Of a stretch of DNA of 28,574 nt, positions 1 through 28,574 are shown piece by piece. Source of the stretch: a virus; the IMG/VR virus record IMGVR_UViG_3300044630_000365, positions 1 to 28,574 of that record; one strand, written 5' to 3'. Each line of letters begins with the position of its first letter. Positions within the stretch are counted from its first letter, which is position 1. A program made the position numbers and the translations under genes. The notes under the pieces are model-generated. The model did no database searches, was not told the origin of the DNA, and saw nothing but the letters and a program-made list of their open reading frames with translations.

Positions 1-35
1 ATCCGCGCTTCGTTAAGCTTTTTATGTACTGGCAT
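1..35 (-). CDS. 5' end of a leftward gene, possibly the phage repressor (partial)
   Basis: Reading leftward, an AAGGAG ribosome-binding site lies about 7 bases before an ATG at position 35. Eleven codons (MPVHKKLNEAR) are open to the window edge. The gene points away from the Cro-like gene at 127, which is the classic arrangement of a temperate repressor facing Cro. The first residues would also suit the start of an XRE-type repressor. The assignment rests on position and the start signal only, because the domain lies outside the window. It could be any leftward phage gene. Confidence 0.5.
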   Translation of the reverse strand, partial: MPVHKKLNEAR

Positions 36-126
36 TGCGGTATCTCCTTTTATTTGCCAAACCCCTTGTAACTAATTTGCAGGATATTAAAAGCGCTTTT
101 TACAAACAGCCAAAAGAAAGTTGAAT
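36..126. promoter_or_regulatory. Divergent switch region with a 12-bp operator-like palindrome
   Basis: This is the only divergent intergenic region in the window. It holds a perfect palindrome, AAAAGCGCTTTT, at 89-100, a plausible operator for the Cro-like protein and/or the leftward repressor. A weak leftward promoter can be drawn with -35 TTGGCT (complement of 108-113), 18-base spacing and -10 TAATAT (complement of 84-89), which puts the palindrome in the spacer. ATTTGC occurs twice (52-57 and 75-80). No convincing rightward promoter was found by eye. The role is inferred. Confidence 0.45.
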
Positions 127-333
127 ATGACCAGTGTAGAGCAAACAATTGCGGACTTTTTTAAGCTCGCAAAGACGCATAAAATCAGGGCCTGCAAGAT
201 AGCGAATGAAGCTGGCATCACCCGTGTCACGCTGTCGAATTGGAAAAGCGGACGCACTGAGCCACAGCTAAGCGTATGGCTTGCAGCTAATGAAGCACTG
301 TATCGCCTGGTGCAGCAGAAACTTAAGTTATGA
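127..333 (+). CDS. Cro-like small HTH DNA-binding protein
   Basis: This 68-residue protein has an XRE/Cro-type helix-turn-helix around residues 20-50: a KIANEAGITRVTLSNWKSGR stretch, where the alanine, glycine and the TLSNW recognition helix fit the family. It is probably a transcriptional regulator acting on the divergent region just upstream. I chose the ATG at 127 because an AAAGAAAG-type binding site sits 6 bases ahead. A TTG at 121 would be too close to that site. The stop overlaps the next start by 4 bases (ATGA at 330), so the two genes are likely co-translated. Size and position match phage Cro proteins. The exact operator is unproven. Confidence 0.75.
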   Translation: MTSVEQTIADFFKLAKTHKIRACKIANEAGITRVTLSNWKSGRTEPQLSVWLAANEALYRLVQQKLKL

Positions 334-674
334 GGCGCTTCGGAAAGTATCGTGCTGTCAAAGCGCAGTGCAATGCTGGACACACCCATGACAGTAAACG
401 GGAGGCTGTGCGCTGCAATGAGCTACATGATCTGCAGGCGGCTGGGGCTATCAGTGATTTAATCATGCACCCGCAATACTGGTTCGTCATCAATGGTCGC
501 CAGGTCAAGCACGCCAATGGTCGGCGCGTTGGCTACAAATCAGATTTTGAATATGTGGAAAACGGAATCAAGGTCACTGAAGATGTGAAAGGGGTAATCG
601 TTCGGGATTGGCCTCTGCGCCGCGCTATCTTTATTGCGCTATTCCCCGATCACCAGCTTCGTGAGACCAAATAA
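330..674 (+). CDS. DUF1064-type nuclease-like phage protein
   Basis: This 114-residue protein follows the DUF1064 pattern. It has an N-terminal KYRAVKAQC segment, a DSKREAVRCNEL helix, a hydrophobic strand ending HPQYWF, and a C-terminal YKSDFEY...EDVKG block. The spaced Asp, then Glu-Asp-Val-Lys, resembles a PD-(D/E)XK nuclease core, so a role in cutting branched or phage DNA during replication or recombination is plausible. The biochemical role of this family is not firmly known to me. It overlaps the Cro-like gene by 4 bases and is followed by a hairpin and a structured gap, so it may close the first early transcript. Confidence 0.75.
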   Translation: MRRFGKYRAVKAQCNAGHTHDSKREAVRCNELHDLQAAGAISDLIMHPQYWFVINGRQVKHANGRRVGYKSDFEYVENGIKVTEDVKGVIVRDWPLRRAIFIALFPDHQLRETK

Positions 675-678
675 AAAA

Positions 679-706
679 TGGGTGACCTAAGCCACCCAGT
701 TTGTTC
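679..706 (+). terminator. Hairpin after the DUF1064 gene, possible weak terminator
   Basis: A 6-bp stem, TGGGTG at 679-684 with CACCCA at 693-698, encloses an 8-base loop and is followed by GTTTGTT. An A-run precedes it and a short T-rich run follows. The stem is short, so termination is likely partial. It begins 5 bases after the stop codon, a typical terminator position. Confidence 0.4.
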
Positions 707-878
707 GGTAAGGAGTACCAAGCCGCGCAAATAGGTTGAAACGGCGCGTCGGTCAATGCTGCCAACAATTCTCTTTTACAAATGCGTGTTTTCGGTTATG
801 TAAGAGCGAGCGGGGAGTGCTGAAAAGCATAAAGCACTCGACCCGCTCTAACAACGCCTAGTCACAGGAGGCATCGCT
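707..878 (+). promoter_or_regulatory. Structured non-coding gap ahead of the replication genes
   Basis: No ORF with start signals is visible here. The main element is a long imperfect hairpin at 803-849. Its outer stem is AGAGCG/CGCTCT and its inner stem GAGTGCT/AGCACTC, around an 11-base A-rich loop. A TTTACA hexamer at 775-780 could be a -35 element, but the -10 candidate near 797-802 (TATGTA) is poor. The hairpin ends 17 bases before the AGGAGG site of the 16-codon ORF, so it may act as a leader structure controlling the replication genes. A small RNA or protein-binding structure is an alternative. Confidence 0.4.
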
Positions 879-929
879 ATGTTGAGTAATACACGCCACA
901 GAACCATCACGCAAGAGTTTGTGTCATGA
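879..929 (+). CDS. 16-codon leader ORF coupled to the replication initiator
   Basis: AGGAGG at 866-871 sits 7 bases before an ATG that opens a 16-codon frame (MLSNTRHRTITQEFVS). It ends in TGA inside an ATGA overlap with the next start at 926. The downstream gene has no comparably strong binding site of its own, so ribosomes finishing this mini-ORF probably reinitiate there. The peptide has no recognisable domain. It may be a true micro-protein or only a translation-coupling device. The strong start signal and exact 4-base overlap argue against chance. Confidence 0.5.
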   Translation: MLSNTRHRTITQEFVS

Positions 930-1666
930 GTGGTTTGCAATGGTTCCGACTATATCACCGAATAGTTGATGACGAAAAGCTGCGCCTGTTAGCTTTTGAG
1001 GATCGCTGGCACTTTGTTGCCTTATGCTGCCTAAAGGCTGATGGCCTTCTGGACACGCCAAATGACAATCTTCGATCGCGTAAAATTGCCGTCAAGTTAG
1101 GCGTGCAGTTGCGTGAATTAGATGAGATTGGAAGGCGCTTGCAAGAGGTCAATTTGGTTGATGAAAACCTGTCACCAGTTGCTTGGGATGAGCTACAATA
1201 TAAAAGCGACAACAGCACAAACCGTGTAAAAAAATACAGGGAAAAACAGCAGCATAACGCTATGAAACGGGAGCGAAACGTTTCAGTAACGGGCCAAGAG
1301 ACAGATACAGATACAGATACAGAAGTTAATACTAACGTATTAACAGCAAAACGCAGAAGCGTTTCCGCTGCTAAGCCTGATGGATTTTGTGACCAGCTTT
1401 GGAAGGATTGGAAGAACCATCGCAAAGCAGCTTTCACCGAAACCGCATTGAAGGGCATTGAGCGTGAAGCTGCGCTGGCGGGATGGACGCTGGAGGCTGC
1501 AATTACGGAAGCCATTGAACGAGGATGGCAGGGATTTAAATCAGATTGGGTAGAGGGAAAGAAGAATGGTACATCAAATCGGACAACTGGTCAGCCTAGA
1601 AACCAAAACGGCTTTGCCGCAGCACTTCGATACGTCGCGGATGGACGATCTGATGACCCGTTCTGA
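926..1666 (+). CDS. Phage replication initiator / primosomal-type protein
   Basis: This 246-residue protein is organised like phage O/DnaT-type replication proteins. An N-terminal winged-helix-like region covers about residues 1-95. A basic linker with a TDTDTDTE run follows near 126-135. The C-terminal region (about 150-200) resembles DnaT-like primosomal segments, with WKDWKNHRKAAFTETALKGI followed by REAALAGWTLEAAI and ERGWQGFKSDW. It probably binds the phage origin and helps load the host replicative helicase. The linker DNA contains a repeat array (1264-1365), as in lambdoid O genes where the origin lies inside the initiator gene. The next probable replication gene overlaps its 3' end. 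Confidence 0.75.
   Translation: MSGLQWFRLYHRIVDDEKLRLLAFEDRWHFVALCCLKADGLLDTPNDNLRSRKIAVKLGVQLRELDEIGRRLQEVNLVDENLSPVAWDELQYKSDNSTNRVKKYREKQQHNAMKRERNVSVTGQETDTDTDTEVNTNVLTAKRRSVSAAKPDGFCDQLWKDWKNHRKAAFTETALKGIEREAALAGWTLEAAITEAIERGWQGFKSDWVEGKKNGTSNRTTGQPRNQNGFAAALRYVADGRSDDPF
1264..1365 (+). repeat. Origin-like array of direct and inverted repeats inside the initiator gene
   Basis: The stretch holds GAAACG at 1264-1269 and 1275-1280, with its complement CGTTTC at 1279-1284 and 1360-1365. The two central copies form the palindrome GAAACGTTTC. Between them lie three and two-thirds copies of the hexamer ACAGAT (1301-1322), then an AT-rich 8-bp inverted repeat, GTTAATAC / GTATTAAC, with a 4-base spacer (1325-1344), then AAACGC / GCGTTT with a 4-base spacer (1349-1364). 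Iterons plus an AT-rich segment inside the initiator gene is the layout of lambda-type origins. The function is inferred. Confidence 0.5.
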
Positions 1667-2147
1667 TCTCACGGTAGCTGAATGCGATGAGCTACGGTCG
1701 ATTGCGTTAGCGATGCCTATCGAGAACATCCCAGTTGAAACCAAAGAGCTTGCCAAGCAGCTTCAGTTTATTGAGGCAACCCTGCCAAGCAAGAACACCG
1801 ACGAGCAAAGCGGACAGATGCGGACAGCAGTCTATGCACGCATCCTTGGCGGCTACACGAAAGAAGCCCTTAGCTACATGACTGAGCGCGTCTGCAAGGA
1901 GCTTGATTGGTTCCCAACGCCTCGCCAGTGCCTACAGATATTGGAAAGCTACACGCCACGAACTACCAGAAAGGACAAGGCGCTTCTAATCTGTTCTAAT
2001 CACACGCAAGCAAGGTTTGAGGATTTCATCAGCAAGCTACACTGCGGTGAGCCTGTCGAGCTATCAGACAAGCCAGAGCGTTGGTTACGCATTGCTGAAG
2101 ATCGCGGTTACCTTCGGATTGTCGATGGCGAATTTATCATCAGGTGA
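1566..2147 (+). CDS. Probable second replication-module protein, function unknown
   Basis: A 193-residue protein read from ATG 1566, which has a GAGGGA-AAG site just upstream. That start makes it overlap the initiator gene by 101 bases. Internal in-frame ATGs at 1641 and 1653 would cut the overlap to 26 or 14 bases but have no visible binding site. The sequence is soluble and helical with a conserved-looking core (YARILGGYTKEALSYMTERV, then ELDWFPTPRQCLQILE). There is no P-loop, so it is not a DnaC- or DnaB-type ATPase. Its place after the initiator suggests a helicase-loader or partner role, as lambda P has, but I do not recognise the family. It ends in a GTGA overlap with a 53-codon ORF. 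Confidence 0.6.
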   Translation: MVHQIGQLVSLETKTALPQHFDTSRMDDLMTRSDLTVAECDELRSIALAMPIENIPVETKELAKQLQFIEATLPSKNTDEQSGQMRTAVYARILGGYTKEALSYMTERVCKELDWFPTPRQCLQILESYTPRTTRKDKALLICSNHTQARFEDFISKLHCGEPVELSDKPERWLRIAEDRGYLRIVDGEFIIR

Positions 2148-2305
2148 GCGCAGCGACCAACTTAATGTGCGACCTGATCCGCCTGCAATCTGGTAAGCTC
2201 ACAATGGATGACATCCGCAAGCACTGGGCCAAGGGTAAGTATAAAGGCGCACCTGAAGCCTGGGCGATTGCAGCGATTGAACACGCAAAGCGACAAAAAT
2301 CATAA
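2144..2305 (+). CDS. Small hypothetical protein, 53 codons, GTG start
   Basis: The GTG at 2144 overlaps the previous stop by 4 bases (GTGA). An internal ATG at 2165 would give 46 residues. The product is amphipathic and positively charged, with a DDIRKHWAKGKYKGAPEAW segment and helical ends (LMCDLIRLQSGKL, AIAAIEHAKRQ). It has no Cys pair, membrane segment or known domain. The tight overlap supports a real gene translated with the upstream replication gene. A promoter-like sequence overlaps its 3' end. Confidence 0.55.
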   Translation: MSAATNLMCDLIRLQSGKLTMDDIRKHWAKGKYKGAPEAWAIAAIEHAKRQKS

Positions 2306-2306
2306 T
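2277..2306 (+). promoter_or_regulatory. Candidate sigma70-like promoter ahead of the 2334 gene
   Basis: TTGAAC at 2277-2282 and CATAAT at 2301-2306 are separated by 18 bases. This would start transcription just before the AAGGAG site at about 2321-2326 that serves the gene at 2334. The -10 matches 5 of 6 consensus bases and the -35 matches 4 of 6. It overlaps the end of the preceding ORF. Confidence 0.35.
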
Positions 2307-2333
2307 TAGCATATAACAAAAAAGGAGCAGACA

Positions 2334-2549
2334 ATGAGACACGTGCATGAATGGCCACCAATGCAACAGGGCGAAGCAAAGAAAGCGTCAACGCGGAATT
2401 TGTGGAATTACGTTCAACAGCATAGGCGATGGGTGGAAACGCTTTACCCAGGAGCTGACAATTATCTGGCAATCAACAGGGCTAATTCAGCACGAGCAGA
2501 GTTAAATCGACGCATAAATACGAAAGATTATGCTTTAAATCGCAATTAA
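2334..2549 (+). CDS. Hypothetical early phage protein, 71 residues
   Basis: Start chosen at ATG 2334 with a strong AAGGAG site 7 bases upstream, after a 28-base gap that marks a new translation unit. The product is hydrophilic and basic, rich in Arg and Asn (ASTRNLWNYVQQHRRWVETL, then RANSARAELNRRIN). It has no transmembrane segment and no domain I recognise. A short DNA- or RNA-binding role would suit its charge but is only a guess. It is followed by the promoter at 2562. Confidence 0.6.
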   Translation: MRHVHEWPPMQQGEAKKASTRNLWNYVQQHRRWVETLYPGADNYLAINRANSARAELNRRINTKDYALNRN

Positions 2550-2561
2550 TGAAAAAAACGC

Positions 2562-2590
2562 TTTACAGAATTAAAGGCCCTTTTTATAAG
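2562..2590 (+). promoter_or_regulatory. Strong sigma70-like early promoter with an inverted repeat over the -10
   Basis: TTTACA at 2562-2567, exactly 17 bases, then TATAAG at 2585-2590: each hexamer matches 5 of 6 consensus bases. The start would fall near 2597. CCCTT at 2578-2582 and AAGGG at 2588-2592 form an inverted repeat across the -10, a possible operator. Further down, GGGGA/TCCCC at 2604-2616 can fold in the 5' leader just before the AAGGAG site of the gene at 2636. It probably drives the accessory genes to about 5686. Confidence 0.6.
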
Positions 2591-2635
2591 GGGGCATCAG
2601 CAAGGGGATATTCCCCGCCAACAAGGAGACTGATT

Positions 2636-2884
2636 ATGATGATTTGGGACATTCGCGGCGAAGGTCAAGCGCCACAGCACATCGGTAACTTCGATGGCAT
2701 GAGCACTTTAAAAGAATTGCTAACCGCCGCCCGCACCGCCCGCCATAATGTTAAGATTGCAGCGGTAGCAATCAAGGGTAACGCAGCAACGTGCTACACC
2801 TTCCGCACCTTTGCAGACTTCCGCCGCTTTTTCGATGACAACAGCGATTTAACTATCACTGACAAGGCGATCGGATTAGCATGA
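2636..2884 (+). CDS. Hypothetical early phage protein, 82 residues
   Basis: The frame is open from an ATG at 2549, but that start has no binding site and lies upstream of the promoter at 2562-2590. The ATG at 2636 has AAGGAG 7 bases ahead (2623-2628), so it is preferred, with another ATG directly after it. The product (MMIWDIRGEGQAPQHIGNF...) looks like a compact alpha/beta protein with a basic central helix (LKELLTAARTARHNVKIAAV) and an aromatic C-terminal segment (FADFRRFF). I do not recognise the family. Its stop overlaps the next start by 4 bases. Confidence 0.6.
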   Translation: MMIWDIRGEGQAPQHIGNFDGMSTLKELLTAARTARHNVKIAAVAIKGNAATCYTFRTFADFRRFFDDNSDLTITDKAIGLA

Positions 2885-3126
2885 GCATCACCCTATCTCA
2901 ATTCGAACGCATCGACGGTCTTTTGACAAAGCAGATTCGCGCTGGCCAGTTTGAAACGTGCGCTGATCCCCGCCAATACATCATCACAAGCAACATACTT
3001 TTGGATGCTTGCGCTGATGCACTGGGCCGTGAATTTACAGAACGCTATGCAAGCGCCGAAGATTGCGCTGCAGCCATCGTCACACAGGCATTGCTATGCC
3101 CTGATTTTGTGGAGCAAGACGCATGA
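2881..3126 (+). CDS. Hypothetical early phage protein, 81 residues
   Basis: It starts in an ATGA overlap with the previous gene and ends in another with the next, so it sits inside a translationally coupled run. It is predicted helical and mildly acidic, with SITLSQFERIDGLLTKQIR at the N-terminus and three Cys residues (ETCADP, LDACAD, EDCAAA, with a fourth in LLCPDF) that do not form a metal-site pattern. No membrane segment and no known domain. Gene status rests on the exact overlaps and the codon pattern. Confidence 0.6.
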   Translation: MSITLSQFERIDGLLTKQIRAGQFETCADPRQYIITSNILLDACADALGREFTERYASAEDCAAAIVTQALLCPDFVEQDA

Positions 3127-3425
3127 GCAAGAACCTCACACAACTAGCGCAAGACGCTATCGACGCACTAAACGCTTACACCGAAGAACATAAGCGCCAG
3201 AAAGAAAAATGGCAGCAATCGGGTTACGCAGCGATCCTTAACAGCAATACTTTCGGCATTAGCGACACTCAGGAGATTGAACTGCTGACGGCCATCGTTG
3301 ATTATGACGAAGACCCTGCTGGCACATTGCAAGAGCTGATATGGCAAACGGAGTCCGACCATAGAGAGAACGAGGCGGACTATCGTTACGAAGAAATGCG
3401 TTCTCGTGAATTATTGGAGGGTTAA
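3123..3425 (+). CDS. Hypothetical acidic early phage protein, 100 residues
   Basis: It begins in an ATGA overlap with the preceding gene. The N-terminal third looks like one long helix (LAQDAIDALNAYTEEHKRQK), and the rest is strongly acidic (VDYDEDPAGT, ENEADYRYEEMRSRELLEG). No catalytic motif, membrane segment or HTH can be seen. The 3' end carries GGAGG, which serves the next small gene at 3426, so the two are linked in translation. The function is unknown. Confidence 0.6.
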   Translation: MSKNLTQLAQDAIDALNAYTEEHKRQKEKWQQSGYAAILNSNTFGISDTQEIELLTAIVDYDEDPAGTLQELIWQTESDHRENEADYRYEEMRSRELLEG

Positions 3426-3596
3426 ATGACACATCAAGAAATCATAATTGCACTAATGGTAGCAGCGCAACTGTTTACCCTGTTCCTGCTTTGGGAAGCC
3501 ACAAAGCGTGGAGACCAATTACAAGCTAAGTTAAAGCGCAGCACAGTTTTGCGCGATCCTAAAACTGGTCGATTCATCAAGAATGGCAAAATCTAA
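3426..3596 (+). CDS. Small single-pass membrane protein, 56 residues
   Basis: ATG 3426 directly follows the preceding stop, with GGAGGG about 4 bases ahead. Residues 5-23 form one hydrophobic segment (EIIIALMVAAQLFTLFLLW). A positively charged C-terminal tail follows (KRGDQLQAKLKRS, RDPKTGRF), which predicts an N-out/C-in inner-membrane protein. The stop shares bases with the next ATG (TAATG). It lies in the early region, away from the lysis genes. Superinfection exclusion or host membrane effects are possible, but there is no direct evidence. Confidence 0.6.
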   Translation: MTHQEIIIALMVAAQLFTLFLLWEATKRGDQLQAKLKRSTVLRDPKTGRFIKNGKI

Positions 3597-3892
3597 TGTT
3601 GCACGCAAACCTGATCCGCCAATGGGCGCAAGACCGCAACCTGATTGAAGGTAGCACCGTGCAATCTCAGTTCGTCAAGCTGATTGAAGAAATAGGTGAG
3701 CTGGCTGAAGCAATCGCCAAGGGCAAAGATGAGCAATTCATGGACAGCATTGGAGATGCCTTTGTCGTGCTTACCATCCTGGCAGCGCAAAAGGATTTAG
3801 AGATTGAAGAATGCGTCGTTCACGCATGGCATGAAATCAAAGACCGCAAGGGCAGGATGGAAAATGGAATCTTCATAAAGGATGATTCATGA
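3596..3892 (+). CDS. MazG-like nucleotide pyrophosphohydrolase
   Basis: This 98-residue protein matches the all-alpha MazG-like NTP pyrophosphohydrolase fold. It has LIEEIGELAEAIAKGK at residues 29-44 with the metal-binding EExxE (31-35). DSIGDAFVVLTILA follows at 50-63, with Asp 54 in the second metal motif, and then WHEIKDRKGRM. The usual ExxD motif reads SIGD here, with Asp 50 just ahead, a variation I believe also occurs in phage members. The enzyme hydrolyses NTPs or dNTPs to monophosphates. In phages it may adjust nucleotide pools, remove modified nucleotides or lower alarmone levels. It is coupled on both sides by short overlaps. Confidence 0.85.
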   Translation: MLHANLIRQWAQDRNLIEGSTVQSQFVKLIEEIGELAEAIAKGKDEQFMDSIGDAFVVLTILAAQKDLEIEECVVHAWHEIKDRKGRMENGIFIKDDS

Positions 3893-4122
3893 CACCCAGA
3901 GAACAGAATTTAGCTGACATTGAAGTTATCGCCAAAGAGCATCGCTTCACTTTAGAAGATATTTTAGGCAAAAATAGGTTTGGGCCATTAGTCAAGGTAA
4001 GACGCAAATGCGTTGTTATGCTGCGTGAGAAGGGCTATTCCACTACAGAAATTGGACGAATAATGTGCCGGGATCACAGCAGTATCTGCAATAGTCTTAA
4101 AAAAAGCAGGGCAGATGGATGA
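3889..4122 (+). CDS. Free-standing DnaA domain IV-like DNA-binding protein
   Basis: The 77-residue product resembles the C-terminal DNA-binding domain of the bacterial initiator DnaA. KVRRKCVVMLREKGYSTTEI is followed by GRIMCRDHSSICNSLKK, where RDHSSI matches the DHTTV signature that reads the DnaA box. The ATPase domain is absent and the preceding 35 residues are a short helical leader (LADIEVIAKEHRFTLEDILG). It could bind DnaA boxes to regulate host or phage replication or transcription. It begins in an ATGA overlap with the MazG gene and ends in one with the next, which suits an early takeover operon. Confidence 0.8.
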   Translation: MTPREQNLADIEVIAKEHRFTLEDILGKNRFGPLVKVRRKCVVMLREKGYSTTEIGRIMCRDHSSICNSLKKSRADG

Positions 4123-4370
4123 TGGATAATTTTATTTTAGATGTAACCACAACAGACGAGTGGGAGTTTCACTGGCTGGGAATGCCTGAATTTCAGCAGT
4201 TGCGTAAAAAACCAGTGTCTCAAATAACTGTCAGGTTTGAAACGCAAGAAGATATGGACAATTTTGCAGAATTAATTGGTCAAAAACTTACTTTAAAAAC
4301 GAAGTCAATTTGGCATCCGCACAGGCCCCACAAACTTGCTAACAAGAAGGTGTGGCGCGATGGCGAATAG
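4119..4370 (+). CDS. Small partner of TAGT-type phage glycosyltransferase
   Basis: An 83-residue protein starting at ATG 4119 (in overlap) or the adjacent ATG 4122. It has the pattern LGMPEFQQLRKKPVSQITVR, then FETQEDMDNFAELIGQKLT and KTKSIWHP. I recall this kind of small protein (IGQ...T.KTKSIW.P) recurring in phages next to ParB-like or glycosyltransferase genes, but its biochemical role is unknown to me. Here the glycosyltransferase follows with an 11-base overlap. The DNA is more AT-rich than that of the flanking genes, suggesting the pair moved together. Confidence 0.6.
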   Translation: MMDNFILDVTTTDEWEFHWLGMPEFQQLRKKPVSQITVRFETQEDMDNFAELIGQKLTLKTKSIWHPHRPHKLANKKVWRDGE

Positions 4371-5220
4371 GTATCCGATCTATATCGTTTCTAAGGGTAG
4401 GTGGTTAAATGCACTGACCCATAAGGCGCTCAAGAAAATGGGTGTTGAGCATTCTATGATTGTTGAGGAGCATGAGCGCGATGCGTATGCAAATAACGTA
4501 TCGTGCGACCTAATTACGCTGCCCCAGTGCTATTTGCTGGAGTATGATACTTGCGACAATCTGGGATTATCAAAATCAGTCGGCCCCGGTGCGGCTAGAA
4601 ACTTTGCATGGGATTTAGCTTGTTCTGCTGGTTTTGCTCGACATTGGGTAATGGACGATAACTTAGACGCATTCCATTGGCTAAACCGTAATGAAAAGTT
4701 TGAAGTCGAGTGCGATGCCACCATCAGAGCAATGGAAGACTTTGTGGATCGCTATAGCAACGTGGCTATTGCTGGCCCAAATTATTATTCCTTTGCTAAA
4801 AAGACAGACAATTTACCAGCCTTTGTAAAAAACACCCGTATCTACTCATGCCTTCTGATTGATAATCAAATACCGTATAGGTGGAGAGGCAGATACAATG
4901 AGGACACAGATTTAAGTTTGCGAGCGTTAAAGGATGGTCTTTGCACGATTCAGTTTAACGCATTTCTTTGTGGTAAAATTACAACCCAAAGGATGAGTGG
5001 TGGTAATACAAAAGAGTTTTATAAGCATGAAGGGACGAAGCCAAAATCTAAAATGTTGGCAGACCTACATCCTGATGTAGCAAAAATTGTGTGGCGATTT
5101 AACCGCTGGCATCATCACGTTGACTACAAGCCATTTAAAAAAAACAAACTCAAATTAATTGCCGATATATCTAAATTACAAAAAATAAATAATTATGGAA
5201 TGGAGCCACATGATGCGTAA
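4360..5220 (+). CDS. TET-associated-type (TAGT) glycosyltransferase, possible DNA modifier
   Basis: A 286-residue protein from ATG 4360, with AAGAAGG at 4344-4350. It has a GT-A-like layout: PIYIVSKGR at 6-14, GPGAARN at 75-81, a metal-binding MDDN at 98-101 and a later NEDTDLSLRAL block around 180-190. A His/Trp-rich segment (FNRWHHHVDYKPFKKN) lies near the end. This is the pattern of TAGT proteins, which were described computationally as glycosyltransferases linked to TET/JBP oxygenases and modified phage DNA bases. No TET/JBP, methylase or hydroxymethylase gene is in this window, so the acceptor base is unknown. The gene is AT-rich and may be a recent acquisition. A glycan-decorating role on protein or surface is the main alternative. 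Confidence 0.7.
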   Translation: MANRYPIYIVSKGRWLNALTHKALKKMGVEHSMIVEEHERDAYANNVSCDLITLPQCYLLEYDTCDNLGLSKSVGPGAARNFAWDLACSAGFARHWVMDDNLDAFHWLNRNEKFEVECDATIRAMEDFVDRYSNVAIAGPNYYSFAKKTDNLPAFVKNTRIYSCLLIDNQIPYRWRGRYNEDTDLSLRALKDGLCTIQFNAFLCGKITTQRMSGGNTKEFYKHEGTKPKSKMLADLHPDVAKIVWRFNRWHHHVDYKPFKKNKLKLIADISKLQKINNYGMEPHDA

Positions 5221-5251
5221 GCCATATCAAAAGAGCAGGGCAGAAGCATGA
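5210..5251 (+). CDS. Possible 13-codon coupling ORF
   Basis: GGAG at 5202-5205 precedes tandem ATGs at 5210 and 5213 opening a short frame (MMRKPYQKSRAEA). It ends in TGA within an ATGA overlap with the HTH gene at 5248. The frame overlaps the end of the glycosyltransferase gene. It may only carry ribosomes across the 27-base gap, as the 16-codon ORF at 879 may do. The evidence is thin. Confidence 0.25.
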   Translation: MMRKPYQKSRAEA

Positions 5252-5466
5252 CACCTGAAAAGCTAAAGCTTGCCCGTAACTACATGGGCTACAGCGTCAA
5301 TGACATGGCTGCTGCACTTCGCCTCTCACCAGAGAACGGAGGCACAACCATTCGCAAGATGGAATCAGGCAAGGTAAACATCACTGGGCCTATAAGCGTT
5401 GCAGTAGATGCAATGATGAAAGGTTACGATCCATTCGAAGATGAGGACGAAGATGACACACCCTAA
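5248..5466 (+). CDS. XRE-like HTH protein with acidic tail
   Basis: A 72-residue protein whose first 55 residues resemble an XRE/Cro-type helix-turn-helix: EKLKLARNYMGYSVNDMAAA, then a TTIRKMESGK recognition-helix segment and ISVAVDAMMKG. It ends in an acidic tail (PFEDEDEDDTP). The length and HTH suggest a small regulator, perhaps controlling early or late phage genes. The next gene starts inside its last codons. The recognition helix follows a longer loop (RLSPENGGTT) than is typical, so DNA binding is likely but not certain. Confidence 0.65.
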   Translation: MTPEKLKLARNYMGYSVNDMAAALRLSPENGGTTIRKMESGKVNITGPISVAVDAMMKGYDPFEDEDEDDTP

Positions 5467-5686
5467 TGCACATCAAGTAGGCGGAGACCATTACGCATCC
5501 AAGAGCATTCAGCCTTGGGAAGCAATGGAGTCTTGGATGTCGCCAGAAGCTTTCTCGGGTTATTTGCAGGGTAATTGCATAAAGTATTTATCACGCTATC
5601 GTGACAAGAACGGCATTGAGGATTTGAAGAAGGCGCAGCACTATCTGTCCAAGCTTATTGAGTTGGAATATGGACACAGTGACTAA
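5453..5686 (+). CDS. DUF3310 (SaV-like) phage protein
   Basis: A 77-residue protein from ATG 5453, supported by GAGG six bases ahead. The frame is open from ATG 5441, which lacks a site. It carries the DUF3310 pattern: GGDHYASKSIQPWEAM near the start, FSGYLQGNCIKYLSRYRDK in the middle, and DLKKAQHYLSKLIE at the end. The family is common in phages and has been described as nucleotide-kinase-like, but its function is not settled. It overlaps the HTH gene by 14 bases and is the last gene before the packaging module, with a hairpin after it. Confidence 0.85.
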   Translation: MTHPNAHQVGGDHYASKSIQPWEAMESWMSPEAFSGYLQGNCIKYLSRYRDKNGIEDLKKAQHYLSKLIELEYGHSD

Positions 5687-5694
5687 GATGCTCT

Positions 5695-5717
5695 AAAAGG
5701 TTTTCACCAGACCTTTT
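5695..5717 (+). terminator. Hairpin between early genes and packaging genes
   Basis: A 7-bp stem, AAAAGGT at 5695-5701 and ACCTTTT at 5711-5717, encloses a 9-base loop, 8 bases after the DUF3310 stop. The T-run is part of the stem and only 4 long, so it is probably a leaky terminator or attenuator at the early/late boundary. Confidence 0.5.
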
Positions 5718-5733
5718 ATGGAAGCTGAGACAA

Positions 5734-6138
5734 ATGGCGTTAACACCAAAACAAGAGCGTTTCGCTCAAGAAGTAGCATCAGGCAAAAGCCAAGCAGAGG
5801 CTTACAGAACAGCCTTTAATGTTAAGCCGACTACCAAACCAGAGACAAGCCAAGCAAACGCTTGTAGGCTAATGGCTGATAGCAATGTTTCAACAAGGGT
5901 TGCTGAATTACGAGCAGCCGTTGCAGAACGTGTCACATGGACGCTTGCAGACAGCCTCGATGTTCTTTCCACGATAGCTAAAGGCTTAGACGCAGACGCA
6001 AAGCCAAGCGACAAAGTGAACGCTGTAAAAGCTATCAACACAATGATTGGGCTTGATGCTCCATCGAAGCTGGATGTCACTGGCAACATGGTTACACGCA
6101 TTGAGCGGGTAATGACTGATGACAACGCTAAGGATTAA
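5734..6138 (+). CDS. terS: Terminase small subunit
   Basis: A 134-residue protein of the Terminase_2 type. The N-terminal LTPKQERFAQEVASGKSQAE and AYRTAFNV form the DNA-recognition HTH, followed by ANACRLMADSNVSTRVAELR and an oligomerising helical core. It selects viral concatemer DNA and hands it to the large subunit for packaging. The large-subunit gene overlaps its 3' end by 20 bases, as is common for terminase pairs. The length is ordinary for the family. Confidence 0.9.
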   Translation: MALTPKQERFAQEVASGKSQAEAYRTAFNVKPTTKPETSQANACRLMADSNVSTRVAELRAAVAERVTWTLADSLDVLSTIAKGLDADAKPSDKVNAVKAINTMIGLDAPSKLDVTGNMVTRIERVMTDDNAKD

Positions 6139-7342
6139 AACCCCGCGCTGGTTCAAGCCATTCCTGCAACCCAGTCGCTACAAGGGCGCTCATGGTGGGC
6201 GGGGAAGCGGCAAGAGTCATGCTTTTGCGGAAATGGTTATCGAAGCGCACGTTATGGATCAGCGGCGCAGAACAGTTTGCGTCCGTGAGATACAGAAGTC
6301 CCTAGCCCAATCAGTCAAGCGTTTGCTGGAGCTAAAGATTGAACAACTTGGCGTTCAGGATTACTTTGAGGTTCAGGAGAGCCAGATCAAGTCACGGTAT
6401 GGCGACGGTCTAATTATCTTTGCTGGAATGCAGAACCACACAAGCGATTCTATCAAGTCGCTGGAAGGCTATGACTGTGCCTGGGTGGAGGAAGCGCAGA
6501 GCCTGAGCCAACGCTCACTCGACCTATTGCGGCCGACAATTCGTAAGCCAGACAGCGAACTATGGTTCACATGGAACCCGCTGAACAGCAGTGACCCGAT
6601 TGATATGCTGCTGCGTGGTGAAAGCCCACCGCCTGATTCAATCGTTGCTCAGGTAAACTATCGAGACAACCCTTGGTTCCCTGATGTGCTTAAAGCAGAG
6701 ATGGAATACGACAGGGAGCGCGACCCTGACAAATACAAGCACGTTTGGTTGGGCAGCTACGCATCGAACAGCGAAGCGCGAGTATTCCGTAACTGGAAGA
6801 TTGAGGACTTCGAAACGCCAGAGGACGCAACGCACCGCTTCGGCGCTGACTGGGGCTTTGCATCTGACCCGACCGTGCTTATCCGTTGCCACGTTGTCGG
6901 CAGAACAATCTATGTCGATCACGAAGCTTATCGCGTTGGCTGTGAGATTATGGACACGCCTGACCTGTTCTTCACTGTACCAGAGTCTGAGAAGTGGCCC
7001 ATCGTCGCTGATAGCGCCAGACCTGAAACAATCAGCCACATGAGAAAGCACGGCTTCCCGAAGATTATGGCAGCAGTAAAAGGGCCGAAGTCTGTAGAGG
7101 AAGGCGTTGAATGGTTGAAGTCATATGACATCGTTGTTCATCCACGCTGCCAGCACACGATTGACGAATTAACGTGCTACAGTTACAAAACAGACCCCTT
7201 GACAGGCACTATCTTGCCAATCCTTGCTGATCGTGATAATCACCTTATAGACGCGCTACGTTATGCGTGCGAGGCCATACGTCGAGCAGTCCCACCAAAG
7301 GCTTTCGATGTTCAACCTTTGGCAACTGTGAGTAAATGGTAA
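6119..7342 (+). CDS. terL: Terminase large subunit, packaging ATPase-nuclease
   Basis: A 407-residue protein of the PBSX/Terminase_3 type. The P-loop GGRGSGKS lies at residues 26-33 and the Walker B strand with catalytic Glu (YDCAWVEEAQ) at 118-127. A GSY-type linker follows the ATPase. The C-terminal RNase H-like nuclease shows its acidic residues in GADWGF (about 242-247), ADSARPE (about 299) and DNHLIDALRYA (about 372). It cuts the concatemer and drives DNA through the portal. Although the virion genes are P22-like, this is a compact Terminase_3-type enzyme, so the packaging and capsid modules may have separate histories. The portal gene follows without a gap. Confidence 0.93.
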   Translation: MTTLRIKTPRWFKPFLQPSRYKGAHGGRGSGKSHAFAEMVIEAHVMDQRRRTVCVREIQKSLAQSVKRLLELKIEQLGVQDYFEVQESQIKSRYGDGLIIFAGMQNHTSDSIKSLEGYDCAWVEEAQSLSQRSLDLLRPTIRKPDSELWFTWNPLNSSDPIDMLLRGESPPPDSIVAQVNYRDNPWFPDVLKAEMEYDRERDPDKYKHVWLGSYASNSEARVFRNWKIEDFETPEDATHRFGADWGFASDPTVLIRCHVVGRTIYVDHEAYRVGCEIMDTPDLFFTVPESEKWPIVADSARPETISHMRKHGFPKIMAAVKGPKSVEEGVEWLKSYDIVVHPRCQHTIDELTCYSYKTDPLTGTILPILADRDNHLIDALRYACEAIRRAVPPKAFDVQPLATVSKW

Positions 7343-9415
7343 ATGGCTCGACTGAATAAAGAACAAAGGTTCCAGAACATCCATCAACAGGCGTTGACAG
7401 AGTTCGATCGTGTTCAATCCTCAGTCCGTGATGAGCGCCTGCAGTGCCTTCAGGACAGACGCTTCTATTCAATCGCTGGAGCGCAGTGGGAAGGCCCACT
7501 TGGTGAGCAATACGAAAACAAACCGCGCTTTGAGGTAAACAAGATTCACCTTAGCGTCATTCGTATCATCAACGAATATCGTAACAACCGCATCGCTGTA
7601 GACTTTGTAAGCAAAGATGGCGAAGCAAACGACAAGCTGACTGAGGTCTGCAATGGTCTCTATCGTGCAGATGAACGGGACAGCGGCGCAGAAGAAGCAT
7701 ACGACAACGCTTTTGAAGAAGCTGTAGGCGGTGGCTATGGCGCTTGGCGTTTACGCACTGCATACGAAGATGATGAGAACGACGAGGACGAACGCCAGCG
7801 CATCCGCATAGAACCAATCTATGACGCTGACAGCTCTGTGTTCTTCGACCTTGACGCAAAGCGCCAGGACAAAGCCGACGCAAAGTATTGCTTCGTTCTG
7901 TATTCCATGACCTATGACGCTTACAAAGCTGAATGGAATGATGACCCAACTACATGGCCTAAAGAAGTTCACCAGTATGAGTTCGACTGGGATACGCCTG
8001 ACGTTGTGTTCGTCGCTGAATACTACCGCGTTGAAGAAACCCGCGAGACTGTTCGCATCTTCCTGACAATCCAAGGCGAAGAAGAACGCTACACGCAAGC
8101 AGACTTTGACGCTGACGAAACGCTGGAAGAAACACTAGCCGCTGTTGGCACTGTTGAGGTACGCCAGAAGCGCGTGAAGCGTAAGCGCGTCCACAAGTAC
8201 ATCATGAGCGGTGGCGGCATCCTTGACGATCAAGGCTACATCGCTGGCAAGAACATCCCTATCGTTCCTGTTTACGGCAAGCGTTGGTTCGTCGATAACG
8301 TCGAGCGTTGCATGGGCCATGTGCGCCTAGCCAAAGACCCACAGCGCCTGAAGAATATGCAGCTATCAAAGCTGGGTGAAATCAGTGCGCTTTCGTCCAT
8401 TGAAAAGCCAATCCTGCTACCTGAACAAGTCTCAGGCCATCAAGTCATGTGGGCAGAGGACAACCTTCGGAACTATCCTTATCTGTTGGTCAACCCAATC
8501 ACAGGGCCAAACGGCGAGACTCAAGCCGCTGGCCCAGTTGCTTACACCAAGTCCGCAGCTATTCCACCAGCGATGGCAGCACTGCTTCAGATCACTGAAC
8601 AAGACATGGCTGAGATACTGGGTAACAACCAGCAAGCCGACAAGATGGTCAGCGGCATCAGCGGCAAAGCTGTAGAGCTAATCCAGACCCGCTTGGATAT
8701 GCAGACGTTCATCTACATGAGCAATATGGCCAAGTCTGTGCGTCGCTGCGGTGAGATATGGCTATCGATGGCCAAAGACATCTATGTTGAAGAAAAGCGC
8801 AAGATGAAGACAGTCGGCGCTATGGAGGAAGTTGGTTCGATTGAACTGATGAAGCCACAGATCGACGAAGAAACAGGCGAACTGATTTACGAGAACAACC
8901 TGGGCGATGCCTTGTTCGACGTTGCAGTAGACGTTGGCCCATCATCGAGCAGCCGCCGTGACGCTACAGTGCGTGCGCTTACTGGCATGATGCAAGTCAC
9001 AACCGATCCGACAACCCAACAGGTTCTGCAAGCTATGGCTATCATGAACATGGAAGGCGAAGGCATTGGCGACATCAAGGAATATTTCCGCAAGCAGCTA
9101 GTCCAGATGGGCGTTATGCAGCCAACGGAAGAAGAACAGCAGCAGATGATGGAAGCGCAAGCGAACGTGCAGCAAGATGCACAGACCACTTACTTGCTTG
9201 CTGAAGCCGCTAAGTCACAGGCTCAAGCTATCCAAGCACAAGCTAACACTGAATACACCTTGGCACGTTCGGAAGAAACGAAGGCCAAGACAGCAGAGAC
9301 TATCTCAAACATCGACATTGACCAGCGCAAGTCGGCAATTGAGACTGCTGAAAAGATTGGGGAAGCATTGCGACCCAGTATGAATGTGGTTCCACCCTCC
9401 ACACAATTAGGGTGA
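7343..9415 (+). CDS. Portal protein, P22 gp1-like
   Basis: A 690-residue protein starting at the ATG immediately after the terminase stop. The N-terminus (RFQNIHQQALTEFDRVQSSV, then RDERLQCLQDRRFYSIAGAQ and WEG) and the following PRFEVNKIHLSVIRIINEYR segment are typical of P22-type portals, whose usual length is about 725 residues. The C-terminal 100 residues are Gln/Ala-rich and helical (EEEQQQMMEAQANVQQDA, AKSQAQAIQAQANTEY), matching the portal barrel region. It forms the dodecameric DNA gate at one capsid vertex and binds terminase, then the gp4-like tail factor. It is followed by the scaffold gene. Confidence 0.92.
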   Translation: MARLNKEQRFQNIHQQALTEFDRVQSSVRDERLQCLQDRRFYSIAGAQWEGPLGEQYENKPRFEVNKIHLSVIRIINEYRNNRIAVDFVSKDGEANDKLTEVCNGLYRADERDSGAEEAYDNAFEEAVGGGYGAWRLRTAYEDDENDEDERQRIRIEPIYDADSSVFFDLDAKRQDKADAKYCFVLYSMTYDAYKAEWNDDPTTWPKEVHQYEFDWDTPDVVFVAEYYRVEETRETVRIFLTIQGEEERYTQADFDADETLEETLAAVGTVEVRQKRVKRKRVHKYIMSGGGILDDQGYIAGKNIPIVPVYGKRWFVDNVERCMGHVRLAKDPQRLKNMQLSKLGEISALSSIEKPILLPEQVSGHQVMWAEDNLRNYPYLLVNPITGPNGETQAAGPVAYTKSAAIPPAMAALLQITEQDMAEILGNNQQADKMVSGISGKAVELIQTRLDMQTFIYMSNMAKSVRRCGEIWLSMAKDIYVEEKRKMKTVGAMEEVGSIELMKPQIDEETGELIYENNLGDALFDVAVDVGPSSSSRRDATVRALTGMMQVTTDPTTQQVLQAMAIMNMEGEGIGDIKEYFRKQLVQMGVMQPTEEEQQQMMEAQANVQQDAQTTYLLAEAAKSQAQAIQAQANTEYTLARSEETKAKTAETISNIDIDQRKSAIETAEKIGEALRPSMNVVPPSTQLG

Positions 9416-9432
9416 GTTAATGGGGTTAAAAC

Positions 9433-10287
9433 ATGAAAACGGCAGAATTGGATGATAACGACAACATCGACACAATAGACATCGACACGGATTTTAATGA
9501 GCAATCGGATGATGAGACCAATGCCATCGACGATACTCAAGATGACGAAGATGACGAAGATGAAGTCGTAATATCTATCGGAGAGGAATCGCCACCTCAA
9601 GATGAAGAAGTTCGTGCGCCTGCTTGGGTGCGTGAATTGCGTAAATCAAATCGGGAAAAAGAGCGGAAGATACGCGAACTAGAAGCAAAGCTAAATACGA
9701 CAGCAACTGAGACCAAACCAGTTGCACTAGTAGCAAAGCCAACGCTTGAAAGTTGCGATTACGATTCCGACGAGTACGAACAAAAGCTTGCTGCTTGGTA
9801 TGAGCATAAACGCGAATACGATGCAGCCGAAGCCAATGTAGCAGCCCAGCGAGATGCTGAGTCGAAAGCATGGCAGGACAAGCTTGATTCCTATGCGAAG
9901 GCGAAAGCATCGCTGAAGGTGCGGGACTATGACGAAGCTGAAGCTACGGCTTTAGATACGTTTGACGTAACGCAACAAGGGATCGTTCTACAAGGCTCTG
10001 ACAACCCAGCTTTGCTTATCTACGCAATTGGCAAAAGCACCAAGCGAGCAAAGGAACTTGCAGCAATCACCGACCCCGTGAAGTTTGCCTTTGCGGTAGC
10101 TAAACTGGAGACTCAGTTGAAAGTAACTAACCGTAGGGCATCAACCACGCCAGAACGTACAATCACCAGTGGTGGTCGTGTGTCTGGCTCCATTGATTCA
10201 CAACTTGAGCGGTTACGCGCTGAAGCCTTGAAGACCGGAGACTTATCAAAGGTCATGGCTTACAAGCGTAACAAAAAGAAAACCTAA
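9433..10287 (+). CDS. Scaffolding protein, P22 gp8-like
   Basis: A 284-residue protein between the portal and coat genes. The first 60 residues are extremely acidic (Asp/Glu runs), followed by a helical segment (VRELRKSNREKERKIRELEA) and a long alpha-helical middle. It ends in a basic stretch (LSKVMAYKRNKKKT) after a QLERLRAEALKTGDL helix. P22 gp8 (303 residues) likewise binds coat through a basic C-terminal helix-turn-helix. It should nucleate procapsid assembly and then exit. Identification rests on position, length and charge layout, since scaffold sequences diverge fast. Confidence 0.8.
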   Translation: MKTAELDDNDNIDTIDIDTDFNEQSDDETNAIDDTQDDEDDEDEVVISIGEESPPQDEEVRAPAWVRELRKSNREKERKIRELEAKLNTTATETKPVALVAKPTLESCDYDSDEYEQKLAAWYEHKREYDAAEANVAAQRDAESKAWQDKLDSYAKAKASLKVRDYDEAEATALDTFDVTQQGIVLQGSDNPALLIYAIGKSTKRAKELAAITDPVKFAFAVAKLETQLKVTNRRASTTPERTITSGGRVSGSIDSQLERLRAEALKTGDLSKVMAYKRNKKKT

Positions 10288-10305
10288 TTTTTTGGAGTTA
10301 ATATA

Positions 10306-11583
10306 ATGGCTAACGCCTTTTCAAAAGAAGAAATTGTTGCATTTGAGGACATCCTTGAAGGCTTCAACGATGCTTTGATCCTGTCAAAGAACATCAACGT
10401 ATACAACACCAACGGCGTAACGATGGAGCGCGCACGCGACACCATCTGGCGTCCACAACCTTACATCGCTCAGTCATTCGACCGCGTTGTAGGCACATCG
10501 ATTGCTGGCGACGTTTCGACGATGACTCAGCTTTCGGTTCCATCGACTCTCGGTTTCAACAAGTGCTCTGCTTGGCAGATGAACGCACTGGAACTGCGTG
10601 ACGCGTTGCAGGAAGGTCGCTTGGGCGATTCAGCAAAGCAAAAGCTCGCTTCGGACATCAACCTTTCCGTTATGGATTTGGCTGCTGCTCAAGGTACGCT
10701 TGTTGTTGACGTAGCTACCGCTGCTGGCGATTATGATGACATCGCGCTTTGCGACAGCATCATGAACGAACAGGGTGTTATGGCTGGTGATCGTTACCTC
10801 GCTTTGTCGAGCCGCGATTATAACGGCATGGCTGGCAACTTGGCAGTAGCGACTCGTTCGTTCACTGGTAACAAGTCGGCTAACGCATATGAGCGTTCGT
10901 TCGTTGGTGAAGTCGCAAGCTTCCAGACCTACAAGCTCGACTATGCGAACCGTTGTGCTGCTAACGCTGCAACTGTCACCATCAACACTACTGGCGCTCA
11001 AGCTCAGTATGTTCCACAGGCGACAACGACCAGCACTGGCGGCATCCTAAACGTTGACAACCGTTACCAGACTGTAACTGTTTCATCGTCGACTGGTGTT
11101 GTTGCTGGTGACGCGTTCACCATCGACGGCATCGAAGCAGTCCACCACATCACGAAGCGTTCGACTGGCGAACTGAAAACCTTCCGCGTAATTTCCGTCC
11201 CTGCTGGCGGCACTACGTTGGTAATCAGCCCTCCAATCATCGCAGCGACTGCTCCAGCAACTGATGCTGAATTGCAGTACAAGAACGTTGAATTGGTAGC
11301 TGCTGCTTCGGCTGCTCCGCTCAACTTCTTGAACGTTGCAGCTTCGAACATCAACCCATTCTGGCGCAAGGATTCGATCGAACTCCTCCCAGGTCGCTAT
11401 GCTGTTCCAGATGGCGCAGGCGTTGACGTTCTTCGTGCATCGACGGATCAGGGTATCGAATTGGTCATGACCAAGAAGTTCGATCCACTGACCTTCCAGA
11501 CGCTTTACACGCTGGACACACTGTATGGTGTGGTCATGACGAACCCAGAAATGGCAGGCATCCTGCTTTTCAACCAGACGTAA
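10306..11583 (+). CDS. Major coat protein, P22 gp5-like
   Basis: A 425-residue protein, close to the 430 of P22 gp5, with GGAG 8 bases before its ATG. The N-arm and HK97-fold regions (NVYNTNGVTMERARDTIWRP, YIAQSFDRVVGTSIAGDVS) and the C-terminal LTFQTLYTLDTLYGVVMTN are typical of the P22 coat family. Residues about 222-325 form a beta-rich insert corresponding to the P22 telokin-like I-domain. It builds the icosahedral shell with the scaffold. A strong hairpin directly after the gene may cut downstream transcription or protect the coat mRNA, which must be the most abundant. Confidence 0.92.
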   Translation: MANAFSKEEIVAFEDILEGFNDALILSKNINVYNTNGVTMERARDTIWRPQPYIAQSFDRVVGTSIAGDVSTMTQLSVPSTLGFNKCSAWQMNALELRDALQEGRLGDSAKQKLASDINLSVMDLAAAQGTLVVDVATAAGDYDDIALCDSIMNEQGVMAGDRYLALSSRDYNGMAGNLAVATRSFTGNKSANAYERSFVGEVASFQTYKLDYANRCAANAATVTINTTGAQAQYVPQATTTSTGGILNVDNRYQTVTVSSSTGVVAGDAFTIDGIEAVHHITKRSTGELKTFRVISVPAGGTTLVISPPIIAATAPATDAELQYKNVELVAAASAAPLNFLNVAASNINPFWRKDSIELLPGRYAVPDGAGVDVLRASTDQGIELVMTKKFDPLTFQTLYTLDTLYGVVMTNPEMAGILLFNQT

Positions 11584-11595
11584 GTCTAATAGGAA

Positions 11596-11622
11596 GGGGG
11601 GGATTTGGAAGTCATCCCCCCC
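11596..11622 (+). terminator. Very strong G7/C7 hairpin after the coat gene
   Basis: GGGGGGGAT at 11596-11604 pairs perfectly with ATCCCCCCC at 11614-11622 around a 9-base loop, 12 bases after the coat stop. Flanking GAA/TTC can extend the stem with a bulge. Only CTTT follows, so it may be a partial terminator or an mRNA-stabilising end rather than a full stop. The genes beyond it are needed in smaller amounts. Confidence 0.65.
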
Positions 11623-11645
11623 GACCTTCTTTAGGGAGTGAACCA

Positions 11646-11819
11646 ATGCCATTGAAAAAAGGTTACAGCCGCGCAACCATCGGCAAGAACATCAAGATGG
11701 AAGAAAAGTCTGGTCGCCCTAAAAAGCAAGCCATCGCTATTGCGCTGAACGTTGCACGCGATGCTGCCATGAAAGCAGGGAAGCCATCGAAGGCTCCTAA
11801 GCGGAAGGCCAAGAAATGA
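11646..11819 (+). CDS. Small basic DUF6496-like phage protein, 57 residues
   Basis: ATG 11646 follows an AGGGAG site about 6 bases ahead. The product begins MPLKKGYSRATIGKNI and continues GRPKKQAIAIALNVARDAA, a pattern I recognise from small DUF6496-type proteins, then ends in a Lys-rich tail (KAPKRKAKK). It is strongly basic with one predicted helix and may bind DNA or the capsid interior. The biological role is not known. Its stop overlaps the next start by 4 bases. Confidence 0.7.
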   Translation: MPLKKGYSRATIGKNIKMEEKSGRPKKQAIAIALNVARDAAMKAGKPSKAPKRKAKK

Positions 11820-11992
11820 AGGCTGGTCTTTACGCCAATATCGCCAAGAAGCGCAAACGCATCGAAGCCCAGAAAGCTGCTGGCAAGACTCCAGAACGTA
11901 TGCGTAAGGTTGGTAGCAAAGGCGCACCGACTGCTGCTGCATTTGTCGCCGCTGCAAAGACTGCCAAGCCAATGAAAGGCAAAAAGAAATGA
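11816..11992 (+). CDS. Small basic conserved phage protein, 58 residues
   Basis: It begins in an ATGA overlap and ends in another. The sequence (MKAGLYANIAKKRKRIEAQK, then ERMRKVGSKGAPTAAAF, then a KPMKGKKK tail) resembles a small family often seen in phages and mobile islands with the core LYANI..KR.RI...MR..G.KGAPTA..F..A.KTAK. It is very rich in Lys, Arg and Ala with no hydrophobic segment. It may bind nucleic acid or package with DNA, but no function is established to my knowledge. Confidence 0.7.
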   Translation: MKAGLYANIAKKRKRIEAQKAAGKTPERMRKVGSKGAPTAAAFVAAAKTAKPMKGKKK

Positions 11993-12315
11993 CAGACTTT
12001 CCGACCATAGTTTATCGCACCCCTGGCCCACACAAGAAGCCCCGTGGCAAGAGCTTTGCCTACAGAGGCGTTGCGGATCAGGAAGCATTCGACGCATTGA
12101 TCGCTAAAGGCTGGTCTGCATCCTATGAAGACGCTGTAGGCGAATCGAGCAAGGTCAGCGCAAAGCCAAAGGTTGAGGCTGTTGAGATTGATGAAGTCTC
12201 CGGCCCGACCCGTGAGGAACTAGAATCGAAAGCCAAAGAATTAGGGGTATCGTTTAATTCACGAACTTCTGATATAACGCTGTCAGATCGCATCACAGCG
12301 GCCTTGGAGGTCTAA
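11989..12315 (+). CDS. Head-region phage protein with a C-terminal HeH/LEM-like domain
   Basis: A 108-residue protein. The N-terminal part (FPTIVYRTPGPHKKPRGKSF, then EAFDALIAKGWSASYEDA) is typical of small phage proteins encoded next to capsid genes. The last 35 residues (PTREELESKAKELGVSFN, DITLSDRITAALE) fit a HeH/LEM-type two-helix fold, often found at the ends of phage proteins and thought to bind DNA or protein. It probably plays a minor virion or packaging role. It begins in an ATGA overlap, and the next gene starts directly after its stop. Confidence 0.65.
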   Translation: MTDFPTIVYRTPGPHKKPRGKSFAYRGVADQEAFDALIAKGWSASYEDAVGESSKVSAKPKVEAVEIDEVSGPTREELESKAKELGVSFNSRTSDITLSDRITAALEV

Positions 12316-12795
12316 ATGGGGTACACGAAAAGACAGTTCGTAACGTCAGCCTTTGAAGAAATAGGCTTGGCAGATTATGTCTTTGACCTTCAGCCTGAAC
12401 AGCTAGAAGCTGCTTTGCGCCGCTTAGATTCCATGATGGCTGAATGGAACGCTATGGGCATCCGCCTTGGCTACGCAATGCCAAGCAGCCCACAAGACAG
12501 CGATCTAGACGAACAAACCAATGTGCCTGACAGCGCATGGGAAGCTATCATCACCAACCTCGCCATTCGGATTGCTCCTGGCTATGGTAAGGCAGTTGCT
12601 GCTGACACTAAGGTATCGGCTAAGGGCGCTTTCAATGTCTTGCTGCAACGCGCAACCTATCCGCTAGAACAGCAGTTGCCTTCAACAATGCCAATCGGTC
12701 AGGGCAACAAGCCTTGGCGTTGGGATAACCCTTACGTCAATCGCCCTTATGACCCTGTAAATGCTGGGCCTGATGGCCCTCTTGAATGGAGTTAA
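12316..12795 (+). CDS. Tail accessory factor, P22 gp4-like
   Basis: A 159-residue protein (P22 gp4 is 166). It has the gp4 pattern: YTKRQFVTSAFEEIGLADYV, LQPEQLEAALRRLDSMMAEW, AMGIRLGY, then WEAIITNLAIRIAPGYGKAV and a C-terminal PYVNRPYDP. In P22 this protein binds the portal ring after packaging, closes the DNA channel and docks the gp10 hub, with additional muramidase activity reported for P22. No separate enzyme motif can be read here. It starts at the base after the previous stop. Confidence 0.9.
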   Translation: MGYTKRQFVTSAFEEIGLADYVFDLQPEQLEAALRRLDSMMAEWNAMGIRLGYAMPSSPQDSDLDEQTNVPDSAWEAIITNLAIRIAPGYGKAVAADTKVSAKGAFNVLLQRATYPLEQQLPSTMPIGQGNKPWRWDNPYVNRPYDPVNAGPDGPLEWS

Positions 12796-12798
12796 TCA

Positions 12799-13125
12799 AT
12801 GCCTACTATCAATCAGCTTCCGCTTATCACGCAGCTTTCAATGGGCGACAACCTCGTCCTTTATGTTCCAAATCAAGGCGACTCGCGTCGTGCCTCGATC
12901 ACAACATTCACTCAGTTTATTGAGCAAAACTTTGGCGCTGTTGTTTGTACTTCGGTTCAGACAATCCCTGTGCGCTTTGACCAGTTGCCGAATGCTGTTG
13001 GCAATACTGGTGCGCGTGCGTTCATCACGAACTGCAACACGACAACGTTCAACGCTGCCGCTGCTGGTGGTGGATCGAACCAAATTCCCGTATTCAGCGA
13101 CGGCATTATCTGGCGTGTTGGATAA
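12799..13125 (+). CDS. Small virion-associated protein with an adaptor-like N-terminus
   Basis: A 108-residue protein with GGAG in the preceding gene's last codons. The N-terminus (TINQLPLITQLSMGDNLVLY, then VPNQGDSRRASITTF) has the pattern of short domains found at the start of many phage fibre-like proteins. The protein at 24441 starts with a similar one (ISALTASTTPLAGTEVLPIV). The rest is beta-rich, small-residue-rich and ends in DGIIWRVG. It is probably a minor structural component of the head-tail region. I do not know a specific function. Confidence 0.6.
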   Translation: MPTINQLPLITQLSMGDNLVLYVPNQGDSRRASITTFTQFIEQNFGAVVCTSVQTIPVRFDQLPNAVGNTGARAFITNCNTTTFNAAAAGGGSNQIPVFSDGIIWRVG

Positions 13126-13152
13126 GTTAAACTTAGTTAATGGAGAATTGAA

Positions 13153-13281
13153 ATGCCAATGATGGGTAAAAAGAAATCTGGTTACGATGCAAAAGGCATG
13201 GGCATGGGAATGGCAAAGAAGGCCGTTGCTAAAGCTGGTAAGTCAATGATGATGACCAAAGCCAAGAAGAAAAAGAAGTAA
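13153..13281 (+). CDS. Tiny Lys/Met-rich basic protein, 42 residues
   Basis: GGAG lies 8 bases before ATG 13153. The product (MPMMGKKKSGYDAKGMGMGM, then AKKAVAKAGKSMMMTKAKKK and KK) is about one third Lys and one fifth Met, with no acidic residue but one Asp. It looks like a DNA-condensing or capsid-lining peptide, though function cannot be read from sequence. It sits among other basic mini-proteins between coat and tail genes. The clear start signal and spacing support a real gene despite the size. Confidence 0.6.
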   Translation: MPMMGKKKSGYDAKGMGMGMAKKAVAKAGKSMMMTKAKKKKK

Positions 13282-13289
13282 GCTTTCGG

Positions 13290-13580
13290 ATGAAAAAGGA
13301 TTCGCGCCTTACTCGTGCTGGCGTCGCAGGCTATAACAAGCCAAAGCGCACGCCATCACATCCGAAGAAGTCGCACGTTGTTGTCGCCAAAGAAGGTGAT
13401 AAGATCAAGACAATCCGCTTCGGACAGCAGGGCGTAATGGGTTCACCCGCCACTAAAGGTGAAAGCGAATCCAACAAGAAGCGCCGCGCATCGTTTAAAG
13501 CTAGGCACGCGAAGAATATAGCTAAGGGTAAAATGAGCGCGGCCTTTTGGTCGGACAAGGTTAAGTGGACAAGGAATTAA
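13290..13580 (+). CDS. Basic conserved phage protein, 96 residues
   Basis: The sequence (MKKDSRLTRAGVAGYNKPKR, then HPKKSHVVVAKEGDKIKTIR, FGQQGVMG) and its C-terminus (RRASFKARHAKNIAKGKMSA, AFWSDKVKW) follow a conserved pattern that I recognise from podophage head-tail regions, where it is annotated only as hypothetical. It is strongly basic with a beta-strand core and a helical, Lys/Arg-rich end ending in aromatic residues. Association with packaged DNA or the capsid is plausible. It follows the 42-residue Lys/Met-rich gene after 8 bases. Confidence 0.7.
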   Translation: MKKDSRLTRAGVAGYNKPKRTPSHPKKSHVVVAKEGDKIKTIRFGQQGVMGSPATKGESESNKKRRASFKARHAKNIAKGKMSAAFWSDKVKWTRN

Positions 13581-13583
13581 ACT

Positions 13584-13886
13584 ATGGATGATATTAGAAC
13601 ATTTGCACCAGCTTACGGACAAGCTATTGTCGTAACCCCTGGCAACACCAGTGCTAACTCTGCTCTGGGTAAGAACGTGACATCGTTGTGCATCACCAGC
13701 CGCAATTCGGTTGAGTGCTTCGTGCGCGTTGGTAAGGGCGTTGGCCTAGCTGCAACGACTGCTGACTATCTGGTTCCACCAAACGGTCAGGTAAGCATCA
13801 GCAAGTTCTTGGATTATGACCGGATTGCATACATCGCCCCTGCTGGCGGTGGTTCGCTCCACATCATGCCAGGTGAAGGCTTCTAA
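13584..13886 (+). CDS. Small beta-rich structural phage protein
   Basis: A 100-residue protein dominated by short strands and Gly/Ser/Ala turns (FAPAYGQAIVVTPGNTSANS, then NVTSLCITSRNSVECFVRVG, PPNGQVSISKFLDYDRIAYI). This pattern suits a beta-sandwich decoration or connector subunit. It lies between the basic mini-proteins and the gp10-like gene, where small virion proteins are expected. Its stop shares bases with the next ATG (TAATG). No enzyme motif. The specific role is unknown. Confidence 0.6.
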   Translation: MDDIRTFAPAYGQAIVVTPGNTSANSALGKNVTSLCITSRNSVECFVRVGKGVGLAATTADYLVPPNGQVSISKFLDYDRIAYIAPAGGGSLHIMPGEGF

Positions 13887-14020
13887 TGTTTCTGCTAACG
13901 CGCCTTCGGAATCGCTTGCGTTATTTCAACGCAGACGGTGGCCCCGTTCTCGGTGCGCTTCTTCTAGAGAATGGTGACTTCCTGACTCTTGAAGATGGCG
14001 GCTATATTCTGCTGGAATAA
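13886..14020 (+). CDS. Tiny LLLENGD-motif protein, 44 residues
   Basis: It starts in a TAATG overlap. After a basic hydrophobic N-terminus (MFLLTRLRNRLRYF) it carries a repeated strand motif: GALLLENGDFLTLEDGGYIL and LE. Repeats of the LLLENGD type occur in many phage structural proteins and probably form small beta-hairpins. At 44 residues it could be a capsomer-binding peptide. An alternative is the remnant of a longer protein. The coupling overlap and clean ending just before the gp10-like gene favour a real gene. Confidence 0.55.
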   Translation: MFLLTRLRNRLRYFNADGGPVLGALLLENGDFLTLEDGGYILLE

Positions 14021-14029
14021 CATATATCC

Positions 14030-15442
14030 ATGACACAGATTCCAATCATTAATGGCATCTATACGGACAACGGGCCAGACTTTAGAACGTCTTATCCGGT
14101 GAACCTTGTGCCTGTGCCAAAGGCAACGGGAATCAATAATGGTTATCTGCGCCCCGCTGAAGGCATTGTCGGCAACGGCACTGGCCCTGGCATTGATCGT
14201 GGCGGCATAAACTATAACGGCGTTTGCTACCGCGTCATGGGTTCTAAATTCGTTTCGGTTGCCAGCAATGGCGCTGTGACAATCTTGGGCGATGTTGGCA
14301 ACGATGGCGATTACGTCACGCTGGACTACAGCTTTGAATATATCGGCATTGCGTCGAACAACAATCTATTCCTTTGGAATATATCGACTGGAGTTCTCGC
14401 TCAGAACACAGACCCTGACCTTGGCGTTGTTCTCGATACAGTGTGGGTTGATGGTTACTGGATGACTACTGATGGCGAGTTCCTCGTTGTCACCGACCTA
14501 AGCAATCCGTTTGCAGTAAACCCGCTGAAATATGGTTCGTCTGAAGTTGACCCTGACCCAGTGGTTGCCCTGCTGAAACTACGCAATGAAGTCTATGCGC
14601 TCAACCGTCACACGATCGAAGTCTTTGACAACGTAGGCGGTGACCTATTCCCGTTCCAGCGCATTGAAGGCGCACAGATTGAAAAGGGCGTTGTCGGCAC
14701 TCATGCTTGCTGCGTGTTCCTTGAAAACATCGCATTCCTTGGTAGCGGCTTTAACGAAGCACCAGGTATTTATCTTGGCGCAAACGCAAACGCTAATAAG
14801 GTCAGCACGCAAGAGATTGACGAACTGCTGGCGACATTTACTGAGGCGCAGCTATCAGGCGTAAAGCTAGAGGCACGGAATGATAGAGCGCATCAGCATC
14901 TATATATCCACCTTCCCGATCGCACGATTGTATTCGACGCAGCGGCATCTCAAGAATTGGGCCAGCCTGTTTGGTTTGAACTGACGAGCAGCCTTGTGGA
15001 CTATGCCCCATATCGCGCTAGGAACTTCGTGTGGTGCTATGACAAGTGGTTGCTAGGCGACCCTACCAGCAACGCCATTGGGTATCTGGTAAAGAATATA
15101 TCAACGCACTGGGGGCAGAAAGTGCGCTGGGAGTTTGGCACGACTATTCTGTACAATGATGGGCGCGGCGCGATCTTGCAGAACCTTGAACTGGTTTCCC
15201 TGACAGGCTCAGTTGCGTATGGCTTAGACCCAACCATTAACACCAGCTACTCAATTGATGGGCAGAACTGGAGCCAGCAGAAGTTTATCAAGGCTGGTAA
15301 GACAGGGCAGCGAGCAAAGCGTCTTGTATGGTTCCACCAAGGCTGGATGCGTAACTGGCGCGTTCAACGCTTCCAAGGCACATCGGACGCTCATATGTCT
15401 TTTGCTAGGCTAGAGGCGCAAATAGAGCCATTGGCTTTCTAA
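14030..15442 (+). CDS. Packaged DNA stabilisation protein, P22 gp10-like
   Basis: A 470-residue protein (P22 gp10 is 472). It shows the family features: an N-terminal IPIINGIYTDNGPDFRTSYP and VNLVPVPK, a LRPAEGI segment, beta-propeller-like repeats (FEYIGIASNNNLFLWN, LKLRNEVYALNRHTIEVFDN), and a C-terminal SIDGQNWSQQKFIKAGKTGQ followed by RAKRLVW. In P22, gp10 forms a hexameric ring below gp4 and, with the needle, closes the channel and holds the tailspikes. It lies in the expected place after the gp4-like gene. Confidence 0.9.
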   Translation: MTQIPIINGIYTDNGPDFRTSYPVNLVPVPKATGINNGYLRPAEGIVGNGTGPGIDRGGINYNGVCYRVMGSKFVSVASNGAVTILGDVGNDGDYVTLDYSFEYIGIASNNNLFLWNISTGVLAQNTDPDLGVVLDTVWVDGYWMTTDGEFLVVTDLSNPFAVNPLKYGSSEVDPDPVVALLKLRNEVYALNRHTIEVFDNVGGDLFPFQRIEGAQIEKGVVGTHACCVFLENIAFLGSGFNEAPGIYLGANANANKVSTQEIDELLATFTEAQLSGVKLEARNDRAHQHLYIHLPDRTIVFDAAASQELGQPVWFELTSSLVDYAPYRARNFVWCYDKWLLGDPTSNAIGYLVKNISTHWGQKVRWEFGTTILYNDGRGAILQNLELVSLTGSVAYGLDPTINTSYSIDGQNWSQQKFIKAGKTGQRAKRLVWFHQGWMRNWRVQRFQGTSDAHMSFARLEAQIEPLAF

Positions 15443-15443
15443 T

Positions 15444-16220
15444 ATGGTTCAGAGGCTAAACCTTACCCGCGATCAGCTTGCATCGTTTCTGCAAGACCAT
15501 GAGCAAATCAAGCAGTTTGAACGACTGTTTCAAGTGGTCAGCGATGAGGTGGCTCCCTTGAGCGTTACGGAAGCCACCATCTTGGCTGGCGATGCAGTGG
15601 CATCCGCAAATCAAGCATTAGCTTCTGTTGAGGTAATGAAGTCTGTACTGCAGTATCTTGACCGAGCGCCAGCAGCGGCATCGCAAGAACAGGTCGCAGC
15701 ACTGCAAGAGCAAATCACAGCACTTCAACAGATGCCACCACCTAAGCAGCATCGCACACCTCGCTACGGTTCGTTTTACGATACGACAACGCAAACCGCC
15801 GCCGCTATCAACACGGCGTATCCAATGACCTTTAACACAACAGATTTATCATTTGGTGTGACCAGAGGAAGTCCGACTTCGCGTATTTTTGTCGATCGGC
15901 CCAATGTCTATAACATTCAGTTCTCAGCGCAGTTAGATAAGACCGCTGGCGGCGTTGGACTGGTATGGATATGGCTACGCAAGAACGGCGTCAACGTCCC
16001 TGACAGCGCAGGTCAAATCCGCATACAAGGCAACAACGCTGAAATTCTTGCGGCGTGGAACTACATCATTCAGTTGAACGCTGGCGACTACATTGAGTTG
16101 ATGTGGGAGGTAGACGATACATCCGTGCAGTTGCTTGCAGAAGCGGCAACAGGTATACACCCATCAATCCCGTCGGTTATTTTAACAGTAACCGACAACA
16201 TAAGTTCTATGGAGACTTGA
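15444..16220 (+). CDS. Probable tail needle or short fibre with beta-rich C-terminal knob
   Basis: A 258-residue protein directly after the gp10-like gene, the position of the P22 tail needle gp26. The N-terminus (LNLTRDQLASFLQDHEQIKQ, FERLF) recurs in podophage fibre-like proteins. Residues about 50-100 are helical and Ala/Gln-rich (coiled-coil-like, EQVAALQEQITALQQM). Residues about 105-250 form a strand-rich domain (YGSFYDTTTQTAA, NVYNIQFSAQLDK, VWIWLRKNG, GDYIELMWEV) that resembles C1q/TNF-type jelly-rolls. Some P22-like needles, such as that of Sf6, end in a TNF-like knob, so a plug that also touches the host envelope is a fair inference. Confidence 0.6.
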   Translation: MVQRLNLTRDQLASFLQDHEQIKQFERLFQVVSDEVAPLSVTEATILAGDAVASANQALASVEVMKSVLQYLDRAPAAASQEQVAALQEQITALQQMPPPKQHRTPRYGSFYDTTTQTAAAINTAYPMTFNTTDLSFGVTRGSPTSRIFVDRPNVYNIQFSAQLDKTAGGVGLVWIWLRKNGVNVPDSAGQIRIQGNNAEILAAWNYIIQLNAGDYIELMWEVDDTSVQLLAEAATGIHPSIPSVILTVTDNISSMET

Positions 16221-16221
16221 T

Positions 16222-16557
16222 ATGGCTGTTTCAACAAGGGTTCTGATCCCCGCAAAGACTGCGGAGAACACGCAGACAACGCAATACACTGCGACGAACG
16301 TCACGACGGTCATCGACAAGTTCACGGCGACTAATTACACCGCAACTGCTGCGACGATTAGCGTCAACCTTGTCGCGGCATCTGGTAGCACTGGGAACGA
16401 TAACCTTATCGTCAAAGCCAAAACACTTCAGCCATCGGAAACCTATACGTTTCCTGAGTTGGTCGGTCAGGTGATTAATCCAGGCGGATTTATTTCAACT
16501 ATTGCGGGAACAGCTACAGCCATTAACATCCGCGCATCAGGTCGGGAGATAGCATAA
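16222..16557 (+). CDS. Small Thr/Ala-rich conserved structural phage protein
   Basis: A 111-residue protein with GGAG seven bases before its ATG. The sequence is rich in Thr, Ala and Val with alternating strand character (TRVLIPAKTAENTQTTQYTA, then TAATISVNLVAASG, NLIVKAKTLQPSETYTFPEL) and resembles small beta-sandwich proteins of phage virions. It shares its last base with the next ATG (TAATG). Its role might be a minor capsid or tail decoration. There is no catalytic motif. Confidence 0.6.
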   Translation: MAVSTRVLIPAKTAENTQTTQYTATNVTTVIDKFTATNYTATAATISVNLVAASGSTGNDNLIVKAKTLQPSETYTFPELVGQVINPGGFISTIAGTATAINIRASGREIA

Positions 16558-16958
16558 TGAAAAAGCCAATGATGATTATTGAGGGCTTTGCTGGTCTGCG
16601 TGAAAGCGAACCATTCATCACCACCGCTGAGAACAAGAAGAACACAGCGATGGTTATCAAGGACTGGATGCTCGGCCCTGAGAACCCCAGCAACGAGAAG
16701 GGCGCTAATCCTGAATACTGGGTTGCGCTTGGCAAGGCTATGCAAGTCGATGAGGCTGAAGCCCGTCGCCGCCGCTGCTCCAACTGCGAGTATTACGATA
16801 ACAGCACATTGACACAAGCCAAGATGGACAAGATACCTTGGAACGAGTGGGATGTTGACGCTGGATTCCGTGGCTACTGTCATAAGTTTGAGTTCATCTG
16901 TCACGATCTTCGCTCCTGCCAAGCGCATGAAGAACGTGAGTTTGAATTTGAAGATTGA
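16557..16958 (+). CDS. Conserved phage protein with a Cys/His cluster
   Basis: A 133-residue protein starting in a TAATG overlap. Its C-terminal half carries five Cys: CSNCEYY near residue 74, then GYCHKFEFICHDLRSCQAHE near 106-125. The CxxC, the later CxxxxxxC and the nearby His suggest a metal site (zinc or iron-sulphur), though spacing fits no classic finger. The N-terminal part (FITTAENKKNTAMVIKDWML) is helical. Its role is unknown. It may be a minor virion protein or an assembly factor. It is the last gene before the hairpin at 16973. Confidence 0.65.
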   Translation: MKKPMMIIEGFAGLRESEPFITTAENKKNTAMVIKDWMLGPENPSNEKGANPEYWVALGKAMQVDEAEARRRRCSNCEYYDNSTLTQAKMDKIPWNEWDVDAGFRGYCHKFEFICHDLRSCQAHEEREFEFED

Positions 16959-16972
16959 TTGTGATATGGTGC

Positions 16973-17003
16973 AGCCACCGAGCGTTAAGAGCATCCGGTG
17001 GCT
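16973..17003 (+). terminator. Terminator-like hairpin before the acetyltransferase gene
   Basis: AGCCACCG at 16973-16980 pairs perfectly with CGGTGGCT at 16996-17003 (8 bp, 15-base loop). CTCCATTTT follows. It starts 14 bases after the preceding stop. The T-run is short, so read-through into the ejection genes is expected. Confidence 0.6.
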
Positions 17004-17023
17004 CTCCATTTTAAGAGATTAAG

Positions 17024-17542
17024 ATGACAAATGATAACGCCCATCCTGACACAGAATTGACTTCTCAAAGCAGAGTTGTCTTGCCTGTCATTCGTCATGC
17101 GACGTTTGAGGATGCGGAGCAGATTGCAATGCTAGGGTTCAAGTTCCATGAACAAGCGTTCTGGGATGACATCCTAGAGTATAGCATAGATGATTGCGTT
17201 GTTTCGCTGGAAGGGTTTATTGGGCAACCTAATTTCATTTGTATGGTTGCTGACGTTGGTGGCAAATTCGTATCGTTCGGATCGCTTATCCTTAGCCCAG
17301 TGTACTTCAACCACTCGCATATCTCTTGCGAAGAACTTTTCTGGTGGGCCGATCCTGAATCTAACTATCCAGGCATTGGCATGAAGTTGAAAAAAGCAAT
17401 GGAGGAAGAAGCCAAAAAGCGAGGCGCTCTTTCGATCCAAATGAAGTCAATCAATGCGCTGAATGGCGACAGAATGGCGAACCTTTACATCCGTAATGGA
17501 TACAGACCGAGCGAACACTCATTTATTAAAAGGCTAGTGTAA
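17024..17542 (+). CDS. GNAT-family acetyltransferase in the virion module
   Basis: A 172-residue protein with a GNAT fold from about residue 20. It has VIRHATFEDAEQIAMLGFKF at the start, a beta-strand ICMVADVGGKFVSFGSLIL, and the acetyl-CoA loop region near YPGIGMKLKKAMEEEAKKRG, followed by ANLYIRNGYRPSE, the usual C-terminal strand. It would transfer an acetyl group to an amine on a host or phage protein. Such genes are known within the structural regions of various podophages, but their target is unknown. It is flanked by a hairpin and the first ejection-type gene. Confidence 0.8.
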   Translation: MTNDNAHPDTELTSQSRVVLPVIRHATFEDAEQIAMLGFKFHEQAFWDDILEYSIDDCVVSLEGFIGQPNFICMVADVGGKFVSFGSLILSPVYFNHSHISCEELFWWADPESNYPGIGMKLKKAMEEEAKKRGALSIQMKSINALNGDRMANLYIRNGYRPSEHSFIKRLV

Positions 17543-17543
17543 G

Positions 17544-18179
17544 ATGGCTATTGGAACAGCAGCAGCAATCGCCCTTGGCGTTGGCGCACTTGGTAGCGCG
17601 GCTATCGGTGCAAGTGCAGCAAGTAAAGCTGGTAAGGCACAGGTAGCTGCTGCTGATAAAGGAGTGGAGGAACAACGGGCCGCACGCGAAGAAATGCGGC
17701 GCTTGCTTGAACCTTATGTTGCTGCTGGTGGCCCTGCCTTAGAAGCTCAGATGGGCGCATTAGGTCTTCGTGGCCCAGAAGCTCAACAAGCATTTGTAGC
17801 GCAGCAAGAGCAAAGCCCAATCTTTCAGGCAATCGCACGGCAGCAAGAAGAATCCATCCTACAGAACGCTTCGGCAACTGGTGGGCTTCGTGGCGGCAAC
17901 GTACAAGGAGCACTGGCTCAGTTCCGCCCACAATTGCTGAATCAGTTCCTTGAGCAACAATATGGTCGCTTAGGCGGCATGACATCACTTGGTCAGCAAT
18001 CGGCTGCTGGCGTTGGAACGGCTGGTATGCAGTCGGCCACAAGCATCGCTGGCCTGTTGGGTGAAGCAGGCGCTGCAAGGGCTGGCAGTGCATTAGGGAT
18101 TGGTAAGGCGCTTAGTGGGCCATTCAATCTAGCGTCAACTCTAGGCGGTATGTCTGCCTCTAAATCGATGGGCTTCTAA
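17544..18179 (+). CDS. DNA ejection protein, gp7-like
   Basis: A 211-residue protein rich in Gly, Ala, Gln and Ser with no Cys. A small-residue hydrophobic N-terminus (AAAIALGVGALGSAAIGASA) is followed by a helical stretch (EEQRAAREEMRRLLEPYVAA, then GGPALEAQMGALGLRGPEAQ) and a Gln-rich middle (FVAQQEQSPIFQAIARQQEE). P22 gp7 has the same size and composition and leaves the virion first to help form the channel across the envelope. It begins two bases after the acetyltransferase stop. Identification rests on composition and gene order. Confidence 0.75.
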   Translation: MAIGTAAAIALGVGALGSAAIGASAASKAGKAQVAAADKGVEEQRAAREEMRRLLEPYVAAGGPALEAQMGALGLRGPEAQQAFVAQQEQSPIFQAIARQQEESILQNASATGGLRGGNVQGALAQFRPQLLNQFLEQQYGRLGGMTSLGQQSAAGVGTAGMQSATSIAGLLGEAGAARAGSALGIGKALSGPFNLASTLGGMSASKSMGF

Positions 18180-18181
18180 AA

Positions 18182-19048
18182 ATGGTTCAACCTTACGATT
18201 ACTCACTTGGTACACCATCAACCACAGAATCATTTCTGGCGGGTGTTCAGTCATATCAAAATCAGCAAAAAGTTGATGCGGCACGCGCTGCGGCCCAAGC
18301 GGAACAGGACAAAGTTGGCCGCGCAAGAAGCTTTTCTTTAAGAGCGCAACAAGTTGCTAAAGACCCAAAGCCTGAAAATCTATCAGCATTATATGCAGAA
18401 TTTCCAGAGTATGGCGCTGATCTTGATAGATTTGGGAAGCAGTTGGCTGCAAACGATCGTACCACATACGGCACAATCTTAAGCGATGCCATTATCGCAA
18501 AAGACCTTGGTAAAACTCCAGAGGAAATTGCGGCAATTTATACAAAAGGCGCTGAAGCTGCAAGAAACTCACAGCGCACAAACATCGCAGAACAGTTCGA
18601 CTTTGCTGCACAATTGGCGCTTAGCCCCAGTGCGGATGATAATTTCGCTGCTCGTTCATTGCTTTTTAAGATTGATCCAGATGGCTACAAATTGCTTGAA
18701 GAAGGTAAGGTTAAACTGGACACGGCTAGAATTAAGGAACTTCAGGCAGAAGGGTTTGTTATTGGCACTCCTGAATTCCAAGCTGCCCTTAAATCAGAGC
18801 GTGAAAAGATAACTACAACACTTCCAGGTGGTGGCTTTTATAGTGGCCCACCATCAGGATTAACGCAAATCTTAGGTGGCCAACCATTGCCTACTAATGT
18901 GCAAAAAGGGCCACCACGCCAGCCGACTACTAAAGAAGAATTTGATAAGTTGGAGCCTGGGGCATTCTTCATTGATCCAAAGGGTGTAACTCGACAAAAG
19001 CCAGGAGGTCAGACGGCTACTCCGTCTGGTAACTTTCAAGGGCAGTGA
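18182..19048 (+). CDS. DNA ejection protein, gp20-like
   Basis: A 288-residue protein, largely helical in the first 200 residues (QKVDAARAAAQAEQDKVGRA, LQAEGFVIGTPEFQAALKSE). It has a Gly/Pro/Thr-rich C-terminal tail and a GAFFIDPKGVTRQKPGG segment, which resembles the short 'gsYidPdGk.r.K' motif common in phage ejection and tail proteins. It is placed between gp7-like and gp16-like proteins, as gp20 is in P22. It ends just before an M15 peptidase gene in another frame, and that frame is already open from 18990, so a frameshifted fusion cannot be excluded. Confidence 0.65.
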   Translation: MVQPYDYSLGTPSTTESFLAGVQSYQNQQKVDAARAAAQAEQDKVGRARSFSLRAQQVAKDPKPENLSALYAEFPEYGADLDRFGKQLAANDRTTYGTILSDAIIAKDLGKTPEEIAAIYTKGAEAARNSQRTNIAEQFDFAAQLALSPSADDNFAARSLLFKIDPDGYKLLEEGKVKLDTARIKELQAEGFVIGTPEFQAALKSEREKITTTLPGGGFYSGPPSGLTQILGGQPLPTNVQKGPPRQPTTKEEFDKLEPGAFFIDPKGVTRQKPGGQTATPSGNFQGQ

Positions 19049-19058
19049 CATTAATCCA

Positions 19059-19358
19059 GTGAAAGACTTAGGCTCTCTTGGCTTTACCCCGACAAGTGGA
19101 TTCAGAACTGAGAAGCATCAACAGGCTCTAGTGAGGCAGGGGATGACAACAACTACCCGTGGTTCACATCCAAAAGGTGACGCATTAGATTTTATGCCAC
19201 CCAAAGGAATGAAGGTTTCTGAAGCCATCGCTTTGGTAAAACAAACATACCCAGGCAGTCGCGTTGCTGCTAGTAACAAAGGTGCATTACACATAACCTT
19301 CCCAGGCTGGGGTAAGGCCCCCGACGTAAGTGGTTCTCGTGAAAGATATGGTGATTAA
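19059..19358 (+). CDS. M15-type zinc D,D-peptidase domain protein
   Basis: A 99-residue protein read from GTG 19059 with only a weak binding site. It begins with SLGFTPTSGFRT and has the M15 zinc motif SHPKGDALDF (His 37, Asp 44), followed by ALHITFPGWG with the third ligand at His 78. These are the typical zinc residues of Peptidase_M15 enzymes that cut peptidoglycan cross-bridges. Its position among ejection genes suggests a virion-borne lysin that opens the cell wall during DNA entry. It could also be the endolysin. The frame continues upstream to 18990, so an N-terminal extension or +1 frameshift from the preceding gene is possible. Confidence 0.75.
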   Translation: MKDLGSLGFTPTSGFRTEKHQQALVRQGMTTTTRGSHPKGDALDFMPPKGMKVSEAIALVKQTYPGSRVAASNKGALHITFPGWGKAPDVSGSRERYGD

Positions 19359-19360
19359 TT

Positions 19361-22210
19361 ATGGCTGCTCAAGAAAATTGGTGGGAAAGCTCTCCTGTTG
19401 TTGCAAAGCCTAATCAGGTGCAGCAAGTGGATGGTGGCGTCTATGTGCCTCCTGCTCCTGAAAAGCCTGAAAAGCCTAAGGAAACATTTTCCATAGCCAC
19501 ACCAGAGCAAAAGGCTGCTGCTGGGCTTGATCCTAATCGCGTGTATCAAGTTGGCTCAGTGACTGGAGAGTTTAAGGATGTTGGTGGGCAGGCTCCAGCT
19601 AAAGCTGCTGCAGCACCAGACACCAATCGTCTTCCACAGCTTTATACTGGCATTTCTGCGGTTAGGGATTTGCGTAATCTTTCCAATAAATTCTTGTCAT
19701 TAGGAAGGCAGGCTGGCGGCATTAGCGAAACGCCTATTCTTGGTTCGCTGCTTGGACAGAATCGTTCTGACCTTGAGGGATCAATTGAAATCCTCAAGGG
19801 CATTATTATTCAGGATCAGCTTGCGCGACTAGCTAAGATTAACCCTGCTGGCGTAGCTGGCCTTGCAAACACCCCTGGTGAGCAAGAGCGGTTTGTTTCA
19901 GCTATTGCAAACCTGAATCCTAATCAAAGCCCAGAGAATTTTGCTATCGGACTACAACGCGCTGAAGATTATCTAAATCGCCAATTGCAAGAATCTGGTG
20001 GACAGCCTGTTGGTGAAAGAGCGGCTCCTGTAGCTGGTTTGACGGCAGCACTTCCTGGCGATCGCGTTGTTGCGGAAATTGACCTTAAGAACGCGAGGGA
20101 TTTGCAGGAAGCGTGGCGAAGCGGAAAAACTATTGAGGAACTAAGTGCCATTTCAATAGCGAATGTTGGCTCACCATTAACGCCTGAAAGTATCGCTGCA
20201 CTTACCGCAGACACTAATCGTCAATTGCAGTTCCAGCCATACCTCGCTCCAATGGAAGATGTTACTGAGGACATGGGTCTTATTGAAGGCGCGATTGAGA
20301 CTGTAACTGGTTCGGAGCGCAGTACGCCTGAGATCGAGGCTACTGCTGACTGGACAACCATGCCTGAGCTTAACGAACTGTCCATTGCTGGTGCGCGTAC
20401 AGGTATTGGTACAATGTTCACAAGCCCAGAAGAATCCGTTGCCATCATCAAGGCCAACTATCCTGGCGTTGAAGTGCGGCAGGATGAAAAGGGCAACTAC
20501 ATCCTTCGATCGCAAGATGGCAAGGATTATGGAATCAAGCCTGGATTCCGCTTCAGTGATGTTCCTCGTGCCGTTGGCGGTATTCTTGCGTTTACCCCTG
20601 CTGGACGAGCAGCAACATTTACTGGTGCAGCCGTTAAATCTGGTGCGACACAAGCGGCAATCGAAGGCACTGAGTTTGCGGCTGGCGGAGAGTTTAACGC
20701 ACAGCCCATTCTTATGGCTACAGCGGCTGGCCCTGCAGAAAAAATTATTGGAGATGTGGTAACCGCTGCACTCCCATCAGTAACATCCAAATTGAGACAA
20801 CTTACTGGACAACCTGAAGTACCATTAGGTGCTGCTCCTGAAGCCCCTGCTGGTATGGGAATGCCATCCGCTAGTGCAATGGCTCCTGATGTGCCAGTAA
20901 CAGGCGCTACGCCTCCCGCTGGGCCGACCATTGTAACTCCAGCTCCTGGTGCGGCTCCTGCATCAAGGCCTGGTGGTGGCGCAATGTCCACAAGCGAGGA
21001 AACAATCCGCGTCCAGCGTGCGGCTGAACTTCCTGTGCCTATTGAACTTGCACGATTCCAACGGACACGGGATTTTACGGAACAGCAACGCGCACGCGAA
21101 CTTGCCAAAAACAACGAAGTTGGTGGCCCTATTCGTGAAAGAATGACGCAGCAGCAAGACGAACTGCGTCAGAACTTTGAGCGGTTTATTGAAGGCACTG
21201 GTTCTGAAGTATGGAACAATCCATATGAGCAGGGCGGTGTTATTTCTGACGCGCTTTCAACCCTTGCAAGGCGTGAGCGTACACGCACTAGTGCGCTTTA
21301 TAAACGTGCCGAAAAAGCTGGCGAGATGCGTGAACCTGTTAGCTATCAGGAATTAAGCGACTTCATCGCACAGCAAACGCCAACCACCCGCGAAAAATTA
21401 GCTCCGGTTCTTAAGACTGTTGAGGAGCAGATACTAGCTAACGATCCAAATAAAACAGGGATGATGGCCCTGAATCAAATGGAAGATATTCGTAAGCTTA
21501 TCAATAAGGTTGCAAGCCCAGGGACTGCAGACGCTACCTTTGGCCGTGATATGCGTAATATTATCGACAACGCAACCAAGGACGCTGGCGGCGATGTATA
21601 TAAGCAGGCGCGTGCATCTCGCACCAAGTATGCCAGAGATTTTGAAGACATCGATCTTGTTGAAAAAGTCTTTGCTAATAAGCCTGGAAGCACTGATCGC
21701 TTTGTTGCTCTTGAGAAGGTAACAGATAAAATCACTGGAGATAACACACCACTTGATAGCGTGAAGCATCTTCTTGGATTGCTAGATCGTGCTGGCCCTC
21801 GCGGTGTTCGTGCAAAGCGCGAATTGCAAGGCTCTGTTATGGAAAAGATCAGGGATCAAGCATATCGCGGAATCACATCAGATGAATCTGGGCAAGCGGT
21901 GATTCAGCCAACTGCGCTGAACAAAATCATTACAAGCCTAGAGAAAAACGGCAAACTTGATGTAATTTTTGATAAGAAAACGGCAGAGCTTTTAAGCACA
22001 ATTAACGATGTGACCAAAGACATCATTACATCGCCACCAGGCAGCATTAATGCCTCTGGAACATCAAGTGCAATTATGAACGCAGTTGATACTCTTGGCA
22101 CTTTTGGCATAACAGGATTGCCTGTTCCGGCAGCGAAACTTCTTAATGATTTCCGCAAGACTATGGCAGAACGAGGAATGCGTAAAGAAGTCAAAAGGCT
22201 TCTGGATTAA
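19361..22210 (+). CDS. Large DNA ejection protein, gp16-like
   Basis: A 949-residue protein starting at ATG 19361, two bases after the peptidase stop. The N-terminus (ENWWESSPVVAKPNQVQQVD) is followed by a helical part and a hydrophobic Gly/Ala-rich segment around 405-475 (VGGILAFTPAGRAATFTGAA). A Pro/Ala linker lies near 490-540, and long amphipathic helices run to the end (LDRAGPRGVRAKRELQGSVM). P22 gp16 (609 residues) is a similar ejected protein, and this one is half as long again. No lysozyme motif is apparent, and the wall-cutting function may sit in the preceding M15 gene. Confidence 0.75.
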   Translation: MAAQENWWESSPVVAKPNQVQQVDGGVYVPPAPEKPEKPKETFSIATPEQKAAAGLDPNRVYQVGSVTGEFKDVGGQAPAKAAAAPDTNRLPQLYTGISAVRDLRNLSNKFLSLGRQAGGISETPILGSLLGQNRSDLEGSIEILKGIIIQDQLARLAKINPAGVAGLANTPGEQERFVSAIANLNPNQSPENFAIGLQRAEDYLNRQLQESGGQPVGERAAPVAGLTAALPGDRVVAEIDLKNARDLQEAWRSGKTIEELSAISIANVGSPLTPESIAALTADTNRQLQFQPYLAPMEDVTEDMGLIEGAIETVTGSERSTPEIEATADWTTMPELNELSIAGARTGIGTMFTSPEESVAIIKANYPGVEVRQDEKGNYILRSQDGKDYGIKPGFRFSDVPRAVGGILAFTPAGRAATFTGAAVKSGATQAAIEGTEFAAGGEFNAQPILMATAAGPAEKIIGDVVTAALPSVTSKLRQLTGQPEVPLGAAPEAPAGMGMPSASAMAPDVPVTGATPPAGPTIVTPAPGAAPASRPGGGAMSTSEETIRVQRAAELPVPIELARFQRTRDFTEQQRARELAKNNEVGGPIRERMTQQQDELRQNFERFIEGTGSEVWNNPYEQGGVISDALSTLARRERTRTSALYKRAEKAGEMREPVSYQELSDFIAQQTPTTREKLAPVLKTVEEQILANDPNKTGMMALNQMEDIRKLINKVASPGTADATFGRDMRNIIDNATKDAGGDVYKQARASRTKYARDFEDIDLVEKVFANKPGSTDRFVALEKVTDKITGDNTPLDSVKHLLGLLDRAGPRGVRAKRELQGSVMEKIRDQAYRGITSDESGQAVIQPTALNKIITSLEKNGKLDVIFDKKTAELLSTINDVTKDIITSPPGSINASGTSSAIMNAVDTLGTFGITGLPVPAAKLLNDFRKTMAERGMRKEVKRLLD

Positions 22211-22271
22211 TGACCTTTCGCTGCAACATAATTTCGGCTATAAGCCCAAAGACGCAAGGGATTAAGTTCTA

Positions 22272-24431
22272 ATGGCACTTACTCAAGTTACTGGCCCTTA
22301 CCCAATATTCACTGATCTAGACGGCACGCCTCTGGATGACGGATACCTGTATATCGGTTTAATCAACCAAGACCCTGAACAGAATCCGATTCAGGTATTT
22401 TGGGATAGCAACCTAACCATCCCAGCTACGCAGCCTATTCGCACAAGCAACGGCTACGCTTATCGTAACGGCACACCAGCCCTGCTTTACACTGGCGGCG
22501 AGTTCTCAATCACAATCCGCAACAAGCGTGAGGAGTTCGTTCTCTACAGTCCTGTGGGCTATGGCTTCGATCCTGCGGCTGTCTCTGCGTCTGTTGTCAA
22601 GAACGACTTTGTTGGTGATGGCGTTACAGTTGCCTTTGTGCTGTCGGCATCGCCTAGCACTATTCTGGCAACCAATATCTTTATCAACGGCGTTTATCAG
22701 GAAAAGGATAGCTACACGCTGTCTGGCAACACCATTACGTTCTCGATCGCACCACCACTGAGTTCCAGCATTGAGATAATGACGAACGAAACTGGCGTAA
22801 TCAACAGCGGTAATGCCAATGACATCAGTTACACCCTCACTGCCGCTGGAGCAACGCTACAGAGCGTCCAGACCAAGCTTGAGCAAACTGTTTCTGTCAT
22901 GGACTTCGGTGCTGTTGGCGATGGCGTGGCTGACGATACAGCGGCGTTCCGCGCTGCTTGTTTTTCTCTTGTGCCTGTGACCGCAGCTATTGCACATCGG
23001 GGCATCTATGTGCCGCCTGGTCGGTATAAGATTACGGATACAGTTTATATTCATGCTGGAAACGTGCTGTTCGGTTCTGGCATGAGTACATTTATTGACG
23101 CATCAGGTTTCCCTCTTGTCGGAACCGACCCTGTATTCAAACTCGGCTGGTGGTTAAACGGCAGCACACCAGTACAAGATACGGCTGTTGGAGACCTTCC
23201 ACCTGAAATCTTTGGAATGTTTGTGCTTGGCGGCCCAGGCGGAAGCGGTGGTGCGGTTGTTGATCTTACATTCCCTGGCGGCATCATTCACGATATATGG
23301 TTTTCCGCTCCAGGCACTGCCATCAATCTTGCTGGCGGCAATGTGTTTGATTGCTTGATTGATGGTGGCCTTACAGGAATTACGGTCAACGGCGCTAATC
23401 AGCGCATAGACAACGTACAGTTTTTTAACCCTAACTACGGCATAACGCTGGATGGCACTTGCGCTGATACCAGCATTCAAGGTTGTACGTTTGAATACTG
23501 CGAATATGAAGCTATTTCGGTTAATGGTGCTGGCTGCGATGGTGTAAAGATTGTCGGTTGCAACTTTTTTTATAACGTACAGTATGCAACCATTGCTGGC
23601 GCTATCCGTCTTCGCAATAGCAATCAGACCGTAAACGTTGAAAGCTGCCAATTCACTAACATGAAGGGGCCAGCCATTGTGCTGGAGCAAACAGGCACGA
23701 ACAAAAAGCTGCACGTTCAAGCCTGCGTATTCAACGGCGAAAAAAGTCTTGCTGCTTACGCGCAATCAACCACATCTGCTGGCGTTTACGTTCAGTCTGG
23801 CCGCGCTGTCATTCAGTCTTCGCGGTTTATCAGTTTGCGTGGGCACGCGCTTTCATTTGGTTCTGTTTTGGGCGGTAATTTTGCAGACTGTTCTATGTCT
23901 GATTGTGTCATTACAGCTACCGATACAACCGTTGTCGCTAACGACATCGGCATACTCAGCACACAATACGGCGATAGTTTGCGTCTTAGTAGCGTCACTG
24001 GAAGCGGCGGATGCCCATTGTTTGCGGCTAACGTATATTGCTACCCATCTGCAATAGGACTTCAAAATTGGTTTGAGGTGGAAAATACGCCAGGCACTAA
24101 TTTTGTGCAGTTGCCTGTCACGCATGGCGCATCACTCCACGTTAAAATGCGTGTTAATACACTGCAATCTGGATCGTTCGACTACATCAAAAACATTTAC
24201 GAGATCGTGGACGTATCGACTGGATACAATGGCGCAACGCAGGAAAGCCAGATTGATACGCAGGTTATCTATCAAAGCCCCACAACGGCTCCTGTGCCTG
24301 ATATTGCTTTGACTGCTGGCTTTACGTCTATCGCTGGCCCAACCACTTTAGTCCCCCCGATTGTCGGTAACATCATTCTATCTTGGCCTGATACATACGG
24401 CCCTGCTGACTTAGACATACAAATTAACTAA
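22272..24431 (+). CDS. Tailspike with P22-type head-binding domain and beta-helix
   Basis: A 719-residue protein. Residues 1 to about 105 match the P22 tailspike head-binding domain (TQVTGPYPIFTDLDGTPLDD, then GYLYIGLINQDPEQNPIQVF and later GGEFSITIRNKREEFVLYSP). An adaptor-like beta segment follows to about 180. VMDFGAVGDGVADDTAAFRA then starts a pectate-lyase-3-type right-handed beta-helix, with repeated turns (FDCLIDGGLTGITVNGA, VQFFNPNYGITLDGTC). It should attach to the tail and bind, probably cleave, surface polysaccharide. No catalytic residues can be assigned with certainty. It starts after a short 61-base gap. Confidence 0.88.
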   Translation: MALTQVTGPYPIFTDLDGTPLDDGYLYIGLINQDPEQNPIQVFWDSNLTIPATQPIRTSNGYAYRNGTPALLYTGGEFSITIRNKREEFVLYSPVGYGFDPAAVSASVVKNDFVGDGVTVAFVLSASPSTILATNIFINGVYQEKDSYTLSGNTITFSIAPPLSSSIEIMTNETGVINSGNANDISYTLTAAGATLQSVQTKLEQTVSVMDFGAVGDGVADDTAAFRAACFSLVPVTAAIAHRGIYVPPGRYKITDTVYIHAGNVLFGSGMSTFIDASGFPLVGTDPVFKLGWWLNGSTPVQDTAVGDLPPEIFGMFVLGGPGGSGGAVVDLTFPGGIIHDIWFSAPGTAINLAGGNVFDCLIDGGLTGITVNGANQRIDNVQFFNPNYGITLDGTCADTSIQGCTFEYCEYEAISVNGAGCDGVKIVGCNFFYNVQYATIAGAIRLRNSNQTVNVESCQFTNMKGPAIVLEQTGTNKKLHVQACVFNGEKSLAAYAQSTTSAGVYVQSGRAVIQSSRFISLRGHALSFGSVLGGNFADCSMSDCVITATDTTVVANDIGILSTQYGDSLRLSSVTGSGGCPLFAANVYCYPSAIGLQNWFEVENTPGTNFVQLPVTHGASLHVKMRVNTLQSGSFDYIKNIYEIVDVSTGYNGATQESQIDTQVIYQSPTTAPVPDIALTAGFTSIAGPTTLVPPIVGNIILSWPDTYGPADLDIQIN

Positions 24432-24440
24432 AGGTGCAAC

Positions 24441-25241
24441 ATGGCTGACAAAAAAATCTCTGCATTAACCGCATCCACTACGCCGCTTGCTGGAACTGAA
24501 GTTCTGCCGATTGTGCAGGGCGGATCAACGGTAAAAGTTGCTGTATCGAATTTAACTGCTGGCCGTTCTGTTGGGATGCAACAAGCAAATATCGCTGCCG
24601 CGGCTGGTGGTGGTTTTGTCAACCCTGCGTTTATCGCAGATGACGGCACTGGTGCTGCTCGTATCGTGTTTCTTGGCGCTCCGTATGCGGGTGTTCCAGC
24701 TAACAAACCTTGGCTACATTCCTACCAAGATATTTATGTAGGTTCCGACGCAGGAACCACATTTAATGTAATATCAGGCGGCACTAAAACACTTGGTGTG
24801 GATGGATCAGGTAACGCTACGGTTACAGGAAACTTTGTCCCCGCCACTGCTGGCAAAGGCATCGACTTCAGCGCAGCCACGCACGCTGCTGGCATGACCA
24901 GCGAATTGCTGAATGACTATGAAGAAGGCACTTGGACGCCAAACCAAGGGCCGGGGCTAACTGTTGTTGGCGCGTTCAGTTCAAACGGGACATATACAAA
25001 AGTTGGCCGTCAAGTTACCGTAAGGGGCAACGTATCTGGTGCAACTTCAATTTCTGTAACGTCTGGTGGTATAATTGTTTCAAACTTACCTTTTACGGTA
25101 GTTAATACGGGCGAAGGAGCAGCCGGAACTGGAAACGTAAACCAAGGTTCTGTTGTGCTTGCCTTTAATGTTCAAGTATATGCAATGACAGCTATAACAC
25201 CAGCGGCAGGCATAAGTTTTACCGTCACATATTTTGTTTGA
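24441..25241 (+). CDS. Fibre-like receptor-binding or connector protein
   Basis: A 266-residue protein. The N-terminus (KKISALTASTTPLAGTEVLP, then IVQGGSTVKVAVSNLTAG) is the adaptor seen at the start of many phage fibre-like proteins. The middle is strand-rich and Gly-rich, and the C-terminal third (LLNDYEEGTWTPNQ, then GTYTKVGRQVTVRGNVSG) is a domain I recognise from marine and environmental phage fibre proteins. It lies between two beta-helix proteins and may join them or bind a second receptor. There is no head-binding domain. Confidence 0.7.
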   Translation: MADKKISALTASTTPLAGTEVLPIVQGGSTVKVAVSNLTAGRSVGMQQANIAAAAGGGFVNPAFIADDGTGAARIVFLGAPYAGVPANKPWLHSYQDIYVGSDAGTTFNVISGGTKTLGVDGSGNATVTGNFVPATAGKGIDFSAATHAAGMTSELLNDYEEGTWTPNQGPGLTVVGAFSSNGTYTKVGRQVTVRGNVSGATSISVTSGGIIVSNLPFTVVNTGEGAAGTGNVNQGSVVLAFNVQVYAMTAITPAAGISFTVTYFV

Positions 25242-25256
25242 TAAAAGGTACATAAA

Positions 25257-27074
25257 ATGAGCCTGACGAAAGCCACATATTCGATGATCGACGGCGCTCC
25301 AGCAAACGTGCTGGATTTTGGCGCTGTTGGTGATGGGGCAACGGACAGCACGGCAGCATTTGTTGCGGCATTACAATCTGGCGCAGGGGAAGTGTATGTT
25401 CCAACAGGAACCTATGCGCTGGCGTCAAATTTAAGTGCCACCCTTGTTTCGAGTGTTGTTTTTTACGGCCCCGGAAAAATCTTGTATACTGGAGCAACCA
25501 ATAACACCCTGCCGCTTATGACAGTTGAAACTGCTGGCTATTCATTCACGGTTGACGGGTTGTCGTTTGATGGCGCTGACAAGATTGCATCTGGATTGCG
25601 CGTCTATAATACCGCCGCTGTTGTGTTGAATACACTTCCAAACTGCACGGTCAACGCTTGCACATTCTTTCAGTTCCGCATGAATGTTGCGGGAATATGG
25701 AACCAAGGCGCGTTTATTTCTGGGTCATTCCAGCTTGTCACCATATCTAATAACCGCATCCGGAAGATTACACGCGCTGCTGGCACAGGCACACCCGGGT
25801 CTTCAGGGACTGAAGGTATTTCGGTAACAAACTATGACGCGACAAAGTTCGTTCGTGAGTGCATCCATTATGGAAACGCTTACGTAGACATAACAGGCGG
25901 CGATGCTGTCGGTTCTGCAAATAACGTAGACTATGACGGGTTCAAGTTTTTCGCGCCTGATCCGACAAACTTTGGTGGTCAATACGCACCTTCGACCGTT
26001 AATTCTTACGCTAACACATACCGCAACTGCCGAGGCAGGGCCATAAAAATTCAGGCTATTGGCACTGTTAGCGATGAAACTATTGTGCGAGATGCGGACT
26101 ACACAATATTCGGCGGCAGCACTGAAATTAACTTTCAGTACGGCGTTGGCTTTGTGTCAAACTGTCAGTTCATATACAGCCCTTATGGTGGCGTATCGCC
26201 GCTCCAAACGTCAATTGCCCTAGTTGGGTTTTACCAAGGCAGCGATTACACTGAAGACACTGGCTCCGCCATCGTTACCGGAATCCAAGTTTTTAACTCT
26301 ATTGCTACTGGCGGAGAGATAGACTCGATTGTGCAGGCAACTGTCGGCGCAGGGGTGGCAACACCTGTAAGGCCTCTGATTACTGTCAGCAACGTTTCGG
26401 TAAACGCGCAGACTGTCGATGCTATTGTGAATATAGGATATGAAGCTACGACTTACGGCACGCTCCGTATGGACAATATCGTCGTGCCAAAACTAAACTA
26501 TTGCGCGGTGACAACGAACTCAGCAGACATCAATTTTGATATTGTAGCCACGAATGTCGTCAACATCGACGGTGTTGCAACGCCCGCAAACATTAAACCT
26601 TTTGTGTTATCTAGCACTTTTACACCTGTCGTTTACGGCGGAATTTTGCTGGGCGGCATGAACCAAGGGTTCACAGCTTCATACGCAGTCAGTTCGGACA
26701 CAGACAAAGCTCCTATGCTTGCAGGCGGCGCACTTGCTGATCCGTTTGGGAATGCTGGCGGAGCGGCATCGGTTCAATCTATATCGTTAGCTGACGATGC
26801 TTCAGGCGCTTTTGATCCACGGTTCTTTTTTAACAGTCGTGGCTTATTCTGCGTGAGCGCCAGTTTTGATTATACGTCGCAGGGTGTGTTTGCAACTGGA
26901 AGCAATCAGATACACACCATAGCAGCGCATGGGTCAAATGTGTTCCAAGTCTCCACAACAGGATCGAACCCTGACGTAGATGGAAAAATTAACCTTTGGT
27001 ACAACAGCGGCATCTTGAACATCAAAAACCGTCTTGGTGGAAGTTATGTATTTACCGTAATGTTTATTGGCTAA
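25257..27074 (+). CDS. Second beta-helix tailspike-like protein, possible depolymerase
   Basis: A 605-residue protein. SLTKATYSMIDGAPANVLDF and GAVGDGATDSTAAFVAAL near the start mark a pectate-lyase-3-type beta-helix, similar to the one in the spike at 22272 (DFGAVGDG..D.TAAF). The central part has the irregular repeats expected of a helix, and the last 100 residues (FFNSRGLFCVSASFDYT, GKINLWYNSGILNIKN, SYVFTVMFIG) resemble a C-terminal capping or trimerisation domain. It lacks the P22 head-binding domain, so it may dock via the fibre-like protein. It probably cleaves or binds capsule or LPS. Confidence 0.8.
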   Translation: MSLTKATYSMIDGAPANVLDFGAVGDGATDSTAAFVAALQSGAGEVYVPTGTYALASNLSATLVSSVVFYGPGKILYTGATNNTLPLMTVETAGYSFTVDGLSFDGADKIASGLRVYNTAAVVLNTLPNCTVNACTFFQFRMNVAGIWNQGAFISGSFQLVTISNNRIRKITRAAGTGTPGSSGTEGISVTNYDATKFVRECIHYGNAYVDITGGDAVGSANNVDYDGFKFFAPDPTNFGGQYAPSTVNSYANTYRNCRGRAIKIQAIGTVSDETIVRDADYTIFGGSTEINFQYGVGFVSNCQFIYSPYGGVSPLQTSIALVGFYQGSDYTEDTGSAIVTGIQVFNSIATGGEIDSIVQATVGAGVATPVRPLITVSNVSVNAQTVDAIVNIGYEATTYGTLRMDNIVVPKLNYCAVTTNSADINFDIVATNVVNIDGVATPANIKPFVLSSTFTPVVYGGILLGGMNQGFTASYAVSSDTDKAPMLAGGALADPFGNAGGAASVQSISLADDASGAFDPRFFFNSRGLFCVSASFDYTSQGVFATGSNQIHTIAAHGSNVFQVSTTGSNPDVDGKINLWYNSGILNIKNRLGGSYVFTVMFIG

Positions 27075-27082
27075 CCTAATGT

Positions 27083-27098
27083 CCAGCGGGATAGCTGG
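27083..27098 (+). terminator. Short hairpin after the second spike gene
   Basis: CCAGC at 27083-27087 and GCTGG at 27094-27098 form a 5-bp stem with a 6-base loop, 8 bases after the spike stop. There is no T-run. It is probably a weak structural element between spike and lysis genes, not a terminator. Confidence 0.25.
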
Positions 27099-27119
27099 TC
27101 TGGAAACAGGAGAATAAAA

Positions 27120-27392
27120 ATGGCTTTAGAGAAAAACGTAGTAGTTGATAACATCGAAGTTCTTGAGAACGGCACAGTGCAAGTACGCACAAAGACCGCC
27201 ATCCTCGAAGACGGCGAACAGATCAGCGGCACATTCCACCGTCACGTTGTCGCCCCCGGCGATGACTACAGCGCAGAAGATGCTCGCGTGCAGGCAATAT
27301 GCGCCGCAACGCATACTGCTGACGTAGTGGCTGCCTATGCCGCAGAACAAGCCAAGAACGCGCCAGTAGCACTGCCAGAAGCAGAAGCTTAA
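27120..27392 (+). CDS. Conserved small phage protein, 90 residues
   Basis: AGGAG is 7 bases ahead of ATG 27120. The sequence (ALEKNVVVDNIEVLENGTVQ, VRTKTAILEDGEQI, then FHRHVVAPGDDYSAEDARVQ) follows a pattern I recognise from small proteins near the fibre genes of many phages, ending in an Ala-rich helix (ADVVAAYAAEQAKN). The function is not known. A chaperone or base-attachment role for the spikes is possible given its place. It starts the block before the lysis genes. Confidence 0.7.
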   Translation: MALEKNVVVDNIEVLENGTVQVRTKTAILEDGEQISGTFHRHVVAPGDDYSAEDARVQAICAATHTADVVAAYAAEQAKNAPVALPEAEA

Positions 27393-27419
27393 TACTGCAA
27401 CCAGCATTGGTGGAATCAA

Positions 27420-27599
27420 ATGGCTAGCATTGACGAAACACAGGCGCAGCTTAACACGCATGAACAAGTCTGTGCGTTTCGATATGAGAGCATTTGTGCG
27501 CGGATGAAGCGTATTGAAAGCCTTGGTATATCTGCTTGCGGCACAATTATTGTATTGCTGATCGGCATACTAGTAAGCGTGCTGCAAAAGGGCGGCTAA
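27420..27599 (+). CDS. XhlA-like small membrane protein, lysis candidate
   Basis: A 59-residue protein with a helical N-terminal half (DETQAQLNTHEQVC, then ARMKRIESLG) and one C-terminal transmembrane segment (ISACGTIIVLLIGILVSVLQ) ending in KGG. This layout matches haemolysin XhlA-type phage proteins, which sit beside holins and endolysins. It could assist membrane disruption or anchor the lysis complex. The sequence is short, so similarity is structural. GGTGG lies 8 bases before the ATG, and the next gene follows after a small gap. Confidence 0.55.
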   Translation: MASIDETQAQLNTHEQVCAFRYESICARMKRIESLGISACGTIIVLLIGILVSVLQKGG

Positions 27600-27608
27600 G
27601 GAGGGCGT

Positions 27609-27803
27609 ATGCGTTTTCTGCGTGCTGCAACCGTTGCGTCTTTGCTAGTGCTTGCTGCTTGTGAAGATCGCTATCGCTATGACTGCCAAGACCCTGCGAA
27701 CTGGCAGGATGAGCTATGCAAGAAGCCTCGGTGTGTCGCTATGGGCTATTGCACCGAATGGCTGATAGATACAGGTGAAGAAGAAGTTGTCGAAGAAGGT
27801 TAA
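27609..27803 (+). CDS. Cys-rich phage lipoprotein, 64 residues
   Basis: AAGGAGG lies 4 bases before ATG 27609. The N-terminus (MRFLRAATVASLLVLAAC) is a signal peptide with lipobox LAAC, so Cys 18 should be lipidated and the rest exported. The mature part has four more Cys (YDCQDPANW, DELCKKPRCVAMGYC) and an acidic tail (EEEVVEEG). I recall similar lipoproteins beside the lysis genes of many podophages. They may alter the outer membrane against superinfection or act as Rz1-like spanin parts, although the usual Rz1 Pro-rich pattern is missing. The next gene overlaps the end. Confidence 0.75.
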   Translation: MRFLRAATVASLLVLAACEDRYRYDCQDPANWQDELCKKPRCVAMGYCTEWLIDTGEEEVVEEG

Positions 27804-28077
27804 GTATTGGTCGCCAGAGGAACTGCTACGTTTCATTGTCGGCGTTGTGCTGTCGTTCACGTTGATGTTTATCGTGGCGACTGTGTTATATTCGCTGATA
27901 TTTGTATCGCAGCCAATGGAGGGACAGTCCCCGAATGACGCTGAGTTTTTTAAGCTGATTAACCCAATAGCTACGTTTATTGTTGGAGCGTTGGCAGGAC
28001 TGATGGCGGGGCAGGGCAGCGGATCGATTAAGCCCAAGAAGCCAGATGAAGGAGAGAAAGATGAGCTTCCTGAATAG
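27775..28077 (+). CDS. Two-helix membrane protein, holin candidate (first paralogue)
   Basis: A 100-residue protein from GTG 27775, overlapping the lipoprotein gene by 29 bases. TTG 27787, preceded by GAAGAAG, is an alternative start. A basic N-terminus (KKKLSKKVKYW) precedes a transmembrane segment (LLRFIVGVVLSFTLMFIVAT, VLYSLIFV). After a polar loop comes a second segment, LINPIATFIVGALAGLMAGQ, and a charged tail (KPKKPDEGEKDELPE). Class II holins have this shape. The second segment closely resembles that in the following protein, so the two look like paralogues. No dual-start motif is obvious. Confidence 0.6.
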   Translation: MKKKLSKKVKYWSPEELLRFIVGVVLSFTLMFIVATVLYSLIFVSQPMEGQSPNDAEFFKLINPIATFIVGALAGLMAGQGSGSIKPKKPDEGEKDELPE

Positions 28078-28552
28078 TTTCGAAAGCAAGCAGGACGGAA
28101 TCAATGACACCGTTGAGTTTGTTGTGCGCGTGGCGATCGTCACGCTGTCGGCAGTTATCCTTGTCGTTGTGCTGGCGCTTGTTGTTGGGATGTTCGTTCC
28201 TAATGACGTTGTGGATAGCACTGCTGTTCTGGAGATGATTAACCCTGCGTTCCAGACTATCATTGGTGCGCTTGTTGGCTTGCTTGGTGGCCTTAGCCTA
28301 AACGCCAATGCGCGTGACAAAGAGCCAGAGCCAGCGCCAGAACCAGAAGCTCCACTTGAACTGACTCCTGTGGTAGCACCAAAGGTTTATGACGATCCAC
28401 AAGGCACAGTCTTTATCGACGAGCCTGAAGATGATGACGATGATGAGTTAGAGCCTTGGGAAAAGTATCGCAACGATCTGCGCTATGATGCCAATGGCGA
28501 TGGCGTAGTTGACGAAAATGACTTCCCTGATTGGCGGAGTGCTGGCAAATGA
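28061..28552 (+). CDS. Two-helix membrane protein with calcium-loop tail (second paralogue)
   Basis: From ATG 28061, with AAGGAG 6 bases ahead (an upstream ATG at 28046 lacks a site), 163 residues. Transmembrane segments lie at about 20-46 (FVVRVAIVTLSAVILVVVLA) and 61-80 (NPAFQTIIGALVGLLGGLSL), the second matching the preceding protein (INP..., GAL.GL). A Pro/Glu linker and an acidic run follow. A loop DANGDGVVDEND at 143-154 then fits EF-hand/dockerin calcium sites (Asp 1, Asn 3, Asp 5, Gly 6, Asp 9, Asp 12). It is probably a holin or antiholin-like protein with a calcium-responsive tail. Confidence 0.65.
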   Translation: MSFLNSFESKQDGINDTVEFVVRVAIVTLSAVILVVVLALVVGMFVPNDVVDSTAVLEMINPAFQTIIGALVGLLGGLSLNANARDKEPEPAPEPEAPLELTPVVAPKVYDDPQGTVFIDEPEDDDDDELEPWEKYRNDLRYDANGDGVVDENDFPDWRSAGK

Positions 28553-28574
28553 GCTTGATTAACCTTCAACAGAA
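28549..28574 (+). CDS. Start of a downstream gene, possible endolysin (partial)
   Basis: ATG 28549 overlaps the previous stop by 4 bases (ATGA), and eight codons (MSLINLQQ) are seen before the edge. The beginning would suit a peptidoglycan-binding domain (many start LQQ.LGV.ADG), and an endolysin is expected after holin-like genes. That is an inference from position only. Confidence 0.5.

Follow-up and report, generated by a model that had tools for sequence, protein, structure and literature searches.

An origin-like repeat array under DNA-level selection in the linker codons of a phage replication initiator gene

Results

The initiator gene and its neighbours

The DNA analysed here (the window) is a 28,574-base phage record in which a Pfam-type family search found a P22-like portal and a large terminase. 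The features discussed below are collected in Table 1. The product of the replication initiator gene matched phrog_678 (E 7.7e-19), the primosomal family phrog_6451 (2.7e-9) and phrog_3926 (1.9e-8), and the matches to phrog_678 and phrog_3926 place it among the O-like initiators. Among named phages, the most similar product, at 48% identity, was one that is annotated in Acinetobacter phage Silvergun as "replication initiation protein". The AlphaFold2 model has folded parts on either side of a low-confidence, disordered stretch (residues 114-146, nt 1265-1363), which is the same stretch that a preliminary description of this DNA had picked out for its repeats (1264-1365, hereafter the element).

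In a structure search, the model of the N-terminal domain reached Z 6.7-6.8 with 4pt7, 4pql and 5kbj (81 residues aligned for 4pt7 and 5kbj) and 5.4 with DnaD 2vn2. We take 4pt7 and 5kbj to be RepA_N proteins. Matches of Z about 7 are middling, and unrelated winged helices score similarly. Foldseek returned nothing under E 0.001, the initiator sequence had no match in the PDB, and no Pfam RepA_N match was obtained for the initiator at E 0.01.

The product of the downstream overlapping gene had no family match in Pfam or PHROG. Just upstream of the initiator gene lies a DUF1064 gene (330-674), resembling Holliday junction resolvases in PHROG. A 77-aa gene at 3889-4122 resembles the helix-turn-helix of DnaA domain IV (Pfam Bac_DnaA_C; phrog_27829); DnaA-box-like sites are not enriched in the window. 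A TET-associated glycosyltransferase gene at 4336-5220 (Pfam TAGT, E 3e-43; PHROG glucosyl-HMC glucosyltransferase) suggests that the phage has modified DNA bases.

Table 1. Features of the initiator gene and the element in the window
Feature	Start	End	Strand	Remarks
Replication initiator gene, host of the element	926	1666	+	246 aa; phrog_678, replication initiation O-like
Winged-helix N-terminal domain codons (residues 1-92)	926	1201	+	AlphaFold2 model and PDB winged-helix matches; presumed iteron binder
Iteron 1, GAAACGGGAGC	1264	1274	+	11-bp spacing; relatives have upstream copies at -11, -22
Iteron 2, GAAACGTTTCA	1275	1285	+	11-bp spacing
Iteron 3, GTAACGGGCCA	1286	1296	+	11-bp spacing
Palindromic core CGTTTCAGTAACG (pattern CGTYWCNGWRACG)	1279	1291	.	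sole match in window; covarying arms in 77 clusters
Hexamer tract (ACAGAT)3ACAGAA, ACAGATACAGATACAGATACAGAA	1301	1324	+	presumed unwinding/priming region; linker codon bias; common to many initiator families
Hairpin GTTAATAC-TAAC-GTATTAAC	1325	1344	.	8-bp arms 1325-1332/1337-1344; bottom-strand loop GTTA; DNA fold z in text; loop class common to relatives
Second small hairpin AAACGC-AGAA-GCGTTT	1349	1364	.	arms 1349-1354/1359-1364; contains most of the fourth CGTTTC motif
Downstream gene overlapping the initiator gene	1566	2147	+	occupies the lambda P position; no family match

Eleven-bp iterons, a hexamer tract and hairpins

The preliminary description had read the element as an origin-like array built on four GAAACG/CGTTTC motifs. 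All four are present (GAAACG at 1264-1269 and 1275-1280, CGTTTC at 1279-1284 and 1360-1365), two of them fused into a perfect 10-bp palindrome, GAAACGTTTC (1275-1284), but they are not the repeat unit. The half-sites GAAACG (1264), GAAACG (1275) and GTAACG (1286) follow each other in steps of exactly 11 bp and overlap the palindromic core, and the repeat unit is an 11-bp iteron, GWRACGNNNNN. The four motifs were rejected as a functional unit because the 11-bp unit fits and the last CGTTTC sits in the second hairpin. The other components, 3.7 tandem copies of ACAGAT, an AT-rich 8-bp inverted repeat and a further 6-bp inverted repeat, were found as described. The pattern of the palindromic core had no match in 100 shuffles of the window. 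A short spacer separates the palindrome from the hexamer tract. The stretch 1301-1344, with G+C at 13 of 44 bases (counted by eye), qualifies as an A+T-rich tract adjoining the iterons, its unwinding being inferred. Tandem iterons within the initiator gene are found both in the window and in relatives, without binding data.

The cluster had been presented as improbable by chance, which holds only mildly. The window contains 24 copies of GAAACG, against 15.0 +/- 3.8 expected from shuffles, and this count was reached in 2 of 100 window shuffles. When codons were shuffled with the protein fixed, 267 of 20,000 trials gave at least four GAAACG/CGTTTC motifs within the 102 bases, and 198 of 20,000 gave two steps of 11 bp from one G[AT]AACG site to the next. 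Since the cluster by itself is expected in about 1% of codon shuffles, it is the comparison with relatives that makes the case.

Silent sites of the element are conserved among close relatives

A protein search gave 80 loci, among which L001-L020 are close relatives. In these 20 sequences, silent variation was found at 8 of 34 degenerate codons in the element and at 111 of 171 elsewhere (p 1.5e-5), "elsewhere" being the rest of the initiator gene ahead of its overlap with the next gene. Amino-acid variation, in contrast, was more frequent in the element (11/34 codons) than elsewhere (27/179). A sliding view of the relatives agreed in placing silent-site conservation at 1264-1365, and the unusual conservation of synonymous sites that had been put forward as a check was thus borne out. 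Silent variation is also low at the 3' end of the initiator gene, because the overlapping gene begins there. A second silent-site test over 14 pairs (48/282 vs 573/1782) agreed, but its loci were chosen by DNA pattern and we did not lean on it.

Other causes of silent-site conservation were considered and rejected. Recent exchange of the segment would lower silent and amino-acid change alike. As to a hidden overlapping gene, in none of the close relatives does another sense frame stay open across the element for more than 25 codons; as to a hidden antisense gene, the open antisense frame covers the gene far beyond the conserved part. Judged by comparison of sequences alone, the array is real, conserved and under selection at the DNA level.

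The palindrome is maintained with 11-bp phasing in distant relatives

We scored the palindrome in 44 genes (43 distant relatives found by protein, and the window). All 13 letters were matched in 32 genes and at least 12 in 41, while codon-shuffled genes had a mean best score of about 11. Relatives that keep the linker and lack the repeats, which would have counted against an origin, are therefore rare: only L050, L068 and L076 score 11. A scan with a 38-bit pattern (our own estimate) gave at least 119 matching stretches from viral contigs. A further 26 came from prokaryote genomes, including Pseudomonas, Luteimonas, Blastomonas, Novosphingobium, Rhodovulum and Nitrosospira records; one prokaryote match (L214) was dismissed as a chance match within a threonine-rich protein.

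In 77 cluster representatives, palindrome positions 4 and 10 were T-A in 69 and C-G in 8, and never mixed (p 5e-11); the search pattern permitted mixed pairs, so that their absence was not imposed. Positions 5 and 9 covary in part (p 0.001), and T-T mismatches are kept in 18 of the 77. Extra copies of the palindrome (score at least 10) occur at -11 in 41 of 76, at -22 in 12 and at -33 in 6. A step of 11 bp corresponds to roughly one turn of the helix and is not divisible by three, so that the reading frame shifts from one tandem iteron to the next, as in L041, where CGTTTCAGTAACG is translated R-F-S-N and the next copy N-V-S-V-T. The exact palindrome was present in 27 of 30 phage records: 23 had it at a single place, 3 had tandem copies spaced by multiples of 11 bp, and 1 had it at two places far apart; it was not found in the records of L047, L068 and L078. 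Selecting loci by DNA pattern favours conservation in the covariation, upstream-iteron and 14-pair silent-site tests, and does not affect the scoring of the 44 genes, the silent-site test in close relatives or the linker codon count given below.

Separately, initiators of the WFRMYxEFATDPKVQMLSE subfamily (L086, L088, L104, L138, L244-L251 and others) have another pair of iterons, also phased at 11 bp, which lies some 200 bp upstream among the codons of the winged helix.

Codon usage and reading frame of the linker

Could an acidic, threonine-rich linker be what is selected, with the DNA repeats a by-product of low complexity? The linker motif NVSVTxQETDTDTDTE is widely conserved, such linkers generally join domains, and TDTD is the longest sense frame at 97 of 100 loci with a hexamer tract. 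Codon choice speaks against this explanation. In the linkers of 36 protein-found relatives, threonine is encoded by ACA in 120 of 121 cases (70/366 elsewhere) and aspartate by GAT in 93 of 94 (300/622 elsewhere), in genes that span about 41 to 64% G+C; glutamate codons in these linkers showed no preference. Four of the 40 protein-found loci (L022, L062, L066 and L069) were excluded from this count, since no linker was recognised by regular expression.

The reading frame is not conserved either. The homologous initiator of L110 reads the element one frame over (...DETFQKRHQIQSTESE... in place of NVSETPPDTE), and in L111 stop codons lie inside the element and the reading frame terminates there. 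On the phage contig of L134, which has apparent terminase and portal genes (labelled by eye), the element is not part of any recognisable initiator. The hexamers are replaced by 5-nt ACAGA repeats in L249 and L251, and in L077 the repeat is read in an IQIQ frame. With these cases an explanation by protein alone fails, and with the 11-bp period and with silent sites conserved while amino-acid change is raised, we regard selection on the linker protein as very unlikely.

The element of L134 lies near 8,600 on the reverse strand and comprises two fused palindromes, hexamers and an inverted repeat; ARAGORN found no tRNA in this region. In three further initiators (L049, L061 and L065), which were outside the 40-locus list, an HNH-endonuclease-like domain (CxxC...DHKVP...C..CN, by eye) is inserted at the linker, beside the presumed origin, and in L049 an iteron-like palindrome (12/13) persists after the insert in another frame.

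The hairpin is kept by pairing and by loop type

The hairpin at 1325-1344 has a DNA fold z of -5.2 on the top strand and -6.7 on the bottom strand. Of 75 representatives, 16 had a perfect inverted repeat with arms of at least 8 on the downstream side of the element. At eight separate control offsets the count was 0 or 1 in about 73, and at a ninth, where the offset overlaps with the element, it was 5. Because the arm sequences are unrelated between relatives, it is the pairing itself that is kept. Among 94 elements there were 22 perfect hairpins with arms of at least 7 and 4-nt loops, and 17 of these 22 had a closing C-G and a loop T..C (0/3 in controls). With arms of at least 5, this special loop occurred in 21 of 61 hairpins and in 1 of 93 at control positions; in the repeat-found set, the element had 19 hairpins (6 with the special loop) and four control windows had 12 (none). 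Read on the bottom strand, the special loop is d(cGNNAg). The title of Nakano et al. (2002), on thermodynamically stable DNA tetraloops, is said to name d(cGNNAg) among four motifs. Our reading, which is not a result, is that the hairpin may act as single-stranded DNA on the bottom strand; the fold is computed and the function inferred.

The same observations bear on a role of the hairpin in the initiator mRNA, for example in translation or decay, that would drive the conservation. The transcript could fold like the DNA, and the arms pair in those 16 of 75 representatives despite unrelated sequences. On the other hand, the hairpin is not universal and is missing from most relatives, conservation extends to the iterons and hexamers, which are unpaired, and the palindrome has a centre of one base, unsuited to RNA, with its T-T mismatches kept. 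An RNA element as the cause is scarcely tenable.

The hexamer tract is common to initiator families with different iterons

A scan for (ACAGAT)4 found 100 further distinct loci. Thirty were drawn at random and 29 tested (L334, also drawn, is not counted): 24 (two only weakly) had matches to families of the replication initiation, primosomal or DnaD-like type, and the other 5 matched none of these. In the 58 bases upstream of 77 hexamer loci, identity was 0.43 at lag 11 and 0.36 at lag 22, over a background of about 0.26. When loci were grouped by N-domain, a family of 41 had 3.4 GWRACG-type and 0.3 CAACG/TGAAC-type sites per 70 nt, and a family of 21 had 0.4 and 3.6. Non-initiators or truncated loci were removed by eye (15 for the lag analysis, 16 for the grouping), as were duplicates and short flanks. 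Iteron type thus follows N-domain family, as expected if the N-domain binds the iterons, and the hexamer tract is common to both families. The iterons appear to go with the N-domain; binding is inferred from this association, to which shared descent also contributes.

The matching of iterons to the initiator's own N-domain also bears on whether the palindromes are an operator, bound by the initiator or another phage regulator for transcription and not for the start of replication. A core with dyad symmetry is what a dimeric regulator might recognise, and small helix-turn-helix proteins are among the products of the phage. An operator, however, would not account for a position in the middle of a gene, for the linked hexamer tract and hairpin, or for the fact that, of the 27 palindrome-bearing phage records, 23 have one site only. 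We consider it improbable.

Alternatively, the conserved DNA might have been retained at the domain boundary for its ability to promote the swapping of initiator domains. L044 does combine the linker and C-domain of the window with another N-domain, and many relatives have only the N-domain in common with the window. Exchange alone, however, predicts neither 11-bp phasing nor compensatory changes, nor hexamers in unrelated families, and it may itself be a consequence of an embedded origin. A recombination junction is thus given next to no weight.

In AH02 and PfAn1, two named phages, the initiator with the hexamer tract is followed by a gene annotated as helicase loader or replication protein P, which fits the mechanism proposed below. 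The hexamer-tract gene of Pseudomonas phage PfAn1 (L273; PV364321, 30452-31176) is itself unannotated, and its next gene is a putative replication protein P.

A related repeat, (ATAGAT)n, encoding IDIDID, stands at the linker position in many low-G+C Firmicutes-like initiators (L427-L471). The viral scan for (ATAGAT)4, which is confounded by base composition, gave 45 stretches, many in such initiators and others where a reading frame is short or absent. CTG is present in the complement of ACAGAT, and CTA in that of ATAGAT. As far as the available parts of PMC5429622 and PMC5204125 go, E. coli primase starts at CTG, and B. subtilis and S. aureus primases prefer CTA. Among 249 genomes from the phylum of a Bacillota-titled genome, 3 had (ACAGAT)n and 1 had (ATAGAT)n; for the phylum to which a Pseudomonas genome belongs, the counts were 4 and 1, again of 249. 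These counts are too few to decide on a host-matched primase switch and are not in its favour.

Discussion

The results establish conservation at the DNA level, compensation in the palindrome, 11-bp phasing, independence of reading frame, matching of iterons to N-domains and conservation of the hairpin in structure only. We propose, with good but not full confidence, that 1264-1344 is a replication origin of the phage, placed within the linker codons of its own initiator. The preliminary reading as an origin-like array inside the initiator gene is supported by this comparative evidence; no replication or binding data from the bench stand behind it, and origin activity, initiator binding and the role of the hairpin are inferred. 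The GC-skew comparison that had been suggested as a further check gave weak support: in all 8 records skew was higher on the right-hand side of the element, yet only 2 of the 8 had their cumulative minimum within 1.5 kb of it, and the comparison is confounded by gene direction.

In the proposed mechanism, the winged-helix N-terminal domain of the initiator would bind the 11-bp iterons, all on one face of the helix, and the complex would strain and open the adjoining A+T-rich (ACAGAT)n tract. The bottom strand of 1325-1344 is predicted to fold as a stable single-stranded DNA hairpin. The C-terminal domain may then recruit helicase loader and helicase, and primase would start synthesis, steps inferred by analogy with lambda O and pSK41 Rep. 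The linker in the protein would then be little more than a side effect of the DNA element that encodes it.

The plan itself, in which the origin lies within the initiator gene and between the codons of two exchangeable domains, is already known from lambda and pSK41. The comparison with lambdoid phages made in the preliminary description holds for this plan and not for the sequence. In gene O of lambda and its Stx phage relatives, iterons and an A+T-rich tract also lie in the middle of the initiator gene (plan as outlined in the accessible parts of PMC7466680 and PMC3349717), and a replication partner gene overlaps the initiator gene downstream. Unlike lambda, which has four 18-bp iterons, the window has 11-bp palindromic units, ACAGAT hexamers and a hairpin, and 18-19-bp imperfect inverted-repeat iterons of the lambda type were not found, the unit in the window and its relatives being 11 bp.

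In the RepA_N rep gene of the Staphylococcus plasmid pSK41, the portion of PMC5703833 available describes a winged-helix N-domain that binds Rep boxes central in rep, an origin that encodes the linker, a C-domain that contacts primase, and a hybrid, pPR9, that swaps N-domain and origin together. The window likewise has a linker, encoded by the presumed origin, between exchangeable domains (disordered residues 114-146, with domain exchange at the element). It differs in being a phage and not a plasmid, in its boxes and in lacking a Pfam RepA_N match.

The bacterial unwinding module of DnaA-boxes, spacer and DnaA-trios is similar in having duplex sites, a short spacer and short tandem repeats (PMC8287927, in the part available). 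In contrast, the element has no DnaA-boxes, its triplets lack a regular central adenine and its initiator is not DnaA. The DnaA-box TTATNCACA, with up to one mismatch, does not occur in 1264-1365 (16 in the window, 25 expected), and when the complement of ACAGAT is read 3'-5' (by eye), no more than every second triplet has A at its centre, short of what DnaA-trios require; an origin of this type was therefore rejected. A lambda-like origin with iterons in the replication gene has been proposed for Francisella phage KIRK (PMC7924643); that proposal concerns one phage only and, in the part of the source available, comes without comparative evidence. At the level of titles and abstracts, we found no description of 11-bp palindromic iterons, an ACAGAT tract crossing families or a hairpin with a DNA-type loop, and do not claim that none is in print.

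A wider reading, which we hold only tentatively, is that the TDTDTD linker of many phage initiator families may be the translation of a shared origin cassette, with iterons linked to the N-domain, a constant (ACAGAT)n tract read by a host factor and an optional single-stranded DNA hairpin. The cassette itself is well supported. That the hexamer tract is also an array of primase start sites, besides an unwinding region, with (ATAGAT)n as its Firmicutes-like counterpart, is speculative.

If the origin reading is true, the origins of many uncultured phages could be located from sequence alone, at the domain boundary of the initiator, and a DNA element would account for a protein feature of low complexity. 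Acinetobacter phage Silvergun and Pseudomonas phages AH02 and PfAn1 are named phages that could serve as experimental material. The system would also provide a test case for the co-evolution of iteron type and N-domain alongside a constant unwinding tract.

Follow-up and report, generated by a model that had tools for sequence, protein, structure and literature searches.

The trigger of phage holins is a long-standing open question. An antiholin blocks its cognate holin; in phages lambda and 21 it arises from a dual start, and antiholins encoded by separate genes also exist. Class II holins, such as the phage 21 pinholin S21, share with P2, one of the two proteins described here, two transmembrane (TM) helices, a small-residue (GxxxG-type) second helix and a gene that adjoins that of the endolysin; their N-in/C-in topology is for P2 a prediction from charge. 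Calcium control in phage lysis is, to our knowledge, known only from endolysins. Calcium-regulated phage endolysins include EndoT5 (PMC10487532) and LysGH15 (PMC4022735), and one mycobacteriophage lysis cassette contains two holin-like genes, LysF1a and LysF1b (PMC13056207). The locus analyzed here likewise encodes two small holin-like proteins, P1 and P2, the second of which ends in a loop of the EF-hand type.

The window, i.e., the whole stretch of DNA analyzed, is a virus record in its own right (28,574 bases), whose terminase (PF04466, E=2.5e-35) and portal (PF16510, E=2.6e-158) genes are P22-like. Its source is a P22-like freshwater phage, and the wider group consists of widespread freshwater viruses of bacteria. 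The genes are arranged in the order 59-aa one-TM protein, Cys-rich lipoprotein, P1, P2, GH19 endolysin, and 67-aa one-TM protein, the last two being read from contig L001 (Table 1). This contig comes from a close relative (P1 100%, P2 95%) and extends beyond the window end; its gene after P2 encodes a 205-aa protein that matches Glyco_hydro_19 (E=3.9e-9) and whose first residues, MSLINLQQKIGV, are also those of the window gene. Since L001 continues into a GH19 gene, the window genes form a lysis cassette, which is not visible from the window alone because the endolysin gene ends after 26 bases. The P2 stop and the endolysin start overlap (ATGA, 28549-28552). By hydropathy, the GH19 protein has no TM segment and should therefore need a holin, and P2, a small membrane protein beside the endolysin gene, is probably what opens the host membrane. 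The 59-aa protein had no family match. In contig L012, the stretch 943-2391 upstream of the lysis cassette encodes a long Gly-rich repeat protein that resembles collagen. Matches in four genome contigs fell on metagenome-assembled genome (MAG) contigs of mixed phyla, which are probably stray phage contigs.

Table 1. Features at the right end of the window (1-based positions; residues are those of the respective protein).
Feature	Position	Strand	Basis or remark
59-aa protein, one C-terminal TM segment, 5' of lysis genes	27420..27599	+	ORF, hydropathy
Cys-rich lipoprotein, lipobox LAAC, motif YRYxCQDPxNW	27609..27803	+	P1's constant partner
P1, 100-aa two-TM holin-like protein, GTG start, phrog_25359	27775..28077	+	ORF, AlphaFold model
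P1 predicted helix 1, residues 14-45	27814..27909	+	AlphaFold model
P1 predicted helix 2, residues 53-80, Gly-rich	27931..28014	+	AlphaFold model
Likely Shine-Dalgarno AAGGAG of P2	28049..28054	+	sequence; SD-like motif in 74/77 upstream sequences
P2, holin-like, 163 aa, two TM helices followed by acidic linker and EF-type loop	28061..28552	+	
P2 predicted helix 1, residues 14-45	28100..28195	+	AlphaFold model
P2 predicted helix 2, residues 53-84, Gly-rich	28217..28312	+	AlphaFold model
Pro/Glu/Asp-rich linker of P2, about residues 88-131, low model confidence	28322..28453	+	sequence, AlphaFold
Conserved tail of P2, PWEKYRNDLRYDANGDGVVDENDFPDWR, residues 132-159	28454..28537	+	pN/pS 0.081
EF-hand-type loop DANGDGVVDEND, 12 residues, residues 143-154	28487..28522	+	loop pattern
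Likely Shine-Dalgarno GGAG of endolysin gene, within P2 gene	28536..28539	+	sequence, inference
GH19 endolysin gene, first 26 bases, MSLINLQQ...	28549..28574	+	same start as L001 gene

A first-pass annotation of the window sequence had placed two adjacent two-helix proteins here, with which the open reading frames and the AlphaFold helices agree. Its holin-like reading has gained a lysis cassette with a GH19 endolysin, but not a match to a known holin family: the best hit to phrog_785 "holin" had E=0.089 (5/42 members), and a P1 relative reached phrog_9987 "holin" at E=0.074. Fold searches gave no useful match in the PDB (best E=8.4) and only relatives in BFVD.

The P2 reading frame is also open from an ATG at 28046 (listed as 28046-28552). 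The true start is most likely the later ATG (MSF), which is preferred because a Shine-Dalgarno-like motif precedes it in nearly all of the distinct upstream sequences, and the in-frame ATG five codons (15 nt) upstream occurs in just 5 of the 77. A dual-start antiholin within P2, which this upstream ATG of the window would allow, was rejected for that lack of conservation. Simple hydropathy counted the Gly-rich second helix of P2 in part of the relatives only. Mean numbers of Lys plus Arg in the N-terminus, the loop, and the C-terminus were 2.1, 0.75, and 2.0 for P2 and 4.4, 1.1, and 2.6 for P1. Since the fewest positive residues lie between the helices, an N-in/C-in topology with the P2 tail in the cytoplasm is likely, as a prediction from charge only, and tuning by external calcium, one of two sources first considered, is unlikely.

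The two proteins resemble each other most around INP and GALxGL, where an ungapped alignment of FKLINPIATFIVGALAGLMAGQGS and LEMINPAFQTIIGALVGLLGGLSL has exactly 10 identities in 24 positions, the number counted by eye at first pass. The two window proteins alone gave a BLASTP match within chance (E=4.4). Profiles of the close families aligned with a probability of 67.7% (hhalign, E=4.9e-5) and those of the broad families, which took in 19 P1 and 29 P2 representatives, with 86.9% (E=4.2e-6); none of 200 region-wise column shuffles reached the score of 36.7 (shuffle mean 16.3, maximum 31.8). In a small two-set BLAST, the top cross pair had E=5.7e-10. In MW202520, the short form of P2 reads VDNAEIFKLINPAFNMIVGAFVGTIAG where the P1 counterpart is PNDAEFFKLINPIATFIVGALAGLMAG. 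These comparisons bear out the suspected paralogy and show that P1 and P2 are homologous; the two are ancient paralogues within a single small family of holin-like proteins with two TM helices. In a tree built from few columns and with long branches, they formed two separate, fully supported groups, and each often occurs without the other; the tandem is therefore not a recent duplication, which we ruled out.

Tandem homologues with the same TM2 pattern could also be a holin and a calcium-tuned antiholin, P1 and P2 or the reverse, that form hetero-oligomers via the shared second helix. Both genes are present in 140 of 154 fetched loci, a proportion that, like those below, describes close relatives because loci were the best 80 per scan, and in mycobacteriophages the timing of lysis is set by a pair of holin-like genes together (PMC13056207). 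However, each gene is also found without the other in many phages, in most of them beside an endolysin gene, so that neither needs the other in all phages, and a conserved dual start is absent. We therefore consider this arrangement quite unlikely; compared with what was first proposed, the lysis setting has become stronger and the obligate holin/antiholin pair weaker.

Relatives are numerous, with 305 of P1 and 334 of P2 in IMG/VR. From a relative without a tail, encoded on a MAG contig of Rhodobacteraceae (L244), 74 further loci were reached, which contain short forms of ~70-95 aa as well as tailed forms. Searches around MW202675 and around actinophage DSL-LC01 yielded 360 and at least 592 P1 relatives, respectively, and a P2 adjoining P1 was absent in the best 80 of each. 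P1's constant neighbor is not P2 but a small Cys-rich protein, mostly a lipoprotein, whose gene overlaps the P1 start in the window and whose motif lies just upstream of P1 in 75/76, 77/77, and 57/71 loci. The motif-bearing gene overlaps P1-type starts across very different phages, an actinophage included (e.g., L158 2828-3016, TM-anchored; L159 7753-7989; L160 7727-7939). MW202462 encodes this lipoprotein, P1, a separate Rz/Rz1-like pair (assigned by eye), and GH19. Since this phage has its own Rz/Rz1-like pair, the lipoprotein is probably not the o-spanin (Rz1); its partner P1 is without a periplasmic domain, which also speaks against an Rz1 role, and neither point amounts to proof.

In independent tblastn searches of 50,697 phage records, P1 and lipoprotein queries each matched four records, which were identical for the two, and 271 of 285 motif hits in 2.3 Mb lay within 330 nt 5' of P1. 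A recognised endolysin within 2.5 kb was absent in 73 of 74 actinophage-type P1 loci, so that a role of P1 in lysis may not hold for all phages. P2-type genes adjoin endolysins almost always. All of this would suit P2 as the holin and P1 plus lipoprotein as an independent module, for example a lysis-inhibition or superinfection-exclusion pair, that stands in the cassette by chance. On the other hand, where phages of the MW202675 type have P1 without P2, a GH19 gene lies no more than 2.5 kb away (69 of 69 loci); in the sampled loci P1 is the sole two-TM protein close to the endolysin, and it is a homologue of P2. An independent module appears unlikely.

The C-terminal part of P2 consists of an acidic linker and a DxNxDGxxDxxD-type loop, both present as first noted. 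Linker length varies from 26 to 66 aa among relatives, and the C-terminal end stays fixed, reading PWEKYRNDLRY-DANGDGVVDEND-FPDWR in the window. The loop pattern and its canonical ligands (oxygen at positions 1, 3, 5, 9, and 12; Gly at 6) were found in 149 of 149 distinct tailed P2 proteins: D1, D5, and G6 are invariant, position 3 is N or T, and D occupies position 9 in 145 and position 12 in 148 proteins. Ligand codons vary synonymously with the residues unchanged, and mean pN/pS from simple pairwise counts is lower in the tail than in the membrane core (0.139), i.e., the tail is under stronger purifying selection. The likely Shine-Dalgarno sequence of the endolysin gene in the last P2 codons of the window may help explain the conserved WR, but not the loop.

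Pfam EF-hand_1 scored the window protein and the tail at 12.7-15.4 bits, below the cut-off of 25.4, and AlphaFold predicted, besides the two long helices of P2, a fairly confident tail with short helices only (132-135, 140-142, and 152-154); we therefore use the name "EF-hand-type loop". The P2 profile matched only polcalcin EF-hands among PDB sequences, weakly (E about 0.6), and a search of 50,697 phage records for the tail as a module of any other phage protein gave no match. A dockerin, the other label given at first, does not fit: type I dockerins require two calcium loop-helix repeats and P2 has one loop, with Dockerin_1 at E=0.035 at best (5/42 members).

A C-terminal EF-type loop of the DKDGNGIPDHLE type is also present in 12 of 59 distinct actinophage-type P1 relatives, and looks like a second, separate gain. 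The 12 proteins (loci L415, L431, L434, L453, L463, L465, L468-L471, L478, and L480) end in D-[KR]-[DN]-G-N-G-I-P-D-x-x-E, a separate predicted calcium loop of EF or TSP3 type. In DSL-LC01 (L159 7454-7756), the gene 5' of that for the lipoprotein specifies a membrane protein of 100 aa that contains DGKLDADEINQVF, another EF-like stretch. A bold reading of the two gains, in P2 with GH19 and in actinophage-type P1, would be a calcium-gated holin within one two-TM family that acquired the loop at least two times: calcium leaking in would be sensed by the cytoplasmic EF-type loop, and positive feedback would make lysis all-or-none. We regard this as improbable.

The type of endolysin mostly differs between tailed and tail-less P2. 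P2-type genes lie directly 5' of endolysins from three families, GH19, GH108, and M15. Tailed P2 is followed by GH19 in 135 of 135 distinct proteins with enough downstream sequence; among 20 tail-less forms, 17 have an endolysin next (GH108 in 15, M15 in 1, GH19 in 1) and for 3 none was found. The pairing of the tail with GH19, together with a linker that varies in length before a fixed end, as for a tethered binding motif, would be expected if the tail were an endolysin-docking or structural arm in which calcium or another divalent ion is a constitutive fold stabiliser and carries no signal. Yet the P2 of L255 is tail-less and still precedes GH19, a cytoplasmic EF-type loop should be largely empty at resting calcium, and a calcium-type loop is also present in actinophage-type P1 relatives, close to which no GH19 was recognised. 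Such a docking or structural arm without a calcium signal is unlikely in our estimate, and the association with GH19 may reflect shared descent.

Further small membrane proteins are encoded in some of these cassettes. In GH108 cassettes a three-TM protein adjoins the short P2 form, and in MW202753 a GTA_holin_3TM gene precedes it; either could be the holin instead of the short P2. Loci with P2 only (L250, L253, L270, L280, and others) often have a 52-59-aa one-TM protein (e.g., MTGNLSTVELIGQLWPVVLAFISLTIILAKMDVRLGVAEEKIKTLFELW) between P2 and GH19, and in L243 and L248 an Rz-like gene, assigned by eye, comes after the GH19 gene downstream of P2.

Taken together, we favor, with a probability of roughly 0.4, the reading that P2 serves as a class II-like holin, as part of one, or as a holin regulator, with a predicted cytoplasmic tail that is calcium-responsive or docks the endolysin, and that P1 is a second holin or regulator. 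P2 would oligomerise via its Gly-rich second helix and thereby give the GH19 endolysin, itself without a TM anchor, passage through the inner membrane; P1, linked to the Cys-rich lipoprotein, would be a second holin or a hole-opening regulator coupled to an envelope sensor. Resting cytoplasmic calcium is about 0.1 uM in E. coli, at which the P2 loop, predicted to be cytoplasmic and flexibly tethered by the acidic linker, would be empty. The first membrane leak would let calcium enter and the tail fold, and the folded tail would then commit hole growth or alter contact with the endolysin or neighboring subunits. This calcium step is plausible and is the least certain part of the explanation, since the presence of an EF-type loop does not ensure calcium binding at physiological concentrations; P1/P2 homology, synteny with endolysins, and conservation and selection of the tail are computed. 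We know of no P1- or P2-type protein that has been tested for lysis.

Given the strictly conserved loop, calcium may have a part in timing or confirming host-cell bursting, which is open to experiment. Hundreds of phage contigs encode a holin-like protein whose calcium-type loop is conserved and under selection, a small system in which point mutations could test a chemical trigger. The analysis also gives a lysis-cassette context to phrog_25359, which is listed without function, and to proteins filed just as "EF-hand domain-containing". One of these, A0A6J5NMR5 from an uncultured Caudovirales phage, is 48% identical to P2 in a whole-length alignment; its UniProt name, "EF-hand domain-containing protein", records the EF-hand only and gives no lysis function. 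We found no report of an EF-hand holin in the literature searched, which covered few subscription journals.

Compared with S21, P2 shows no sequence match and adds the linker and the EF-type loop; phage 21 has a SAR endolysin, whereas the GH19 enzyme here is without a TM anchor, and no conserved dual start is present. GTA_holin_3TM (PF11351), which shares the MW202753 cassette with a short P2 relative, has three TM helices, and Pfam did not detect it in either P1 or P2. In the mycobacteriophage pair, LysF1a combines two TM helices with an N-in/C-in topology and LysF1b differs from it in layout, whereas P1 and P2 are homologous, and the word calcium is absent from that paper (PMC13056207). Finally, EndoT5 and LysGH15 have their calcium loop in the peptidoglycan hydrolase itself, whereas in P2 the loop is part of a holin-like membrane protein.
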